From: Cytophagaceae bacterium
GTDB taxonomy: Bacteria; Bacteroidota; Bacteroidia; Cytophagales; Flexibacteraceae
DNA length: 64,000 bases
Direction of reading: 5' to 3'
Assembly: GCA_027490155.1 (NCBI GenBank)
Contig: JAIXYP010000069.1
Location: 62,001 to 126,000 of the forward strand
A program made the position numbers and the translations under genes. Positions 1 through 64,000 of the stretch are shown piece by piece. The first letter of the stretch is position 1. Each line of letters starts with the position of its first letter. The notes under the pieces were generated by a model that was not told the DNA's origin, ran no database searches, and worked only from the letters and a program-made list of their open reading frames with translations.

Positions 1-51
1 ATTCTGGGCATAATCAAAGCCAAACCCTAACCACCCTAGACACTAACCCAA

Positions 52-567
52 ATGGACAAAAACGCACCTGTGTTGTTGGCTGATGCCAGTGGTTTGCTAG
101 CCATACTGGTGTTCCTGATGGGTGCGGTGGCCTTTTTGCTGCTGCCGATTATACTGGGACGTTTCCTACGTCCAGACCGCCCCAACGCCGAAAAAAATGC
201 CCCTTACGAAAGCGGCGAGGCTCCCGAAGGTTTTGCGCACGGACGCTTCAACCTACGGTTTTATATGGTGGCCCTATTATTCCTGCTCTTTGATGTGGAG
301 CTGGTTTTGCTTTACCCCTGGGCCACGGTCTATGCTGATGCAGGCCTGATTGCGGCCAATGGCAAACTTTGGGGCTGGCTTGGCCTGATCGAGATTGTGT
401 TGTTTGTGGCTCTGCTAGGTTTTGGTCTGGCTTATGCTTGGGCCAATGGTTACATGGTTTGGGTCAAGCCCAAAACAGCATTAGCGGACGTGGAACGACC
501 GCTACCGACTTCAGTTTATCAAGCTGTGAATGCTAGGGTAAGTACCATCAGCAAGCTCAGGAAGTAA
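52..567 (+). CDS. nuoA: NADH-quinone oxidoreductase subunit A (NuoA)
   Basis: Membrane subunit A of respiratory complex I, which couples NADH oxidation and quinone reduction to ion pumping. The 171 residues show three hydrophobic segments (about 13-38, 68-92 and 100-130). They carry the NuoA signature between the first two: RPNAEKNAPYESGEAP, then FNLRFYMVALLFLLFDVE with the conserved acidic pair. The C-terminal tail of about 40 residues after the third helix is longer than in the usual protein of about 120 residues. In most genomes nuoB follows directly. Here a convergent peptidase gene ends 22 bases downstream, so nuoA is either alone or the last gene of a unit that begins before the window. 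The ATG at 52 is the first in frame. Confidence 0.95.
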   Translation: MDKNAPVLLADASGLLAILVFLMGAVAFLLLPIILGRFLRPDRPNAEKNAPYESGEAPEGFAHGRFNLRFYMVALLFLLFDVELVLLYPWATVYADAGLIAANGKLWGWLGLIEIVLFVALLGFGLAYAWANGYMVWVKPKTALADVERPLPTSVYQAVNARVSTISKLRK

Positions 568-588
568 GGATATATCCTTGACTGACCT

Positions 589-2769
589 CTATTTAATATC
601 TGGGTCAAACCCCATATTGTAGAACAAGAAGGCCAGTTTATCGGCTTCCAGATCTACGGCCTTGCCGAGGCTGCTGCCCCCGTGGCCTGCCTGTGTATCG
701 ATCCTGATCACGACAGGGTTGACACCTGCTTGGCAGCGTTGTAGCTCGGATATGAACTTGAAGCTATGGGCTGGCACCACGCGGTCATCATGGTCAGCAG
801 TCACGACCATCGTTGCGGGGTATTTGGTGCCCTTGTGTATGTTATGAAGCGGCGAATACTTACGGATGTAGTCAAAATAGCGGGGTTCGTCAGGGTTACC
901 ATATTCAACAATCCAGCCCCATCCGACGGTGAACTTATGGTAACGGAGCATATCTAGCACACCCACCTCAGGGAAGGCTACTTTGCAGATTTCGGGGTGT
1001 TGGGTCATGACGGCGCCAACCAATAGGCCACCATTGCTACCACCCGCAATAGCTAGGCGCTCAGGACTGGTGTATTTTTCGGCACCGAGGTATTGAGCAC
1101 AGGCCACAAAGTCGTCAAACACGTTTTGTTTGTTGGTCAGCATGCCTGCCTTGTGCCACTCTTCGCCATACTCGCCCCCACCACGTAGGCAGGCAGTGGC
1201 CAGGACCATTCCCATCTTGAGTTTGGCCAAGCTGATGGCACTGAAGGCAGGCTGTAGGCTGACATTAAATCCACCGTAAGCATAGAGCAGGGTAGGGTTG
1301 GTTCCGTTCAGCTCTAGGCCTTTACGGTGGGTGATGAATAGCGGGATTTTGGTGCCATCCTTGCTGGTCACGAATACCCGTTTGGTTTCGAATGCTGTTT
1401 TGTCAAAGTCCAGTTTGGGTTCGAACAAGACCTTGCTGTTGCCCGTCTCGATATCATAACTTAAGACAGTGCGCGGGTAGAGCTGGCTCGTGAATTGGTA
1501 GTAGATTGTTTTGGCATCATGTTTACCAGCAAAACCTGTGGCAGTGCCGAGGTCAGGTAGTTTGACTTCGCGCTCTTGTTTGCCCATGAGGTCATACTGG
1601 ACCACTTTGGAAGTGACATCAACCATATAGTTGACGAAGATTTTGCCACCTGCCATCGTAGCTGACTCGATTGGTGTTTGGCCAGCGGGGATGATAACGG
1701 TCCAGTTTTCGGGTTCAGGCTTGGCCGGGTCGATGGCGACGATGCGTTTGTTGGGTGCCTGATGGTCGGTTAGCATATACTGTATATTGCCGACGTTGCC
1801 CATCGGGCTATAATTGTTGTCGAACCCTCGGCACAATACACTAAAAGGCGCGTTGACTTTGCCAGCCTTGCGGTACCTGATCTCGGAGCCATAAGTGCCT
1901 TGTGAAACGTATAGGTACTCATGCTGCTGGTCCTCACTGATGCCAATGCCGTGGTAACGCTGCGGGTTGGCGGCATCCTGATAGACCAATACATCGGCAG
2001 ATTGGCTGGTGCCAAACTTGTGGAAATAACACTTATGATTGGTATTGATGTTACTAAGCTCCTTGCCTGCGACTGGTTTGTCGTACGCGCTATAGTAGAA
2101 GCCCGTTTTGTTCATCGAGATGCCCGAGAACTTAACCCACTCGATGGAGTCAGGCAGGAACTGGCGTGTCTTGGCATCCATGATTTTGATGGTGGCCCAG
2201 TCGCTACCCGCACGGTTCATCACAAAACCATACTTGGTGCTGTCGGGGCTATCACCTGCAAAGTTGATACTGGTCGTGCCGTCTGCACTTAGTTTATTGG
2301 GGTCGATCAGGACCTCGGGACTGCCACCTTCGCCTTCCTGAACATAGATGACAGACTGGTTTTGTTGGCCTTCGTTGCGCTCATAGAGCAAGACTTTGCC
2401 ACCCACAACGTCAGGTATACTGTAGCGGGCAAAGCTGAGGTTTTTCTCGATTGAGGCCTTAATGGCATCACGGAACGGGATTTCCTTCAGCAGACCAAAG
2501 GTTACCTCGTTTTGGGCTTTGACCCAGGCCTTGGTGGCAGGGCTGGTATCGTTCTCTAGCCAACGGAAAGGGTCAGCAACGGTGACAGGCCCATTGCTGC
2601 TGGTATAGACGGTGGCGCTGTCGGTAGTGTCCGTCTTGGGATAGGTAAGTGCTTTGATAGGTGTGCGGGATTTGTTGCAGCCGACCATAAGGGCCATAGC
2701 ACAACCAAGGGCTAGGGCTACACGGGCAGGTTTGGGTATGAGGTCAGATAGTGGGCGCAGTTTGGGCAT
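589..2769 (-). CDS. Prolyl oligopeptidase family (S9A) serine peptidase, lipoprotein
   Basis: Serine peptidase that cleaves after proline in short peptides. An N-terminal beta-propeller (about residues 60-430) restricts access to a C-terminal alpha/beta-hydrolase domain. The nucleophile is in GGSNGG, the acid in ADHDDRVVP and the histidine in QAGHGG close to the C-terminus, so the catalytic triad is complete. I place the start at 2769 (MPKLRPL) rather than at the upstream in-frame ATG at 2817. The 2769 start leads into a hydrophobic segment ending in a lipobox-like MVGC. The bases between the two ATGs contain GTATTTGC, which resembles the Bacteroidota -7 promoter element. The product is predicted to be lipid-anchored in the envelope. 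It converges on nuoA. Confidence 0.93.
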   Translation of the reverse strand: MPKLRPLSDLIPKPARVALALGCAMALMVGCNKSRTPIKALTYPKTDTTDSATVYTSSNGPVTVADPFRWLENDTSPATKAWVKAQNEVTFGLLKEIPFRDAIKASIEKNLSFARYSIPDVVGGKVLLYERNEGQQNQSVIYVQEGEGGSPEVLIDPNKLSADGTTSINFAGDSPDSTKYGFVMNRAGSDWATIKIMDAKTRQFLPDSIEWVKFSGISMNKTGFYYSAYDKPVAGKELSNINTNHKCYFHKFGTSQSADVLVYQDAANPQRYHGIGISEDQQHEYLYVSQGTYGSEIRYRKAGKVNAPFSVLCRGFDNNYSPMGNVGNIQYMLTDHQAPNKRIVAIDPAKPEPENWTVIIPAGQTPIESATMAGGKIFVNYMVDVTSKVVQYDLMGKQEREVKLPDLGTATGFAGKHDAKTIYYQFTSQLYPRTVLSYDIETGNSKVLFEPKLDFDKTAFETKRVFVTSKDGTKIPLFITHRKGLELNGTNPTLLYAYGGFNVSLQPAFSAISLAKLKMGMVLATACLRGGGEYGEEWHKAGMLTNKQNVFDDFVACAQYLGAEKYTSPERLAIAGGSNGGLLVGAVMTQHPEICKVAFPEVGVLDMLRYHKFTVGWGWIVEYGNPDEPRYFDYIRKYSPLHNIHKGTKYPATMVVTADHDDRVVPAHSFKFISELQRCQAGVNPVVIRIDTQAGHGGSSLGKAVDLEADKLAFLFYNMGFDPDIK

Positions 2770-2974
2770 GGTGTAGGGTGTCAGTGGTATTAGGGTGCAA
2801 ATACGGCGACTTTTCACAGGGTGTTGAACAGGCCAAGGTCAACAGCCGAGGCACTGGACCCTCAATCAACCCAAAAAGCCAAAAGGGTGTGATCGGTTTG
2901 CCTTTCATCCGTATTGTATGACCTAAAGGTAATATAATTTAAGGACTTCGGGACTTGTGCTTACCTTCGTACTT

Positions 2975-3526
2975 ATGGCAACAATCATGACCGTCCGAGG
3001 GGTTGGCCCACGTTGGGGCGACCGCACATTTTTGGCCCCCAATGCCACCATCGTTGGTGATGTGGTGATGGGTAATGGCTGTAGTGTTTGGTTTAACGCC
3101 GTGATCCGAGGCGATGTCCATAGCATCCGGATTGGTGATGAGACCAATATCCAGGACGGGGCCATTATCCATTGCACCTACCAAAAAGCAGCCACCTTGA
3201 TCGGTAGCAGGGTTAGTATTGCCCATAATGCCATCGTCCATGGTTGCACCATCCATGATGATGTCCTGATCGGGATGGGTGCCATTGTGATGGATGGTGC
3301 GGTGGTCGAGTCAGGGGCGATTGTAGCGGCAGGGGCAGTGGTCTTGCAGAACACAAGGGTCGAGGCTGGGTACATCTATGCCGGAGCACCTGCCCGAAAA
3401 CTCAAACCTGTCGAAGGAGACTTGCTAAACGTTTTCAGCCGTACGGCCAGCAACTATCAGCTATATGCCACTTGGTATGAGGAGGGGTTGGTGGATAATA
3501 ATGCAGCAGAGGGTCTAATTCCATAA
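2975..3526 (+). CDS. Gamma-carbonic anhydrase-like left-handed beta-helix protein
   Basis: Hexapeptide-repeat protein of the gamma-carbonic anhydrase / YrdA family, typically a trimer with zinc held by histidines. The sequence shows the family opening GDVVMGNGCSVWFNAVIRGD and then the histidines in GAIIHCT, SIAHNAIVHGC, spaced as in the family metal site. Isoleucine/valine-rich hexapeptide turns continue to about residue 145, and a C-terminal helix ends the protein. A promoter-like TACCTTCG at 2962-2969 would put the transcript start near 2976, so translation may really begin at the ATG at 2987 (MTVRGVG). Activity as a carbonic anhydrase is not assured, because many members have unknown substrates. 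Confidence 0.88.
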   Translation: MATIMTVRGVGPRWGDRTFLAPNATIVGDVVMGNGCSVWFNAVIRGDVHSIRIGDETNIQDGAIIHCTYQKAATLIGSRVSIAHNAIVHGCTIHDDVLIGMGAIVMDGAVVESGAIVAAGAVVLQNTRVEAGYIYAGAPARKLKPVEGDLLNVFSRTASNYQLYATWYEEGLVDNNAAEGLIP

Positions 3527-3549
3527 CAGGAAAAATAGTAAGCGATAAA

Positions 3550-3576
3550 CTGGTTGGAAGCGCAGTTGCCGTAGAA
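3550..3576 (+). repeat. Duplicated leader segment, copy 1
   Basis: A 27-base segment beginning CTGGTTGGAAGCGCAGTTGC recurs at 4956-4982 with two mismatches. Each copy lies just upstream of a lipoprotein gene of the CGGTIG type (starts at 3610 and 4986). In one frame both copies encode LVG(S/R)AVA(V/I)E, so they may be the tail of an older coding sequence rather than a regulatory site. Confidence 0.7.
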
Positions 3577-3609
3577 TCATTTAGAATTTCGATTACTAAA
3601 CAAAAGGCT

Positions 3610-4011
3610 ATGAAAAAAATGAAAAAACTCGTTTTTTATAGTTTAATTGCGCTAGCCCTCTTTAATTGTGGGGGTACCATAGGGTCAATTTCTCATTATA
3701 GAGCAGATCCAAATAATTTTGAAGCTGTATCATCCGCCTTAAGAAATCTTGAGTGTACAGGCTATTATTCTGGTGGTAATGATTCTATTTTTTATATATG
3801 CATCGAATCTAATTTTGCAATTAGGACAGTGTTAACTAGGATTAAAAAAGAAAATTACCTAGGAATTGGATTTACGCATATTGTTACCTTAGATGACTCT
3901 GTTTCAAGAATAGATGACGATTTAGATTTTTTCAGACATTTTTATTACAAATGGAAAATAGAAAGCTGTGTAATTAAACCTATAAATAAAGATAAAGTAA
4001 TTGTTTATTAG
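3610..4011 (+). CDS. Small orphan lipoprotein, CGGTIG type, copy 1
   Basis: A 133-residue protein that I do not recognise. It begins MKKMKKLVFYSLIALALFNC, a lipoprotein signal with the lipidated cysteine at residue 20, followed by GGTIG. The mature part has a GGNDSIFYICIE strand and an acidic stretch (DDSVSRIDDDLDFF) followed by an aromatic, basic end. The gene at 4986 has the same start, the same CGGTIG motif and a comparable layout (GGEDSLLFHC, then an acidic segment and a basic end), so the two are probably diverged paralogues. Codon use is more A+T-rich than in the flanking housekeeping genes, which suggests acquired or fast-evolving DNA. Function unknown; an immunity-protein-like or surface role is speculation. 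Confidence 0.7.
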   Translation: MKKMKKLVFYSLIALALFNCGGTIGSISHYRADPNNFEAVSSALRNLECTGYYSGGNDSIFYICIESNFAIRTVLTRIKKENYLGIGFTHIVTLDDSVSRIDDDLDFFRHFYYKWKIESCVIKPINKDKVIVY

Positions 4012-4393
4012 AAACAGTTAGTAACTTGTAATTTTTTTCTAGGAATATGAAACCGCTACGCACTTGGGCATAGCTCTTTAAGATTTTAGGTTCCTCCTGA
4101 TCGGTGGCATAAAGTTCAAAGAAGTGCTTTTAGCCCAAAGCCGTGGCCATTGGTGGGTGCTTCATCAACGCTTCCTATATTGGTACCCATAAACTCCTAT
4201 CATTTCTGTGCTCGCCTTAGAAATGCTGTTTGAAATGGATTAGCCCCTATAAAGTTGGACTAGTTCCCCCTAAAATCCATATACTTGTGCTAGAATCCAC
4301 ATCCTCGCATCTGCCTCCTGCACACCTTACGATGGTTCAAGAACAGCTCAAAGAAAATCAATTGTTTCAAAGACGAAAAAACCCAAACCTCTA
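4012..4393. other. Gap of 382 bases without a recognised gene
   Basis: No convincing coding sequence, RNA or terminator was seen. The last 60 bases can be read as a short open stretch starting MVQEQLKENQ, but it is unsupported. The region lies inside the small-lipoprotein island and may hold decayed gene remains. Confidence 0.5.
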
Positions 4394-4783
4394 ATGTCAA
4401 GAATCACCTACGCTCTTTTCCTACTTCTGTGTTTGGCCTTAGCTGGCTGCGCAGACAAACCAACTACTCCCCCTAGACCTGCTGGGTTGCCAAAGGCAGC
4501 TAAATGGTATGGCGGAATTGATGGCGGCGTCTGGATTGAGATACATGCAAGACCCAACAATAACTACTACGCAAAGATATATATAGACTGGTCCGGAAAG
4601 TTATGGCAGGAAGGGGTGTTTGTCCTTGATAAGGCCTGTGCTGCTAAACTTAAACCAGGCGAAATTGAAAATAAAATTTCCTACTTTGATGGTGGGGCGA
4701 TTTTTCTTGAAAGGAAAGATGAAGAAGCACCTTGTTCCTTAGTACCTGTAAAGGTTAGAAATCTTATTCTTGAAGAAGATTAG
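4394..4783 (+). CDS. Small orphan lipoprotein, duplicated pair, copy A
   Basis: A 129-residue lipoprotein. Its signal peptide (MSRITYALFLLLCLALAGCA) has a textbook lipobox, LAGC, with cysteine 19. A proline/threonine-rich linker follows (DKPTTPPRPAGLPKAA), and then a compact domain rich in aromatic residues (KWYGGIDGGVWIEIHARP, YIDWSGKLWQEGVF). Cysteines in DKACAAK and APCSL might form a disulfide. The gene at 6368 encodes a near-identical protein that differs mainly in the last 35 residues. The nucleotide similarity continues about 30 bases past the stop codon, which shows a recent DNA duplication. I do not recognise the family. Confidence 0.75.
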   Translation: MSRITYALFLLLCLALAGCADKPTTPPRPAGLPKAAKWYGGIDGGVWIEIHARPNNNYYAKIYIDWSGKLWQEGVFVLDKACAAKLKPGEIENKISYFDGGAIFLERKDEEAPCSLVPVKVRNLILEED

Positions 4784-4816
4784 CCTTCTTTATTATAGTG
4801 CGCTTCCGTAAGTCCG
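4394..4816 (+). repeat. Duplicated lipoprotein module, copy A (partner 6368-6790)
   Basis: The sequence from the start codon through about 33 bases beyond the stop is closely matched at 6368-6790. Downstream of both stops the shared DNA reads CTTCTTTATTA.AGTG.GCTT.CGTAAG. Between the copies lie two unrelated small genes, so the arrangement is a dispersed duplication and not a simple tandem. Confidence 0.8.
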
Positions 4817-4955
4817 GGAATGTAAACGTGAGCACCACTGGTACCGACTCCAGCATTGCCCGGTCAGATGGCATCATAGATCCGGCAGGTTTTGTTTTGA
4901 AGGAGGAGTGGACTATCTTGCCAGTCATGACGTTGACCAACACACCATATCGCTG

Positions 4956-4982
4956 CTGGTTGGAAGGGCAGTTGCCATAGAA
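4956..4982 (+). repeat. Duplicated leader segment, copy 2
   Basis: Matches 3550-3576 with two mismatches and ends four bases before the ATG of the second CGGTIG lipoprotein. In copy 1 the distance to the start codon is 33 bases, so the spacing has changed since duplication. Confidence 0.7.
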
Positions 4983-4985
4983 ACC

Positions 4986-5432
4986 ATGAAAAAAATGAAA
5001 ACGCTCGTTCTATTTTGTGTGCTCTCACTAACCTTCTTTGGTTGCGGAGGTACAATAGGTAATGTTAAAAAGTATTCTTTCTGCCACTTATCTAAGGCGG
5101 GTTTTCGCGGTAAGATTGTCCAACTGGCAACAAAATACCACTTTGTTTCGCCTGAAAATTCCAAATATGCAATTGCTGGGGATTTGATTTCCAAAGGAGA
5201 CAGCAATAACATTTTTGTCTATATTGGTGGTGAGGATAGTTTGCTGTTTCATTGCGTATTAAATGAAGATTACTTAAGGTGTGCTAATATTGTTGTTATA
5301 GGCATAAGGGTTAAGAGTGACCCTAGGGTAATGCTAGATGATGAAATCCCTTGGCTTGATAAAAGAAGATACATCAAAGAGTTCGAGCGCGTTTTTGTTA
5401 GTAAAGTAGAAGCGCTGGAAAACGATCAGTAA
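4986..5432 (+). CDS. Small orphan lipoprotein, CGGTIG type, copy 2
   Basis: A 148-residue protein starting MKKMKTLVLFCVLSLTFFGC, a lipoprotein signal with the lipidated cysteine at residue 20, again followed by GGTIG. The ATG at 4986 is preferred over an in-frame start 26 codons upstream, because only the shorter form places the hydrophobic segment at the N-terminus and it matches the start of the paralogue at 3610. The mature domain contains GGEDSLLFHC and an acidic-to-basic C-terminal end (DDEIPWLDKRRYIKEFERVF). Identity to copy 1 is strong only in the signal region. Function unknown. Confidence 0.7.
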   Translation: MKKMKTLVLFCVLSLTFFGCGGTIGNVKKYSFCHLSKAGFRGKIVQLATKYHFVSPENSKYAIAGDLISKGDSNNIFVYIGGEDSLLFHCVLNEDYLRCANIVVIGIRVKSDPRVMLDDEIPWLDKRRYIKEFERVFVSKVEALENDQ

Positions 5433-5726
5433 AATGGAAGTTGGTCAAGTCACGCTTACTACTTTTGGTGCTGGGTGGATGTGACGGGCTGGCATCTGCT
5501 AGGAGATAGTGGATTACCGCATGGTTTAAGTGTGCCAAAAACGCAATTAGTCCGCACAATGGATTGTTTCTTGGTGCCCTAAGGGAAAAAGGCGGCCTTC
5601 CTAGCCTTCTTGGTTTCAATGACCTTGAAACAAGGCACATTCAGATCGTAAAAGTAAAAAAACGGCACACTTTTTGTCGCATAAAGGAAAACCAGAGACG
5701 ATATCTAATAATCAAAAGCAATCGGA

Positions 5727-6311
5727 ATGAAAACCTTGTTCAGCCTACTTGTTTTTATACTGCTCTCTGGACATTGTTTTGCCCAGCGTACTATATTTGA
5801 GAACAAAAAGTTTGCCATAAAGCTAACTGGAGAGACTGAGCAATCGTCTGGAGAATATTTGCTTTATGATAAGCAAAGAAAGGTGTCTATGGATTTGGGA
5901 TGTGAGATTGATAGCGTTGTATCGATTTCGGTAAAACCTAGACTCAATATCTTATATACTGTGCCTGTTTATGATGTGCTTACTGATAGCGTCTATTGGA
6001 ATGGAACTATCGCCATAGTGCAGAAAAATGATGGGTTATCTGTTATGCTTGGTAATAAAATAAAGCATTTATATAAGCGAATTGTTGCCCAAGAGACTAA
6101 AAATAACGGATCAGTTTTTTCAATTGACGACCCTAGATTTTATAGAAATGAAAAGGCCATTGTTATTGCTTTTAATAAATCTGTCTGTAATCAACGTTCT
6201 TATTCAAAAGAACTTGACTATATCCATAACAATGGATTGGCTGACGGGTATTATTCGGAGCTGGTAGATTGCCTTCGATCTATACTTGAACAAGTATCAT
6301 CATTTAAGTAA
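5727..6311 (+). CDS. Unknown exported protein in the lipoprotein island
   Basis: A 194-residue protein with a clear Sec signal peptide (MKTLFSLLVFILLSGHCFAQ, predicted cleavage after CFA). The mature part has beta-rich stretches such as KFAIKLTGETEQSSGEYLLY and SVSISVKPRLNILYTVPVY and a lysine/asparagine-rich C-terminal half. I see no catalytic motif and do not recognise the family. It is A+T-rich like its neighbours and is flanked by the two copies of the 129-residue lipoprotein. The 294 bases upstream include a stretch at 5441-5509 that reads as a truncated lipoprotein signal (LLLLVLGGC) ending in a stop, possibly a relic. Confidence 0.7.
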   Translation: MKTLFSLLVFILLSGHCFAQRTIFENKKFAIKLTGETEQSSGEYLLYDKQRKVSMDLGCEIDSVVSISVKPRLNILYTVPVYDVLTDSVYWNGTIAIVQKNDGLSVMLGNKIKHLYKRIVAQETKNNGSVFSIDDPRFYRNEKAIVIAFNKSVCNQRSYSKELDYIHNNGLADGYYSELVDCLRSILEQVSSFK

Positions 6312-6367
6312 GTCCATGCAATTGTAAGTCAGTCTTGTGACAACAACCTACCCCCAAAAATCCACAA

Positions 6368-6757
6368 ATGTCAAGAATCATCTACGCTCTCCTCTTACTT
6401 CAGTGTTTGGCCTTAGCTGGGTGCGCAGACAAACCAACTACGCCCCCAAGGCCTGCTGGGTTGCCAAAGGCAGCTAAATGGTATGGCGGTAGCGATGGTG
6501 GCGTCTGGATTGAAATACATGCAAGACCCAACATTGAATACTACGCAAGGATATATATAGACTGGTCTGGAAAATTATGGCAGGAAGGGGTGTTTGTCCT
6601 TGATAAGGCTTGTGCAGCTAAACTTAAACCAGGTGAGATTGAGACGAAAATCGCTTATTTTAATGGGGTTTCAATTTTTATGGAAATGAAAGATGGAGAA
6701 AGGTTCTGTTCCTTGGATCCTGTAAAAGTACATGACCCATCACTTGAAGAAGAATAG
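6368..6757 (+). CDS. Small orphan lipoprotein, duplicated pair, copy B
   Basis: A 129-residue near-copy of the lipoprotein at 4394, with the same length, lipobox (LAGC), proline-rich linker and DWSGKLWQEG core. The copies diverge mostly in the C-terminal third: YFNGVSIFMEMKDGERFCSL here against YFDGGAIFLERKDEEAPCSL in copy A. Divergence concentrated at one end can reflect relaxed constraint or a variable binding face. Function unknown. Confidence 0.75.
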   Translation: MSRIIYALLLLQCLALAGCADKPTTPPRPAGLPKAAKWYGGSDGGVWIEIHARPNIEYYARIYIDWSGKLWQEGVFVLDKACAAKLKPGEIETKIAYFNGVSIFMEMKDGERFCSLDPVKVHDPSLEEE

Positions 6758-6790
6758 GCTTCTTTATTACAGTGTGCTTTCGTAAGGCCG
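6368..6790 (+). repeat. Duplicated lipoprotein module, copy B (partner 4394-4816)
   Basis: Second copy of the module described at 4394. The similarity fades about 33 bases after the stop codon. The following bases up to 6983 include CCGAAAT and ATTTCGG as a 7-base inverted repeat without a T-run, which is at best a weak terminator. Confidence 0.8.
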
Positions 6791-6983
6791 ATGGTGGATC
6801 CATGACCGATCATTGGCATTTCGACGACTTTCCTGGATTTCCTCCCCGCAAACCTGTTAATCCGACCTTGCTGGTTGTTAGCCAATCCCGAAATATGAGT
6901 CATATTGCAGGATTTCGGCATTATTATTGGGATCTGGTCCGTGTCCATCCCCAGGCGCCTGCCGAACCTATACCCACTCCACG

Positions 6984-7886
6984 ATGACTACCATCACCCT
7001 TACAGGCAGCTCAGGGCTCGTCGGTAGCAATATCCTCAAGGCCTTGATCCCCCTCCTTGATAGTCAACCTGATACCAGGGTGCGGCTGGCAGACCGTAGT
7101 CTAAAGGCCAATGCACTTAACGGTCAGCGGATGAATATGTCATTCGTTAAATTTGACTTTGAGGACCCTAGTACTTGGGCAGCTGCGCTAGAAGGTACTA
7201 CAACGTTGTTCCTGCTGCGGCCACCCCAAATAGCGGATGTCAAGGCTGTATTTAATCCGTTGATGGAGGTGATTGAGGCGGCTGAGGTGCAGCATATTGT
7301 GTTTTTGTCGGTGCAGGGTGCGCCCGAGACCTCTATCATTCCACATCACAAAATCGAACGGTTGATTATTGATAGTGGCATACCCTACACCTTCTTGCGG
7401 CCTGCCTATTTTATGCAGAACTTCTTAGGCAACCTGCGCAAGGATTTGGTCAAGTATCGGCATATTTATGTGCCAGCTGGCTCTACCCCAATAAGCCTCA
7501 TTGATGTGCGGGATTTAGGCGAGGTAGCTGCGCAAGTGCTAGCCCATCCAGACCAATACCTTAACCAAGGGTTTGACCTGACAAGTGACCAGCGGCTGAG
7601 CTTTGAGCAAATGGCCAACATCATCAGTAAGCAGACGGGGCAATATATTAGGTACCACAATGCCTGGTTGGTGCCATTTATCTTGCACAGGCTTATTCAG
7701 TCAGACTCTTTTGGGCTGTCCCTGGTGATGGCCTTGTTGCACTATGCACCCCGCTGGCGTGCTCCCTCACCTCTTACGGATGAGGTCCTTAGGATCACGG
7801 GTCATGCCCCCACTACCTTTGATGAATTTGCACGGCGTGACCTAACCTATGTTCATGATGAGGATAAAAAGCGGATCCGGACCTAG
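6984..7886 (+). CDS. NmrA-like NAD(P)-binding atypical SDR protein
   Basis: A 300-residue atypical short-chain dehydrogenase of the NmrA / NAD(P)H-binding type. The dinucleotide-binding turn GSSGLVGSN lies at residues 7-15 after a first beta-strand, and LADRS follows at the end of the second strand. Family-typical segments FVKFDFEDPSTW, HIVFLSVQGA, YTFLRPAYFMQNFL and LIDVRDLGEVAAQVL follow in order. The ATG at 6984 begins right at the Rossmann strand, so the upstream in-frame ATG at 6927 is rejected. Relatives reduce quinones or act as redox-sensing regulators; the substrate here cannot be told. It stands alone, between the lipoprotein island and an ABC exporter. Confidence 0.85.
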   Translation: MTTITLTGSSGLVGSNILKALIPLLDSQPDTRVRLADRSLKANALNGQRMNMSFVKFDFEDPSTWAAALEGTTTLFLLRPPQIADVKAVFNPLMEVIEAAEVQHIVFLSVQGAPETSIIPHHKIERLIIDSGIPYTFLRPAYFMQNFLGNLRKDLVKYRHIYVPAGSTPISLIDVRDLGEVAAQVLAHPDQYLNQGFDLTSDQRLSFEQMANIISKQTGQYIRYHNAWLVPFILHRLIQSDSFGLSLVMALLHYAPRWRAPSPLTDEVLRITGHAPTTFDEFARRDLTYVHDEDKKRIRT

Positions 7887-8038
7887 TTATATGCCAAAAG
7901 TCCAAGCCCCAAAAACGACCGATCATCCTACCAGAAGGGCCTATCCTAATTGATTATTTTATTTGATCAATCCTATTGGGTTATCTTGCCCACATTACAA
8001 CCGTCTAGGTTGGGTCTTTTTACCCGTCTTGCTGCCCA

Positions 8039-8803
8039 ATGCCCACTACGCCCCTGCTCCAAATTTCGTCTGTGACCAAGGCCTTTGATGGCAATGTCGC
8101 TGTTAATGATGTCAGCCTCACGCTTATGGAAGGGCAAGTACTTGGTCTGCTGGGGCCGAATGGTTGTGGCAAATCCACCTTGTTTAAGATTGTGCTGGGC
8201 TTGTTGTTACCAGATTCTGGCACCGTAACCATCCGTGGGAATGCTGATGCCGACCAGTACCGCAAGCAGCTATCGGTGGCCTTGGACGATCATTATTTTG
8301 ACCCTAACCTCAGCGGCATGGCTAACCTTCGGGCAACGGCCGTCATTAAGGGATGCACCGAGGCAGACTTTGGCCCCTGGATCGATGCCCTAGATATGCG
8401 CCCTGCAATGGGCAAGGAAGTGGGCAAGTATAGCTTCGGGATGCGGAAAAGGCTTAGCCTCATCGCCGCCCTGATGAAACCAGCAGACCTTTACATTTTG
8501 GACGAACCCGGCAATGGCCTTGATATCCCAGGCATTGTGCTGGTGCGCCAGATCATTCAGGACCTCAAATCCAAAGGCAAAACCGTGATCTTGAGCAGTC
8601 ACTTGTTAGGTGATGTCGAGCGGAGCTGTACCCATGTCGGCCTTATGAACCAAGGCAAGTTGTTCGAGTATGGCCTGATGCAAGACGTCGTTGGCGAGTT
8701 CGCCTCCCTCGAAGATAGTTTCATGGCCAAGCTGGCAGGGCCAGGCACAGGGCGTCCTCTACCTTTTGGCGATGTAGGCATGCCCCCTTTGCCTACGGCC
8801 TAA
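8039..8803 (+). CDS. ABC transporter ATP-binding protein
   Basis: A 254-residue ATPase of an export-type ABC transporter. It has Walker A (GPNGCGKST, about residues 39-47), a Q-loop region, a variant signature YSFGMRKRLSL in place of LSGGQ, Walker B with catalytic glutamate (LYILDEPGNGLD) and the H-loop histidine (LSSHLLGDVE). The SFGMRKR variant is common in two-gene ABC-2-type exporters and in gliding or antibiotic-efflux systems. The permease follows after 82 bases. The substrate is unknown. Confidence 0.92.
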   Translation: MPTTPLLQISSVTKAFDGNVAVNDVSLTLMEGQVLGLLGPNGCGKSTLFKIVLGLLLPDSGTVTIRGNADADQYRKQLSVALDDHYFDPNLSGMANLRATAVIKGCTEADFGPWIDALDMRPAMGKEVGKYSFGMRKRLSLIAALMKPADLYILDEPGNGLDIPGIVLVRQIIQDLKSKGKTVILSSHLLGDVERSCTHVGLMNQGKLFEYGLMQDVVGEFASLEDSFMAKLAGPGTGRPLPFGDVGMPPLPTA

Positions 8804-8885
8804 TCGTTCCGTATTCAACCGGCTAAGCACCTAAACGGTTTACAAGATTCACTATCGACCAATAGCTCCCAACCCTTACTGACTG

Positions 8886-9647
8886 ATGACAACCGCAGCC
8901 ACCATGCCAAACGCAATAGCCCAATATTGGCAGCTAGAAAAGCTCCAGTTCAAAAGCCGCCGGTTTATGATCAGCCTGCTGATTCAGGCTTTGCTGTGGG
9001 TGTTGGTAGCTTTTACCAACCTGTTGCCTGGCTTCATGGATACACCCAAGGATGCCTCTGCGCTTGAGGCCCTAGGGACTGGGATGGCCGGACTGGTGCC
9101 TGAGATGAGTTTTGCAGGTATAGCTTTATTGTTCTTCATCACCGAGCAGATTGGCTTTTGGCAAAAGGGCATTTTCCGTCGGTACTTGATTGATGGGTTC
9201 ACCCGGGCTGACATCTTGGGCTACCAATTGCTTAGCCTTGGCCTGCGCTTCTTGATTTCGGTTATCCTAGGGCTGTTGGTTTATGTGGCACTTGGGTTTG
9301 TGATGATACCGAGCGTCATTCCTGAGGTGCTAGGGGCTGTGGATTGGACCTTCTTGTTGTTTCTGACGGCGGGGTTTGTGGCTAAGGGCCTGTTGGTGCT
9401 ATTACTCATCAACCTGATCCAGAAGTTCTATGTCATCTTGGCCTTTATGGGCTGGATGCTACTAGAAAACATCTTAGGCAACTGGAAGCCCGAGCTGCAC
9501 GATTGGCTGCCGTACGAATTGGCTGACCGCATCACCGATATGGCACAGGGCTCAACTTGGCATTGGTATCATCCGGTATGGCTTGGTGCGATCATGGTTG
9601 GGGTAATCTTTGGCCTCTTGACCCTAGCGCGTAAACGTGCCTATTAG
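8886..9647 (+). CDS. ABC transporter permease (ABC-2-like)
   Basis: A 253-residue integral membrane protein with about six hydrophobic segments (around residues 30-48, 75-95, 115-145, 155-180, 183-200 and 230-248). The charged N-terminal stretch QLEKLQFKSRR precedes the first membrane segment, as in ABC-2 permeases. It follows the ATPase gene and has no ATPase motif of its own, so the two should form one transporter. There is no soluble domain that hints at the substrate. Confidence 0.8.
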   Translation: MTTAATMPNAIAQYWQLEKLQFKSRRFMISLLIQALLWVLVAFTNLLPGFMDTPKDASALEALGTGMAGLVPEMSFAGIALLFFITEQIGFWQKGIFRRYLIDGFTRADILGYQLLSLGLRFLISVILGLLVYVALGFVMIPSVIPEVLGAVDWTFLLFLTAGFVAKGLLVLLLINLIQKFYVILAFMGWMLLENILGNWKPELHDWLPYELADRITDMAQGSTWHWYHPVWLGAIMVGVIFGLLTLARKRAY

Positions 9648-9775
9648 CCAGGCTGTCAGTAGGTGATGCCTCTCGGCACCATAGCTGAACCGCTCAAATA
9701 AGCGAAAGGACCATTTGGCAATCCTCTTGCGACTGCCTGCCTGACGGCATTATCCTTGCTATGGCCTAGTTAGGG

Positions 9776-10834
9776 ATGTGTTTACTGTCCCCTACCACTA
9801 TGTTCCCATTCTTAGGTGAATTACCGTTCGGGGCCTCAGCTGCCCGTGTGCAGGCCTCCCCCAACTACCGAGAGGGTAGTTTCCAGAATCAGGTGCCAAC
9901 CCATCTAACGATGGGTCCGTCAAAGCTATACGATACGTTAAGGCGTATGGCCACCACACCCGAGCGCAGTCCTAAGTTGCCATTGCCCTCTGTCAAGCCC
10001 GACTACAATGCCTTCATAAAGATGGATCAGGCCCTAATTTGGTATGGCCACAGTAGCTACTTGATGCGCTATGCTGGCAAAACTTGGCTCATTGACCCAG
10101 TATTTAGTGGTAGTGCATCGCCTTTGCCGGGTACGGTAAAGCAGTTTAAGGGGCTGGATATTGTCACAGTGCAGGACCTGCCACCGATTGACTATTTGCT
10201 GCTTACCCATGACCATTATGACCACCTAGACTACTCAACCGTCAAGCAGCTGATCCCGATCGTAGGCCATATCATTTGTCCGCTAGGGGTGGATGCCCAT
10301 TTGTTGAGCTGGGGTGCCCCCGAGGACAAACTCACCGTTTTGGACTGGTATGATTTGGTAGAGCTAGAGACCGTGACCTTGACCGCCACACCAGCCCGCC
10401 ACTTTTCGGGCCGCATGACTAAACGGAACCAAAGCCTTTGGGCTAGCTATGTGCTAGAGCGTAAAGCAGACAAGACCCGCATCTTTGTCGGTGGAGACTC
10501 TGGCTTCGGGCCGCACTTTGAGGCGATTGCCAAACGGTTTGCCCCCTTCAACCTAGCCATCATGGAGTGTGGCCAATACGATACCAACTGGCACCAGATC
10601 CATGCTTACCCAGAGGATAGCGCCAAAGGGTCTAGTATTTTGCAAGCTAAAGTAGTGTTGCCTGTTCATTGGGGTAAGTTTGCACTTAGTCTGCATGGCT
10701 GGAAGGAGCCCATCACCCGTTTTCTGAGCGAGGCTAGCCGCCTAGACCTCAATGTGGCCACACCGCTTCTGGGGCAGGCTTTTGACTGGCAGGCCAACGC
10801 CATCCCGAACGAGCAATGGTGGCGCAACTACTGA
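9776..10834 (+). CDS. Metallo-beta-lactamase-fold hydrolase, NAPE-PLD-like
   Basis: A metal-dependent hydrolase of the group that includes N-acyl-phosphatidylethanolamine phospholipase D and UlaG-like lactonases. The five-strand metal motif is visible: LLTHDHYDHLDY supplies three histidines and an aspartate, TPARHFSGR the next histidine, FVGGDSGFGPHF the bridging aspartate, and VLPVHWGKF the last histidine. The N-terminal QASPNYREGSFQN and the strand WYGHSSYLMR are typical of the phospholipase-like branch. An alternative start is the ATG at 9800 (MFPFLG). Substrate unknown; no partner gene is adjacent. Confidence 0.85.
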   Translation: MCLLSPTTMFPFLGELPFGASAARVQASPNYREGSFQNQVPTHLTMGPSKLYDTLRRMATTPERSPKLPLPSVKPDYNAFIKMDQALIWYGHSSYLMRYAGKTWLIDPVFSGSASPLPGTVKQFKGLDIVTVQDLPPIDYLLLTHDHYDHLDYSTVKQLIPIVGHIICPLGVDAHLLSWGAPEDKLTVLDWYDLVELETVTLTATPARHFSGRMTKRNQSLWASYVLERKADKTRIFVGGDSGFGPHFEAIAKRFAPFNLAIMECGQYDTNWHQIHAYPEDSAKGSSILQAKVVLPVHWGKFALSLHGWKEPITRFLSEASRLDLNVATPLLGQAFDWQANAIPNEQWWRNY

Positions 10835-10928
10835 CCCTGCCCTTTTTTTAATGCCTAATTAGTCCGTTATCTTGCCTTTGGCCCCTAACTTTACGGTCAT
10901 GACCTTATTGTTCTGTTTGCCTGACTTC

Positions 10929-11414
10929 ATGAAAATCAAGTACTTGGTGTGCCTCTGTTGCCTTTGGTTGTTGAGCCTTGGTCTGCAAGCCCAGACCAAC
11001 GAGAAGATGAAAACCTTCCGGCCCAAACTTGATGCCAGTCCTGTAACTGAGGAGGCTACCAACACCACAACTAACAATAAGGGCAAAGGACAGCGGCAGT
11101 TTCGCCTGCAGGACAATGCTAGGCTAGATTCTCTACTCGATACGCTCCATGCTTATAACGCCCGCATCAAAGGGGTGACAGGATATCGCCTATTGGTCTA
11201 TACGGGTGTGGATCGTGAGCAAGCTATGCGCAGCAAGGAACAACTCTACCGCAACTATCCAGACCTTGAGGTATATGTCTCGTTCGTCCAGCCAACCTTT
11301 AGGGTTAAGGTTGGTGATTACCTGAACCGCTATGATGCCCTCCGTGGGGCGGACCGTATTAAGGGCCTGTTCCCTAGTGCTGTGGTGGTGGGAGAGACTG
11401 TAAGGGTGCGGTAG
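10929..11414 (+). CDS. SPOR-domain-like exported protein
   Basis: A 161-residue exported protein with a signal peptide (MKIKYLVCLCCLWLLSLGLQ, then AQ). A polar linker to about residue 60 precedes a C-terminal domain with the SPOR fold pattern: GYRLLVYTGVDREQAM, YPDLEVYVSFVQPTFRVKVG and the ending FPSAVVVGETVRV. SPOR domains bind denuded glycan strands of peptidoglycan. The ATG at 10929 is chosen because it starts the signal peptide; TAACTTTA at about 10887 may be the -7 element. It converges on the KDO operon. Confidence 0.82.
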   Translation: MKIKYLVCLCCLWLLSLGLQAQTNEKMKTFRPKLDASPVTEEATNTTTNNKGKGQRQFRLQDNARLDSLLDTLHAYNARIKGVTGYRLLVYTGVDREQAMRSKEQLYRNYPDLEVYVSFVQPTFRVKVGDYLNRYDALRGADRIKGLFPSAVVVGETVRVR

Positions 11415-11450
11415 GGGATCTTTATGTCCGGATGAGGATTAAGCCACCCA

Positions 11451-11480
11451 ATAAAAAAGGCCTACCTCTCGGCAGACCTT
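11451..11480 (-). terminator. Rho-independent terminator of the KDO operon
   Basis: On the minus strand AAGGTCTGCC, loop GAGA, GGTAGGCCTT form a 10-pair stem with two G-U pairs, followed by TTTTATT. It lies 27 bases after the stop of the HAD gene, which fits the end of the kdsA transcript. Confidence 0.8.
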
Positions 11481-11507
11481 CAATCAAAAACATTAATGCG
11501 GATTTGC

Positions 11508-12248
11508 CTAGCCTAGGCTCACAAGTTGTTGTACTTGTTGCAGGCTGAGCTCTTCCATGCCATTAGGGCCAGCGGTCAAGAAACGGGTCTGGATGTCATT
11601 GCGCTGGCTAAGGAATTTGCTGTACTCACCTATGAATTTGACACGGCGCTCCATCGTTTCCGAGAAGTTGCCATTCAGGCCGATCAGCAGCTCACAGATC
11701 TCACGCACGGCATGGTTAGCTCCATCCATACCAGAGATGTAATCAGCATATTCGCGATGCCTGATAAGCTCCTTAAAGAGTGGGCTGCCACGTCTGTTGA
11801 CCAATAGTTTGAGGTTAACGCGGGAAGCGATGCTAAGATCCAGCACGTCATCCATCATAAAACCGATGTGGTGGTCGGCCATGCCTCGCTCACGGTTGAG
11901 CCAGTCGAGGGCCATGGTTTTGTGGTTGACCCTGAAGAACACAAAGTCATAATGGTCACGCAAGGCCAACGAAAACGATGCAGGGTTCAGCTCACCCGTC
12001 ACGATGCCCATGGTAGGCATACGGTCATGGCGCAGCCAACTGCTGAAGCGTAGCATGTTCAGCCCCATGGCGTCTGGCTCTGAAAAGCTACTGCCGAGGG
12101 TGGTGCTCGCTTTATGTCCGTTGTTGAACACACCATCCCAGTCGGCCAAGTAGGCACGGCAGGCGAGCTGTTTGCGGATCAAAACAGTAAGGGGCGAAAT
12201 AAATTCCGCCCCTAGCTGAGTGAACGATTGTTGCAGGTCTTGCAGCAT
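11508..12248 (-). CDS. HAD phosphatase, KdsC-like (probable KDO-8-phosphate phosphatase)
   Basis: A 246-residue HAD-superfamily protein. The catalytic DxD is in LADWDGVFNNG (D36, D38), the motif II threonine in GIVTGE (about T83), the motif III lysine in VNHKT (about K109), and the metal acids in MDDVLDL (D132, D133). The spacing and the GxxMLR segment resemble KdsC, the small capless phosphatase that removes phosphate from KDO-8-phosphate. Two differences are notable: MMDD replaces the usual GDD, and about 60-70 extra residues lie at the C-terminus beyond the KdsC core. It lies 72 bases downstream of the transaldolase-CBS gene and in the same operon as kdsA, and its assignment rests largely on that context. 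Confidence 0.72.
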   Translation of the reverse strand: MLQDLQQSFTQLGAEFISPLTVLIRKQLACRAYLADWDGVFNNGHKASTTLGSSFSEPDAMGLNMLRFSSWLRHDRMPTMGIVTGELNPASFSLALRDHYDFVFFRVNHKTMALDWLNRERGMADHHIGFMMDDVLDLSIASRVNLKLLVNRRGSPLFKELIRHREYADYISGMDGANHAVREICELLIGLNGNFSETMERRVKFIGEYSKFLSQRNDIQTRFLTAGPNGMEELSLQQVQQLVSLG

Positions 12249-12320
12249 GGACGTTTCGTAGGTAAACTATTGATGTATCAATTTGGGCACCATCCACCAA
12301 CAGGTGATTGGCGGCCCTAA

Positions 12321-13346
12321 CTAGCTAATGAGGTTCATCGCAACCAGATCCTGGACGTCCAGCATACCGACAGGTATTGGGCCGTCTGCAACGATCAAGT
12401 TGTCAACTTTGTGTTTTTTGATTAGCTCCACAGCATTGATCAGTAGGCTATCTGCTGTGATGGTCAATGGTGCGTTGAAGGTCAAATCACCGATTTTTTT
12501 GGTCAGTGCATTGGTGCCTTCTGTGCTGACCAAACGGCGCAGGTCACCATCGGTAAAGATACCTTTGATGTGGCCATTAGCCTCAACAACGGTAGCAGCA
12601 CCAAGGCCAGACTGTGACATCTGTACCAGAGCATCGCTAACAGTGCTATCGGCATTGACCAGTGGATTGCGTCCTTTGACGACTTCTTCAACCTTGATGG
12701 TCATCAGGGCGGTGTGCTCGAAGAACTGATCTGTACCCAGTTGGGTCAGGTTGTTGTCAGTGAGTTTTTTCATCACGCTCCAAGGCACAGTGATGGTATG
12801 CACACCGATGTTGATGGCGTTGCGTACATGCTCGGCATGGCGCACAGAGCTGAACATGATCTTGGACTTGTAGCCAAACTTGTTGACAGCGTCAACACAT
12901 TGGCGCACGAGCTCAAGTGCATCATGACCTTGGTCTTGCAGACGACCAACGAGTGGGCAGACGTAAGTCGCACCAGCAGCCATCGCCATATAGGCTTGTT
13001 GCAGGGTATAGACCAAGTGTACGTTGACCATCAGGCCTTCAGAGGTCAGCATGCGGCAAGCGCGGAGACCTTCGAGCGATACAGGGATTTTGAAAACGGT
13101 GGTTTTCTTGTCCATCCCGATGCTGATCAGGCGGTGCGCCTCAGCAACGATTTCCTCAGCAGTCTGGCCCAAGGCCTCGATCTGGAGAACGGGTACCATT
13201 TTGGCCAGTTTCAGGATCGTGCCGTCAATATCGGTCACGCCAGAGCGGTGCATAAAGGTTGGCGTGGTCGTGAGGCCTGCCAGAAAGCCTAGGCGGAAAG
13301 CGGCTTCTATTTCTTTCTGATCTACTGAGTCGAGGTAGAGTTCCAT
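12321..13346 (-). CDS. Transaldolase/F6P-aldolase domain fused to a KdsD-type CBS pair
   Basis: A 341-residue two-domain protein. Residues 1-215 are a TalC/FSA-type transaldolase barrel. It starts MELYLDSVDQ with D6, has TTTPT at 26-30, and carries the Schiff-base lysine K86 in VFKIPVSLEGL, in register with K85 of E. coli fructose-6-phosphate aldolase. PLVGRLQDQG follows, with leucine 132 where aldolases have tyrosine and transaldolases phenylalanine. Residues about 225-341 are two CBS motifs closely resembling the tail of arabinose-5-phosphate isomerase KdsD, including GIFTDGDLRRL and the ending LLINAVELIKKHKVDNLIVADG. No SIS isomerase domain is present. Placed between kdsA and a KdsC-like gene, it is inferred to supply or control arabinose-5-phosphate for KDO. 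This role is inference; a plain transaldolase is the alternative. Confidence 0.82.
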   Translation of the reverse strand: MELYLDSVDQKEIEAAFRLGFLAGLTTTPTFMHRSGVTDIDGTILKLAKMVPVLQIEALGQTAEEIVAEAHRLISIGMDKKTTVFKIPVSLEGLRACRMLTSEGLMVNVHLVYTLQQAYMAMAAGATYVCPLVGRLQDQGHDALELVRQCVDAVNKFGYKSKIMFSSVRHAEHVRNAINIGVHTITVPWSVMKKLTDNNLTQLGTDQFFEHTALMTIKVEEVVKGRNPLVNADSTVSDALVQMSQSGLGAATVVEANGHIKGIFTDGDLRRLVSTEGTNALTKKIGDLTFNAPLTITADSLLINAVELIKKHKVDNLIVADGPIPVGMLDVQDLVAMNLIS

Positions 13347-13466
13347 CGTACTTGTGTTACTGTTGTGATTGGTGATACTGGATCAGCAGGTTATTTGTGG
13401 CCAGCCGAAGGTATTAGGTGTGCCTTTTGGCCTTGATAGAATCATGGCCATGGCATTGGTGCTGGA

Positions 13467-14297
13467 CTAGCGGTAAGCAACCTCCACTTTGTGGAGCTCC
13501 AGCAATGGTTTCAAGAATTCCTCAAGGTGATCAATGTTGAGCTGGCTAGCAGCATCACATAGGGCCTCAGCAGGGTTAGGGTGGGTTTCGATGAATAGAC
13601 CATCAACACCAGCAGCCACACCAGCGCGGGCTAGGGTTGGCATCACCTCGCGGTTGCCGCCTTTTGGGTCTGCGGATGGGATGCCGTATTTGCGGATGCA
13701 GTGGGTGATGTCAAACACAACAGGGTAGCCGTGCTGGCGTAGGGCATAAAACGCCCTAGGATCAACGATTAGGTCATTGTAACCAAAGGTGTAGCCACGC
13801 TCAGTCAAGATCACTTGGTCGTTACCAGCTTCAACGCATTTGGCAGCAGGCTTATCCATGTTCGCAGGGTCTAGGAACTGGCCATGCTTGATGTTGACAA
13901 CTTTGCCTGTTTTGGCAGCTGCCACCGTGAGGGTGGTCTGCATACAGAGGTAAGCTGGGATCTGGAGAATATCCAGCACCTGAGCTGCTGGAGCAGCTTG
14001 CTCTGGGTAATGGATGTCACTGACAAGGCTAAAGCCGAACTGTGCTTTGACCTTAGCAAGGATTTCGAGGCCCTTGTCTAGGCCTGGGCCGTCATAATAC
14101 TTGGCAGACGAACGGTTGTCCTTCTGGAAAGAGCTTTTGTAGATAACAGGCAGGTTGAGGCGCTGCGAGATGGTAGCCAGCTTTTCGGCTACGGTCATCA
14201 TGATATGCTCGCTCTCGATGACACAAGGGCCAGAGATCAGGAACAAATCGTCCGATCCGCAACTAATGTCTCCTACCTTAACGATCTTTTTTGACAT
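13467..14297 (-). CDS. kdsA: 3-deoxy-8-phosphooctulonate synthase (KdsA)
   Basis: Condenses arabinose-5-phosphate with phosphoenolpyruvate to KDO-8-phosphate in the cytoplasm, the committed step for the lipid A-linked sugar KDO. The 276-residue barrel has the substrate loop KDNRSSAKYYDGPGL, matching KANRSS in E. coli KdsA and not the KPRTS of DAHP synthases. It has cysteine in SGPCVIES where E. coli has asparagine. With H in DITHCIRK, E in FIETHPNP and D in ALCDAA, this makes a complete metal site and indicates the metal-dependent class. The first gene of a three-gene minus-strand operon; a -7 box lies 19 bases upstream. Confidence 0.95.
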   Translation of the reverse strand: MSKKIVKVGDISCGSDDLFLISGPCVIESEHIMMTVAEKLATISQRLNLPVIYKSSFQKDNRSSAKYYDGPGLDKGLEILAKVKAQFGFSLVSDIHYPEQAAPAAQVLDILQIPAYLCMQTTLTVAAAKTGKVVNIKHGQFLDPANMDKPAAKCVEAGNDQVILTERGYTFGYNDLIVDPRAFYALRQHGYPVVFDITHCIRKYGIPSADPKGGNREVMPTLARAGVAAGVDGLFIETHPNPAEALCDAASQLNIDHLEEFLKPLLELHKVEVAYR

Positions 14298-14645
14298 ACT
14301 ACAGGATTATAGGCCGCAAAGGTAGTGATTTTTTCGGATGGGTGGGTGGAGGCTGTTTGTCGTATCAGCCCCAGATATTGGTCAGGCGAGTATTGCTTTC
14401 GCTAAATCCGTCTGCTTAGACCTAGGGTCTGAGTGTTAGGGAGCTAGTTGGTGCAGGGGAAGATGCATGATTGCTTTGGTTGGCGTATCGAAAGCCGGAC
14501 TTACTTTCGGTTTACCATGCTTTTGAACCTATGGATATTGCTTTTAAACCCCTAAGAGGATACCAAAATATCTAACCATAGAAACCTCAAGATCCAGTCA
14601 ACTCTTTGGCAACAAGACATTAGGTCATAGTCAGCCATTGCTGCT
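14298..14645. other. Gap of 348 bases between kdsA and the NFACT gene
   Basis: Apart from the kdsA promoter element at its left edge I see no gene. A CGAAAG...CTTTCG inverted repeat near 14490-14512 lacks a T-run. It is upstream of kdsA and downstream of the NFACT gene, both on the minus strand. Confidence 0.5.
14317..14324 (-). promoter_or_regulatory. Bacteroidota -7 element for the kdsA operon
   Basis: TACCTTTG on the minus strand fits TAnnTTTG exactly and lies 19 bases before the kdsA ATG, which implies a short leader of about 12 bases. No clear -33 TTG was found at the expected distance. Confidence 0.6.
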
Positions 14646-16283
14646 TTATTCGGGTTTGATGGCATTGGCCAAGACGACCGTTTCACGCTCCACAATCACA
14701 GAGCCAGGTGCACTGCCTTTGGCCTTACGGACAAACTTTTTGGGTGTCAGGATCACAGGGCAAAGTGGTTGGGTTTTCCCTTTGCTATACCAAACTGCTA
14801 GCCCCGCCGCATGGTCGATCACGGCCTGAGGTACAGGTTTGCCTGCCTGCACCTTGATCACGACATGGCTACCTGCAAACCCACGTGCATGGAGCCAAAG
14901 GTCATCTTTATAGGCATGTTTGAGGGTCAGGATGTCGTTGGCAGCAGCATTTTTGCCTACCCGGATCTCATAACCTGCGTGGACGAACCGTTTGTAGGGC
15001 AATGATTCCTCAGCATCACCTGTTTGGGCCTCGGGACGCTCTAGCTGGTGTTGTTGTAGCCATGACTTTAGGGCTTTACGTGTCACCAAGGCATCGATCT
15101 CATCCACCCAGGTCATGAGCTCCAGCGATAGGTTTTCTTTGACCTCTAGTTGGGTGCTGAGGTGGGTGAGCTCTAGCTTGCGATTACCTGCCTTGCGGTA
15201 CAACAGCTCTGCTTGTTTGTGGGGTGGAACCTCGGGCTTGAGGGTGATGACATATTCGGTTGGTTGGCCTGCTTCATCAGGGTGATACCAGTCAGCCACT
15301 ACCAGCTCAGTTTGGTGTGGTGTGATCAGATGGGCGTTGGCCATCAACAGATGCCCTACTTCCTCAGGGCTACGCTCGGTCCTGAGTGGTTGGAGCCGAT
15401 CGGTGATGCGACTAAGGTACTTTTCGGTTTGTTTGATCCGTTGTTTGACCTTGGCTTTGGCCGCCTCCTTCGCGATCGAAAGGCCATGCAGATGCAAAAA
15501 GTTATTGACATAGTCATTGAGGGCCGCCACTGGGTCCTGGTACGTTGCTGCCACTTCGCCTAGCGGAACCAGACTTAGATGGGGTTTGCCACCGTGCGTA
15601 ATGTGGTAATAGCTGCCTTCGTCAAATGCAGCCAATAGGGTCTGGATGAGGGTCCAGCGGTGGGTCTCACTGGCCTCAAGATACCCTTGTTCATTAAGCC
15701 AAGCGATAGGTAAGGGACCTAAAGTCGGCAGCCATTTATTGGGCTGATCTTGCAGCAACTGCCAAGCACCATATCCTAAATCAGGTGTCAGAGCTAGCTG
15801 ATCTGGTGTTAGCAGCAGGTCGGCTTCACGCTTGGTATGGAAGGACATAAGCCCTACCAAATGGGTGCCATGCTCATCTTTCTGATGCCGAAAAGCGACT
15901 GCATTGCTTCGTGGGCCATGCAGGCGAATGAAGAGGGTATAGGTCGTTTTGTGGCGTGTCTCCTGCAAAATGATCGAGAAACTACGGTCAAAAGGGGTGA
16001 CAACAATATCTACAACTTGGGCATCCAGCAGGGCATCAAACAGGTCAACCGAGTTGCGTTTGGCCCGAGCAAACTGTGTTGGGAACGAAACATGATACCC
16101 GCCTCCATGCCCATCTGCACCGTTGCCGAGCTGCGCCCTTAACCAAAGCTCATCCGATGCCGACCCAAAGCCCAAAACCAGCTCGTCCTTGTTCTGGCTG
16201 AAGGCCGCCAATAGCTTCAGCCCTACCCAGCGGCCACGTAGATGGTCAACAAGTTTGGTCAGGAAGTGGTAGTTGGTATGCAT
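14646..16283 (-). CDS. NFACT-domain protein, RqcH/Rqc2-like ribosome quality-control factor
   Basis: A 545-residue NFACT family protein. RqcH binds obstructed 50S subunits carrying peptidyl-tRNA and adds alanine tails that mark stalled peptides for degradation. The N-terminal NFACT-N domain (about 1-230) is followed by a lysine-rich coiled coil (about 255-400, ending KQAELLYRKAGNRKLELTHL). The C-terminal NFACT-R domain (about 440-545) contains DDLWLHARGFAGSHVVIK and LTPKKFVRKAKGSAPGSVIV. The D(L/I)W(L/F)H motif of this domain is intact. TACCTTTA at 16312-16319 (minus) is a probable -7 box 28 bases upstream of the ATG. Confidence 0.88.
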   Translation of the reverse strand: MHTNYHFLTKLVDHLRGRWVGLKLLAAFSQNKDELVLGFGSASDELWLRAQLGNGADGHGGGYHVSFPTQFARAKRNSVDLFDALLDAQVVDIVVTPFDRSFSIILQETRHKTTYTLFIRLHGPRSNAVAFRHQKDEHGTHLVGLMSFHTKREADLLLTPDQLALTPDLGYGAWQLLQDQPNKWLPTLGPLPIAWLNEQGYLEASETHRWTLIQTLLAAFDEGSYYHITHGGKPHLSLVPLGEVAATYQDPVAALNDYVNNFLHLHGLSIAKEAAKAKVKQRIKQTEKYLSRITDRLQPLRTERSPEEVGHLLMANAHLITPHQTELVVADWYHPDEAGQPTEYVITLKPEVPPHKQAELLYRKAGNRKLELTHLSTQLEVKENLSLELMTWVDEIDALVTRKALKSWLQQHQLERPEAQTGDAEESLPYKRFVHAGYEIRVGKNAAANDILTLKHAYKDDLWLHARGFAGSHVVIKVQAGKPVPQAVIDHAAGLAVWYSKGKTQPLCPVILTPKKFVRKAKGSAPGSVIVERETVVLANAIKPE

Positions 16284-16924
16284 GGCGGCACAATGCTGGA
16301 TAATGTCGGCCTAAAGGTAGGGCCAGAACCTAGCATCCCGAGTGCCTAGAGCTTTGGAGAGTAGCGGTAGCGGTATTTAAGGCCACTTTTTGCGGCCTGC
16401 TTATTGCACTCATAATCAATCGTCTAACAACCGCACTTCTTTTTTGGGCCTAGATTCTGGACCGAATTGTTGGTTTCGGGAAACAAGGATGAAGCTTGGT
16501 CTGCCACCATTATTCGTACCGCTTTCTGCCCCTATTGGCCAAGAAATGCCTATATTTGCACCCCAATTGGGATATTCTGTACCCTGTTTCTGACAAGTTA
16601 AGTACCTGATCAAGACCAATTTGGCACCTTTTAGAGGGATGCTTCTGGATCTTGTTTCAACTTTAGCATCAGCCACAAGTTGGATTATCAGGCTTACCAA
16701 TCGGGCCTTGGGCGGATTAACCCCAAAATAGCAAACTCCTTACCTAAGGTACTGGGCCAGCCTATAATACCCCAATGCCGGTCCGAATGTGGCTCGGCGA
16801 CCATCGTCTCTCGAAATACCTATATCTCTCTGACAGATTTTGCAGACGAGTCAGTCCTCAGCTATGCCGATAGGCACTGGGGCCAAACCGACACGTTTGT
16901 CCGAATTATACGCAACCACTACAC
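16284..16924. other. Gap of 641 bases upstream of glmM with an unassigned -7 box
   Basis: No recognised protein. Small open frames of 67 and 82 codons exist on the plus strand, but they show no family features and the second overlaps the glmM start. A perfect TAnnTTTG element, TATATTTG, lies at 16551-16558 on the plus strand, far (366 bases) from glmM, and might drive a non-coding RNA or a long leader. CACGTTTG at about 16893 is a weaker candidate closer to glmM. Confidence 0.5.
16312..16319 (-). promoter_or_regulatory. Probable -7 element of the NFACT gene
   Basis: TACCTTTA on the minus strand differs from TAnnTTTG only at the last base. It lies 28 bases from the start codon and resembles the kdsA box in sequence and position. 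Confidence 0.45.
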
Positions 16925-18319
16925 GTGACACTAATTAAGTCTATATCCGGCATACGGGGCACAATCGGCGGCAAAGCCGGGGATACCCTATCGCCACTTG
17001 ATGTCGTTAAATATGCGGCTGCTTTCGGCACATGGGTGCTGCAAGAAGGTGGCGCACCTAAGGTAATCATCGGTCGTGATGCCCGCCCTAGTGGTGGCAA
17101 TATCACCAAGCTGGTCTCTGCTACCCTCCAGTCCCTCGGCATTGATGTCGTGGATCTTGGCCTAAGCACTACGCCTACTGTTGAAATGGCCGTTCCGGCC
17201 GAAGGCGCAGGCGGTGGTATCATCATCACCGCTAGCCATAACCCTGTACAATGGAACGCCCTTAAACTGCTCAACCACAAAGGTGAGTTTGTGTCAGCTG
17301 CCAATGGAGAGGACATCCTCAAGATTGCGGACGAGGAGTCGTTCTTGTTCGTGGATGTCAAAAAACAAGGCACCTATACCGAGGATAACACCTGGGTGGA
17401 CAAACACATCGAAGCCATTTTGGCCCTGCCATTGGTGAACCGTGAGGCCATCAAAGCCCGTGGTTTCAAAGTTGCGCTCGATGCCGTCAATAGCTCCGGA
17501 GGGATCGTGGTGCCTAAACTGCTTGCCGCCTTGGGTGTCGAGACTGTCGTCGAATACTACTGCGAGCCGAATGGCTGGTTCCCGCACAACCCAGAGCCGC
17601 TGCAAGAAAACCTATTGTTCCTGCAAGGCGAGCTCAAAAAGGGTAAACTAGACCTAGGCATTGCTGTTGATCCTGATGTTGACCGTTTGGTTTTCGTCAA
17701 TGAGGATGGTAGCATGTTTGGCGAGGAATATACCCTTGTGGCCGTCGCTGACTATATCCTGAAACACAACCCTGGAAACACCGTCAGCAACCTGAGCAGC
17801 ACCCGTGCCCTTCAGGATGTCACTGTAAAACATGGAGGCACCTATTTCGCCTCTGCTGTTGGTGAGGTCAATGTCGTTGAGATGATGAAGGCCAATAATG
17901 CCGTCATCGGAGGCGAAGGCAATGGTGGGATTATCTACCCAGAGCTGCACTACGGACGTGATGCCTTGGTCGGGATTGCGCTGTTTTTGTCGCATTTGGC
18001 CATCTATGGCAAGTCTTGCAGCATGCTGCGTGCCAGCTACCCTAATTACATCATCAGCAAAAACAAGATCGAGCTCACCCCGGATGTGGATGTGGATGCC
18101 GTTTTGAGTGAGATCCAGAAGAAGTACCGCAACCAACCGATTAACACCATCGATGGGGTCAAGATCGAGTTTGATAGCCAGTGGGTCCACCTACGCAAGT
18201 CGAACACCGAGCCTATCATCCGGATCTATGCCGAAAGCAACAGCATCAACACTGCTGACTACCTAGCCAACAAGATTATTGGTGATATCAAAGAGGTAAT
18301 CAACCCGCATGACAGGTAG
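16925..18319 (+). CDS. glmM: Phosphoglucosamine mutase / phosphohexomutase (GlmM-like)
   Basis: A 464-residue alpha-D-phosphohexomutase. In the GlmM role it turns glucosamine-6-phosphate into glucosamine-1-phosphate, a precursor of murein and lipid A. All four family motifs are present: the phosphoserine loop ITASHNPVQWN (about residue 100), the metal loop DPDVDR, the sugar-binding loop GGEGNGG and the phosphate-binding loop RKSNTEP. The N-terminal SISGIRGTIGG is typical of Bacteroidota proteins annotated as GlmM. The start codon is GTG at 16925; no ATG is available in frame upstream. Phosphomannomutase activity cannot be excluded from sequence alone. Confidence 0.88.
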   Translation: MTLIKSISGIRGTIGGKAGDTLSPLDVVKYAAAFGTWVLQEGGAPKVIIGRDARPSGGNITKLVSATLQSLGIDVVDLGLSTTPTVEMAVPAEGAGGGIIITASHNPVQWNALKLLNHKGEFVSAANGEDILKIADEESFLFVDVKKQGTYTEDNTWVDKHIEAILALPLVNREAIKARGFKVALDAVNSSGGIVVPKLLAALGVETVVEYYCEPNGWFPHNPEPLQENLLFLQGELKKGKLDLGIAVDPDVDRLVFVNEDGSMFGEEYTLVAVADYILKHNPGNTVSNLSSTRALQDVTVKHGGTYFASAVGEVNVVEMMKANNAVIGGEGNGGIIYPELHYGRDALVGIALFLSHLAIYGKSCSMLRASYPNYIISKNKIELTPDVDVDAVLSEIQKKYRNQPINTIDGVKIEFDSQWVHLRKSNTEPIIRIYAESNSINTADYLANKIIGDIKEVINPHDR

Positions 18320-18359
18320 GACTGGCTTATAGGCTTTCTTAAAACAGCATTACTACAAC

Positions 18360-18408
18360 ACCTATTGCCAATCCTTAATAAGGACATGGCGATAGGTTTT
18401 GTTTTTTA
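18360..18408 (+). terminator. Rho-independent terminator after glmM
   Basis: ACCTATTGCCA pairs with TGGCGATAGGT (11 pairs, one G-U) around a 16-base loop that can itself form a small AATCCTTA/TAAGGA hairpin. TTTGTTTTTTAT follows. It lies 40 bases after the glmM stop. Confidence 0.8.
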
Positions 18409-18527
18409 TAGTGGGGCTTGACGGATTTGGTAGTGTTTCCTAGATTGGCATTGTGGCCAGTGATGCGTTTTTCAGCATCAGGCCACCCTTACTTTTTGAC
18501 CATTCTTTTTCTTCAACTGCAACTGAT

Positions 18528-18983
18528 ATGGAGTCTCTTTTTCGCCAATCTGTCACCATCAAGGCCAGCCCAGCACGGGTTTGGGAGGTTTTGTTCACCG
18601 ACCACTACTACCGCAGATGGACCGTTCCGTTTTCGCCTACCAGCCACTTTGAAGGTACTTGGGAGCAGGGGACTGATATGAGATTTCTGGATGGGGAAGG
18701 GAATGGGCAAGTTTCCCATGTTTCATCCCGGGTTGAAGAGCAGGAACTAGTCTTGGCCTATCAGCATGAAATCAAAGAAGGCCTCAGTGTGGAGGACGCC
18801 ATTGCCAAAGCTAAAGCTAGTGGTTGGTATGACGCTAAAGAATCTTATTTCCTCGACTCCACAACAGAAGGCGAAACCATATTAACCGTCAGCCTAGATA
18901 TTCCACCCCAAGGCATGGAGTTTATGATCGAGATGTGGGAGTCTGCCTTGAAGCTGATTGTGGAGATTGCGGAGGGGGAGTAA
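18528..18983 (+). CDS. SRPBCC / AHSA1-like small protein
   Basis: A 151-residue protein with the START/Bet v 1-like pattern of AHSA1-type SRPBCC proteins. It opens with VTIKASPARVWEVLFTDHYY, continues with GTWEQGTDMRFLDGEGNG and EEQELVLAYQHEI, and ends with a long C-terminal helix, MEFMIEMWESALKLIVEIAE. These proteins form a hydrophobic ligand-binding pocket and the ligand is unknown. The ATG at 18528 starts directly at the first strand; the upstream in-frame start at 18453 adds unlikely residues. It stands alone between the glmM terminator and the convergent purH. Confidence 0.82.
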   Translation: MESLFRQSVTIKASPARVWEVLFTDHYYRRWTVPFSPTSHFEGTWEQGTDMRFLDGEGNGQVSHVSSRVEEQELVLAYQHEIKEGLSVEDAIAKAKASGWYDAKESYFLDSTTEGETILTVSLDIPPQGMEFMIEMWESALKLIVEIAEGE

Positions 18984-19068
18984 TTTGGTGCTGTGTTGAT
19001 TTTGATTGAATACCTGCTGGTTTGTTTCATTAGATATACAAACCAATTAGGTCAAAACCAGATTCCCC

Positions 19069-20619
19069 CTAATGCTTAAAATGCCGAAACCCCGTCACCA
19101 CCATCGGTAAGCCAACACTGTTGCAATAGTCGATGCTGTCTTGGTCCTTGATGCTGCCGCCTGGCTGGATGATAGCTGCAATCCCTGCTTCATGGGCAAT
19201 CTGGACACAGTCCGGGAAGGGGAAAAAGGCATCACTGGCCATGGCAGCACCTGCTAGGTCAAAGCCAAAGGCTTTGGCCTTGTCTATGGCTTGGCGCAGG
19301 GCATCTACTCGGCTGGTTTGGCCCACACCACTTGCTAGCAGCTGTCCATCCCGCACCAAGATGATGGTATTGCTTTTGGTATGTTTGCAGATTTTACTGG
19401 CTGCCAGGAGGTCCTCTACTTGCTGGGCGGTTGGGGCGGTGGTGGTCACGACTTTGAGGTCGGCAGTGTTGTCGGTATGCAGGTCGGCATCCATAGCCAA
19501 AACACCGTTGAGCAAGGAGCGGAATACCTTTGGCTGATTGCGGAAGTGTTTGGCCTCAAGTAAGATGCGGTTCTTTTTGCACTTGAGCACAACCAAGGCT
19601 TCCTCCGAAAAGCTTGGGGCGATCAATACCTCGAAGAACAAGGTATTCATGGCCTCAGCTGTTGCTAGGTCGATGGGGCTATTGCTGACCAAAACCCCAC
19701 CAAATGCAGAGATGGTATCCGCCTCAAACGCACGGACGTAGGCTTGGGCAAGGGTTGCTCCTGTGGCCACTCCGCAGGCATTGGTATGTTTGATGATCGC
19801 AAAGGCAGGCGCCAACGCAGGGTCAAACTCAGCCATGAGGTTGATGGCAGCGTCGATGTCCACCAAGTTGTTATAGCTCAGCTCCTTGCCATGGAGTTGG
19901 GTCAGCATTTCGTCTAGTTGGCCATAGAACCACCCCCGCTGATGCGGATTTTCGCCATAGCGAAGGGTGCGGCCCCCTTGTTGACTAGCACGGAAAGTTG
20001 GCTCACCTTCTGCCTCATTGAAGTAGTTGAAGATAGCCGTATCGTAATGAGAGCTGGTGGCGAAGGCTTGCGCCGCCAAACGTCTGCGGTTGGCTAGGGT
20101 AGTGCCACCCTGGCTTTCGATCCAGCCCAAGACCTCAGCATATTGGCTTTGGCTACTAACGATGGCCACATCTTGGTGATTTTTGGCTCCTGCCCTTATT
20201 AGGCTAATCCCACCGATGTCAATCTTTTCGATGATTTCGTCTGGTGTGCCACCAGCAGCTACCGTAGCCTCAAATGGGTAGAGGTCCACCACCACAAGGT
20301 CAATTTCTGGAATCTCATATTGTGCAGCTTGTTCGGCATCTGGGCCATAGCCACGACGCTGCAAAATCCCACCAAAGACCTTCGGGTGCAGGGTCTTGAC
20401 ACGTCCACCAAAGATGCTAGGATAGTCCGTCAGGTCCTCAACTGGCACCACAGGCAAACCAAGCGAAGTTAACCAAGTTTGGGTGCCCCCAGTGCTATAG
20501 AGCGTAACGCCATGGGCATGCAGGGCACGGGCTAGGGGCTCCAGTCCATCCTTATGATAAACAGATAGCAGGGCTGACTTAAGCGGTTTGATGGTTTGGG
20601 TGGCCGTGTTGCTGGACAT
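19069..20619 (-). CDS. purH: Bifunctional AICAR transformylase / IMP cyclohydrolase (PurH)
   Basis: Carries out the last two steps of IMP synthesis: formylation of AICAR by 10-formyl-tetrahydrofolate and ring closure. The 516-residue length is normal. The N-terminal MGS-like cyclohydrolase domain (about 10-200) shows LYSTGGTQTWL, GGRVKTLHPKVFGGIL and DIGGISLIRAGAKN. The transformylase domain carries IKHTNACGVATG with the catalytic lysine-histidine pair, and the C-terminal GGSIKDQDSI. It depends on the folate pool that folD and folP, also in this window, help to supply. Confidence 0.97.
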   Translation of the reverse strand: MSSNTATQTIKPLKSALLSVYHKDGLEPLARALHAHGVTLYSTGGTQTWLTSLGLPVVPVEDLTDYPSIFGGRVKTLHPKVFGGILQRRGYGPDAEQAAQYEIPEIDLVVVDLYPFEATVAAGGTPDEIIEKIDIGGISLIRAGAKNHQDVAIVSSQSQYAEVLGWIESQGGTTLANRRRLAAQAFATSSHYDTAIFNYFNEAEGEPTFRASQQGGRTLRYGENPHQRGWFYGQLDEMLTQLHGKELSYNNLVDIDAAINLMAEFDPALAPAFAIIKHTNACGVATGATLAQAYVRAFEADTISAFGGVLVSNSPIDLATAEAMNTLFFEVLIAPSFSEEALVVLKCKKNRILLEAKHFRNQPKVFRSLLNGVLAMDADLHTDNTADLKVVTTTAPTAQQVEDLLAASKICKHTKSNTIILVRDGQLLASGVGQTSRVDALRQAIDKAKAFGFDLAGAAMASDAFFPFPDCVQIAHEAGIAAIIQPGGSIKDQDSIDYCNSVGLPMVVTGFRHFKH

Positions 20620-20762
20620 ATTGCGTATGGGTTGGTTGCCTCTGAGGGGCTTAGGGTGACGGTAGGTTAGACAGGCCGAATTTGATCCACTAAGCTAGTC
20701 TATTTGTGTCCCCCTACATACGCCACTGGCCAATTAACTAGCCTAAGCAGCAGCACTAGGGA

Positions 20763-23309
20763 TCACTTCTTGACAATCAGCTTCTCGCCTGTGGAGATGG
20801 TATTGGTTGTTTTGCCGTTGAGGTCTAGCAGTTGCTGGACGGTCAGGCCATACTGTTTACTGATGCGGTAGAGGGTTTCGCCAACTGCCACAGTGTGGTA
20901 GGTTGGGCCGGCGGGCGTTGGCTCTTGTTTGGGGGTGCTGGGTTTTGCAGGGCTAGGTTTGCTAGGTTCAGCTGGTTTAGGCTGTTCTGTTGGCTGCTTG
21001 GCAGGAGGCGTTGTGCTTGGTGCAGGAGTAGGCACCTGTTTCGGCATAGGTTTGGTTGTTGGCACCATGGCTGGCTCATCTGGCTTAGGTTTGGGCGCAG
21101 GGGGCATCGGTGGGGCTAGCTCAGGTTGCTTTTTCGGCGTTACGACTGGGGGAGTTACTGGTGCAGGTTTGGTTTTGGCCTGCCGCTCGCGTGCCTCTTT
21201 GGCCTCTTGTTCAAATTGCAGCTCAGCCGCCGGCCTAAACCTGATCGTGATGCCCGGCTTCAGCATGGTGCCTTCGTTGATCTGGTTCCAGCTGATGATG
21301 CTATCGAGTGGGACTTGGAGCTTTTCGGCAACAGTAAGCAGCGTTTCGCCCGGCTCAAGTACGTACTGCTGGTAGCGGGGAACAGGAGGCAGTTTGGCGC
21401 CTGGCTGGGCAGTATCCACTGGCATCGGGATAGGTGCAGTGGTTACAGGTGCCTTGGTTGGTGACGAAACAGGAGTTTGCGGCTGGACACTAGGCACAAC
21501 AGGTTTGGCCAACACCTTAGCGGTGTCTGCTTCGGCAGGGGCCATTTTGGCGGCCTCATACTCCGCCCTTAATGAGCTATCGCTTTCTTGGTCAGACACA
21601 GCCTCAACTGGTTTGAGGTCAGCATACGGGTTAACAGCTTGTTGCTCAGCTTTTTTGACAGATTGTGGTTCAACTTTCACACTTGTGCTAGGTTGATCAG
21701 TCTTTGCTAGGATCTCAGGCTCAGCCGTTTTGACGGCAGGGGTATCGGCAGGTTTGGTCACTTTAGGAGTGACGGTAGCAGGTTTAGGCGGAGTGACTGC
21801 TGGCCTGACGGCACGGTTATTGGCCTTTGGAGCAGGTGGGATTGTCGCTATGGGAGTATTGAACCGCGGCACAAGGGTTTGCTCCTTAGGCACCTCACGG
21901 TATTCGATAGGTTCGTTTTCTGGGCGATCACGACGTAGCCAGATCACACGGCCAGCCTTGAGTTTTTCGGCCTGATCCATGCGGTTTTTGCGCAATAGGT
22001 GTTTGAGCCGCACACCATAGTTCTGGGCGATGACCCACATCGTTTCGCCATCCCGCACTACGTGGAACGGAATTTTGCCCTTGCGCCGTTTGGCTTCCAG
22101 ATAGTACACCTGTCCGACCGTGATCAGGTCAAAGACCTTCATGTCGTTATGGTCTAGGAATTCATCTCGGTCGATGGCGCCCTGCAAGGCCAGCTTGTTG
22201 ATGTTATCCCCGGGCCGTGCCATAATGGCTTTCAGGCCGTTCCAAGTAAAGAATAGCGGTACGGTGCTTTTATACTCAGGACTTTTGCCGCTGGTGTCCA
22301 CTGCTGGGTCCTTGACAGTGATCAGGTTAAAGAATACCTTCTTACCCTCATACGGCTCTAGGTTTTCACTCACACCCACCACTGGCTTGTTGAGCATGGC
22401 CAGCACCAGTTGTTTGTTTTCGGATGTGTAGGGCACAATGACCGTATAGTCCAGATCAGTCGGGACGGTATCCAGCCGTAGCCATTTGTTATAGTCCTGC
22501 AAGTCCTCGAGCTTGACACCTGCTAGGTTAGCGATATCAGACATAGCCTTGCCTTCGCAGTCCTCATACTCTGCCACCTGTAGCAAGGGCAGGCCGTTAC
22601 GATACAACAGGTCCTGAAACACCAACTTATGGGCCAATACTTTGTAGGCATACTTGTGGTTTAGCTGCCGAAGCTCAAAGTCCTTGACACCGATTAGGCT
22701 TTTGCCCATCATCATCTGGGCACCTGTCAGTCCTTGGTAGTAGGACACCACACTAAAGAGCCAGTTGTTTAGGATGCGGTTGTTGTTGATTAGGTAGCGA
22801 GCGGCGGCTCTGCTGCTCCCGACGATGTTCATCCTTTGATCCACCAAGGAGTCGCACCGGAGTTTGAAGTCACGCGCAGTAGCATATTTGAACTGCCAAT
22901 ACCCCACGGCATTGCTGGTGCTCACTAGGTCCGAGATCAAACTACTTTCGACCAATACAATGTACTTGAGATCCTGCGGGGCACCTTCCTCGTCCATAAT
23001 ACGCTCGATGATCGGCATAAAGGCATCGGCCCTGTCGGTGTACTTGCGCAAGAATTTGTTGTTGCGCACCAGCACGTTGGCCCACTTCTGGATCGAGTCC
23101 TTGTCTGCCGCCGTGATGGTAATCTGCTGGTCAGCAAAGGTCATGACATCTGGCACGACCACCTGTAGCTGGGCATTTGCCTGCAGAGCACTGCCCAACA
23201 CGAGCATCAGGACGCCAATGGCCCATACACAATTTTGGCCTAAAGCCTTGATGCCTGCCACGCTCAATAGCGGCTGGTGTCGTATGGTATGCCTTTTTCG
23301 GTCAATCAC
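20763..23309 (-). CDS. LysM-domain lytic transglycosylase (MltD-like)
   Basis: An exported murein hydrolase that cleaves glycan strands to 1,6-anhydro ends. After a signal peptide (hydrophobic core AIGVLMLVLGSALQANAQ) an SLT domain at about 100-250 has the catalytic glutamate in YIVLVESSL, then SNAVGYWQFKYATA and VVSYYQG. LysM repeats follow at about 395-445, 645-690 and 800-848 (for example YHTVAVGETLYRISKQYGL), joined by long proline/lysine/threonine linkers. The listed start is GTG at 23309. However, a -7 box at 23314-23321 would start the transcript near that codon, so an internal GTG or TTG shortly before AGIKALGQ is a serious alternative. Confidence 0.88.
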   Translation of the reverse strand: MIDRKRHTIRHQPLLSVAGIKALGQNCVWAIGVLMLVLGSALQANAQLQVVVPDVMTFADQQITITAADKDSIQKWANVLVRNNKFLRKYTDRADAFMPIIERIMDEEGAPQDLKYIVLVESSLISDLVSTSNAVGYWQFKYATARDFKLRCDSLVDQRMNIVGSSRAAARYLINNNRILNNWLFSVVSYYQGLTGAQMMMGKSLIGVKDFELRQLNHKYAYKVLAHKLVFQDLLYRNGLPLLQVAEYEDCEGKAMSDIANLAGVKLEDLQDYNKWLRLDTVPTDLDYTVIVPYTSENKQLVLAMLNKPVVGVSENLEPYEGKKVFFNLITVKDPAVDTSGKSPEYKSTVPLFFTWNGLKAIMARPGDNINKLALQGAIDRDEFLDHNDMKVFDLITVGQVYYLEAKRRKGKIPFHVVRDGETMWVIAQNYGVRLKHLLRKNRMDQAEKLKAGRVIWLRRDRPENEPIEYREVPKEQTLVPRFNTPIATIPPAPKANNRAVRPAVTPPKPATVTPKVTKPADTPAVKTAEPEILAKTDQPSTSVKVEPQSVKKAEQQAVNPYADLKPVEAVSDQESDSSLRAEYEAAKMAPAEADTAKVLAKPVVPSVQPQTPVSSPTKAPVTTAPIPMPVDTAQPGAKLPPVPRYQQYVLEPGETLLTVAEKLQVPLDSIISWNQINEGTMLKPGITIRFRPAAELQFEQEAKEARERQAKTKPAPVTPPVVTPKKQPELAPPMPPAPKPKPDEPAMVPTTKPMPKQVPTPAPSTTPPAKQPTEQPKPAEPSKPSPAKPSTPKQEPTPAGPTYHTVAVGETLYRISKQYGLTVQQLLDLNGKTTNTISTGEKLIVKK

Positions 23310-23313
23310 GTAG

Positions 23314-23321
23314 CAAAAGTA
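23314..23321 (-). promoter_or_regulatory. -7 element of the transglycosylase gene
   Basis: TACTTTTG on the minus strand fits TAnnTTTG. A TTTG lies 16 bases further upstream and could serve as the -33 element. Its nearness to the GTG at 23309 argues that translation starts further downstream. Confidence 0.5.
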
Positions 23322-23444
23322 TGGCGCAAGTTAATACCAAAAACCGATTTGGGATGATCCCAGCTCCAGAGTCGACTACCTGATTAATACTCAAATGAAA
23401 GACCATACCAAGGACTCGACTTATGTCCGATCCACCGATGCATA

Positions 23445-23478
23445 AAATAAAAACGCCACCCAGTTGTCATGGGTGGCG
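23445..23478 (-). terminator. Terminator after rny
   Basis: On the minus strand CGCCACCCA, loop TGACAAC, TGGGTGGCG form a perfect 9-pair stem followed by TTTTTATTTT. It lies 63 bases after the rny stop codon. Confidence 0.88.
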
Positions 23479-23541
23479 CTTTGATGGAAAGAGGACAGAT
23501 ACAGAAGCACCTGATAAGGCGACTTCCTACGGTCAATGTGA

Positions 23542-25134
23542 CTACTTGGCGTAGGCCACAGAGCGCATTTCGCGGATGACAGTGACCTTGATTTGACCAG
23601 GGTACTGCATTTCTTTTTCGATCTTTTGGGAGATCTGGAAGGCCAGCATACTACTGCTTTCGTCGGTAACACGCTCGGCATCAACAACGATACGTAGCTC
23701 ACGGCCAGCCTGGATCGCAAATGCTTGGTTCACACCGTCGAACGCACCAGCAAGGGTCTCGAGGTCACGTAGGCGTTTGAGGTAGCTTTCGGTCACTTCG
23801 CGGCGAGCTCCAGGGCGGGCACCACTGATGGCATCGCAAGCCTGAATGATAGGTGAAATGAGTGAGGTCATCTCGATCTCGTCGTGGTGGGCACCGATGG
23901 CGTTCACGACTTCAGGATGCTCTTTGTATTTCTGGGCCAACTCCATACCAAGGAGGGCGTGCGGCAATTCTGGCTCTTCAGGCCAAACTTTGCCAATGTC
24001 ATGCAGGAGCCCAGCACGTTTGGCTAGTTTGGTATTGAGGCCGAGTTCGGCAGCCATGGTGGCGCACATCTTCGCTACTTCGCGGCTGTGTTGCAATAGG
24101 TTCTGGCCATAGCTACTACGGTAGCGCATACGGCCTACCATCCGGATCAGCTCGGGGTGCAAACCGTGGATGCCGAGGTCGATGGCGGTCTTTTCGCCGA
24201 TTTCAACTATTTCGTGTTCTATGTCCTTACGTGTCTTGGCCACAACCTCCTCAATGCGGGCAGGGTGGATACGTCCGTCTTGCACTAAACGGTGAAGCGA
24301 CAAACGACAGATCTCGCGGCGAACAGGGTCAAAACCCGAAATAATGATGGCCTCAGGGGTATCATCGACGATGATCTCGACACCAGTAGCAGCTTCTAGG
24401 GTACGGATGTTACGCCCTTCGCGGCCAATGATTTTGCCTTTAATTTCGTCGCTCTCAATATTGAAAACAGATACACAATTCTCGATAGCATGCTCGGTTG
24501 CGGTGCGCTGGATGGTGTCCAGCACAACTTTGCGTGCGTCCTTGGTGGCAGTTAGCTTAGCTTCTTCGACGATGTCCTTGACGTAGGACGAAGCCTTTAA
24601 TGTAGCCTCTTGGCGTAGGGCCTCGATGATCTGCTCACGGGCTTGGTCGGCGGTTAGGCCAGCAACTTTTTCTAGTTTAGTGACTTGTTCTTGGCGCAGT
24701 TTCTCGATGTCTTCACGCTTTTTAGCGATCTGATCTTGCTGTGCCTTGACCTGTTCGGTGGCGCTATCTAGCTCGTCTTCTTTGCGTTTGAGCTGCTCTT
24801 TGGTTTTGTCAAGATCCTTGCGCTCGGCTTTGATCTTGATGTCCTCTTGGCTGATAGCATTACGACGTTTTTGGGCCTCGTCCTCAGCTTCGGCTTTCAT
24901 TTTTTGCCAATGCTCTTTGGCTTCAAGCATGCGGGTTTTTTTGGTAATCTCAGCTTCGGCAGTGGCTTCTTTTTTGATGGTTTCGGCCTGGAGTTTGGCC
25001 TGGTCGAGGAGGGTTTTGGCGTCTGCCTCTACCTTGTCATTCGTTTTGCGGACGGCGCTGTTGGCTATCATGTAGCCAGCACCGATGCCTGCTACTAGGC
25101 CCCCGATGATGTAAATGATGGTGATAAAATCCAT
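23542..25134 (-). CDS. rny: Ribonuclease Y
   Basis: Membrane-anchored endoribonuclease that starts mRNA decay. The 530 residues show an N-terminal membrane helix (about 5-25, [18 protein letters not shown]) and a long charged coiled coil (about 30-200). A KH domain follows with [20 protein letters not shown], then an HD domain with the metal motif LLHDIGK and the second histidine in IGAHHDE, and a C-terminal region ending [15 protein letters not shown]. Length and order match the family. It lies downstream of zapA and a structured RNA candidate, and a strong terminator ends the unit. Confidence 0.97.
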
Positions 25135-25208
25135 TAGTTTTGGTAATCAGGATGTTGTGAAGGCGATGAATAACCCCAGATCGCAAAGGCTCAGCCAAAA
25201 ATCCTTGA

Positions 25209-25376
25209 CTGAAAGGGTCCCCGACAGCTGCACACATCCCCTCAGATAGGGTCTGTGCCAGTCCATGGCTGACCAAACAACATTCTCATCATTATCGGAG
25301 ACTCTGCTCAACGATCGTGTATCCGTACATGACAACAGGCCTGCATACAGCTAGGCTTGTCCTAGTGCCCTTTCAG
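25209..25376 (-). ncRNA. ssrS: Candidate 6S RNA (ssrS) between zapA and rny
   Basis: The 300 bases between zapA and rny hold no gene but have strong long-range pairing on the minus strand. CTGAAAGGG near one end pairs perfectly with CCCTTTCAG about 160 bases later. Inside it, AGCUGUAUGCA pairs with UGUGUGCAGCU over 11 positions with three G-U pairs, and asymmetric bulges separate the two helices. A further hairpin GGUCAGCCAUGGACUGGC...GACC lies within. A rod of about 170-185 bases with a closing stem and internal bulges, next to zapA and rny, fits my memory of where 6S RNA sits in Bacteroidota. I have not matched it to a covariance model, so identity is tentative and the ends are approximate. 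Confidence 0.55.
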
Positions 25377-25434
25377 CACCTTTGCTTGCCCACCGTTACT
25401 CATTGCTAGAGTACCAGCAGCGTTCTAGGTCAGG

Positions 25435-25731
25435 CTAGGGCTTCAGGGCATCAGTCAACACCTTGTCTAGGTGTGAGATGTCTTGGCTTAGCGACTGCTC
25501 TTGCTGGGTGAACCTTTGCTCTGTCAGCAGCTTGTCGATGACGGTATCAAACGCCACCATTGCCAACAGATCTTGTTTGTCATGTATCTTGAAACGCTCT
25601 TTATAAGCGTTAACACTTTCGTTTAGCAGACGGCCTGCCTCGCGCACTACAGCCTCTTCATGAGCTTCCACACGTATCGGGTACTCACGGTCTGCGATCT
25701 TGATTTTGATCATCACCTGCTGCAGTGCCAT
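25435..25731 (-). CDS. zapA: Cell division protein ZapA
   Basis: A 98-residue FtsZ-ring-associated protein that cross-links FtsZ filaments. The N-terminal ZapA pattern is VMIKIKIADREYPIRVEAHEEAVVREAGRLLNESV (residues about 6-40), with a helical C-terminal half starting at KDLLAMVAFD-like KQDLLAMVAFDTV. The gene lies 91 bases after a small coiled-coil gene on the same strand and upstream of the candidate 6S RNA and rny, a conserved neighbourhood. Confidence 0.92.
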   Translation of the reverse strand: MALQQVMIKIKIADREYPIRVEAHEEAVVREAGRLLNESVNAYKERFKIHDKQDLLAMVAFDTVIDKLLTEQRFTQQEQSLSQDISHLDKVLTDALKP

Positions 25732-25822
25732 GGTCGTTTGGGGATAGTGATTTGGGTTGTCCTGTATTAGGATTTTGAAGGCTCAATATTGGGGGCAGTG
25801 TGGTTCGGCGTGCATGCCTAAG

Positions 25823-26131
25823 CTACTGTTGCAGATAGGCAATGCAGGCGTCAATCTCCTTGATGTAGTCGTCCAGTCTGGACCGCAACATGTCGGCGTC
25901 GGCATCCGGAGAGGCCAACGTGGATGCAATAGTATTAAATTTGATTTGCTTTTGAAAGTCCCGGACCTTCTCGCGTTGGGTGTCGAGCTGCTGCTGGAGG
26001 TCATGGCGCTCCTTGTCAGCGATGCCAAGCTCGGTCCTCAGGTGCCGATAGGCCTCGGCCAATAGCTGCACTTTTTGGCTCAGCTGCGTGACCTGGTTCC
26101 GGAGTGCCTGGTGGGACGATGGAGTGCTCAT
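25823..26131 (-). CDS. Small coiled-coil protein upstream of zapA
   Basis: A 102-residue, mostly helical protein. Heptad-like hydrophobic spacing runs from about residue 8 to 60 (NQVTQLSQKVQLLAEAYRHL, then ELGIADKERHDLQQQLD), and a C-terminal helix ends YIKEIDACIAYLQQ. Proteins of this size and layout commonly precede zapA in Bacteroidota and may work with it in division, but I know no defined function. I start at the ATG at 26131 (MSTPSSHQ), because the longer frame from 26191 adds a threonine/proline-rich segment unlike the rest. Confidence 0.75.
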   Translation of the reverse strand: MSTPSSHQALRNQVTQLSQKVQLLAEAYRHLRTELGIADKERHDLQQQLDTQREKVRDFQKQIKFNTIASTLASPDADADMLRSRLDDYIKEIDACIAYLQQ

Positions 26132-26250
26132 AAATAGGATAATGTCGAGGGAGGGAGTAGGCGTTGGTGTGGTAATGGTTGAAGTAAGCATGGCTTGCTA
26201 GTATGGTACGAAACCAAGTCCTGTTGCGGCCAGTCAACAACAAAGGTAGG

Positions 26251-28551
26251 CTAGAATTCGTCCTTGAGGTCCTTCGGACGGGGGGCTTGGTACGTGTTCT
26301 TGCCAGCGGTGTCGGTATCTAGGTCCTGACGTTTAAGCTCTGCGCAGTTGAGCTGTTCGTCAAATCCCAGCGGTTTTTCAAATGGCCCTTTGGTTACTCC
26401 TGTCGCAGGGTTGGCATAAACCGAGTCCATAAAGTAGCTCCAGATCGGCATAGCCATGCGGGCACCTTGGCCTTGGTTGCTGGACCGAAAGTGGATCGAC
26501 CGATCATCCCCGCCGACCCATATACCAGTCACCAAGTCGCGTGTGCAGCCAACGAACCATCCGTCCGAATAGTTGCTGGTTGTGCCAGTTTTGGCGCCAA
26601 CCTCGTTGCCGATCAATGTTTTGCCAAGGCGGTATAGGCCCAATGCAGTACCGTTACGTTCGGTCGTGGCACCCTTTAGCATGTGTACCATCGTATAGGC
26701 AACGGTAGGCGAAATCGCATCTCGACGCTCGGGGATGAAGTTCCGGATTACGTTTCCGTTTTTGTCTTCCACACGTTTGAGGAAAATCGGTTTGATGTAC
26801 TGACCATGGTTCACGAAGGTGGCATAGGCCCCCACTAGCTCGTATAACGAAACATCGCTAGCGCCTAAAATCAGTGGCGGCACGGGGTCAATTGTGCTCA
26901 CGATCCCTAAGCGTTTGGCCATGTCTATCACTGGTGGTATACCGACTTGCTTCAGCATTCCTGCCGCAACCGAGTTGATGGACTGGGCCATAGCCTTCCG
27001 GAGCGACATGCGTTCGCCTGTATAAACACCGTCGCTATTCTTAGGGGTCCAGTCGGTATTGTTGTCATCGTTATGGAACGTCACGGGCGCATCGACCATC
27101 TCGTGGCAGGGACCAAAGCCGTTCTCGATACAGGTGGCGTATAAGATAGGCTTAAATGAGGACCCTGGTTGACGTTTGCCTTGCCGCACGTGGTCGTACT
27201 TGAAGTACTTATAGGTGATGCCACCAACCCATGCCTTGATCTGTCCTGTATGCGGATCCAGACTCAGCAGGCCGCTATGCAGGAAGCGTTTGTAATAGGC
27301 TATGCTATCAATCGGGCTGAAGTATTTATAAACGCCTGTGTCGCTAGCCCAGCTGAAGACGTGCATCTTGACCTTGGTATTCATTACCTTCCAGGCAGCC
27401 TCCTTGTCCCCATCTAGGTCCTGGATTAGCTGTCGATACCGATCAGACCGTTTAGCAGCATGCACGATGAAATCTTTGATCTCCCTACCATCTTCGTCAC
27501 ACCAAGGGTTTCGTCCGCTCCAGTACTTGTCAAAATCGCCCTGCTGTTTGCGCATGTGTTTGGCCACGGCAGCCTCTGCCGCATGCTGGATGTTGCTATT
27601 GATGGTGGTGTATATTTTGAGCCCGTCCGTGTAAAGGTCTAGGTGCTGCTCTTTGCACAGTGTCGCAAGTTCCTTCTTTACTTCGCCTCTGAAGTAGGTT
27701 GCACTACCGTCATTGTGTGACTCAACATTATAGTTGAGGGTAATTGGGGTGGCTTTAAGCCGTTCGGCCTCTTCATCGGACAGGAAATCATACCGACGCA
27801 TTTGGTCCAGCACGACGTTACGTCTTCCGAGGGCTCGCTCCTTCCGATAGACTGGGCTGTATTGCGATGGACCTTTGAGCATACCAACCAAAAGGGCTGC
27901 TTGTTCGACAGTTAGTGCATCTGGTTTTGTGTTGAAAAACGTCTTGGCTGCTACGGTTAGCCCGAACGCATTGGACCCAAAGTGCACTGTATTGAGGTAC
28001 ATCGTCAGGATTTCTTTTTTGGAGTAGGACCGCTCGAGCCGGATGGCTACAATCCACTCTTTTGCCTTAATGATGCCTAGGCCTATGCCAGGGACGCCGC
28101 TCAGATGTCCGCCTAATTCTTCGGCACGTGTGTCATACAAGTTTTTGGCCAGCTGCTGTGTCAGGGTGCTGCCACCACGGGGTTTACCTTGTAGGGCCGA
28201 CCAGAACAAACCCAAAATGCCCCCTAGGTCTATGCCACTATGTTCGTCAAACCGGATGTCCTCGGTGGCATATAGGGCCTTGATCACATTGCCCGATATG
28301 CCCTCGTACTTGACTGCGGTGCGGTTTTCGTGGAAAAACTTGCCGATTACTTTATTGTCCTCGCTGATGATTTCTGTCGCTAGCTCACTCTTAGGATTAA
28401 GCAATTTGTCCGTGCTCGGGAATGCCCCGAAGAGGCCAAACAAGTCTATAGAAACTGACCAGAAAAACAGAATATTGCCGAGGATCAGCAACACCAGCCC
28501 TATCCAGAACCAGAGAATAATACGTGCGTAAGTGGAAGATGCGGAAGCCAA
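26251..28551 (-). CDS. Penicillin-binding protein 1A-type bifunctional murein synthase
   Basis: A 766-residue class A penicillin-binding protein that polymerises glycan strands and cross-links peptides at the outer face of the inner membrane. One membrane helix (about 10-30) precedes the glycosyltransferase domain, with catalytic EDIRFDEHSGID and GGSTLTQQLAKNLY. The transpeptidase domain has SxxK in QPGSSFKPILYA, SxN in SINSVAAGML and KTG in GAKTGTTSNYSDGWFVG. All active-site motifs are intact. The C-terminus is short and lacks an OB-like extension. It lies upstream of the zapA cluster on the same strand, 119 bases before the coiled-coil gene. Confidence 0.94.
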   Translation of the reverse strand: MASASSTYARIILWFWIGLVLLILGNILFFWSVSIDLFGLFGAFPSTDKLLNPKSELATEIISEDNKVIGKFFHENRTAVKYEGISGNVIKALYATEDIRFDEHSGIDLGGILGLFWSALQGKPRGGSTLTQQLAKNLYDTRAEELGGHLSGVPGIGLGIIKAKEWIVAIRLERSYSKKEILTMYLNTVHFGSNAFGLTVAAKTFFNTKPDALTVEQAALLVGMLKGPSQYSPVYRKERALGRRNVVLDQMRRYDFLSDEEAERLKATPITLNYNVESHNDGSATYFRGEVKKELATLCKEQHLDLYTDGLKIYTTINSNIQHAAEAAVAKHMRKQQGDFDKYWSGRNPWCDEDGREIKDFIVHAAKRSDRYRQLIQDLDGDKEAAWKVMNTKVKMHVFSWASDTGVYKYFSPIDSIAYYKRFLHSGLLSLDPHTGQIKAWVGGITYKYFKYDHVRQGKRQPGSSFKPILYATCIENGFGPCHEMVDAPVTFHNDDNNTDWTPKNSDGVYTGERMSLRKAMAQSINSVAAGMLKQVGIPPVIDMAKRLGIVSTIDPVPPLILGASDVSLYELVGAYATFVNHGQYIKPIFLKRVEDKNGNVIRNFIPERRDAISPTVAYTMVHMLKGATTERNGTALGLYRLGKTLIGNEVGAKTGTTSNYSDGWFVGCTRDLVTGIWVGGDDRSIHFRSSNQGQGARMAMPIWSYFMDSVYANPATGVTKGPFEKPLGFDEQLNCAELKRQDLDTDTAGKNTYQAPRPKDLKDEF

Positions 28552-29030
28552 GGGGTTATAGCTTTGTTGGAGGTGGGTCTGCGGACTCGATTATATTTTA
28601 TGGGCAGGTCCGTGTTAGGCCAATTTGGGTAATGGCATCAGGACCAAATGAGTGGGCTATGGGCAATTAGCAATGGCTGGTAGGGGTCAGTCAGATGTGC
28701 GGAAGGTGGTAGACTGAATCATGGGCTGAGTCTTTAAGTAAATACCTAGTACCCCTGATACTTTACAACCCGCTAAATTAAGGTATCGGTACCACTTTTG
28801 GGCCATAACGTGGTCTGGATCTTATAAATTATCTGATCGTTAAATTCTGTAGGCTCAGACATAGCATCCGTGGGATATGCCCACCTGCTATGCTAGCTTT
28901 GCGGCCCATCCTGCAGGCTAGCGTAGCTAATGTTCCAGGAGCAGATTCAGACCGTTACTTACTTACCTTAAGTTGGCGTAGGCACCCAATTGCCGACTGA
29001 CCTTAGGACCAAACATACAGAGCCCCAGCC
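28552..29030. other. Divergent intergenic region of PBP1A and folD, 479 bases
   Basis: No gene recognised. A perfect -7 element TAGCTTTG lies at 28894-28901 on the plus strand, about 130 bases before the folD ATG, which implies a leader of about 120 bases. I could not assign that leader to a known riboswitch. Confidence 0.5.
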
Positions 29031-29924
29031 ATGTCCAGCCCATTGATATTAGACGGAAAGATTGCAAGCACAGCACTGCTAGACCAGCTCCAGCAGCAGC
29101 TAACCCAGGCTGTAGCCAGTGGCAAACGTGCACCACATTTGGTGGCTGTTATCGTTGGCAACAATGGCGCAAGCGAGACTTATGTTGCTAGCAAGGCGGC
29201 CCACTCTGAAAAAATAGGCATCCGGAGCACCATTCGCAGACTACCTGCTGAAGTTTCTGAGGCGGAACTTTTGGCCGTGGTTGCGGAGCTCAATCAAGAT
29301 CCTGAGGTAGATGGATTTATCGTCCAACTACCGCTACCAGCCCATATCAGTGAGGCTGCCGTTACCAATGCCATCGACTGGCGCAAGGATGTCGATGGAT
29401 TCCACCCCGAAAATGTCGGTCGCCTAGCCAAGAACTTGCCTAGTTATGTTTCTGCAACGCCTCTCGGTATCGTCAAGTTGTTGGAGCACTACCAAGTTGA
29501 GACTGTTGGCAAACATTGCGTCATCGTTGGCCGTAGCAACATCGTTGGCATGCCGATGGCTTTGCTGATGCAGCGCAACGCCTATCCGGGGAACTGCACG
29601 GTTACAGTCTGCCATAGCCGTACTCCTGACCTAGCTTACCATACCCGCCAAGCCGATATCCTGATTGCGGCCCTAGGCAAACCACGTTTCGTGACTGCTG
29701 ATATGGTGAAACCGGGTGCCGTGGTGATCGATGTCGGCATCACTCGAGTGCCAGACGCCAGCAAAAAAAGTGGCTATGCTGTTGTTGGCGATGTGGATTT
29801 TGCTGCAGTGGCACCGATCACATCTGCCATTACGCCTGTGCCTGGTGGTGTCGGTTTGATGACGATCGCTGCCCTGATCCAGAATACAGTAAACGGTTGG
29901 GTTGCTTTTGGCGGAGGCCAATAG
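29031..29924 (+). CDS. folD: Methylenetetrahydrofolate dehydrogenase / cyclohydrolase (FolD)
   Basis: Converts 5,10-methylene- to 10-formyl-tetrahydrofolate, the one-carbon donor used by PurH. The 297-residue protein has the catalytic Y/K segment ASETYVASKAAHSEKIG, the active-site strand IVQLPLPAHI, the substrate motif KDVDGFHPENVGRL, the cofactor turn VGRSNIVGMPMALLM and the C-terminal TPVPGGVGLMTIA. All are canonical and the length is normal. The ATG at 29031 directly precedes LILDGK, the usual start of the family. Confidence 0.97.
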   Translation: MSSPLILDGKIASTALLDQLQQQLTQAVASGKRAPHLVAVIVGNNGASETYVASKAAHSEKIGIRSTIRRLPAEVSEAELLAVVAELNQDPEVDGFIVQLPLPAHISEAAVTNAIDWRKDVDGFHPENVGRLAKNLPSYVSATPLGIVKLLEHYQVETVGKHCVIVGRSNIVGMPMALLMQRNAYPGNCTVTVCHSRTPDLAYHTRQADILIAALGKPRFVTADMVKPGAVVIDVGITRVPDASKKSGYAVVGDVDFAAVAPITSAITPVPGGVGLMTIAALIQNTVNGWVAFGGGQ

Positions 29925-30138
29925 GGTAGTGTCATCTTCTAGGTCGCTACCTAGCCTAGTAGGCAGTGTCCGCTTAACCTAATCAACTATCGGGATTTAG
30001 GTCCTAATTTTGTCCATTAGGGTTTTCAGATAATAATTGGACCAATGTCAGTATAGAAAAGCCCCAAAGGAGCTGGTCGAAACTACATTTTCTGAACCCT
30101 ATCTACCCTATCTATTCTTAATCGAAACCACAATCAAG

Positions 30139-31122
30139 ATGCCACAGCGCTATGCCGTCATTGACCTAGGTACCAACACCTTCCATCTGCTGATTGCGGA
30201 ACTGGAAGGCAAAAAGATGCATCAGCTCTATGCCGAAAAGATTGGTGTTAGGCTGGGCAAACCAGACCAAGAGGTGGCCTCTGATCAACCCCAAAGGCTG
30301 AGCGGTATATCGGCTGGGGTGATAGCGCCCACCGCCATCGAACGAGCAATGGCAGCCATGCACAGCTTTGTGGCCAAGATTGCGGAGTTTGGCCTTTCTC
30401 CAAGCAGTGCACAAGCTTTTGGCACTAGTGCGATGCGCAATGCCCAAAATGGTCAGGCAGTTGCACAACGCATCCAGGACGAAACAGGGATTGCCGTCAG
30501 CATCATCGATGGGGAACGTGAGGCTGATCTGATTTACAATGGTGTCCGTCATAGTTACGCGTTGCCCCCTATTCCATCCTTAATAATGGATATCGGTGGG
30601 GGGAGTGTAGAGTTTATCATCGCCAATGCAGACGGGGCACTTTGGCAACAGAGCTTTGAGGTCGGTGGGCAGCGCCTAATGGACCTCTTTATGCAGCAAG
30701 ACCCAATAGGCCCAGGCCAAGTGGCAGCCCTAGAGGCTTGGCTCGAGAAGAACCTACAGGCCCTTTGGCAAGCTGCGGACCTATTCCAGCCAGATACCCT
30801 GATCGGCTCAGCAGGTACGTTTGAGACCTTGGCTGATATGTGTTTCTTTAAGCTCCAGTCCGAGCATCACCCATTTGAGGATTCATCTTGGGAGGAGCTG
30901 CCACTTTCTACTGTTTTTATCCTGACACAGGAGCTATCCTACCTCAACAAAGCCGAACGGTTGGCTGTGCCGGGTATGATCGAGCTCAGGGCAGATATGA
31001 GTGTGGTTGCCATGTTAATGTTACGCTACGTCTTGCAGCGTCTCGGCCTCAAACGCTTGTTGGCAAGTGTTTATGCCCTTAAAGAAGGTGTGTTTTTTCA
31101 GCTCGCTGACCAATTAGGCTAG
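30139..31122 (+). CDS. Ppx/GppA-family phosphatase
   Basis: A 327-residue member of the exopolyphosphatase / guanosine pentaphosphatase family with the actin-like ATPase fold. It has the phosphate-1 loop AVIDLGTNTFHLLIAE at the N-terminus, FGTSAMRNAQNG, the phosphate-2 motif DIGGGSVEFIIA and the adenosine-like motif GSAGTFETLADM. It lacks the C-terminal HD domain of longer GppA proteins. The ATG at 30139 is chosen because it opens the first strand. Whether polyphosphate or pppGpp is the substrate cannot be told. Confidence 0.9.
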   Translation: MPQRYAVIDLGTNTFHLLIAELEGKKMHQLYAEKIGVRLGKPDQEVASDQPQRLSGISAGVIAPTAIERAMAAMHSFVAKIAEFGLSPSSAQAFGTSAMRNAQNGQAVAQRIQDETGIAVSIIDGEREADLIYNGVRHSYALPPIPSLIMDIGGGSVEFIIANADGALWQQSFEVGGQRLMDLFMQQDPIGPGQVAALEAWLEKNLQALWQAADLFQPDTLIGSAGTFETLADMCFFKLQSEHHPFEDSSWEELPLSTVFILTQELSYLNKAERLAVPGMIELRADMSVVAMLMLRYVLQRLGLKRLLASVYALKEGVFFQLADQLG

Positions 31123-31206
31123 GCCCCATGCAGCCTCTTGCAGGTACTGTTACCAAAACTGGAGCCTGAACCTAAAGGACCATATCAATTTTGGTGGTCT
31201 AGGTCT

Positions 31207-31214
31207 TAGCTTTG
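31207..31214 (+). promoter_or_regulatory. -7 element immediately before the LUD-domain gene
   Basis: TAGCTTTG fits TAnnTTTG and ends only seven bases before the ATG at 31222. TTTTG lies about 13 bases upstream. With the usual spacing, transcription would begin at or next to the start codon, which predicts a leaderless message. Confidence 0.5.
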
Positions 31215-31221
31215 CATCATC

Positions 31222-31884
31222 ATGAGCAACGCACGCGAAGTTATCCTGGACCGTATCAGCAAGGCGCTGGACCAACCATCTGCCCCACAGCCACAGCCAG
31301 ACTATTCCAAGCCCATCTATTCCCGCCCAGACCTAGATGCCGTCACCGAGTTTGCTGACAACTTTGCCTCACGAAAAGGTATCCTGATCCCCTGCGCCAA
31401 TCATGATCAGCTCCGGATTGCCATTGGCCAGTTTTTGCAGGAACGCCAATTCAAACATGTCAAGGTCTGGGAGCCTGACTTGGCTGTTATCCTAACCGCA
31501 GGCAACATCCCGTTTGACCATACAGATAATGATCTGGCTGCAGTTGAGGCTGGCATCACGTTTTGCGAGTGTATCATCGGCCGGACCGGGAGCTTCATCA
31601 CGACCAGCAAACAACTCTGCGGGCGTCGCCTGACCATCTATCCACCTACTCATATTGTGGTGGCATACACAAGCCAGTTAGTAGATGACATTGGCGATGG
31701 CCTTGCTGTAGTGACAGAGCGATATGGCGATAAATTACCAAGCATGATTGGACTTGTGACAGGGGCTAGCCGCACTGCAGACATCGAGAAAACACTAGTT
31801 TTGGGTGCTCATGGCCCCAAAGAGCTGGTCATGTTTTTGGTCGATGACTCTGGCTTAACATCCGCTGATCATCATGTTGCCTAG
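31222..31884 (+). CDS. LUD-domain protein (LutC/YkgG family)
   Basis: A 220-residue protein of the LUD family, related to LutC of lactate-utilisation complexes. Its core strands GITFCECIIGRTGSFITTS and HIVVAYTSQLVDDIGDGL, and the C-terminal GASRTADIEKTLVLGAHGPKELVMFLVD, are characteristic: the final segment (RTADIE...GxHGP) is the family signature. No lutA or lutB gene is beside it, so a lactate role is not supported here. The stop overlaps the start of lpxH by 11 bases, which indicates translational coupling. Confidence 0.9.
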   Translation: MSNAREVILDRISKALDQPSAPQPQPDYSKPIYSRPDLDAVTEFADNFASRKGILIPCANHDQLRIAIGQFLQERQFKHVKVWEPDLAVILTAGNIPFDHTDNDLAAVEAGITFCECIIGRTGSFITTSKQLCGRRLTIYPPTHIVVAYTSQLVDDIGDGLAVVTERYGDKLPSMIGLVTGASRTADIEKTLVLGAHGPKELVMFLVDDSGLTSADHHVA

Positions 31885-32722
31885 CCAAGCGCAAACGGTC
31901 CAGATCGAATTGCCGGCAGGCCAGAAAGTCTATTTCGCCTCCGATTTCCATCTGGGCACACCAAGCCACGCTGCAAGCCGTGCCCGTGAGGACAAGATCG
32001 TCCGTTGGCTACGGCAGATAAGCCACGACTGTCATACCTTGTTCTTGGTCGGGGATATCTTTGACTTTTGGTTTGAGTATCGAGACGTCATCCCTAAGGG
32101 ATTCATTCGGCTGCAGGGTCAGCTGGCAAACATGGTCGACGCTGGTATCCAGGTCATCATCTTTACGGGCAACCATGATATGTGGATGTTCGACTACTTT
32201 GGCCAAGAACTTGGTGTCGAGATCGTCCGCGAACCACGCCAATACCAGATCGGCGATCATACTTTTTTGATCGGTCATGGAGACGGCCTAGGCCCTGGTG
32301 ACAAAGCCCATAAACTCCTCAAACGTGTCTTCGAAAACCGAGTTTGCCAGCGCCTCTTCGGATTTTTGCATCCCTACATAGGCATAGGCATCGCCACCCG
32401 CTGGTCTAAAGGCAGCCGAGCGGCTAACCTCAAGCGCGAGCACCTCATCCAGCTAGAGTCTGAGTGGCTTTATGCCTACTGCCAAGAGCAAGAGGCGACA
32501 CGCCACCAAGACTATTACATCTTTGGCCATCGCCATCTGCCGATGAATGTTGTGGTAAATTCGGCAAAAACAGCCTATCAACCTGACCAAGAAAAGGTAA
32601 CGAAATCAGGCCAAACACAAGGCCATGAGGCACGTTACATCAACCTAGGCGAGTGGTTTGGTCATTGCAGCTATGCCATGTACGACGGCCAAACAACCCA
32701 TTTGCTTTACTTTAACGCCTAA
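31874..32722 (+). CDS. lpxH: UDP-2,3-diacylglucosamine diphosphatase (LpxH)
   Basis: Removes UMP from UDP-2,3-diacylglucosamine to give lipid X in lipid A synthesis at the inner membrane surface. The 282-residue protein has the calcineurin-like metallophosphoesterase motifs: ASDFHLG (DxH), VGDIFDFWFEY (GDxxD), FTGNHDMWM (GNHD), IGHGDGLGPGD and FGHRHLP (GHxH). The DFWFEY and HGDGLGPGDK segments are typical of the Bacteroidota LpxH group. The ATG lies within the end of the LUD gene, and no better start exists. Confidence 0.9.
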   Translation: MLPSQAQTVQIELPAGQKVYFASDFHLGTPSHAASRAREDKIVRWLRQISHDCHTLFLVGDIFDFWFEYRDVIPKGFIRLQGQLANMVDAGIQVIIFTGNHDMWMFDYFGQELGVEIVREPRQYQIGDHTFLIGHGDGLGPGDKAHKLLKRVFENRVCQRLFGFLHPYIGIGIATRWSKGSRAANLKREHLIQLESEWLYAYCQEQEATRHQDYYIFGHRHLPMNVVVNSAKTAYQPDQEKVTKSGQTQGHEARYINLGEWFGHCSYAMYDGQTTHLLYFNA

Positions 32723-32816
32723 ACCAGAGCACAATCAATAAAGAGGATTTGCTATTGGGGTCCTGATATTTGTACTTTGGGCCAATACCAGACTGATCAC
32801 GCCAAACGACTGCACC

Positions 32817-35072
32817 ATGCAAAGCCGATTTTTTGCTTCATTCTTCCGTTCTGTAGTCCCACGTTCTGTGGTCATGGCAGGCCTGCTGACAATTTTATCC
32901 ATTGCAGGACCGCTGGCCGCCCGTGCTGACGAGGGCATGTGGCTGCCGCTCTACCTCGATAAACTGAACCATGCTCGTATGCAGGCATTAGGGCTTCAGC
33001 TGCCAGCCGATGAGGTCTTCAGTAATGACAAAAATAGCCTCAAGGATGCAATCGTTTGGTTTAACGGAGGTTGCACTGCGGAGGTTATCAGCAAAAATGG
33101 ATTGATCCTGACCAATCATCATTGTGGTTTTACGGAGATTGCTAACCATAGCACCCTACAGCATAACTATCTGCAAGATGGTTTTTGGGCCCAAGACTAC
33201 AAGGAGGAGCTACCCAACCCTGGCCTTACTGTCAGCTTTGTGCGGTCGATGACTAACGTAACCAAAAACCTGCTTGAGGGCCTTGACCCCTACAATCTGA
33301 GTGATGCCGACAAGGCCACCTTACGGAGCCGTGTTGCGGACCTGACCAAATCCCTCAACAAAAACGAAGGCAAAGGCACCGAAGTCCTAATCAGGCCCAT
33401 GTACTATGGTACTGAATATTATGCCTTCGTGCTCGAGACCTTCCGCGATGTGCGCCTAGTTGGCGCACCACCTAGTGGTGTTGGTAAGTTTGGCGGCGAT
33501 ACCGACAACTGGATGTGGCCACGCCATACTGGGGACTTTTCGATCTTCCGTATCTACGCCAACAAAAACAACCAGTCTGCCACCTACAGTGCCGAAAACG
33601 TACCGTACCAACCCCAGCGCAGCCTAACCATTTCGGTGCAAGGCATCCAGCCGGGGGACTTTACGATGGTCTACGGGTTTCCGGGCCGTACACAAGAATA
33701 CATCAGCTCCTACCAACTTGAGCTGATCACTGAGGTTCAGAACAAGTACAAGATCAACCTCCGGACCCAGCGCCTCAAGGTGATTGATGCTGCCATGGCA
33801 AGCGCGCCAAGTTTGCGCCTAATGTATGCCGATGCCCAAGCTACCATTGCTAATGCCTGGAAGAAATGGCAAGGCGAAAACAAAGGCGTTGCTAGGCTCA
33901 AGACCCTAGAGGCCAAACGCAAAGAAGAGATTAGGTTTGCGGACTGGGCAGGTAGCAACTCAGCAGAAACCATCAGCAACTTGGTGGGCCACAATCGTAA
34001 CTATGCCGAGGTGGTGCCAAGCCTCGCCCGCTGGACAGATAGCCTCCGGACGGTGGCCCTCGCAACGGATTATTACCGCGAGGCCATCTTGGGCAACGGT
34101 TTGCTCAACTTTGCCACCACTTGGGAGGATGCTCTCAAGTCCATGCGTAAGATGGGCGGCCAGGCGCCAGCCCCTGATAAAGTAGCCAGCCGTCTCAAGT
34201 CACTATCAGCCCAAAACAAAGAGTACTACTCACAGCACGACGAAGCCGTCGAGCGGCAATTGTTGGCTATTTGCCTGCGCGCCTACTACCTAGACATCAG
34301 CCCCGCCTTCCACACACCAGAGCTCCAGAAACTGGTCAAACAACATGGTGGCGACTTTGACAAACTAGCGGCTGAGCTCTATGCCAAAAGTCTGCTGGCC
34401 AATGCCACAACTGCCGGTAAGGGCCTCCAGATGCTTCTGAAAGGCGACACCAGCAAAATTAGCAAGGACCCAGCGTTGGTGTTGTTCCGTTCCTTCAATC
34501 GGCAGTATGCCAGCACATTGGTGCCACGTTATCAACGCTTTAGCCAACAGCTTGAGACTGCCACTGGCCTGATGTTAGAAGGCAACCGTGCCAAAAATAA
34601 GGAGAAATCAAACATCAAATACTACCCAGATGCGAATAGCACACTTCGGGTAGCTTACGGGCAGGTCAATGGCTACAGTCCACAAGACGGCGTCCAATAC
34701 AAGCATTACACCACATTAGATGGTGTTGTGGCCAAACACAATCCGGACATCGAAGAGTTTAATGTTCCCAAGGGCCTTCTGGACCTCCATGCCAGTAAAG
34801 ACTATGGTCGTTATGCCGTCAACGGTACCGTACCTGTTGCTTTTACAGCCAGCAACCATACCACTGGTGGCAATAGTGGTAGTCCTGTGCTCGATGCGCG
34901 TGGTCGGCTGATCGGTACCAACTTTGACCGTTGCTGGGAAGGCACCATGAGCGACCTCCAGTATGACAAAGACCAGTGTCGCAATATTGTCCTAGACGTG
35001 CGCTATACCTTGTTCATCATCGAGAAGCTGGGCCGCTGTCAGCGTTTGATTGACGAAATGAATATTGAGTAA
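32817..35072 (+). CDS. S46-family dipeptidyl-peptidase (DPP7/DPP11-like)
   Basis: A 751-residue periplasmic or surface serine peptidase that removes dipeptides from oligopeptides; characteristic of asaccharolytic and proteolytic Bacteroidota. A signal peptide (core VMAGLLTILSIAGPLAARA) is followed by DEGMWLPLYLDKLN, the family start. The chymotrypsin-like triad is present: histidine in TNHHCGF, aspartate in the DTDNWMWPRHTGDFS region and serine in GGNSGSPVLDARG. An insertion of helical residues (about 320-560) corresponds to the regulatory domain. Specificity (hydrophobic versus acidic P1) cannot be fixed from these motifs. Confidence 0.93.
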   Translation: MQSRFFASFFRSVVPRSVVMAGLLTILSIAGPLAARADEGMWLPLYLDKLNHARMQALGLQLPADEVFSNDKNSLKDAIVWFNGGCTAEVISKNGLILTNHHCGFTEIANHSTLQHNYLQDGFWAQDYKEELPNPGLTVSFVRSMTNVTKNLLEGLDPYNLSDADKATLRSRVADLTKSLNKNEGKGTEVLIRPMYYGTEYYAFVLETFRDVRLVGAPPSGVGKFGGDTDNWMWPRHTGDFSIFRIYANKNNQSATYSAENVPYQPQRSLTISVQGIQPGDFTMVYGFPGRTQEYISSYQLELITEVQNKYKINLRTQRLKVIDAAMASAPSLRLMYADAQATIANAWKKWQGENKGVARLKTLEAKRKEEIRFADWAGSNSAETISNLVGHNRNYAEVVPSLARWTDSLRTVALATDYYREAILGNGLLNFATTWEDALKSMRKMGGQAPAPDKVASRLKSLSAQNKEYYSQHDEAVERQLLAICLRAYYLDISPAFHTPELQKLVKQHGGDFDKLAAELYAKSLLANATTAGKGLQMLLKGDTSKISKDPALVLFRSFNRQYASTLVPRYQRFSQQLETATGLMLEGNRAKNKEKSNIKYYPDANSTLRVAYGQVNGYSPQDGVQYKHYTTLDGVVAKHNPDIEEFNVPKGLLDLHASKDYGRYAVNGTVPVAFTASNHTTGGNSGSPVLDARGRLIGTNFDRCWEGTMSDLQYDKDQCRNIVLDVRYTLFIIEKLGRCQRLIDEMNIE

Positions 35073-35116
35073 TGGTCTCCTGATTAGCTATGAACTTTAG
35101 CTATGTCATGAAACCG

Positions 35117-35150
35117 AAAAGGCACCCATGGCCTGCGCTGTGGGTGTTTT
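35117..35150 (+). terminator. Possible terminator after the S46 peptidase
   Basis: CACCCA pairs with TGGGTG around a 12-base loop; A-rich bases precede it and TTTT follows. The stem is short, so confidence is moderate. Confidence 0.5.
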
Positions 35151-35353
35151 GATCTTTACTGACACTCTGGCTAAAAAATGCAAGACCTAAGCATGTGTTT
35201 GAAGCCTAAGTCCTGAATCGTTCAACAACCAGTTGCCAGTACTAATGCCAGATGTAAGCCTACATTTGTTCGACCATTTAGCCAACCGAGCTGAGTAGTT
35301 AACTACATTGTTTTTGGCGCAATCAGGGCCAATAGTATCCACCCAACACCGTT

Positions 35354-36205
35354 ATGAAGACCGCCACCCGTACCTTACGCATTGGCCATCAGGCCTATGA
35401 TCTTGGGGTACAGCCCCTTATCATGGGTATCCTGAACCTCACCTCAGACTCCTTCTACGAAGGTAGCCGGTTGGGCTTAGGTCAGGTGCTGGATATAGCT
35501 GCCCAAATGTTGGCGGATGGGGCCACAATCCTAGACCTTGGCGGATACAGCACTAGGCCAAATGCAGCTGATATCTCCGAACAAGAGGAGTTGGACCGTG
35601 TGTTACCTGCCATAGAGGCCATCAATCAGAACTTACCGAATGCCATCATCTCGATAGATACCTTTAGGACCTCGGTTGCCAAGGCGGCAGTCAGTGCCGG
35701 GGCCATGATGGTTAATGATGTGTCAGGCGGGCATGCGGACCCAGACATGCTGAGTTATGTGGCAGCAGCTAAGGTCATTTACGTCCTGATGCACAGCCGA
35801 GGCACACCAGCCACCATGCAGTCCTTGGCGCAATATCAGGATCTGACTAATGAGGTAGTGCAGGAGCTCCGAGGCCAGCTCGCACAGCTCCATACCCTAG
35901 GCCACTATGAAGTCCTGATCGATCCTGGGTTTGGCTTTGCAAAAACGATCGACCAGAACTACCAGCTACTAGCCCAATTGCGAGATCTGGAGCTGCTTGG
36001 TTGCCCCATTTTGGTAGGCCTTTCGCGCAAGTCAATGGCCTACCGGCCGCTTGGCATTACAGCCACAGAGGCCCTAAATGCGACAACTGTGCTTCATACA
36101 TTGGCGCTTCAGAACGGTGCGGGCATGCTGCGAGTTCACGATGTCAGACCAGCGGCAGAGGCCATCCGGATTTGGCAACTTTACCAACGTTACCACAGAG
36201 GCTAG
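35354..36205 (+). CDS. folP: Dihydropteroate synthase (FolP)
   Basis: Joins p-aminobenzoate to dihydropterin pyrophosphate in folate synthesis; the sulfonamide target. The 283-residue TIM barrel has MGILNLTSDSFYEGSR, ILDLGGYSTRPNA, SIDTFRTSVAKAA, MMVNDVSGG, LIDPGFGFAKT, VGLSRKSM and the C-terminal RVHDV. All ligand-binding motifs are present. It precedes cdaA by 221 bases on the same strand, a pairing seen widely in Bacteroidota. Confidence 0.96.
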   Translation: MKTATRTLRIGHQAYDLGVQPLIMGILNLTSDSFYEGSRLGLGQVLDIAAQMLADGATILDLGGYSTRPNAADISEQEELDRVLPAIEAINQNLPNAIISIDTFRTSVAKAAVSAGAMMVNDVSGGHADPDMLSYVAAAKVIYVLMHSRGTPATMQSLAQYQDLTNEVVQELRGQLAQLHTLGHYEVLIDPGFGFAKTIDQNYQLLAQLRDLELLGCPILVGLSRKSMAYRPLGITATEALNATTVLHTLALQNGAGMLRVHDVRPAAEAIRIWQLYQRYHRG

Positions 36206-36426
36206 GTTGCTCCTCGGATTGCGCAAAAGGCTACTTTTTGTCAAACGTGGCCCGATATTGGTGCCTTGATGACATAATTGGATTATATTGGCGTTATGGG
36301 CCTACTGCATCCGTTGTGGATGCTTGAATTTCGTTTGCCCCTAAATGCCTTAGGCAACAATTGCCCCTGTGGTATGCTAAACCCATCCAAGTTGTCTTTT
36401 TTAATCCCTTATACGCCTAAATTCGA

Positions 36427-37305
36427 TTGCCTTTGACCGATTGGAGCTTCAATATCGCTTTCCTTACGATTCGCTGGGTTGACATCTTGGATGTTGTTCT
36501 GGTGAGTTTCCTGCTTTACCAGCTTTATAAGTTGGTACGGGGCTCGGTGGCGTTCAGGATCTTCATTGGCTTTGTTACCATTTATCTGGTCTATTGGGTT
36601 GTGCGTGCCCTCCAGATGGAGTTGCTGACAGCCATTCTAGGCCAATTTATCGGTGTGGGGGTGATCGCACTCATCATTTTGTTCCAGCAAGAGATTCGTA
36701 AGTTTTTGCTGATGGTAGGTCGTAGCACCTTTATGCGTGAGGACGGCTTTTTGTCCATGTTCTTTAGGCGTAACGTTAACCAGCAGCAGTCAACCCTGCA
36801 GCCAGTACTAGACGCCGTCAAATCGCTGACCAACAACGAAACAGGTGCACTTATCGTGTTCACTAAAACGGATGAACTGCGCTACTTCGAGGAAAATGGC
36901 GACCTTATTGACGCTATCATTAGCAAGCGTCTCCTGATCAGCATCTTCAATAAAAATAGCCCTCTGCATGACGGAGCGGTTATTGTCCGCAATGGCAGGA
37001 TCAGGTCTGCACGTTGTATCCTACCCGTGACCGACAAAACGGATCTGCCAGCACAATATGGCCTAAGGCACCGCGCAGGTCTCGGCATGAGCGAGGTTAC
37101 CGATGCTGTGATCCTGATTGTGTCAGAGGAGACTGGTCAATTAGCGATCGCCCACGAGGGTGAGCTAGAAACCAATCTCAGCATGGCTGAGCTACGTGCC
37201 CGCCTAGGCAAGCTGCTTTTTGCCAAGCCCATCGCTGCGGACACCCTGACAGCCCATTTGCGCGCCCCAGAGGTCCAGAAGGATCTCCAGAAAGAGCCAG
37301 TCTAG
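36427..37305 (+). CDS. cdaA: Diadenylate cyclase (CdaA)
   Basis: Membrane-bound enzyme that makes cyclic di-AMP from two ATP, a messenger for osmotic and cell-wall homeostasis. The 292 residues start with three hydrophobic segments (about 20-38, 40-60 and 65-85) and continue into a DAC domain with the catalytic motifs PLHDGAVIVRNGRI and YGLRHRAGLGMSEVTDA. No ATG exists in frame: the reading frame opens after TAA at 36418, leaving TTG at 36427 or 36433. TAAATTCG at 36417-36424 resembles a -7 element, which would make the message leaderless or put the true start at the second TTG. Confidence 0.93.
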   Translation: MPLTDWSFNIAFLTIRWVDILDVVLVSFLLYQLYKLVRGSVAFRIFIGFVTIYLVYWVVRALQMELLTAILGQFIGVGVIALIILFQQEIRKFLLMVGRSTFMREDGFLSMFFRRNVNQQQSTLQPVLDAVKSLTNNETGALIVFTKTDELRYFEENGDLIDAIISKRLLISIFNKNSPLHDGAVIVRNGRIRSARCILPVTDKTDLPAQYGLRHRAGLGMSEVTDAVILIVSEETGQLAIAHEGELETNLSMAELRARLGKLLFAKPIAADTLTAHLRAPEVQKDLQKEPV

Positions 37306-37487
37306 CCCCGATTAGGGACATGTTTTTTGTACGTTGGGGAACATCCTAGATCGGCAATAGGCTGCATCCTCCTGCTACTGATACCGTTTGTTTGGCTAGT
37401 TTGGGCTAAATTGCGGCCAAATAACCATTGCCATAGCCATTTATAGCTAGGCCATAGTCTCGGTCGTCGCCAGACGAACATCGTGCT

Positions 37488-39071
37488 ATGGTTCCCACCT
37501 CATCTCAGCCATATACCATTGTGGATAATACGCCAGTTCGCGTTCGTTTTGCCCCAAGTCCTACGGGTTCTCTCCATATCGGGGGGGTCCGGACAGCTCT
37601 ATACAACTACCTTTTGGCCAAAAAAACGGGTGGCCAGTTCATCATCAGGATCGAGGATACAGATCAGACCCGTTTTGTACCTGGTGCCGAGGACTACATC
37701 TACGAAGCGCTAGACTGGTGTGGCATCAAAGCGGACGAGGGCGTGCGCCAAGGCGGACCATATGGTCCTTATCGGCAAAGCGAACGCAAACCAATGTACC
37801 GCCAGTATGCTGATCAGCTGGTAGCTGATGGGCATGCCTATTATGCCTTTGACACAAAGGAGGAGCTGGACGAAATGCGTGATCGATTAACTAAAGCTCG
37901 TGTTGCCAGCCCACAGTATAATAGCATCACTAGGGTTCAGATGAAAAATTCGCTTACTCTGCCTGCTGACGAAGTGGCTGCCCGACTTGCAGGAGGTGAC
38001 CCATACGTCATCCGTCTGAAAGTCCCGCGCAAAGAAGAAATCCGCCTCAATGATCTTATCCGTGGGTGGGTAATGGTGCATAGTGCGACACTAGACGATA
38101 AAGTCCTGATGAAAAGCGATGGTATGCCAACCTATCACTTGGCAAACGTCGTTGATGACTACTTGATGAAGATAACCCACGTCATCCGGGGCGAAGAGTG
38201 GCTGCCTTCCGCACCAACTCACGTCTTGCTCTATAAGTTTTTGGGCTGGGAGGATGTAATGCCCAAGTTTGCACACCTGCCCCTCATCCTGAAGCCAGAC
38301 GGTAATGGCAAGCTCAGCAAACGCGATGGCGATGCCCTTGGGTTCCCAGTTTTCCCGCTTGAGTGGACCGAACAAGAGACTGGCAAAGTCGTGAAAGGTT
38401 TCAGAGAAGAAGGTTTCTTGCCCGAGGCTGTTGTTAACTTCTTGGCCCTGCTGGGCTGGAACAACGGAACTCACCAAGAGGTCTATTCGATGGACGAATT
38501 GATCCAGGAGTTCACCGCCGAGCGTATCGGTAAGTCAGGCACCAAGTTTGACATTGCAAAGGCACGTTGGTTCAACCAGCAATACCTTCATGCCAAGACC
38601 TCAGTGCAACAGGCAGAGTACCTGCTAGCCGATCTAGCTAAAGAAGGCATCACGACCACCAACGAGTATGCTGCCCAAGTATGTGCCTTGGTGCAGGAGC
38701 GGACTGTTTTTTCGGGTGATTTCTGGAAGGAAGGTTCTTTCCTGTTTGTTGCCCCAACCGAATTTGACGCTACTGTTGCTGCCACCAAATGGTCATCAGA
38801 TGCCGCCGCCGTTCTGACCAAGTTTGGCGCAGAGCTGGCCGAGTATCCATCCATAACGGCAGATGAGGCCAAACACCTATTGCACGAGATTACTGACGGC
38901 CTTGGTATCAAGATCGGTAAGGTGATGCAGGCCATACGCCTTGCGATCACGGGGCGTGCCGCCGGCCCAGATCTGATGCAGGTGATTGCGATTTTGGGCC
39001 CTGCCGAGGTAGCCCAACGTTGTGCCTACGCCATCAAGACTTTGGCCACTCACCTGAAGCCTGTCGTTTAA
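37488..39071 (+). CDS. gltX: Glutamate--tRNA ligase (GltX)
   Basis: Class I aminoacyl-tRNA synthetase that charges tRNA-Glu (and possibly tRNA-Gln). The 527-residue protein has the HIGH-type motif SPTGSLHIGGVRTALYNYL near residue 25, FIIRIEDTDQTR, the substrate segment HVIRGEEWLPSAPTH, and KLSKRDGD (the KMSKS loop). A C-terminal anticodon-binding helical domain follows. The listed ATG has about 15 residues before the catalytic core, as usual. A run of seven G in the HIGG codons is explained by the protein sequence. Confidence 0.96.
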   Translation: MVPTSSQPYTIVDNTPVRVRFAPSPTGSLHIGGVRTALYNYLLAKKTGGQFIIRIEDTDQTRFVPGAEDYIYEALDWCGIKADEGVRQGGPYGPYRQSERKPMYRQYADQLVADGHAYYAFDTKEELDEMRDRLTKARVASPQYNSITRVQMKNSLTLPADEVAARLAGGDPYVIRLKVPRKEEIRLNDLIRGWVMVHSATLDDKVLMKSDGMPTYHLANVVDDYLMKITHVIRGEEWLPSAPTHVLLYKFLGWEDVMPKFAHLPLILKPDGNGKLSKRDGDALGFPVFPLEWTEQETGKVVKGFREEGFLPEAVVNFLALLGWNNGTHQEVYSMDELIQEFTAERIGKSGTKFDIAKARWFNQQYLHAKTSVQQAEYLLADLAKEGITTTNEYAAQVCALVQERTVFSGDFWKEGSFLFVAPTEFDATVAATKWSSDAAAVLTKFGAELAEYPSITADEAKHLLHEITDGLGIKIGKVMQAIRLAITGRAAGPDLMQVIAILGPAEVAQRCAYAIKTLATHLKPVV

Positions 39072-39121
39072 GGTCAGAAGATAGTGGGCTTTTAGATATT
39101 AAAAACCTGCATCAAGTCACA

Positions 39122-39158
39122 AAAAGCCTGTTTCCTATTGTTGGAGATAGGCTTTTTT
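39122..39158. terminator. Strong terminator between gltX and the sensor kinase
   Basis: AAAAGCCTGTTTCC and GGAGATAGGCTTTT form a 14-position stem with two G-U pairs, loop TATTGTT, followed by TTTA on the plus strand. The A-run on the other side means it can also stop the convergent histidine kinase transcript. Confidence 0.88.
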
Positions 39159-39196
39159 ATTGGCTTTTATTATTTGCCTACTCAACTGAATTGACT

Positions 39197-40582
39197 TTAG
39201 GCTGCCAACTCTTGGCTTGCTATTAGTGGTAAGGAGACTGTAAATGTGGTCCCTTTGCCTAGGGCACTATCCACTATAATCCTCCCTCCGTGCAGCTGTA
39301 CGATCTTCCTACAGAGCGAAAGGCCAATACCATGGCCGGGGATATGAAGCGTGTTTTCGGACCGGTAGAAGGGCTCGAAGATATGGTCCAGCTCGTGGGG
39401 CGAGATCCCGAATCCTTTGTCGATGAACTTGATCACCAACCAGCCATCTCTAGGTTGCAGCTTGACCCCGACCCGGTTATCTTGGCTGAATTTGCAGCCA
39501 TTTTCCATCAGGTTTTTGAAACAATTGCCTAGCCAGGACTGGTTCCCGTTCACGACCAGATCATTTTCGTCCGTCTCTGGGTCAAACTCGATTGAGGCAC
39601 GATAGTTAGGTTTAGCCGTTGAGATGACATCAAGCATTTCCCATAATAGCGCATCAACCCGCACTGGCTCGAACCGAGGTCGGTAGCTTGTGTTGCTCAG
39701 TTGGCTCAGCTCAAGCAGGCCATTGGTCAGGACCGTCATGTTCTGGATGTCCTCCAGCAGGCTTTCCATTGTCAAGCGGTATTCGGCCTCTGACCGCTGT
39801 TGCATCAGGGCAACCTCTAGCTGCCCCCGGACCGAAGTTAACGGAGTGCGTAGCTCGTGGCTAGCATGCTGGACAAAACTTTTATTGTGCGCAAAGGCCT
39901 CCTCTAGGCCAGCCAACATTTGGTTAAATGTTGTAGCCAGCTGAGCGATTTCGTCTCGTTTGTTAGTCGTGACCACCCTTGTGTTGAGGCTGCTGGACGT
40001 GATTTGGTTCACTTGGCCAATGATCTGAGCGATTGGTGTCAATGCCCGTTTTGCAAACAAAATGCCAGCTAACCACATCAGGCCCAAACTGCCGACCCAA
40101 AACGAGGCCATAATAGTTCGAAGGAAGGCAAGCTTGCTGTTGCCATACCGGTCTCTGGCTGATACCAGGACATAAAATGGTAGTCCAGCCTTCTCGATGC
40201 TGATAGCTGTAAGTTCCTCGCCCGATGGTAGCTCTAGGTTCAGTTTTAGGCCTTTAGATAGTAAGGTAAACTGCTTGGCTGTCAACCGTGTGTGGCTGGT
40301 GCCGCTTTCAAACAAGATATGTTTCTGGGCGTCATAGATCACCAAGTCCTCGTCCACCAAACGTGTGAACTGTTGCACATAGAGCTGCTTTAACTGGCTT
40401 GGCGTTACCCCTTTGACGTTAAAATAGAACTCAGAGGCAAAAATGGCTTGGTCCTGCAACCGATCATAAAACTCGCGTTTACGATAGTCAGAACTGAGGT
40501 AATAGATACCGAAGCAGAATATCCCGAGTATGGTTGCTGCCAGCAGGGTGAAGGTCAGCGTGAGTTGGGTTCTGATTTTCAT
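39197..40582 (-). CDS. Sensor histidine kinase, HAMP-containing
   Basis: A 461-residue inner-membrane sensor kinase. Two membrane helices (about 7-28 and 155-178) bracket an extracytoplasmic sensing domain of about 125 residues. A HAMP domain follows (about 180-232, KRALTPIAQIIGQVNQI), then the phosphoacceptor H in HASHELRTPLTSVRG. The ATPase domain has N box NCFKNLMENGCKFS, G1 DKGFGIS and G2 GHGIGLSLC. All catalytic boxes are intact. It forms a pair with the response regulator 154 bases upstream on the same strand. The signal is unknown; the layout resembles metal- or envelope-stress sensors. Confidence 0.94.
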   Translation of the reverse strand: MKIRTQLTLTFTLLAATILGIFCFGIYYLSSDYRKREFYDRLQDQAIFASEFYFNVKGVTPSQLKQLYVQQFTRLVDEDLVIYDAQKHILFESGTSHTRLTAKQFTLLSKGLKLNLELPSGEELTAISIEKAGLPFYVLVSARDRYGNSKLAFLRTIMASFWVGSLGLMWLAGILFAKRALTPIAQIIGQVNQITSSSLNTRVVTTNKRDEIAQLATTFNQMLAGLEEAFAHNKSFVQHASHELRTPLTSVRGQLEVALMQQRSEAEYRLTMESLLEDIQNMTVLTNGLLELSQLSNTSYRPRFEPVRVDALLWEMLDVISTAKPNYRASIEFDPETDENDLVVNGNQSWLGNCFKNLMENGCKFSQDNRVGVKLQPRDGWLVIKFIDKGFGISPHELDHIFEPFYRSENTLHIPGHGIGLSLCRKIVQLHGGRIIVDSALGKGTTFTVSLPLIASQELAA

Positions 40583-40736
40583 GCGGACTGGTAAGTTGGC
40601 TTTTGGATATGGTCTTGCTCTGACCAGACGCTAGCTGCACAATATACACAGCACGAATGTGACTATCATTGACCAAAACAAACATACCAAATTGCGGACA
40701 TCTCCTGTGGCATTATGGCTAAGTAGGACCAATTGC

Positions 40737-41420
40737 CTAGGCTGTTTCGTCCTTCATGATGTAGCCCATGCCAATGACGGTATGGATCAGCTTGGGGCTG
40801 AAGTCACGGTCGATCTTCTTGCGTAAGAAGTTGATATAAACGTCGATCACGTTAGTCCCTGTATCAAAGCTGATGTCCCAGACTTTGACCGCAATATCAG
40901 ACCGGGATATAACTTTGCCTTTGTTCCGGAGCATGTAGGCTAATAGCAAAAACTCCTTGGCCGTGAGGTCAATCTTGATCCCGTTCCGACGCACCGTCTT
41001 TTCGTCAGTATTGACCTCAAGGTCAGCCAACTTCAGGATGACGGTGTGGCGCGTACTATCCAGCGAGCGTTTATGGAGGGCCTTGATCCTAGCTACCAGC
41101 TCTTTGAACTCAAAGGGTTTGACTAGATAATCATCCGCACCATTGTCAAAACCTAGGATTTTGTCGTCAGTGGCGCCTAAAGCAGTGAGCATCAAGATGG
41201 GCACCGACGGGTTGACGGCCCGGATCTGGCGACAAACCTCAAAGCCATTCATGAGGGGCAGGTTGATATCCAGCACGATGATCTCGAAATTCTTCTGGAG
41301 GGCCAATGACAAACCCACAACGCCGTCATAGGCAATTTCCACCTCCCAAGCCTGCTCCTCGAGGCCCATTTTGATAAAGCCGGCAACTTTTGGCTCGTCC
41401 TCGATGACTAATACTTTCAT
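40737..41420 (-). CDS. OmpR/PhoB-family response regulator
   Basis: A 227-residue transcription regulator. The receiver domain has the acidic pocket EDE (about residues 7-9), the phosphoacceptor aspartate in IVLDINLPLMNG (about 51) and the conserved lysine in DYLVKPFEFKEL. The C-terminal winged helix has RNGIKIDLTAKEFLLLAYML and VIDVYINFLRKKID. It is the first gene of the two-component operon. An 8-base C-run lies 9 bases before the ATG (see 41430). Confidence 0.95.
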   Translation of the reverse strand: MKVLVIEDEPKVAGFIKMGLEEQAWEVEIAYDGVVGLSLALQKNFEIIVLDINLPLMNGFEVCRQIRAVNPSVPILMLTALGATDDKILGFDNGADDYLVKPFEFKELVARIKALHKRSLDSTRHTVILKLADLEVNTDEKTVRRNGIKIDLTAKEFLLLAYMLRNKGKVISRSDIAVKVWDISFDTGTNVIDVYINFLRKKIDRDFSPKLIHTVIGMGYIMKDETA

Positions 41421-41957
41421 GATTGTGCTGGGGGGGGTGGAGTAATGTGTGAGGTGAGATGGCTGGTATTTGCGGTAATATCAAGCAAATGGTACCTGCC
41501 CAGTTGTCCTGATAATTGGTCCTAAGACATTGTTTGTCTGTCAAAGGTTGGTCCAGAAAACGAACCGATACACTTTTTTTTCGTAATTGATATTAAATTT
41601 AATGCCAATTGGGGTTTAGGATTAAATTCGTTTAAGAAACACAGACATTCACCGTGGTCACTGATCTGATTGGCTTCCGGCCCAGAGGATCTAGCGAGTT
41701 ATGATTTGCTTACAGGCACTGGACGTCCCCTCTTTGAAGCCATAGGTGAGAGCAGTGCCGGTAAATTTGCCATTGCACCAAAATTTGGCACCAGAAGCCT
41801 GTTTGCTAAGATCCCAGTCTTATATTTGCCACACAGGATTGCTGGCTGTTCGGCTTTGCACATCTGCCCCAAGAACCCATCAGCAATGTAGGGTAGCGGT
41901 GATGGACAAGTATAGAGCAGGCAGTGTTGTCAGACCAACAGAAAACGAACGACGCGT
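41421..41957. other. Gap upstream of the two-component operon, with a -7 box
   Basis: No recognised gene in 537 bases. An A+T-rich stretch (41570-41635) may hold the promoter of the response regulator. TATATTTG at 41821-41828 (plus strand) is a perfect TAnnTTTG element with TTTG at 41802-41805, about 130 bases before a small membrane-peptide gene. Confidence 0.5.
41430..41437 (-). repeat. C8 tract in the leader of the response regulator
   Basis: Eight consecutive C on the minus strand, nine bases before the ATG of the response regulator and outside coding sequence. Length changes here could alter ribosome-binding geometry. No Shine-Dalgarno-like sequence is seen. Confidence 0.5.
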
Positions 41958-42119
41958 ATGTGGTTTTATGAATTTGTGATGGCTTGCGTTTTTGGCACCA
42001 TCGGCACCATAGTAGGTAGTGTCACGCTTATGGCTTTTATCATGCCCAATAGCATTTTTGCGCACTGGTATGGCCCAGGTGTCAAGAAAAACACTGTCGT
42101 AAAAGAAACCAAGTTGTAG
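41958..42119 (+). CDS. 53-residue single-pass membrane peptide
   Basis: A short open frame starting MWFYEFVMACVFGTIGTIVG. One hydrophobic segment spans about residues 7-34. The tail FAHWYGPGVKKNTVVKETKL is basic, which predicts N-out/C-in topology by the positive-inside rule. ATG start and TAG stop are clean, and a perfect -7 box lies 130 bases upstream. I do not recognise the family. The balanced amphipathic end and the absence of low complexity argue for a real gene, but without comparison this stays uncertain. A TGACCC/GGGTCA hairpin at 42149-42168 lies downstream. Confidence 0.55.
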   Translation: MWFYEFVMACVFGTIGTIVGSVTLMAFIMPNSIFAHWYGPGVKKNTVVKETKL

Positions 42120-42352
42120 GCCCAAAGGCCCACAGCTGCGCATTCTATTGACCCCTCATTGTGGGTCATCCACCACTAGCTTCGTCGTCCCATGCGTCAT
42201 TAGTCCATGACCAAGGTACAACGGAGCTATTGCTATTGGTAGGAACGAGACCAGCATTGCCGCTAGGCAAGGCAAGATTCTTCCGGATTAGCTGTTACTA
42301 GGTTAATCAGGTTTGGTGTTATTCTAGGGCTATAATTGAACAAAAATCGCCA

Positions 42353-43648
42353 CTATTGGTCAGCAATTTGGCGCACGCCAATTACGCGATGCAGCCCGCT
42401 CATCACGATCTGTGTAGCCCCAGCGTGTTTCTGGCAATAGGCCGATGCTGCCTCGCCAGCGGCTTTGCAGGCAACCTTGTCTGTTAACAGGCTAACAAGC
42501 TGGCTAGTGGCTTGGGCCACCGTGCCGCAGCTGAAAGCGCCACCTTGCCGCAATAAGTCAGTTGCCTCTTTAAACTTCCGGAACTTGGGTTTGCCAAACA
42601 GGACGGGTACGCTATAGACCGCCGCCTCTAGGATGTTGTGCAGGCCACTCCCGTAAGCACCACCAACCCAGGCGATGTCGGCATATTTGTAGATACTGCT
42701 CAGCATGCCAATGTTGTCGATGATCATCAGGTTGGCAGCGGTTGCGGTTTCGGGCAGTGCGGCTGAGTAGCGCAGGCTTTGGTAACCTGGCCAGTTATCC
42801 AGCTCGGCTAGGTGGTCTGGTGTTAACTCATGTGGGGCAACGATAACTTTGGGACGGATCGCTTGGGGCAAAGCAAGGACGGCTTCCAACACCACCTTGA
42901 TGTCCATTGGCCAAGCAGAGCCCAGCACCAAAACTTTGCCATCCCCTTTGAACGTATTGATCAGGGGCAATTTGCCGACACTTTCGGCAATCTGGATTAC
43001 ACGATCGAAACGGGTGTCGCCTGCCACCTCGGTATGGGGCATCTGGATGCGCCGCAGGAGACGGGCCGAGGCTTCGTCTTGGGTATAAATCAGGCTAAAG
43101 CTAGATAGGACCAACCGCATAAACCGCCCCCATGGTTTGAAGAAGATCTGGTTTGGCCTAAAGATGGCCGAAAAGCTAATGGCTGGGATGCCACGGTCCC
43201 GTAGCTCCAGCAAATAGAATGGCCAGAATTCGTACTTGACAAACAATGCGAGATCTGGGCGGACCACGTTTAGGAAACGTACGCTGTTTTCGGGCGAGTC
43301 GGACGGTAAATAGGTCACGACATCGGCCCCTGCATAGTTTTTCCGGATCAGGTAGCCAGAGGGCGAAAAGAAGGTCAAGACGATGCCCCAAGTAGGGTAC
43401 TGCTCTTTAAATGCCTCGATGACGGGGCGTGCCTGCTCAAACTCGCCCAAGGAGGCTGCATGAAACCAGGCGACACGCCCAGGCAAGGTGCTGCGGCCTC
43501 GCTCTAGCTGTTGCCAGAGCTCGTTGTCACGGCCGTCCACCCAAGCCTTTGCCTTTTGGTGACCAGCGCCAGCCACAAGCTTGATCGCGGCCGGATAGAC
43601 TCGCGAAAACGCCCGATAGACCCAATATCCTGTACTTGTTTTTGCCAC
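42353..43648 (-). CDS. waaA: 3-deoxy-D-manno-octulosonic acid transferase (WaaA/KdtA)
   Basis: Transfers KDO from CMP-KDO to lipid A precursor at the inner membrane. The 431-residue GT-B enzyme has the catalytic glutamate in WFHAASLGEFEQARP, the membrane-contact segment FVKYEFWPFYLLELRDRGIP, VAGDTRFDR in the linker and the nucleotide-binding end VGGAYGSGLHNILEAAVYSVP. The length is typical. It proves that this organism makes KDO-bearing lipid A, which supports the reading of the kdsA operon at 11.5-14.3 kb. Confidence 0.95.
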   Translation of the reverse strand: MAKTSTGYWVYRAFSRVYPAAIKLVAGAGHQKAKAWVDGRDNELWQQLERGRSTLPGRVAWFHAASLGEFEQARPVIEAFKEQYPTWGIVLTFFSPSGYLIRKNYAGADVVTYLPSDSPENSVRFLNVVRPDLALFVKYEFWPFYLLELRDRGIPAISFSAIFRPNQIFFKPWGRFMRLVLSSFSLIYTQDEASARLLRRIQMPHTEVAGDTRFDRVIQIAESVGKLPLINTFKGDGKVLVLGSAWPMDIKVVLEAVLALPQAIRPKVIVAPHELTPDHLAELDNWPGYQSLRYSAALPETATAANLMIIDNIGMLSSIYKYADIAWVGGAYGSGLHNILEAAVYSVPVLFGKPKFRKFKEATDLLRQGGAFSCGTVAQATSQLVSLLTDKVACKAAGEAASAYCQKHAGATQIVMSGLHRVIGVRQIADQ

Positions 43649-43750
43649 TTTTTTGCTGGCAGGTCACAACAATTGGCCTGCATATTGCTTATTTATCTTG
43701 CAAGTAAGCCATATTGCTGATCAAGATTGCTGCCCTGTACTTTCTATTTT

Positions 43751-44530
43751 ATGTTCACCGCTGCCAATGCTGGTTTTCGGCCCAATCAGCTGCCACCTTC
43801 TTTGTCAGATAGGCGGTTAGAGGCCCGTTATGCCCATAATTTTTGGCACTTTAGTCTTCTGATTTTTCTGTCGGCTGGTTTGGTCCTTTTTGCCCAAGCG
43901 GCTATGTCACAAGTCCGGCTAGAGGGGGTTTGGCATAAAGGCGTTGTCATTTTGGCGGATGGGGATACCCTAGAGGCCGAATTCACGATAACGCTCAGCA
44001 CCGACATCATCCAGGCTAGGCAAGGCCAACGAATAGGTACATTCAGCGCCCGTCAGGTGCGGTATGCCTACTTTTCGGACTCGGAGACAGGCAACATGCG
44101 CTATATCTTCAGCCAGAACTACGCAGCCACGCCTAATGGTTATAAGGTGCCACGATTGTTCGAGCTTGTGCAGGAGGGGCGTTTTGCCAGCTTGTTTTGC
44201 CGAGAGTCCATAGTTAATGACAACGACATGGTCATGAACCCATACACAGGCATGATGATGAGCAGACCTTATCAACGTTTGGTTTTTGACCACTACATCC
44301 GCAAACAAGACCGAACGATCACGTTGGTGAAGTACCGAAAGCGTGATATGCTTCTAATTTTGCAGGATCAGCAGGAAGGAATGCGCAAGTACCTAGAGGA
44401 TACCTCACCAGAGTATAGCAACCGCCAATCCCTGATCAAGATACTAGAGCACTATAACAACTTATGCCTCAGCAGCCAACCACAACCGAAGGATACAACG
44501 TCCCAACCATCCCCAACAACCGGCCCCTGA
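43751..44530 (+). CDS. Unknown exported protein overlapping surE
   Basis: A 259-residue protein that I do not recognise. After about 30 residues a hydrophobic export signal appears (FWHFSLLIFLSAGLVLFAQA), followed by a beta-rich region beginning GVWHKGVVILADGDTLEAEF and containing ARQVRYAYFSDSE. The pattern resembles small Bacteroidota envelope proteins that carry a GxVxLxDGxxLxG-like strand repeat. The C-terminal end is polar and low in complexity. The reading frame opens with TTG at 43727; I prefer the ATG at 43751. Its last 67 bases overlap the start of surE, so the two are likely co-translated. Confidence 0.7.
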   Translation: MFTAANAGFRPNQLPPSLSDRRLEARYAHNFWHFSLLIFLSAGLVLFAQAAMSQVRLEGVWHKGVVILADGDTLEAEFTITLSTDIIQARQGQRIGTFSARQVRYAYFSDSETGNMRYIFSQNYAATPNGYKVPRLFELVQEGRFASLFCRESIVNDNDMVMNPYTGMMMSRPYQRLVFDHYIRKQDRTITLVKYRKRDMLLILQDQQEGMRKYLEDTSPEYSNRQSLIKILEHYNNLCLSSQPQPKDTTSQPSPTTGP

Positions 44531-45330
44531 TCTTGGTCAGTAATGATGATGGCATTGGCAGTAAAGGCATAGCGGCCTTGGTCGAGGCAGTGCTCCCCTT
44601 AGGTGAAGTGGTAGTGGTCGCACCTGATAGCCCACAGAGTGCTATGGGGCATGCAATAACAGTCAATGGTAGTATCAGGCTAAAGCCAAGCAAGCAGTTT
44701 GGGCCATCCGTCAGAGCTTTTGCCTGTAGTGGCACCCCAGCAGATTGTGTTAAGCTAGCCAAACACCTAGTCTTGCGAGACCGCACCCCTGATCTGGTTG
44801 TTAGTGGTATCAATCATGGGGCCAACACCAGTATCAGTATTCTGTATAGTGGTACCATGAGTGCCGCCATGGAGGCCGCCATCGAGTGGGTGCCTGCCGT
44901 TGGATTTTCGGTAGATGATTTTGACCATCATGCTGATTTCAGCCATAGCATCATCCATGTGCGGGAGATCGCACGTCGTATTTTGGCAGACGGTTTACCT
45001 AAAGGAGTGGTACTCAATGTTAACATCCCCAGCCGGAAGGAACAGCCGATTCAGGGAATCAGGGTTTGCCGCCAAGGAGATGGATATTGGAAAGAAGAGT
45101 TTGTCCTTGTGGATGCTGACGGACCTGAGCCAAATGGCGTGCCTGACCTGACCCAAGAGCAAGCCTTTTTGCTAAAGGGTGATTTTGTCAACAGGGATAC
45201 AACAGCCCGGGACACTGACCTATGGGCCATTGAGAACAATTATATAGCTGTCGTCCCTGCGCAGTATGACCTAACAGCCTACAATACCCTTGATACCTTG
45301 CGCGAGCAGTGGAACATCGACCATCATTGA
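44464..45330 (+). CDS. surE: 5'/3'-nucleotidase SurE
   Basis: Metal-dependent phosphatase of nucleoside monophosphates, linked to stationary-phase survival. The 288-residue protein has the metal-binding ILVSNDDGIGSKGI, the DSPQSAMGHAIT loop, GTPADCVKL and SGINHGANTSISILYSGTMSAAMEA with conserved N and S. The ATG at 44464 gives about 20 residues before the first strand; no other start codon lies closer, so the 67-base overlap with the preceding gene appears genuine. Confidence 0.94.
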   Translation: MPQQPTTTEGYNVPTIPNNRPLILVSNDDGIGSKGIAALVEAVLPLGEVVVVAPDSPQSAMGHAITVNGSIRLKPSKQFGPSVRAFACSGTPADCVKLAKHLVLRDRTPDLVVSGINHGANTSISILYSGTMSAAMEAAIEWVPAVGFSVDDFDHHADFSHSIIHVREIARRILADGLPKGVVLNVNIPSRKEQPIQGIRVCRQGDGYWKEEFVLVDADGPEPNGVPDLTQEQAFLLKGDFVNRDTTARDTDLWAIENNYIAVVPAQYDLTAYNTLDTLREQWNIDHH

Positions 45331-45490
45331 TCTGGTGGCTGCACCTTTACCTTTGCCATCTGCTCCGGACTGGATAGTTTTGGTTCGTTTGGCTTTTATA
45401 CCGATTATTGACCCTGTTATCGGCAACTTCTGATTGCTACCACTGGTAGTTCGTTGTCATAGCTCAACATTTTGTAATAGCCCCCAACCA

Positions 45491-46273
45491 ATGGACTTTA
45501 ACAACCTGAAGCTCGAAATTGCTGCCAGTGGTATCGCCACCCTGACCCTTAACCGTCCTACCAAATACAACGCGCTCAACGTTGAGACGATCACCGAGCT
45601 GGGTCGCGCTTTTGACTATATCTATGACGAGGCCTCGATCAAGGTTGTTATCCTGACAGGGGAAGGGGAGAAGGCATTTGCTGCTGGAGCTGACATCAGC
45701 GAGATTGCGAACCTGAACGAGCTTTCGGCACGCAAATTCGTTGAGCGCGGTCAAGAGGCTTTTCAAAAGATCGAGAGCTGCCCCAAACCAGTGATTGCTG
45801 TCGTTAGCGGGTTTGCCCTTGGTGGTGGATGCGAGCTAGCAATGGCCTGTCATATCCGGATTGCAGCTAGCAGTGCCAAGTTTGGGCAGCCAGAGGTTAA
45901 CCTAGGCCTAATTCCGGGCTATGGTGGCACCCAACGCCTCACCTTGCTAGTTGGCAAAGGGCGTGCGCTAGAGCTTATGCTGACTGGCGTTGCCATCTCA
46001 GCAGATGAGGCTTATCGCCTTGGCCTAGTGAACCATATTGAGGCCGACAAGGAAGCAGCTATGACCAAAGCCTTGCAGCTGGCCGACAAAATGATGACCA
46101 AGGCTCCGATTGCTTTAGGCCTAGTCATTGACTGTGCTAATGCCGCCTTGCTTGCTGAAGATGGCTATCAGGCCGAAGCCAATGCTTTTGCCAATGCCTG
46201 CAAAACTGATGATTTTCATGAAGGCACTGCTGCCTTCCTCGAAAAGCGTAGCCCTGCCTTCAAAGGTCGATAG
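45491..46273 (+). CDS. Enoyl-CoA hydratase / crotonase-family protein
   Basis: A 260-residue crotonase. Oxyanion-hole and CoA segments are visible: FAAGADISEIANL, GFALGGGCELAMACHIRIAA and FGQPEVNLGLIPGYGGTQRL, which contains both active-site glutamates expected of true hydratases (E in GGCELA and E in GQPEVNLG). Probable role: hydration of short-chain enoyl-CoA in fatty-acid or amino-acid catabolism. The ATG at 45491 matches the family start (MDFNNLKLEI). It precedes the flippase gene by 21 bases, which may be chance co-transcription. Confidence 0.92.
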   Translation: MDFNNLKLEIAASGIATLTLNRPTKYNALNVETITELGRAFDYIYDEASIKVVILTGEGEKAFAAGADISEIANLNELSARKFVERGQEAFQKIESCPKPVIAVVSGFALGGGCELAMACHIRIAASSAKFGQPEVNLGLIPGYGGTQRLTLLVGKGRALELMLTGVAISADEAYRLGLVNHIEADKEAAMTKALQLADKMMTKAPIALGLVIDCANAALLAEDGYQAEANAFANACKTDDFHEGTAAFLEKRSPAFKGR

Positions 46274-46294
46274 GCCTACCGAAAGCCCGACCCT

Positions 46295-47812
46295 ATGTCA
46301 ATGCTCAAAAAACTAGCGGGCCAGACTGCCCTCTATGGCGTCAGCAGCATTCTGGGCCGCACCCTGAACTACTTTTTAGTCCCACTCCATACCTCCGTCT
46401 TCAAGGCGGGTGAGTTTGGGGATATAACGGGCATCTATGCCTTGGTGGCCTTCCTGAACGTGGTCTATACCTTCGGGCTGGAGACCACCTACTTCCGGTT
46501 TGCGAGCAACAAGCTGGCCACCGATGCCGAAAAGGCCAAGTTCTATGGCCAGTCCTTCAGCATATTGGCTTTGGTGTCCGTTTCGCTAAGCCTGATCCTG
46601 TACACTTGGGCAGACCAGGTGGCGGCATCAGTAGAGGCACCAGGTAAAGGCATTTACATTCGTTGGATGGTCTTCACGATGCTCATCGATGCCTTTGTGG
46701 TGCTGCCATTCGCTAAACTGCGCCTTGAGGGCAAAGCTTTGCGTTTCGTGATCGTCCGGATGACAAGTATCGTCTTGACCTTTTGCCTTAATCATTTCTT
46801 CTTGGGTTTTGTCCTTCCTGCAGGCTCGGGTACTTGGGGGCCAGACTGGCAACAGCTAGTCGCTCCTCTTTTTGACCCAGCCCTTGGTCCTGGTTATGTA
46901 TTCTTGGCCAACCTCATCGCCAACGGTGTGATGGCCCTGATGCTGGTGCCCCAGTTCCTGCAAGTCAGGCTGGTGTGGTCGGCTGAGCTGGTCAAACGAC
47001 TGACGGTCTATGCCTGGCCCTTGCTGATCATGGGCATGGCCGGCATGGTGGACGAGATGCTTAGCCGCTTGATTTTGGTTAAGGTGCTGCCCATTGGCTT
47101 TTATGATGGGCTCACCAATAAAGAGGCCCTTGGCGTGTTTGGCGCCTGTTATAAGCTCAGCATCTTCATGAGCCTAGCCATCCAGGCATTCCGCTATGCT
47201 GCTGATCCGTTCTTTTTCAGCAAGGCCCAAGAGCGCAATGCCCCCGAGGTCTTCGCCAAGGTGATGCATGCCTTCGTGATCGTTTGCTTAGCCCTATTCG
47301 TCGGGGTGAGTCTCAACTTGTGGTGGCTGGCTCCGCTTTTCCTCAAGAAGGCAGTTTACTTGACAGGGCTAGACATCGTGCCAGTGTTGCTGCTGGCCAA
47401 TATGCTGCTTGGGGTTTACTACAACCTTACGGTCTGGTTTAAACTCACGGACAATACACGGTTTGGTACCTATATCAGCCTTGGTGGGGCGGCCTTTACC
47501 CTTGTTGCCAACCTGATTTTGATACCTATCTTGGGTTATATGGGGTCTGCACTTGTAACGATGCTATGCTATTTGCTGATGTCTGTAGCCTGTTACTTGC
47601 TAGGCCAACACTATTGGCCTGTGCCTTACCAGTGGGCCAAAACCTTGCGCTATGTGGCAATTGCGGTAGGCCTTGTGTTGGTGCAGCAACTATTTGGTGC
47701 CGCATGGCATCCGATGATACGGATAGGCTATACCATGGGTTCTGTTGGCCTTTTTGCTGGCTATGCAATCTGGGCTGAGGGGCTATCCCTAGCCATGCTG
47801 AGGCGCAAGTAA
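46295..47812 (+). CDS. Polysaccharide/lipid-linked oligosaccharide flippase (MOP superfamily)
   Basis: A 505-residue integral membrane protein with about 14 predicted helices, of the Wzx-like (MATE/MOP) group. The N-terminal LAGQTALYGVSSILGRTLNYFLVPLHT and TFGLETTYFRFAS are typical of Bacteroidota flippases annotated as polysaccharide biosynthesis proteins. It likely moves an undecaprenyl-linked glycan, or possibly lipid II, across the inner membrane. No glycosyltransferase genes are adjacent, which favours a core-cell role over a capsule locus. Confidence 0.9.
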   Translation: MSMLKKLAGQTALYGVSSILGRTLNYFLVPLHTSVFKAGEFGDITGIYALVAFLNVVYTFGLETTYFRFASNKLATDAEKAKFYGQSFSILALVSVSLSLILYTWADQVAASVEAPGKGIYIRWMVFTMLIDAFVVLPFAKLRLEGKALRFVIVRMTSIVLTFCLNHFFLGFVLPAGSGTWGPDWQQLVAPLFDPALGPGYVFLANLIANGVMALMLVPQFLQVRLVWSAELVKRLTVYAWPLLIMGMAGMVDEMLSRLILVKVLPIGFYDGLTNKEALGVFGACYKLSIFMSLAIQAFRYAADPFFFSKAQERNAPEVFAKVMHAFVIVCLALFVGVSLNLWWLAPLFLKKAVYLTGLDIVPVLLLANMLLGVYYNLTVWFKLTDNTRFGTYISLGGAAFTLVANLILIPILGYMGSALVTMLCYLLMSVACYLLGQHYWPVPYQWAKTLRYVAIAVGLVLVQQLFGAAWHPMIRIGYTMGSVGLFAGYAIWAEGLSLAMLRRK

Positions 47813-47986
47813 GCATGGTTTGGATATTTGGATCAGACCAAATCATCCACCGAAAATTGGGCTAAGGTTTGCAGAGACCAACACTATTTTGCTATTTTAA
47901 GGCTATGTTTGGTATGCTTTGCTAATCCGAAAGCAGGGCCCCATTGCTCATTTAGGTTTGATGCCTCTTCCTATTTGCCCATCTTG

Positions 47987-48907
47987 ATGATTACACCACT
48001 ACTATCCAGAATCCTGACCATTGGCTTGTTGTTTGTAGCTGGCACCAGCCTAGCACAAGAGCCCACAACAGCAGAGCCTAACGTCACTAAGGTTGACACC
48101 GTCAAACACTGGAAGTCGGATGGGCAACTAGGCCTTTTCCTGAATCAAGCCTCTTTTAGCGAGAACTGGAAGGCGGGTGGTGTCAACTCGATTGCGTTTG
48201 GTGGGGTGGCACAGTTTGCGGCCAAATACCAACGCGAAAACCTCAGCTATACGCACGACACCCAGCTCACCTTTGGTCTGGTCCAGAATCAAGGCCAAGG
48301 CCAACGCAAAACCAATGACCTGATCTTTGTTGACAACAAAGTGGGCTATAAGTTCGCCGCCAAGTGGGACTTCTTCGGCTCGGTAACGTTCAATAGTCAG
48401 TTTGCTCAGGGCTTCAAGTACGACAAGGATGCCGCTGGCAATGAGACCACAACCTACGTGTCTAACTTTTTGTCTCCAGGCTACCTCACCGAAGCCCTTG
48501 GTGTTGAGTATCGCCCAACAAGCTACGCCAGCGTCCGGATGGGAGTAGGTGGCCTGCGCCATACCATCGTGACGGATACGAACATCTACCGCACGGTTGA
48601 TGGTAATTACGGTGTTGGGGTAGGGCAATATGTCCGGACACAAGCCGTGTTCCAGCTCTTGGCTACTTTTGACAAAGACGTGGCCAAGAATCTCAACCTC
48701 AAGGCGCGGTATGTCAGCACGCTAGACTATGCCAAGCTCAACCTCATTTCGCAAGGGCTTGTTCATCGGCTGGATGTTTCAGTCACGGCTAGAGTCAACC
48801 GTTTCGTGAACGTCAATCTTGGGGCGATCTTCCTTTATGACTACGACCAAGACAAAAAAGTGCAGTACAGCCAATCACTAGCCCTTGGTTTTTTATTCAA
48901 GTTCTAG
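47987..48907 (+). CDS. DUF3078 outer-membrane beta-barrel-like protein
   Basis: A 306-residue protein with signal peptide (core LLSRILTIGLLFVAGTSLAQ). The family-defining segment WKSDGQLGLFLNQASFSENWKAGG follows, then alternating beta-strands to the C-terminus ending SQSLALGFLFKF. This is the DUF3078 pattern, which is predicted to be an outer-membrane barrel of unknown function. The ATG at 47987 is selected because it starts the signal peptide; the open frame extends 53 codons upstream without support. Confidence 0.88.
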   Translation: MITPLLSRILTIGLLFVAGTSLAQEPTTAEPNVTKVDTVKHWKSDGQLGLFLNQASFSENWKAGGVNSIAFGGVAQFAAKYQRENLSYTHDTQLTFGLVQNQGQGQRKTNDLIFVDNKVGYKFAAKWDFFGSVTFNSQFAQGFKYDKDAAGNETTTYVSNFLSPGYLTEALGVEYRPTSYASVRMGVGGLRHTIVTDTNIYRTVDGNYGVGVGQYVRTQAVFQLLATFDKDVAKNLNLKARYVSTLDYAKLNLISQGLVHRLDVSVTARVNRFVNVNLGAIFLYDYDQDKKVQYSQSLALGFLFKF

Positions 48908-48963
48908 TCTCCCAGTCTTAGTATCAAGATTATTAGTCCAACAAATACACCCCAAAACGAATT

Positions 48964-49389
48964 ATGGGATTTTTTAAGGAGTTCAAGGACTTTGCAATGC
49001 GTGGCAACGTGGTCGATCTGGCCATCGGTGTCGTCATAGGTGCTGCCTTTGGTAAGATAAGTGCCTCCCTAGTGTCGGATATCATTATGCCACCGATTGG
49101 TGCCTTCCTGCAAGGCGAGCAATTCAGCAAAATGGCCCTGACAATTGTCAAGGCAGCAGGAGATAAACCTGCTGTCACAATCAACTACGGATTGTTCCTG
49201 CAGGCAGTTATCGATTTTTTGATCATTGCTTTTGTGGTATTTTTGCTCATCAAGGCCATTAACAAGATCACCCGCAAAGCTGATGATGCAGCAACCGAAA
49301 CCCCTGTAACACCAGCGCCTTTGCCAGAGCCAAGCAATGAAGAAAAGCTCCTGACAGAGATCAGGGACCTACTTAAACGCCAAGCATAG
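48964..49389 (+). CDS. mscL: Large-conductance mechanosensitive channel (MscL)
   Basis: A homopentameric channel that opens under membrane tension to release solutes during osmotic downshock. The 141-residue protein has the N-terminal [29 protein letters not shown] with the glycine-rich pore helix (about 15-45), a periplasmic loop, the second helix [16 protein letters not shown] and a C-terminal cytoplasmic helix [15 protein letters not shown]. All features are canonical. Confidence 0.96.
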
Positions 49390-49705
49390 GCTGGTTTTTG
49401 TCCTAAGGACCTAGTGCCCAAGTTTGCTTTACCCTGCTTTAGATGTCTGAATGTGATTATTCTGGGACCATTGTTGGTTAACTTTTAGGTTGATTGCCAT
49501 GAAAGCATGGTGGCCTCGCTGGGGTTATCCAAGGAAGCGGCCCTGCTAAGGATAAAAAGCGTGCCCAAGCCCTGTTATTATACCTTTAATAACTGATACA
49601 GGACTTGTGGCGAGCCTAGCTTCCTTGGCAAAAAGGGCTATCTTCGCCCAGTTTTGATCACAACCGAATCATTTTTAGTACCCCCGAACTCCCCCTTACA
49701 TCTTT
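49390..49705. other. Gap of 316 bases before the aldolase gene
   Basis: No gene recognised. TATCTTCG at 49639-49646 is a near-consensus -7 element 59 bases before the ATG of the aldolase. A 16-codon open frame at 49499-49549 contains three tryptophans but has no support as a leader peptide. Confidence 0.45.
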
Positions 49706-50767
49706 ATGTCATTTAGCAAAATAGAAGCCCTCTTGGGTGCTGATGCCGACAGCCTGCTTAACCACAGCTGCAAAACGATCGATGCTAGCCATCTGCATTT
49801 GCCAGGTGCTGATTTTATCGACCGTGTGTTCGAGAAAAGCAACCGCAATCCGCAAGTCCTGCGCAACTTAGCTGCCCTCTACAACAATGGGCGCTTAGCC
49901 AACTCAGGTTACATCTCGATCCTGCCTGTTGATCAAGGCATCGAGCACACTGCTGGCGGTAGCTTCGCCCCCAACCCGATGTATTTCGACCCCGAAAACA
50001 TCATCAAGTTGGCCATCGAGGGCGGATGTAACGCTGTAGCAACCACTTTTGGCGGCCTTGCAATGATGTCGCGTCGGTATGCCCACCGCATTCCGTTCAT
50101 CGTCAAAATCAACCACAACGAGTTGATGACCTACCCGAACAAATTTGATCAAGTGATGTTCGGTTCGGTAGATGATGCCTGGAACCTTGGCGCTGCTGCC
50201 GTAGGTGCTACCATCTATTGGGGTGCACCAGAAAGCACACGCCAGCTGCAAGAAGTAGCTGCCGCCTTCGAGCGTGCGCACGAGCTCGGCATGGCTACCA
50301 TCCTGTGGTGTTATACCCGCAGCAATGGCTTCAAGAAAGATGGTGTTGACTACCACACCGCCGCTGACCTATCGAGCCAAGCCAACCACTTAGGCTCTAC
50401 CTTGCAGGCCGACCTCATCAAACAAAAGATGCCGACCACTGCCGCCTCTGGGTTCAACAACCTTGGTTTTGGCAAGTCGCATCCGAAGATGTACACCGAC
50501 CTCATGAGCGATCACCCAATCGACATGACGCGCTACCAACTCGCCAACTGCTACATGGGCCGCGCTGGCCTCATCAACTCAGGTGGCGAAAGCAAAGGTG
50601 CCTCTGATCTTGCTGAGGCAGTAACAACCGCCGTCATCAACAAACGTGCTGGTGGCACAGGCCTCATCCTTGGTCGCAAGGCTTTCCAACGTCCATTTGC
50701 TGAAGGTGTCCAGCTGCTGAATACCATCCAAGACGTTTATCTTTCTGACGAGATTACGATTGCCTAA
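49706..50767 (+). CDS. Class I fructose-bisphosphate aldolase (FbaB/DhnA type)
   Basis: Cleaves fructose-1,6-bisphosphate through a lysine Schiff base. The 353-residue barrel has [20 protein letters not shown], the segment [44 protein letters not shown] and the C-terminal [15 protein letters not shown], which fits the DhnA-like class I aldolases. The bases in this gene show a marked preference for a narrow codon set, as expected of a highly expressed enzyme. A strong terminator follows. Confidence 0.9.
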
Positions 50768-50797
50768 GGCATTAACTATTGGTATTGATCATTGTGA

Positions 50798-50826
50798 GCC
50801 ACTTGCTTATTGCAAGTGGCTTTTTT
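50798..50826 (+). terminator. Rho-independent terminator after the aldolase
   Basis: GCCACTTGC, loop TTATT, GCAAGTGGC: a perfect 9-pair stem followed directly by TTTTTT. It lies 31 bases after the stop codon. Confidence 0.93.
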
Positions 50827-50954
50827 GTGGGGTGGGGATATGATATACACCGATGAATCTCTGATGTACCTACAACAAAGTGCTTGTTTTTCCAGACAAA
50901 CAATTTAGCTTTATCTGTGTTTTTATATCTACCACTTTTGCAAAAAAATGAGCC

Positions 50955-53471
50955 ATGAAAATCAGCTATGTTTTTAGCCTTTGTTTATTAGTCCTGATCG
51001 CTGGCCTCGATACTGCCAAAGCTGCCGAACCAAATCCTGCCATCGGGATCGCTAAAGCCTTGATGGTCCTCAGCTTTCCGCCTCCAGCCCAACCATCTCC
51101 ACAGGCGGTTAACTCTAGGACAATGTCCAGGCTAGGACAGGCCCAAGTACTGGAGCAATACAAGGACAAATCATCCTTACTTTTCGTCGAGAATAAAGGC
51201 CAAATCAGGGATGTAGTGGGGGAGGCCCATCCAGAAATCTTATTTTCGGCAGCGGGTGCTGGTGTCAATATCTACTTGACCAACCATAGCATCGACTATG
51301 TTTTCAGCAAGGTGACTCGGCCAGCCGCTAATACCAACCTAGGTGATGGATCTATTGCTGAACCTCAGGACATCAAATCAGGTGCACAAGGTGAGTTTCA
51401 ACGATTCAGGCTGGAGCTCATAGGGGCCAACATAGCTGCCGAGGTTATTACCGAAAAGGCGAACCCCTATTTCGAAAATTTCTATTACGCCCATTGCCCC
51501 AACGGTCTGCGTGCCAACAGCTTTGAACGCATCAGGGTCAAGGATGTCTACCCTGGTATCGACTGGGTTGTCTATAGCCATGGCCAAGGCCTCAAGTATG
51601 ATTTTGAGGTGTCGGCAGGTGCTGATCCTGACCGTATCAGTCTAGCTGTGCAGGGTGCTGAGGCCAATATCACGGCTAATGGTGAGCTCAAGATGAGCAC
51701 CAAGCTTGGTAGCGTCACAGATGATAAACCTGTCAGTTATCAACCTGGTGCCGAGGTCCAAACAAAGTTCGTTGCCCGTGCTGATAACACCTTTGGCTTT
51801 AGCCTCAACCATGACGAAACGATGCTACTCATCATCGACCCTAGTGTTGTTTGGGCTACCTATTTCGGTACTGAGGGGACCGGCTATGGCATGACCTGTT
51901 CTGTTGCCTCAAATGGCGACCTGATCGTGGGAGGCACAACGGCATCATCTGTTTTTCCGACGTTATTGGCATTTCAATCAACCAATGGATATTATTCTTT
52001 TATCGGCCATAGCTCGCTAGTCCGTGGTCTTGATGATGGATTTATGGCCAGATTTACTCCTAACGGCACGAAACTATGGGCTACCTATTTCGGTGGCGAT
52101 AGTTGGGATAATGGTAGCTCATGTATCCTTGACCTAGATGGAAACATCTACCTCTCTGGATATACCTCCAGCACCAACTTGCCGGTTGCCAATGGGGTTC
52201 AATCCCAAACTGCGGGTGCTTTCGATGCATTCCTAGTCAAGTTTAGCGGCACAGGCCAACGGATATGGGGTACTTACTTTGGCGGAGTTCAGAACGACTT
52301 TGGTTTCGGCAGTGCAGTGGACCGTTGGGGTAATGTGGCAGTCGTTGGCACTAGCCAATCAGACAACTTCCCGTTGCTAGGTGCTACGCAAACGACAAGG
52401 AGTGGTAATCGAGACGTTTTTGCTACCAAATTCTCGAGCACTGGCGCTGTGCTGTGGTCCACCTATTACGGCGGCCCAGAGGACGAACATACCACCTCCT
52501 GCTCGTTTGATGGATTAGGTAATTTATTTGTGGCAGGTTCTGCTTTTTTAGGTTTCCCAGTCCTTCCACCAGCTCAGGGTACACCTGGGCGCGAGCAAGA
52601 TGCCTTTTTGATCAAGTTTGTAAATGATGGACGCTGTCAATGGGCCACTTTTTGCGGGAGTGATAGTTATGAAGCTGGCTTAGCTTGTGCTGCTGATGCT
52701 TTAGGGAATGTCTATTTGGTCGGCCAGACGGCAGCTAGCTCCAATTTATTAAATCCCCGTCCGCCACTCCCTAACTTCGGTTATTATACCTTCATACGGA
52801 AATACTCATCAACAGGTATTCGGTCATGGGATCGTTATTATGCGGGCAATGGTGGTAGCAAACCTTACTTCGCAATGGTTGACCAAGATGGTAACCTTTT
52901 GATCACTGGCGAGACAAGGATAATCAGTCCCGTACCAGACTTGTTGGGACCCATTTCGATCCTCAATAACAAAACAAATGCCTACTTTTTGAAGTATGAT
53001 GGCTTCGGCGTTCGGCAGGCCCTGTGGGTTTATGGAGGTGACGAATATGATGATAGTTTTGGTTGCGCTCCGGACGGCGCTGGTAATGTTTACCTCACTG
53101 GTTCGACCAACTCACTAAACCTGCCTACCACCCCTGGTTTACCCACCAATCTGCCACCTGGTTTCCATAGTGGCACGGGCTACATTGCCAAACTGAGCTT
53201 CGCCGTCATCAGCCAATTATCATCTGAGCAAAAGGCCACTGACAACCTCATCTTATCAGGCAACCCCGTCCGTGGGCAGTTTGGGCTCAGTTTGCCAGAC
53301 CAGGAACTGCAAAAGGCCACTATCTATGATCTTCAGGGGCGTGTTGTGCTTCGCGAAGTACTTGCAGGTAATCAGGCAACGATTGATACAAAAGGTATCG
53401 CAGCAGGGGCTTATATCCTCCGGCTCGAAACTTCTGGCGGCCCCAAGATGCGAAAACTTGTCATCGAATAG
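50955..53471 (+). CDS. SBBP-repeat secreted protein with T9SS sorting domain
   Basis: An 838-residue exported protein. A signal peptide (MKISYVFSLCLLVLIAGLDT, with AKA after it) is followed by the family N-terminal domain with SLLFVENKGQIRD (about 75-90), VNIYLTNHSIDYVF and FERIRVKDVYPGIDWVVYS. Beta-propeller repeats of SBBP type follow (about 300-745), each with WATYFGG-like ends such as LWATYFGGDSWDNGSS and IWGTYFGGVQNDFGFG. The last 80 residues are a type A sorting domain (ATIYDLQGRVVLREV, GAYILRLETSGG, KLVIE), which directs export by T9SS. Likely a cell-surface or secreted protein; ligand unknown. Confidence 0.9.
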   Translation: MKISYVFSLCLLVLIAGLDTAKAAEPNPAIGIAKALMVLSFPPPAQPSPQAVNSRTMSRLGQAQVLEQYKDKSSLLFVENKGQIRDVVGEAHPEILFSAAGAGVNIYLTNHSIDYVFSKVTRPAANTNLGDGSIAEPQDIKSGAQGEFQRFRLELIGANIAAEVITEKANPYFENFYYAHCPNGLRANSFERIRVKDVYPGIDWVVYSHGQGLKYDFEVSAGADPDRISLAVQGAEANITANGELKMSTKLGSVTDDKPVSYQPGAEVQTKFVARADNTFGFSLNHDETMLLIIDPSVVWATYFGTEGTGYGMTCSVASNGDLIVGGTTASSVFPTLLAFQSTNGYYSFIGHSSLVRGLDDGFMARFTPNGTKLWATYFGGDSWDNGSSCILDLDGNIYLSGYTSSTNLPVANGVQSQTAGAFDAFLVKFSGTGQRIWGTYFGGVQNDFGFGSAVDRWGNVAVVGTSQSDNFPLLGATQTTRSGNRDVFATKFSSTGAVLWSTYYGGPEDEHTTSCSFDGLGNLFVAGSAFLGFPVLPPAQGTPGREQDAFLIKFVNDGRCQWATFCGSDSYEAGLACAADALGNVYLVGQTAASSNLLNPRPPLPNFGYYTFIRKYSSTGIRSWDRYYAGNGGSKPYFAMVDQDGNLLITGETRIISPVPDLLGPISILNNKTNAYFLKYDGFGVRQALWVYGGDEYDDSFGCAPDGAGNVYLTGSTNSLNLPTTPGLPTNLPPGFHSGTGYIAKLSFAVISQLSSEQKATDNLILSGNPVRGQFGLSLPDQELQKATIYDLQGRVVLREVLAGNQATIDTKGIAAGAYILRLETSGGPKMRKLVIE

Positions 53472-53561
53472 GTTGGTAGGTTGATACCCCCCCCCATTTC
53501 GTAGTTTCTGGACCCAATCTTATCCACTAATTCCCCGCATTTCTGTCTTTGATTGAAGGGG

Positions 53562-53653
53562 CAAATGCCTACCAGTCCGACCAGCCAGAATTAACCAGCT
53601 TAGCTCAAAATTTGTTGCCCCAACTTGTTGTTGGCCACAGTGGTTTGGGCTGG
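53562..53653 (+). pseudogene. Relic of the 5' end of the beta-helix gene
   Basis: CAAATGCCTACCAGTCC.ACC opens a stretch that matches 54441-54533, the start-codon and signal-peptide region of the beta-helix gene. The last part (TTTGTTGCCCCAA.TTGTTG.TGGCCACAGTGGTTTGG.CTGG) differs at only a few positions. In the relic, TGA follows shortly after the match, and no open frame continues. Confidence 0.75.
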
Positions 53654-54148
53654 GGTTGAGGAGTTCCCCTAAGTCAACGAAGCCTGTGCCTGATGGGTTA
53701 TTCGTCCTTCACACATCCCCAAACATTCCTATCCGACCAAGCCAAGTATTGACTGGTACTCGATTTCGGCACAGCAAACACCGCAAGTAAATTAAAAGCG
53801 GCAATCAGCACTCAAAGGGTCAAAAATGTCTAATTTTAAGTGTCGCAGGTAGAGAATAGGCTCTTGAAGTTTTAGGGCTTAATCATGACCGTCCTGAGCA
53901 GATTGCTTTTATGCCTAGCTCGCTGATTAGCCACGAACTGGTAAGAGCACCCACAATCCCTGTCAGAATGGTCGAATTAGGTTGCTGAAGTTGAAGGCTA
54001 AGGCTTTATGGGTTCGGGGAGGTATAACGCAAGTATTAATACTCATTTTTGTTTAGTAGCTTATTGCCAGTACAACTTTTCGGCAACAGCTAAGTAGTTT
54101 AGCAGCATTACAAAAGCGCTCAACTCTCTCATAATTACCGTACTAATC

Positions 54149-54316
54149 ATGAGAAACTATGTTCCCATCCAGATTCTCGGAATTACCTGCTTGGCCTCCT
54201 TCCCAGATTACTCCATCGGAAAAGCCAAAGCCATCAACAGTCAGAAAACGCCCTGTTTGTTGTTTTTCGAGAACGATGGTCAAACAGCAGATATTGAGGG
54301 CAAGCTCCATCCTTAG
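54149..54316 (+). pseudogene. Truncated SBBP-type secreted-protein gene
   Basis: An ATG-initiated 55-codon frame whose end reads CLLFFENDGQTADIEGKLHP before TAG. It aligns with SLLFVENKGQIRDVVGEAHP of the intact SBBP protein at 50955. After the stop, out-of-frame traces such as AAGG and NIY match the continuation AAGAGVNIYLT of the intact protein up to about 54385. This is a decayed paralogue cut short by a stop and frameshifts. Confidence 0.75.
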
Positions 54317-54469
54317 AGCCTCTTAACCACGAAGGCAGCAGGCGGAACTAACGGCTTTTAGCATCCAATATTTACTCACCAAGGGCAAGCGGGAAACTTT
54401 CTAATTCTAAAACAGGTTAAAACAAAGTTGTCAAGACGGCCAAATGCCTACCAGTCCTACCAAAACCAA

Positions 54470-57400
54470 ATGATCCAGCCCAAATCGAGATTTGTTGCCC
54501 CAAATTGTTGCTGGCCACAGTGGTTTGGTCTGGTTATGCTTTTGACTCTATCCTGCTTTTTAGCCCAGGCGCAAAGGGCCGAAACAGTTGACTTTTGGCG
54601 CAGCCAATGGGCTCAGGCAGGTATCCAGACGGCTTTGCCAAACCCTGCTTTACGGCTGGACGTCACCAGTTATGGCGCCCTAGGGGACAGCACCAAGGAC
54701 TGTAGGGCAGCCTTCGTGTCGGCCATTGCGGCTCTTGCTGGTCGGCCTGGGGTGATCTATGTACCACCAGGCAAATACCGCGTTACCCGCACCATTGCCC
54801 TGCCTTCTAATGCGATCTTGCGCGGGGCTGGCTCGGCCCAGACTTCCATCATTTTTGACTTTGGCACCACGTCCGGCGAAAGCAGCATTAGTATTGCGGG
54901 TTCCACCAACGGGGCGTTTTGGGGCCTTGCTGGCGGATATCAGATGGGGTCTGATTGGGTGTCCAGCCAGACAGCACAGACCTTAGCACCGGGGGACTAC
55001 ATCCAGATCTTGCAGGATAACCTCTGGGAGACAGTCCCGGCTACCGCTTGGGCTGCCAAGTCAGTAGGTCAGGTTGTGCAGGTACGGTATGTGATTGGCA
55101 ACAAAATCTACCTCCGCGAGCCTATCCGAATTAATTTCAGAGCCAACCTTAACCCAGTTGCCCGCCGTGTTACACCAAAAGAGTGGGTCGGCATCGAGAA
55201 CATTAGGCTACGCCGCATGGCCAATGGCCCGGGTGTGCCATGCAATGTTACCTACACCTTGGCTGCCAACTGCTGGATGGAAGGTGTAGATAGCCACTTT
55301 TCGGCCGCAGCCCATGTCCTAGCTAGCCAGAGTACGCACCTTCAGTTCACGGGCTGTTACTATCAGGATGGTTTTGTGTTTGACGGGACAGGCACCCGTG
55401 GTTATGGTATTTTGTTTAACCAGCAGACCGGTATGAGCCGGGTCGAGAACTGTGTCTTTAGGCGTCTCCGCCATGCCCTGACCGCAAAGGAGGGGGCTAA
55501 TGGAAACGTCTTTGGCTATAATTATTGCCGCGAACCATTCCGTACTGAGACCCCTAGCAATGGTGGTGCCGACTTGTTGTTACATGGCTTCTGGCCCGTT
55601 GGCAACTTGTTCGAAGGCAACGTGGCGCAGTTTTTTCAGGCCTCAGCCTATTGGGGGCCAGCGGGACCATTTAATGCATCCTTCAGGAATCGCCTAGAGC
55701 TATACGGTTTGTATTTCAGCCCGTCAAACACAGGGTCTAACACCACCCTTCAGACCGACAGCACTTTAGCCATCGGCAACGACATCACCGGGACTGGCAC
55801 TTTTTCGGGTTTTCCTTTGGGGTATTTTGGCATGAGTGGCCAAGGTAATTGGCGCTCACATAATACGGTCCAGACAGTGTTAGACACCGCCCAGCAATGG
55901 GCCCAGATAGCAGCGCTCTCTTCGCTCTATCGTCCCACTGCGCCAACATGGTGGACCTCTGCCTTTAGCTATGCCGGCATTGGCCATCCGCATCAGACGG
56001 CCACAGGTGGTAATCCCGCTTACAATCGTTGGTTAACTGGTGTACGTCTCCCCATTGAGCGTGTGCTAGGTGTGCGCCCGCCTGATTTGCTGGTCAGTAA
56101 TATCCAGAGCTGGACAGCGGCAGCCAATAGCATCACTGTTGTCAAGGGTGGCAGCCTTACCCTTAGTGGCAATGTCCAGATCGATTCAGTTTTGGCGGTT
56201 CGATCTGGGGCTACCCTGATGCTTCGTGCCACCAATATCTCGGGCAGTGGCCGCATCCAGATCGACTCTGGGGCTACCGTATTGGTGCATAATACTGTTG
56301 CAGGCCTCAGCACGGGGGCAACCAATCTGTTCCGGAATACAGGCCCTGTGCAATTAAGTAATGACCTCCAACTCATAATCAGCGGGACAACCGCAGCCTT
56401 AGGGCCTCTTTGCCCTACCCGCCTTTCCCAGCTCACGATCCAGACCTCGGTCACCGTTCGGCTCCAGAATGCTGTTCGCATCCAGCAACAGCTCCGGATT
56501 GACCAAGGTGTGCTCGATCTCCAGCGCCGTAGACTGACCCTTGGCCAGAACGCCACCTTCCTGCCACTAACCAGTACGACTTGCCTAGCCAATGCCGACT
56601 CTTTTGTGGTTGAGCGGCAATGGCAGCCCATAGCTGTCCCTAGCGACGGTGGCTATTGGCAGCTGATCGGTCCCGTTGTCGGTGGGCAGCAGTTGCAAAA
56701 CTGGGCCCAGAATAACCAGATTGCCATTTCTACCTATGACACAACTGTCCCCAATCGAGGCAGCATCTTCCAATATAACCCCTCGAGCCGTCGGTTTGTA
56801 GTCAACAATGGCTATGTCAAACCAAGCTCCCCGACTGCCACTACCGCTATCGGAACAGGTAGTAGGCTTTGGGTGGCCCCAATCAGCCCCACCGTTATCC
56901 ATCGTTTTGTTGGGGTGCCTCAGGCAGGTCCTTGGACATCTCCTAGGTTTCCATTTTGCGTCAACAACTGCGCATTTGTCAGTCCGAATGGTTGGGCCCT
57001 GATGGCAAATCCTTATCTAGCCACCATCAATTGGGATAGCCCTGGTGTCACTTTTACCGATGTGTATCCTGCAGTTTATACTTGGCACCGCACCATCAAA
57101 CAATGGAAAACCTACCTCAATGGTGTCGGCACCCTTGGTGGAGATGGCATGCTTAGCCCATCTGAGGGATATTTTGTGCAAGCCACTAGCCCTAATGCCA
57201 GTATCAGTATTGGTCCTGCTGCATTTGGCACAATTCCAGCGCCACTAAGGCGAGGAGCCTTGACCTCTAATCGCCTTACCCTGCAGCTAGAAAAAGTAGG
57301 GAACCTAATCGATGAAGCCATTTTGATTCAGGATGATAGCGCCAGCTCAGCTGTCAACCCGGCCTATGATGCCTCCAAACGATATGGCGACCTAGGTAAT

Positions 57401-57898
57401 ATCGCTTGGTCCAAAGCTGGGCTTCCGATGGCAATTACTACTGCCCGCACAATTCGTAATCGCTATTTTGTCCTTTCTGGCGGTACCGGTCTTTTTGACC
57501 TAAAACTTTTAGGGCCTTTGGCTGATAGCCTCGTGGGGCTTTCGGTCCTGGATAGTGCTGGTCGGGCATATCCTATCATCATTCAGGCCCATCAGCAGTT
57601 GGCCGTTATCGGGCTGCCGAAAGGTACTTACCACTTTGGCACCCCAACCACTGCCCTTGAAGCAGGCCTAAATAACCAATACTTCCGTATCTACCCCAAC
57701 CCCACCACAGGTCGCATCACCATTGATTTGGGTGCAGGGACTAATCAGCCAATTCAAATCACTAATCTATTGGGCAAGGTCCTAATGACCACAACGCTTG
57801 ATGCTGGTGCCAACGAGCTAGATTTGTCTGCCTTGGCTAATGGGGTGTACTTGGTGCAGGTACAAGGATTGGGAGTGCAGCGTGTGGTGAAGGAGTAG
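54470..57898 (+). CDS. Secreted right-handed beta-helix (pectate-lyase-like) protein, T9SS
   Basis: A 1142-residue exported protein. The signal peptide (LVMLLTLSCFLAQAQ) follows the ATG at 54470; a TTG 14 codons upstream is less likely. Residues about 35-75 carry the pectate-lyase-superfamily opening DVTSYGALGDSTKDCRAAF, then GVIYVPPGKYRVTRTI and ILRGAGSAQTSIIFDFG. Beta-helix coils continue to about residue 480. A second strand-rich region follows (LTLSGNVQIDSVLAVRSGAT...), then a repeat-like domain, and a type A sorting domain at the end (FRIYPNPTTGRITID, NGVYLVQVQG, VVKE). It probably acts on or binds polysaccharide at the cell surface; no catalytic residues could be assigned. Confidence 0.87.
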   Translation: MIQPKSRFVAPNCCWPQWFGLVMLLTLSCFLAQAQRAETVDFWRSQWAQAGIQTALPNPALRLDVTSYGALGDSTKDCRAAFVSAIAALAGRPGVIYVPPGKYRVTRTIALPSNAILRGAGSAQTSIIFDFGTTSGESSISIAGSTNGAFWGLAGGYQMGSDWVSSQTAQTLAPGDYIQILQDNLWETVPATAWAAKSVGQVVQVRYVIGNKIYLREPIRINFRANLNPVARRVTPKEWVGIENIRLRRMANGPGVPCNVTYTLAANCWMEGVDSHFSAAAHVLASQSTHLQFTGCYYQDGFVFDGTGTRGYGILFNQQTGMSRVENCVFRRLRHALTAKEGANGNVFGYNYCREPFRTETPSNGGADLLLHGFWPVGNLFEGNVAQFFQASAYWGPAGPFNASFRNRLELYGLYFSPSNTGSNTTLQTDSTLAIGNDITGTGTFSGFPLGYFGMSGQGNWRSHNTVQTVLDTAQQWAQIAALSSLYRPTAPTWWTSAFSYAGIGHPHQTATGGNPAYNRWLTGVRLPIERVLGVRPPDLLVSNIQSWTAAANSITVVKGGSLTLSGNVQIDSVLAVRSGATLMLRATNISGSGRIQIDSGATVLVHNTVAGLSTGATNLFRNTGPVQLSNDLQLIISGTTAALGPLCPTRLSQLTIQTSVTVRLQNAVRIQQQLRIDQGVLDLQRRRLTLGQNATFLPLTSTTCLANADSFVVERQWQPIAVPSDGGYWQLIGPVVGGQQLQNWAQNNQIAISTYDTTVPNRGSIFQYNPSSRRFVVNNGYVKPSSPTATTAIGTGSRLWVAPISPTVIHRFVGVPQAGPWTSPRFPFCVNNCAFVSPNGWALMANPYLATINWDSPGVTFTDVYPAVYTWHRTIKQWKTYLNGVGTLGGDGMLSPSEGYFVQATSPNASISIGPAAFGTIPAPLRRGALTSNRLTLQLEKVGNLIDEAILIQDDSASSAVNPAYDASKRYGDLGNIAWSKAGLPMAITTARTIRNRYFVLSGGTGLFDLKLLGPLADSLVGLSVLDSAGRAYPIIIQAHQQLAVIGLPKGTYHFGTPTTALEAGLNNQYFRIYPNPTTGRITIDLGAGTNQPIQITNLLGKVLMTTTLDAGANELDLSALANGVYLVQVQGLGVQRVVKE

Positions 57899-57906
57899 CT
57901 GATAAT

Positions 57907-58060
57907 TTGTCTGAACTCGGATTTTAGAAATAAGATTTGACGGATTATTGGGATAGGGCCTGCGGATAGTCTCTAGGACTTGTGGCTTGTCTTACTTGGG
58001 CGCGTGAGTACATACGAATCCCAAAAATCTATCTTATCCGATGAATCCGAGTTCAGACAA
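57907..58060. repeat. 17-base perfect inverted repeat, MITE-like or bidirectional terminator
   Basis: TTGTCTGAACTCGGATT at 57907-57923 is the exact reverse complement of AATCCGAGTTCAGACAA at 58044-58060. The inner flanks are imperfectly complementary (AAGATTTGACGGATTATTGGGAT against ATCCCAAAAATCTATCTTATCCGATG in part), so the 154-base segment can fold into a long hairpin. It fills nearly the whole space between two convergent genes. From memory, similar CTGAACTCGGATT palindromes are dispersed in some Bacteroidota genomes; I could not check this. Confidence 0.7.
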
Positions 58061-58063
58061 TTT

Positions 58064-59509
58064 TTACTCCACAACCAGCCGCTCCACCCAAGTACCGACC
58101 TTGACAAAATAGAGGCCAGGTGAAAGTTTGCTAATATCCAGAGCAGTGCTGCCAATTGGCAAGGCCTGTTGCAAAACAAGCTTACCAACTGGATTGATTA
58201 CCCGCACAACCGCAGCTTGTTTGCCCACATTGCTGACCGAAACCTGACCATGTGCAGGATTAGGACTTAGGCTAAAGGATTTTGCGCTACTGGCAAGCCC
58301 ATTAAGGTTGGTAATTACCACTGGGGCCTGCTCTGTTGGTAGCCCTTTGATGCGGTAAAGCATAACATCATTTTTGCGTGTGTCACGGCTGTCATAAGAA
58401 GAGGTGTATCCCCAAACAATTACCGAGTCACCTCCCTCATGGACCATACCCATAGGCAAGAAGTTCTGGGTAGCTGTTAGGGTATCTACGAGGTTGACAT
58501 CTGCCAAGACCTGGTTACCAAAATTGGGATAGATCCGCATTTGGGCATTGGCTAGGCGTTGTGCTTGGGTACGGCTGAGCCCAGTACTAGGCACACCAAA
58601 GGTGCCATCGCTAAAGAGGACTGGACGACCTGCATAACCAGCCTGGAAACTGCCCCAAACAACGGAGCCATCAATGTTGTGCACACCGATATAGGCCTCA
58701 GGATTGGTGCCATACGTGTTCCCAACAACAACAAAGCGAGATTGCACATTTGTCGGCAAAACCCAAGTCTCTTGGAAATTTTGCCCAAATGGATGTTGTA
58801 ACCACTCCACCCTGTTGAGCTCATTACCCGCCGTGTCAATTATGACAGACCAAATGCGTGAACTTTGGTGCCCTGTCGCCATAATGGTTGCCGGATTCAG
58901 CTCGATGATATCCGTACAGGCACTTACTGAGCTGAGGGCATAATCTTTCCGCCACCGTAATTGATAGTCCTTAACACGCAGAATGCTGAAAACAGTCGTG
59001 GTTGTTGGATATTCAGCAGTCATCCTTGATGCTGTGCCTAAATATTCTCCTGAATAAATTGAAGTTAGTGAACGAGGATATAATTGACCAGATGTCAATT
59101 GTACCTTATAATTAGGATTAACCCCATTGGTGGCTCGTAAATATGGAAGCCAATTTGAGAATTGAGGGGTTGGATAGGTACTCATGATAAGGACCTGTCC
59201 AGTTAAAGGATTAACAGCGCCTCTACAGCTATTTGAAGGTTCAATGCGATTGGTAATAACCGTGTCAAGTTGACTGTTAAGCCTTATTTGGTCTACATAG
59301 CTCATCCTTATGGTTTGCCCAGCAGGACCTGTATATACGAATGGACTGTCATAACTTGTTGTTACGATATCAAAGAAGCCACCATTCTTTGCAAACATAA
59401 ATGGTGCATCATTGGAAAATTTTCCAAGTCGTTTTGCCTTTGATACTGATTGACAAACTCCGAGCATTGGCGTTAATGCCAATATCAAAATGATTAGCTT
59501 CTTCATCAT
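58064..59509 (-). CDS. Secreted protein with T9SS type A sorting domain
   Basis: A 481-residue exported protein starting MMKKLIILILALTPMLGVCQ (signal peptide). A strand-rich central part resembles a beta-propeller with NTYGTNPEAYIGVHNIDGSVVWG and GDSVIVWGYTSSYD. The C-terminal type A sorting domain (FSLSPNPAHGQVSVS, GKLVLQQALP, GLYFVKVGTWVERLVVE) routes it through T9SS. The ATG at 59509 (or 59506) lies one base after the stop of the upstream gene, so the two are translationally coupled and the upstream gene's state may affect this one. Function otherwise unknown. Confidence 0.85.
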   Translation of the reverse strand: MMKKLIILILALTPMLGVCQSVSKAKRLGKFSNDAPFMFAKNGGFFDIVTTSYDSPFVYTGPAGQTIRMSYVDQIRLNSQLDTVITNRIEPSNSCRGAVNPLTGQVLIMSTYPTPQFSNWLPYLRATNGVNPNYKVQLTSGQLYPRSLTSIYSGEYLGTASRMTAEYPTTTTVFSILRVKDYQLRWRKDYALSSVSACTDIIELNPATIMATGHQSSRIWSVIIDTAGNELNRVEWLQHPFGQNFQETWVLPTNVQSRFVVVGNTYGTNPEAYIGVHNIDGSVVWGSFQAGYAGRPVLFSDGTFGVPSTGLSRTQAQRLANAQMRIYPNFGNQVLADVNLVDTLTATQNFLPMGMVHEGGDSVIVWGYTSSYDSRDTRKNDVMLYRIKGLPTEQAPVVITNLNGLASSAKSFSLSPNPAHGQVSVSNVGKQAAVVRVINPVGKLVLQQALPIGSTALDISKLSPGLYFVKVGTWVERLVVE

Positions 59510-59510
59510 C

Positions 59511-61493
59511 TTAGTAGATAGGGACAATGAAGTCCGGGTCAGAATTGGTACAAATTTTCACAGGTGTATTAGTATAGGTGCCCGTGTTCAGGGGGGAGGC
59601 GAAGAAGGTAGTCGAAGCTGAGTAGGTGAACGGGTAACTACCTTGCAAGGTACCAATAAATTCGTTGGCGAAATTGTAATAAAATGGAGAGGTATTTATA
59701 CCGTCATTTTGAATTGCTATGAAGTCTAAAAGTGGACTCCAATTTGACGAATTCAAATCTGGATATTCTATACTTGTCATAGGATCAATCGGATAAATCG
59801 ATCGGTTAATACTGGGGTCAACTGGCCAAATATTACCCGCTGGTGCAGTTGCAAAGCCGATATCTGTAGCATCTGCGGCTGGCTCTATTTTTACGCCATA
59901 GCGGGTGTAGCCGCTTGGGACGGCATCACTTTTGAAAATATTGCAGGCCAACTCGTAAAGTTGCGTATTATTTGAGGAGGTCACATCTACCACATGAATG
60001 CTGATCGCATTGTTGTTGAAGATGCACTCTTTGACGTCTGGGGTAACAGCGTAGTATTCGGAGTTCAGGACCAAACCTCTACCTAATCTTTCAAACGTCG
60101 TTTTACTAACATTCCTTACCTGTTCTGTCCCATGGATACCAGCAGCCTCAGATATGTCAGGGTTTGTACTGCTAAACGTACATGATGTCACATGTTCAAT
60201 TCGTACATCTTTTGTACCATAGACACCCCAAATTTTCCCTGCACCAAAGTCTAACAAACTGCTGATCTCCGTGCGATTGAGGTACTCATTTGTTTGATGT
60301 GTTAACGGCATCACATCATCCATCCAGAAATTTGTACGGTCAATGTGGAGATGCCCATTATGACTATGGGACACATAATCATTGTCAAATAAGATCCCCG
60401 CAATTTTGCATCGTCGATAAAGACTGCGTTGAGTGTTTAGGTTTTCCTCTTGACCATACACACCAACTAAACATTGCTCAAAAGTGCACCTATTCGTTAG
60501 GTACATTCCGAGCGGCGTGCTCTGTAAGCCATAAGCGCTACTTGAGGTATGATAGGCTAAACCAAATTCGGAGTACCAATGGCCATCACTGCTATATGTA
60601 CCCTCGTTATGGTCCTGATCTAAAGGTGGGAAAAAACCTTGATAGTCAGACCTGAAAACCATGTCTTGAAAATAGGAGTTCTCTGTTAAAAGATCATAAC
60701 TAATTCCTTTGAGGTTATTGATCAGTTTGAAATAACTCCCTACGATGGTTACTGCGCCTTGGTCAGGACTGGTAATCCCGTTGTAGCTATCTCGGATCAA
60801 CCCATTTCGTTCACCTTCACGACCACTCAAGAGGAGGGTGGCTTCTGGATCTAAGTAGATTCCGTTCCACATAGATTGGCACTTGGCCTTTAGGGTGCAG
60901 GCATCCAAGGTCAAAGTAGCCCCAGCCCGCACAATAATTCTAGGGCTATTAGTAATGGTGCCTCCTGGTACCCCTGCACTATATGTTGGTTCCCCATCTA
61001 TGATGTAGGTACCTTTCAAAATTGCAGAAGTGCTTACTTCCAGATCTCCGATAACATGGTAGGTTACGTTGTCATCCCCAATCTCACCATCTATCTCGGT
61101 GAGCTGACCTTCTTGGCCTATGGTTTCCGACTCAACCTCACAACATCCGTTGATGTTTAACGCCTTTGTGTTGGAGTATGTACATCCAGTAGAAGGGTCA
61201 GTTACAGTCAGCGTGATTGTTGTGGCACCAGTCCCGGATGCTGGCCAAAAAAGCCCTGGATTTCGTTTGTCCCATCCAAATTCAGAACCCAGACCATAGA
61301 CTGTCCAGTTATATATGTAAGCTGTATTAGTCGGAAAGATTGCCGTGATCTCATACTCCTTGCTGAAACAGACTTCGTTTTGACTTAAGGTGAAGTCCAC
61401 CTCCATGTAAGGACACTCATTTGGTGGGGCAGAATCCCTACCTGAGTTGTTGCCTTGCTGAGCGTAAGCTCTATTGCCCCAAAGCATAGCCAT
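59511..61493 (-). CDS. Secreted beta-helix protein, start out of frame (phase-OFF?)
   Basis: An open frame of 660 residues: a cysteine-containing PKD-like domain (about 28-115; IYNWTVYGLGSEFGW, TITLTVTDPSTGCTYSN) and a right-handed parallel beta-helix (about 140-600). It lacks a T9SS sorting domain, whereas the gene one base downstream has one. The in-frame ATG at 61493 falls inside a signal peptide: the codons above it read LFRLCLAAIVV and continue MAMLWGNRAYAQ. The natural start is the ATG at 61557 (MKRFSTN), separated by a C11 run. With ten C the protein would open MKRFSTNPPPLFRLCLAAIV; with eleven it ends after about 28 residues. So the gene is OFF as read here, or the run length is a sequencing error. 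Confidence 0.8.
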   Translation of the reverse strand: MAMLWGNRAYAQQGNNSGRDSAPPNECPYMEVDFTLSQNEVCFSKEYEITAIFPTNTAYIYNWTVYGLGSEFGWDKRNPGLFWPASGTGATTITLTVTDPSTGCTYSNTKALNINGCCEVESETIGQEGQLTEIDGEIGDDNVTYHVIGDLEVSTSAILKGTYIIDGEPTYSAGVPGGTITNSPRIIVRAGATLTLDACTLKAKCQSMWNGIYLDPEATLLLSGREGERNGLIRDSYNGITSPDQGAVTIVGSYFKLINNLKGISYDLLTENSYFQDMVFRSDYQGFFPPLDQDHNEGTYSSDGHWYSEFGLAYHTSSSAYGLQSTPLGMYLTNRCTFEQCLVGVYGQEENLNTQRSLYRRCKIAGILFDNDYVSHSHNGHLHIDRTNFWMDDVMPLTHQTNEYLNRTEISSLLDFGAGKIWGVYGTKDVRIEHVTSCTFSSTNPDISEAAGIHGTEQVRNVSKTTFERLGRGLVLNSEYYAVTPDVKECIFNNNAISIHVVDVTSSNNTQLYELACNIFKSDAVPSGYTRYGVKIEPAADATDIGFATAPAGNIWPVDPSINRSIYPIDPMTSIEYPDLNSSNWSPLLDFIAIQNDGINTSPFYYNFANEFIGTLQGSYPFTYSASTTFFASPLNTGTYTNTPVKICTNSDPDFIVPIY

Positions 61494-61525
61494 AACTACT
61501 ATAGCCGCTAAACATAACCTGAATA

Positions 61526-61536
61526 GGGGGGGGGGG
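61526..61536 (-). repeat. C11 homopolymer inside the signal-peptide codons (candidate phase switch)
   Basis: Eleven consecutive C on the minus strand, seven codons after the ATG at 61557. Ten or thirteen C would join the ATG to the long frame below; eleven leaves it +1. It is one of the two longest homopolymers I noticed and is placed where slippage would switch a secreted protein on and off. Confidence 0.8.
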
Positions 61537-61593
61537 ATTTGTACTGAATCTTTTCATCTTACTTAACCTTGGGTATGAGCAATTATGACAGAT

Positions 61594-61601
61594 CAAATCT
61601 A
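61594..61601 (-). promoter_or_regulatory. -7 element upstream of the switchable beta-helix gene
   Basis: TAGATTTG on the minus strand fits TAnnTTTG and lies 36 bases before the ATG at 61557. This supports 61557, and not 61493, as the natural start. No -33 TTG was seen at the usual distance. Confidence 0.55.
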
Positions 61602-61794
61602 GTAATTATTTTAATTGGGTGATACCGTGCTTTGGAAAAAATATTTTGTCGAAGGGCTATCTCTACTCCTTAAAGAGCACCAACCAATCGATAAAGGCCA
61701 CAATAGGCCTATAATTAGCCAAATATTACTCCTTGTCCAGTATGTGTAGGTTAGTGGATACCCCCCCAACCAATTTGGTCCGTATATTGCCTGC

Positions 61795-64000
61795 ATGCTC
61801 GGTATGGAGGCGGATAAAGGGGATCATGGCGTATTGGCGCATTTGGCACGACGGCTGTCTAACCTCAGCAGTGCCAACCGTTTGCTGTTTATGCCCCGTT
61901 TGCGCCTAGGCCATGAGGTCGATCTGCGCTTGGCCGATTGGCTGATGGGCAAGTCCGCTGCCGAGCTCCGGAACCTGGTGGTTAATGGAGCCAAACGCAT
62001 TACGCTCAGTACGGTGGCCGACCCACGTGCTGCCGATGCCAACCTGCTGAGCCGATCCCTTCAGAAGCTGGCGAGGCAAGACCTATTTGTCCAGCAAGAG
62101 CAAGGTACCCATGACCTCCATTTGGGGTATCCTTTTGTGGTAGGTTCATTGGCAGCTGGTGTGCCGATCTTGGCGCCTTTGGTGCTGTTCCCCTGCCAGC
62201 TTAGCCAGCAAGATGGCAAATGGCAGCTCAGTTTTCAGGATCAAGAGCCGCCCTACCTAAATCCTGCCTTTTTGTTGGCATGGTCGCACTATACGGGCCA
62301 GCCCTTGCCGCAAGACTTGCTAGATGCCGAGATTTTGCCAGTGCCAACCACTGAGGCCAACCCTGACCATGTTGGCTTTATGACCATGCTCTACCGTTTG
62401 CTGGTGGCAAATGGCATCGAGCTTCGGCTAACACCTGAGGTGATGGCTGATGGTTTAATGCCCTTTGTGCCAATACGCAAGCCAGAGCTGGAAGCAGTTT
62501 ATGGCCCCGGAATGCTCGAGTTCAAACCAATGGCCGTTTTGGGGTTGTTCCAACAGCCGGACGGCTACTTGCAACAAGACTATGACCAGTTTGGTGCTGA
62601 GGGCCGCACCATCGAGCAGTTTTTTGCGACCGATGCTGATCATGCTACCTACACTACCCGACACAGCATAAGGGAGGCAGATACCTACCTGCCCCTACCT
62701 TATGATACCAGCCAATGGCAGGCAATCATAGCGGTGCGGGGTGGCAAACCCTTGGTTGTGCAAGGCCCGCCGGGCAGTGGTAAATCCCAGCTGATCACCA
62801 ACCTGATTGCCGATTTTGTCAGCCGAGGTAAAACCGTTGCCTTAGTCTGCCAAAAGCGCGTGGCCTTAGATGTAGTCGCCAAACGATTGCAAGAGATTGG
62901 TATCCAACCATGGGTGGCCTTGGTACATGACTATAAGGAAGAGCGACATGACCTTTACTCCCGCCTCAAATCCCAAGTCGATCGGTTGGATCAATACCAG
63001 CAAGAGCTCAATGCACTTGGTGTCCTGCGGCTTGAGCAGCAATACCAGTCAATCAGCAACCAGATCGAGCAGGTATTGAGGCCACTAGAGGCGATCAAAA
63101 GACAACTCTATGCCATCGGGCCTGCGGGCATATCAGCCAAACAACTTTATCAGTTGCTGGCAGACCGACCAAATGTTACGGAGAAGTTTCCATTGTCTTT
63201 GAGCTGGGATCAAATGCCAGAGGTACCAAATTGGCCCACTTGGCAAGATGCCAAATTGCGACTCCGACTATTGTTGCAGCACAGGCAGCGGCTGTTGGCT
63301 AATCCTGATGCTAGTTCACTAGGTTGGCTTTTGGCCCATTACCCAGCTGAAACGGATCGACCCAATTGGCATGGCCTACCTGGCAGCCAGTTCAATGATA
63401 GTTTGGCCCAGATCCAGCAAGACCGAGAGGCCATATCCGCTGCCTTGCCGCATCTGCAAAGTCGTTTGCCCAAAGGAGCTACCACCTTGTCGGATCTCCA
63501 GACCTTGGTCCAGCTTTATCCTGCTTGGCAAGAAGGCTATGCAAAGGCTCAGGCTCATGACCTTGATGCCATCCGACGGCTGGACAAGGACCCTACCTTG
63601 AGCCAGCAGCTCCACGATGCAGCAGCTCAACTTGCTTTGCTGGCCAACCAAATGCCACACCTTTTGCGAATGCCAACCAGCGAGATTACCCAATTGGGCG
63701 ATTTGGTTCGGTTAACCGAGCAACAAGCCGCAGGGTGGTGGGGTAGGCTCACATGGCCTTATTCTAATGTCCGCCAGCAGCTCAAAGCCATTTTGGGTCA
63801 GTGGTTCGATAAACTAGCTGCGGATCAGGTTGGGGACTGCCTACGGGCGGAGCTTGATGCCTACAGTAAGTATAAGGCTCTACGTGAATCTGTAATAAAA
63901 TCAGCCAACCTAGCAGGGTTTGGCCCAGGTGACCATCAAGACCTACAAACGCTAGACCGTGCCCAATGGGTCGTGTTGTTTCGGGATAGGGTCCTGCTGC
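61795..64000 (+). CDS. Large SF1-like helicase / AAA ATPase, 5' part only
   Basis: An open frame that runs off the window end, with 735 codons visible. Residues about 1-300 form a family N-terminal domain (GYPFVVGSLAAGVPILAPLV, then IRKPELEAVYGPGMLEFKPM). Walker A is at about 321-330 (VQGPPGSGKSQLITNLIAD), followed by VALVCQKRVALDVVAKRL, the pattern of UPF1-like and DUF4011-type superfamily 1 helicases. A long coiled-coil-rich insertion follows, typical before the DEAD-like and C-terminal helicase motifs, which lie beyond the window. The ATG at 61795 is the first in frame after an upstream TAG. Such proteins serve in DNA repair or defence; the role here is unknown. Confidence 0.82.
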   Translation, partial: MLGMEADKGDHGVLAHLARRLSNLSSANRLLFMPRLRLGHEVDLRLADWLMGKSAAELRNLVVNGAKRITLSTVADPRAADANLLSRSLQKLARQDLFVQQEQGTHDLHLGYPFVVGSLAAGVPILAPLVLFPCQLSQQDGKWQLSFQDQEPPYLNPAFLLAWSHYTGQPLPQDLLDAEILPVPTTEANPDHVGFMTMLYRLLVANGIELRLTPEVMADGLMPFVPIRKPELEAVYGPGMLEFKPMAVLGLFQQPDGYLQQDYDQFGAEGRTIEQFFATDADHATYTTRHSIREADTYLPLPYDTSQWQAIIAVRGGKPLVVQGPPGSGKSQLITNLIADFVSRGKTVALVCQKRVALDVVAKRLQEIGIQPWVALVHDYKEERHDLYSRLKSQVDRLDQYQQELNALGVLRLEQQYQSISNQIEQVLRPLEAIKRQLYAIGPAGISAKQLYQLLADRPNVTEKFPLSLSWDQMPEVPNWPTWQDAKLRLRLLLQHRQRLLANPDASSLGWLLAHYPAETDRPNWHGLPGSQFNDSLAQIQQDREAISAALPHLQSRLPKGATTLSDLQTLVQLYPAWQEGYAKAQAHDLDAIRRLDKDPTLSQQLHDAAAQLALLANQMPHLLRMPTSEITQLGDLVRLTEQQAAGWWGRLTWPYSNVRQQLKAILGQWFDKLAADQVGDCLRAELDAYSKYKALRESVIKSANLAGFGPGDHQDLQTLDRAQWVVLFRDRVLL

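Follow-up and report, generated by a model that had tools for sequence, protein, structure and literature searches.

A transaldolase-CBS fusion encoded beside kdsA as a likely replacement for the arabinose 5-phosphate isomerase KdsD

The kdsA locus and its gene products

Kdo, a sugar of the outer membrane, is built from arabinose 5-phosphate, and its synthesis usually begins with KdsD. The stretch of DNA analyzed here, hereafter the window, comprises 64,000 nucleotides of contig JAIXYP010000069.1 from a Cytophagaceae bacterium (assembly GCA_027490155.1) whose genome is labeled G000 in the genome comparisons. On its minus strand, kdsA, a gene for a two-domain fusion protein and a HAD gene form one run with intergenic gaps of 120 and 72 bases, the reading frames and strand being as the original prediction, made without database searches, had given them. 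The features are listed below in window coordinates; the waaA-type domain was found at G000:C25:105001-105507 and then converted.

13467-14297, minus strand: kdsA (Kdo 8-phosphate synthase); belongs to a separate subfamily, KdsA-F, which is found together with the fusion; matches TIGR01362
12321-13346, minus strand: fusion of a transaldolase/FSA barrel and a CBS pair, 341 amino acids (Pfam, NCBIfam, AlphaFold2, Foldseek); proposed supplier of D-arabinose 5-phosphate (A5P)
12699-13346, minus strand: TAL/FSA-family TIM barrel of the fusion, residues 1-216 (Pfam TAL_FSA)
13089-13091, minus strand: codon of the Schiff-base Lys86 of the fusion
12342-12698, minus strand: CBS pair of the fusion, residues 217-335, closest to the KdsD CBS pair
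11508-12248, minus strand: KdsC-like HAD gene, candidate Kdo 8-phosphate phosphatase (34 bits to the KdsC model)
14317-14324, minus strand: TACCTTTG, resembling the -7 promoter element of Bacteroidota; it lies 19 nt ahead of kdsA
11456-11481, minus strand: terminator-like hairpin beyond the 3' end of the HAD gene
43001-43507, minus strand: N-terminal domain of a waaA-type Kdo transferase in the same window (PF04413, 152 bits)

One promoter element and one terminator had also been claimed for the operon, and this held only in part. A sequence resembling the Bacteroidota -7 box, TACCTTTG, and a hairpin do exist, but the three terminator-like hairpins found in the region are about as many as in shuffled sequences (mean 2.7). 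These signals are weaker than first stated.

Over residues 3-222 the fusion protein matches Pfam TAL_FSA (E 4e-37); it also matches CBS, with two stretches, and scores 160.4 bits against NCBIfam fsa_talC_mipB (TIGR00875), below the cut-off of 245.95. Pfam found no SIS domain in it, TAL_FSA and CBS being the only matches, and the kpsF model (TIGR00393) reached 77 bits on the CBS part only (positions 154-260). The AlphaFold2 model has a mean pLDDT of 91, and Foldseek places it closest, among PDB entries, to two TalC-type transaldolases, 1vpx and 3r8r, at TM-scores (by target) of 0.84-0.91. Residue K86 aligns with residue 86 of the Thermoplasma acidophilum transaldolase, of which a Lys86Ala variant is in the PDB. 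The claim of an FSA/TalC barrel with a Schiff-base lysine in place of the SIS domain is thus upheld by Pfam, alignment and Foldseek.

The active site was compared across 80 named relatives, all full-length fusions, which are the best of 539 stretches encoding relatives in one scan of GTDB contigs. Residues D6, T28, E57, K86, N108, H110, L132, R135, S166, S167 and R169 are invariant in all 80, so that the N28, T110 and F132 of transaldolases are replaced throughout by T, H and L. The comparison enzymes, five solved sequences (two of them from Thermus thermophilus) and the separately encoded, ordinary TalC of G000 (L179), have N, T and F at these positions; in FSA, position 132 is Y. The fusion is a TAL/FSA-family barrel that retains the Schiff-base lysine within an altered but invariant active site. 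No residue roles that could be used for this active site were found in the relevant sections of PMC7767278 and PMC8208507. The possibility that the fusion is the only transaldolase of its genome is ruled out by L179; further barrel matches, at least one per genome, occur in 54 of the 55 fusion genomes of the order. The fusion is also encoded by a cultured organism, Thermonema rossianum DSM 10300 (locus L095).

The top 50 Foldseek matches were all barrels, so the assessment of the CBS half rests on sequence. It contains the motif GIFTDGDLRRL, and its three best matches among solved structures are the A5P isomerases 3k2v, 4o9k and 3fna (E 2e-11 to 4e-11; next match, 5e-5). A profile of KdsD CBS pairs scored 71-86 bits on the CBS pairs of 16 fusions and 39-62 bits on 16 other CBS proteins, all 16 fusions ranking higher. 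The reverse profile was less clean, with some KdsD rows ranking below other CBS pairs. The pair is closer to that of KdsD than to those of the other CBS proteins tested, and the KdsD-like character originally assigned to it held. It was probably inherited from a KdsD-like ancestor, an inference resting on sequence alone; regulation through it is likewise inferred.

The window kdsA passes the cut-offs of TIGR01362 (329.8 bits; cut-off 314) and PRK05198 (341.7; cut-off 242) and falls below that of PRK12457 (272 versus 457 bits). Complete KdsA-F genes outside its genus are 65-78% identical to it, and the KdsA of KdsD genomes 42-50%. The KANRS/T and LxRQT motifs of the classical KdsA of the order are altered, with D and M in 32/32 KdsA-F rows at two positions that are A and R in 19/19 usable classical rows. 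(The classical row L198, read in the wrong frame, was left out of these counts, and the KdsA-F of genome G010 entered twice; L198 and the repeated row were omitted from the tree.) Close to the substrate motif, KdsA-F departs from classical KdsA at conserved residues: A60D, R119M, K138H and a loop near 202-210.

Against the KdsC model, whose cut-off is 208 bits, the HAD protein reaches only 34.4, and Pfam returns nothing for it at E 0.01; no match above the KdsC cut-off was found anywhere in the genome. Its HAD motifs are conserved among 71 relatives, although these were themselves picked by motif I and only the remaining motifs are informative. It may be a weakly KdsC-like Kdo 8-phosphate phosphatase, inferred from these matches only. 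The genome also encodes kdsB and a waaA-type gene, and in one family (f18) kdsB directly precedes the kdsA-fusion pair in 8/8 fusion genomes.

Distribution of the fusion, KdsD and KdsA-F

No KdsD was found in the genome of the window, which is rated 100% complete: TIGR00393 gave no match above its cut-off, and the SIS matches at E 0.001 are GlmS-, GmhA- and MurQ-like, named by their characteristic features. An undetected KdsD is rejected on the basis of this genome-wide SIS search. Loss in an assembly gap is likewise rejected, given the completeness rating and the recurrence of the pattern in 52 of 122 KdsA genomes.

In a sample of 148 genomes of the order, the fusion occurs in 55 (52 full length, three fragments) and KdsD in 71, with both in two and neither in 24 (Fisher p 8e-19, kinship ignored). 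Restricting the sample to the 122 genomes with KdsA leaves 52 with the fusion only, 67 with KdsD only, two with both and one with neither. In the sample of 148, seven families hold both states, and exactly one of the two is present in 66/69 of their genomes. Across a phylum sample of 238, KdsD is found in 0/4 fusion genomes versus 170/234 others; that only four fusion genomes appear here is perhaps due to the requirement of at least 90% completeness. KdsD is also present in 4/80 named fusion genomes, which partly repeat the order sample, and in 0/4 fusion records labeled Deltaproteobacteria/Desulfobacteraceae; in one case (L152/G174) fusion and KdsD lie 41 kb apart on one contig. Leaving kinship aside, the fusion and KdsD are almost completely mutually exclusive.

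The kdsA-F and fusion genes are same-strand neighbors (gap below 2.5 kb) in 31 of 52 genomes of the order and not neighbors in 21, the remaining three of the 55 fusion genomes (G082, G109 and G136) having no intact pair. Among the 80 named loci, 51 have kdsA and 56 have the HAD gene within 500 bases of the fusion. Because of these neighbor counts, the kdsA-fusion-HAD arrangement is far beyond chance. It should be noted that the exclusion and neighbor counts for the order were drawn from match lists of limited length. The genomic checks proposed with the original prediction came out in its favor: a search for an SIS-domain A5P isomerase anywhere in the genome found none, the fusion is anti-correlated with KdsD, and it is linked to kdsA in many genera.

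Two genomes present a natural swap. In G029 (one contig) and G059, the genes for KdsA-F, the HAD protein and KdsB sit a few kb or less apart and the fusion is missing; both genomes encode KdsD elsewhere and have no classical KdsA. In the KdsA tree their KdsA-F sequences are nested inside the fusion clade, beside G010. KdsA-F is here paired with KdsD in the absence of the fusion, and its substrate is therefore most likely A5P, the product of KdsD. This is inferred from gene co-occurrence, and given the changes near the substrate motif a modified substrate is not excluded. Other combinations include G069, which carries two sets (here, as in the four named genomes with both fusion and KdsD, redundancy or two products may be the reason), G120 with KdsD and KdsA-F (4% contamination), and G133, where KdsA-F is present near a contig end and neither fusion nor KdsD was found. 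KdsA-F also occurs in 43 of 46 genomes with KdnB, of the 8-amino-Kdo pathway. As a separate observation, eight genomes with neither KdsD nor the transaldolase-type fusion have a gene that joins an Rpe barrel to CBS, located next to kdsC and a DAHP-synthase-type gene.

Proposed A5P supply and rival explanations

We consider it likely that the fusion replaces KdsD and supplies A5P by Schiff-base aldol chemistry; product, route and regulation are inferred, without biochemistry. In this model the barrel would make A5P, KdsA-F would condense it with PEP to Kdo 8-phosphate, the HAD protein would dephosphorylate that product, and KdsB and WaaA, encoded elsewhere, would finish the pathway. Lys86 is predicted to bind a two-carbon unit, glycolaldehyde, as a Schiff base; the enamine would add to G3P held by Arg135 and Arg169, giving A5P. 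The two-carbon unit may come from free glycolaldehyde, or from R5P that is cleaved and re-joined on the enzyme with C2 inverted (a retro-aldol/aldol R5P 2-epimerase), and the CBS pair may sense a nucleotide or end product. The original proposal of a non-orthologous KdsD replacement acting by aldol chemistry is supported by genomics, the reaction itself being inferred. Fructose 6-phosphate, suggested there as a substrate, would by this chemistry give dihydroxyacetone and G3P, not A5P. Direct Schiff-base isomerization of Ru5P was rejected by reasoning, as an imine at C2 does not yield an aldose that bears a hydroxyl there.

One rival is that the fusion is a transaldolase/FSA of the ordinary kind under CBS regulation, keeping sugar phosphates around LPS synthesis in balance (e.g., sedoheptulose 7-phosphate for heptose), and that GlmS or some other isomerase makes A5P as a side reaction. 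Its barrel does belong to the TAL/FSA family, a GlmS-like gene is present in the genome, and the GFATs of several eukaryotes rescue E. coli lacking both A5P isomerases (PMC11301363); most eukaryotic GFATs tested make A5P, although one did not, and by analogy an SIS enzyme such as GlmS might in principle be a source. Against this stand the additional barrels of the fusion genomes, including L179, and the uniform replacement of three residues conserved in the ordinary enzymes compared; the exclusion of KdsD and the position by kdsA are left unexplained. Moreover, E. coli without A5P needs KdsD or GutQ to grow (PMC11301363), and E. coli has GlmS. We regard this rival as very unlikely. Another possibility is that the 3-deoxy-ulosonate made by KdsA-F and the fusion is a different one: the fusion would supply some other aldose phosphate, and the specificity of KdsA-F would have shifted accordingly. 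The KdsA-F-specific changes, the coexistence of two sets in G069 and the frequency of KdsA-F in KdnB genomes speak for it; the pairing of KdsA-F with KdsD in G029 and G059 and the kdsB and waaA-type genes in the window's genome speak against it, as does the fact that KdnA and KdnB act after Kdo is made and need no other aldose. It appears unlikely.

Within the A5P reading, the addition of free glycolaldehyde to G3P would resemble the reaction of FsaA, which makes only A5P from these substrates (PMC9947464; PMC6298115), an in vitro activity that the original prediction had stated correctly. The arginines assigned to the phosphate side are kept while other active-site residues are changed. However, no glycolaldehyde source is evident among the three operon genes (the flanks of other loci were outside the survey), and Kdo demand is stoichiometric. 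Since that demand is large and no operon gene resembles such a source, we lean slightly toward R5P 2-epimerization, which is inferred to be more economical, and hold the free-glycolaldehyde route to be a little less probable. A bolder reading, for which the balance tips modestly in favor, is that the fusion represents a class of enzyme not known before, either an R5P/A5P 2-epimerase or an A5P synthase, acting via an enzyme-bound glycolaldehyde enamine, and that unrelated sugar-phosphate barrels (of transaldolase type here, of Rpe type in other genomes) have taken the place of the SIS domain of KdsD on more than one occasion while a KdsD-type CBS regulator was kept.

Relation to known enzymes and significance

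The fusion resembles KdsD/KpsF/GutQ, which combine SIS with a CBS pair, in genomic role, pathway neighbors and type of C-terminal CBS pair, but lacks the SIS domain and has a TAL/FSA barrel with a Schiff-base lysine instead. With TalC/FSA enzymes (Thermotoga 1vpx, B. subtilis 3r8r, T. acidophilum 3s0c and E. coli FsaA, which can form A5P) it shares the fold and Lys86, Asp6, Glu57, Asn108, Arg135 and Arg169, and it differs in N28T, T110H and F132L, the CBS pair and the run with kdsA. TalB F178Y makes both A5P and R5P (PMC9947464). The same aldol route linking glycolaldehyde, G3P and A5P underlies a synthetic glycolaldehyde assimilation pathway (FsaA + KdsD; PMC9947464, PMC6298115), but there an engineered system carries A5P onward to Ru5P, whereas the natural direction proposed for the fusion is A5P formation for Kdo. 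The GFAT side activity (PMC11301363) is also a non-KdsD source of A5P but, unlike the fusion, is SIS-type, proceeds by Ru5P isomerization and has no kdsA link. We found no description of a transaldolase-CBS fusion beside kdsA, or as an A5P source, in the open-access literature searched.

If this interpretation is true, LPS pathway predictions would be corrected for part of the Cytophagales and neighboring groups, the FSA/A5P reaction known from biocatalysis would gain a biological role, and enzymes would become available for pentose or glycolaldehyde engineering. It would also mean that an enzyme of an essential pathway has been exchanged for a non-orthologous one. A5P appears to be made in some environmental Bacteroidota, most of which lack KdsD, by an aldolase-type enzyme with a regulatory domain.

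Operon structure and Kdo genes of the genome

The fusion is encoded by the middle gene of a three-gene run with intergenic gaps of 120 and 72 bases:

13467-14297, minus strand: kdsA, first gene of the run
12321-13346, minus strand: fusion protein (341 aa), middle gene
11508-12248, minus strand: HAD protein (246 aa), third gene

An NFACT/RqcH-family gene lies upstream of the operon (14646-16283, minus strand). Pfam identifies a transaldolase/FSA barrel in the N-terminal part of the fusion and a CBS pair behind it; the nearest solved structures to the barrel are the TalC-type transaldolases 1vpx and 3r8r, and the nearest match of the CBS pair is to the CBS domains of D-arabinose 5-phosphate (A5P) isomerases. 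The AlphaFold2 model (alignment of 39 sequences) has a mean pLDDT of 91, and its barrel matches transaldolases among the best structural hits with TM-scores, by target, of 0.84-0.91. The fusion of the closest named record, labelled Cytophagaceae (L084), is 99% identical, from which the order sampled below is inferred to be Cytophagales.

At 3.99 Mb in 69 contigs, the window's genome is rated 100% complete. Its four SIS matches are spread over three genes: a 627-aa frame with two SIS domains, interpreted as GlmS, and two genes (L003 and L004) that we take to be GmhA- and MurQ-like from features of their translations. Neither a TIGR00393 match for the SIS-domain isomerase KdsD nor KdsC was found above cut-off in this genome, while kdsB is located on contig 22 and a waaA-type gene at 43001-43507 of the window. 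An A5P-supplying gene and a classical KdsC are thus the sole gaps among the Kdo genes sought.

Distribution of the fusion, KdsD and KdsA-F

The original prediction, that the fusion supplies A5P in place of KdsD, holds on genomic evidence, which does not settle the exact reaction. Among 148 Cytophagales genomes, the fusion is present in 55 (52 full length; fragments in G051, G082 and G136) and KdsD, above cut-off, in 71, with both in two genomes and neither in 24 (Fisher p 8e-19, uncorrected for kinship). Both states occur in 7 of 22 families, and 66 of the 69 genomes in those families have exactly one source. When the comparison is restricted to the 122 genomes with either class of KdsA, 52 contain the fusion only, 67 KdsD only, two both (G069 and G096) and one neither (G133, whose kdsA sits close to a contig end). 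In a phylum sample of 238 genomes, KdsD is absent from all four with the fusion and present in 170 of the 234 without it. A scan of GTDB contigs recovered 539 stretches encoding relatives, and the best 80, which partly overlap the order sample, were retained; KdsD was found in the genomes of 2/30 and 2/50 of these loci. Among the labels of their records are Cytophagales, Flammeovirgaceae, Chitinophagaceae, Crocinitomicaceae and Bacteroidales; a further four records, labelled Deltaproteobacteria/Desulfobacteraceae, contain the kdsA-fusion-HAD run and lack KdsD.

Within 500 bases of the fusion and on the same strand, kdsA is found in 51 and the HAD gene in 56 of the 80 loci; it should be noted that truncation of some loci by contig ends affects these counts. 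Across the order, kdsA of the subfamily described below (kdsA-F) adjoins the fusion in 31 of 52 genomes compared. In family f18, kdsB directly precedes kdsA in 8/8 fusion genomes, and one locus (L170) has the order kdsB-kdsA-fusion-HAD. Even when unlinked, the KdsA proteins of fusion genomes form one subfamily (KdsA-F), 65-78% identical to the window's KdsA outside its genus, whereas those of KdsD genomes mostly belong to a second class (42-50%). KdsA-F is present in 54/55 fusion genomes and classical KdsA in 66/71 KdsD genomes, and a tree of 51 KdsA rows separates the classes by a long branch (support 100/100).

Active site, CBS pair and proposed chemistry

Compared with Thermoplasma acidophilum transaldolase, the fusion retains Asp6, Glu57 (Glu60 there), Lys86, Asn108, Arg135 and Arg169 and carries the replacements N28T, T110H and F132L. 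All of these residues are identical in 80/80 named relatives, which marks the barrel as conserved and, judged from sequence, specialised rather than an ordinary transaldolase. Position 130 is C in 75 relatives and T in five. An ordinary TalC is encoded separately in the window's genome (L179). PDB titles connect Lys86 and Glu60/Phe132 with studies of the dihydroxyacetone Schiff base and glyceraldehyde 3-phosphate (G3P). On our assignment of residues to donor and acceptor sides, the retained phosphate-side arginines together with the changes elsewhere fit G3P, which is phosphorylated, as the acceptor and a donor that is not dihydroxyacetone.

Two reactions might yield A5P. Escherichia coli FsaA converts glycolaldehyde and G3P to A5P only (PMC9947464, PMC6298115), and TalB F178Y yields both A5P and ribose 5-phosphate (R5P) (PMC9947464); we take TalB position 178 to be Phe132 of the T. 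acidophilum enzyme, which is Leu in the fusion. By reversibility, such a barrel could also convert R5P to A5P via a bound glycolaldehyde enamine. Since free glycolaldehyde is scarce and no gene of the three-gene run resembles a source of it, we lean slightly, by inference, towards 2-epimerisation of R5P over use of free glycolaldehyde.

The CBS pair likely derives from a KdsD-like protein, but this is not proven. With a profile built from the CBS pairs of KdsD, 16 fusion CBS pairs reach 71-86 bits, compared with 39-62 bits for 16 further CBS proteins from the order; the reverse profile places the best KdsD rows on top, with weaker KdsD rows intermixed with other CBS pairs.

Exceptional genomes and related pathways

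In two genomes, G029 (a single contig) and G059, the genes for KdsA-F, the HAD protein and KdsB lie a few kb apart at most and KdsD is encoded elsewhere; both genomes lack the fusion and classical KdsA. Their KdsA-F nests in the fusion clade next to that of G010, a member of the same family with the fusion and without KdsD. This pairing implies that KdsA-F most likely consumes the product of KdsD, A5P. KdsA-F and KdsD are likewise paired in G120, a weaker case because of its contamination estimate of 4%.

KdsA-F differs from classical KdsA by A60D and R119M (32/32 KdsA-F versus 19/19 usable classical rows), by K138H (K in 18 classical rows, R in one) and in the loop around 202-210. In the window's protein and its relatives, KDNRSS and LCMQT replace KANRS/T and LCRQT. 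In Neisseria KdsA, the KANR motif, which we take to be the counterpart of the altered motif, is reported to contact an intermediate-mimicking inhibitor through its Asn and Arg (PMC6650799). Both altered motifs also occur in G029 and G120, so a KdsA carrying them can coexist with KdsD as the source. No biochemical data on the fusion or KdsA-F proteins were found in the literature searched. A second product remains conceivable, as G069 (L168:5891-8897 and L169:391-2361) has KdsD, classical KdsA and a KdsC-type gene in one cluster with KdsA-F and the fusion elsewhere, and in G174 (loci L152, L175 and L176) a distance of 41 kb on a single contig separates KdsD from the fusion.

KdnA and KdnB, enzymes of 8-amino-3,8-dideoxy-Kdo synthesis, are encoded near the fusion in 14 of the 80 loci; stretches noted for them are:

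L166:7763-10103: KdnA/KdnB, matching PDB 5k8b and 5k8c (E about 1e-128)
L176:1687-4032: KdnA/KdnB
L177:2239-4573: KdnA/KdnB

KdsA-F is present in 43/46 genomes of the order with KdnB (E 1e-60), a threshold at which the window's genome gives no KdnB match. Cytophagales may thus often make 8-amino-Kdo. The nine sampled genomes of family f21 (0.7-1.8 Mb) have no match to the fusion, KdsA or KdsB and no KdsD over cut-off, and therefore probably lack Kdo. Family f8 (10 genomes, 1.1-1.6 Mb) keeps KdsB in 9/10 and KdsC in 9/10.

Eight of the 24 genomes with neither source contain a tight run of a different fusion, a DAHP-synthase-type gene and kdsC:

L218:3017-5498: Rpe-CBS fusion run
L219:3655-6148: Rpe-CBS fusion run
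L221:4149-6633: Rpe-CBS fusion run
L224, L225, L226 (partial), L227, L228: further loci with the run

The run was not seen in stretches L220, L222, L223 (from fusion genome G028), L229 and L231 (taken around kdsB); L230 is truncated by a contig end. At E 0.001, nothing in G009 matches KdsA except the DAHP-synthase-type gene, which leaves the Kdo8P-making enzyme there unexplained. In the three fusions scanned, the barrel belongs to the ribulose-phosphate 3-epimerase family (Pfam E 4e-22 to 2e-25) and the best NCBIfam match of the CBS pair is KpsF (41-47 bits); the remaining five were identified by tblastn match to these. It is possible that the catalytic half of KdsD has been exchanged more than once.
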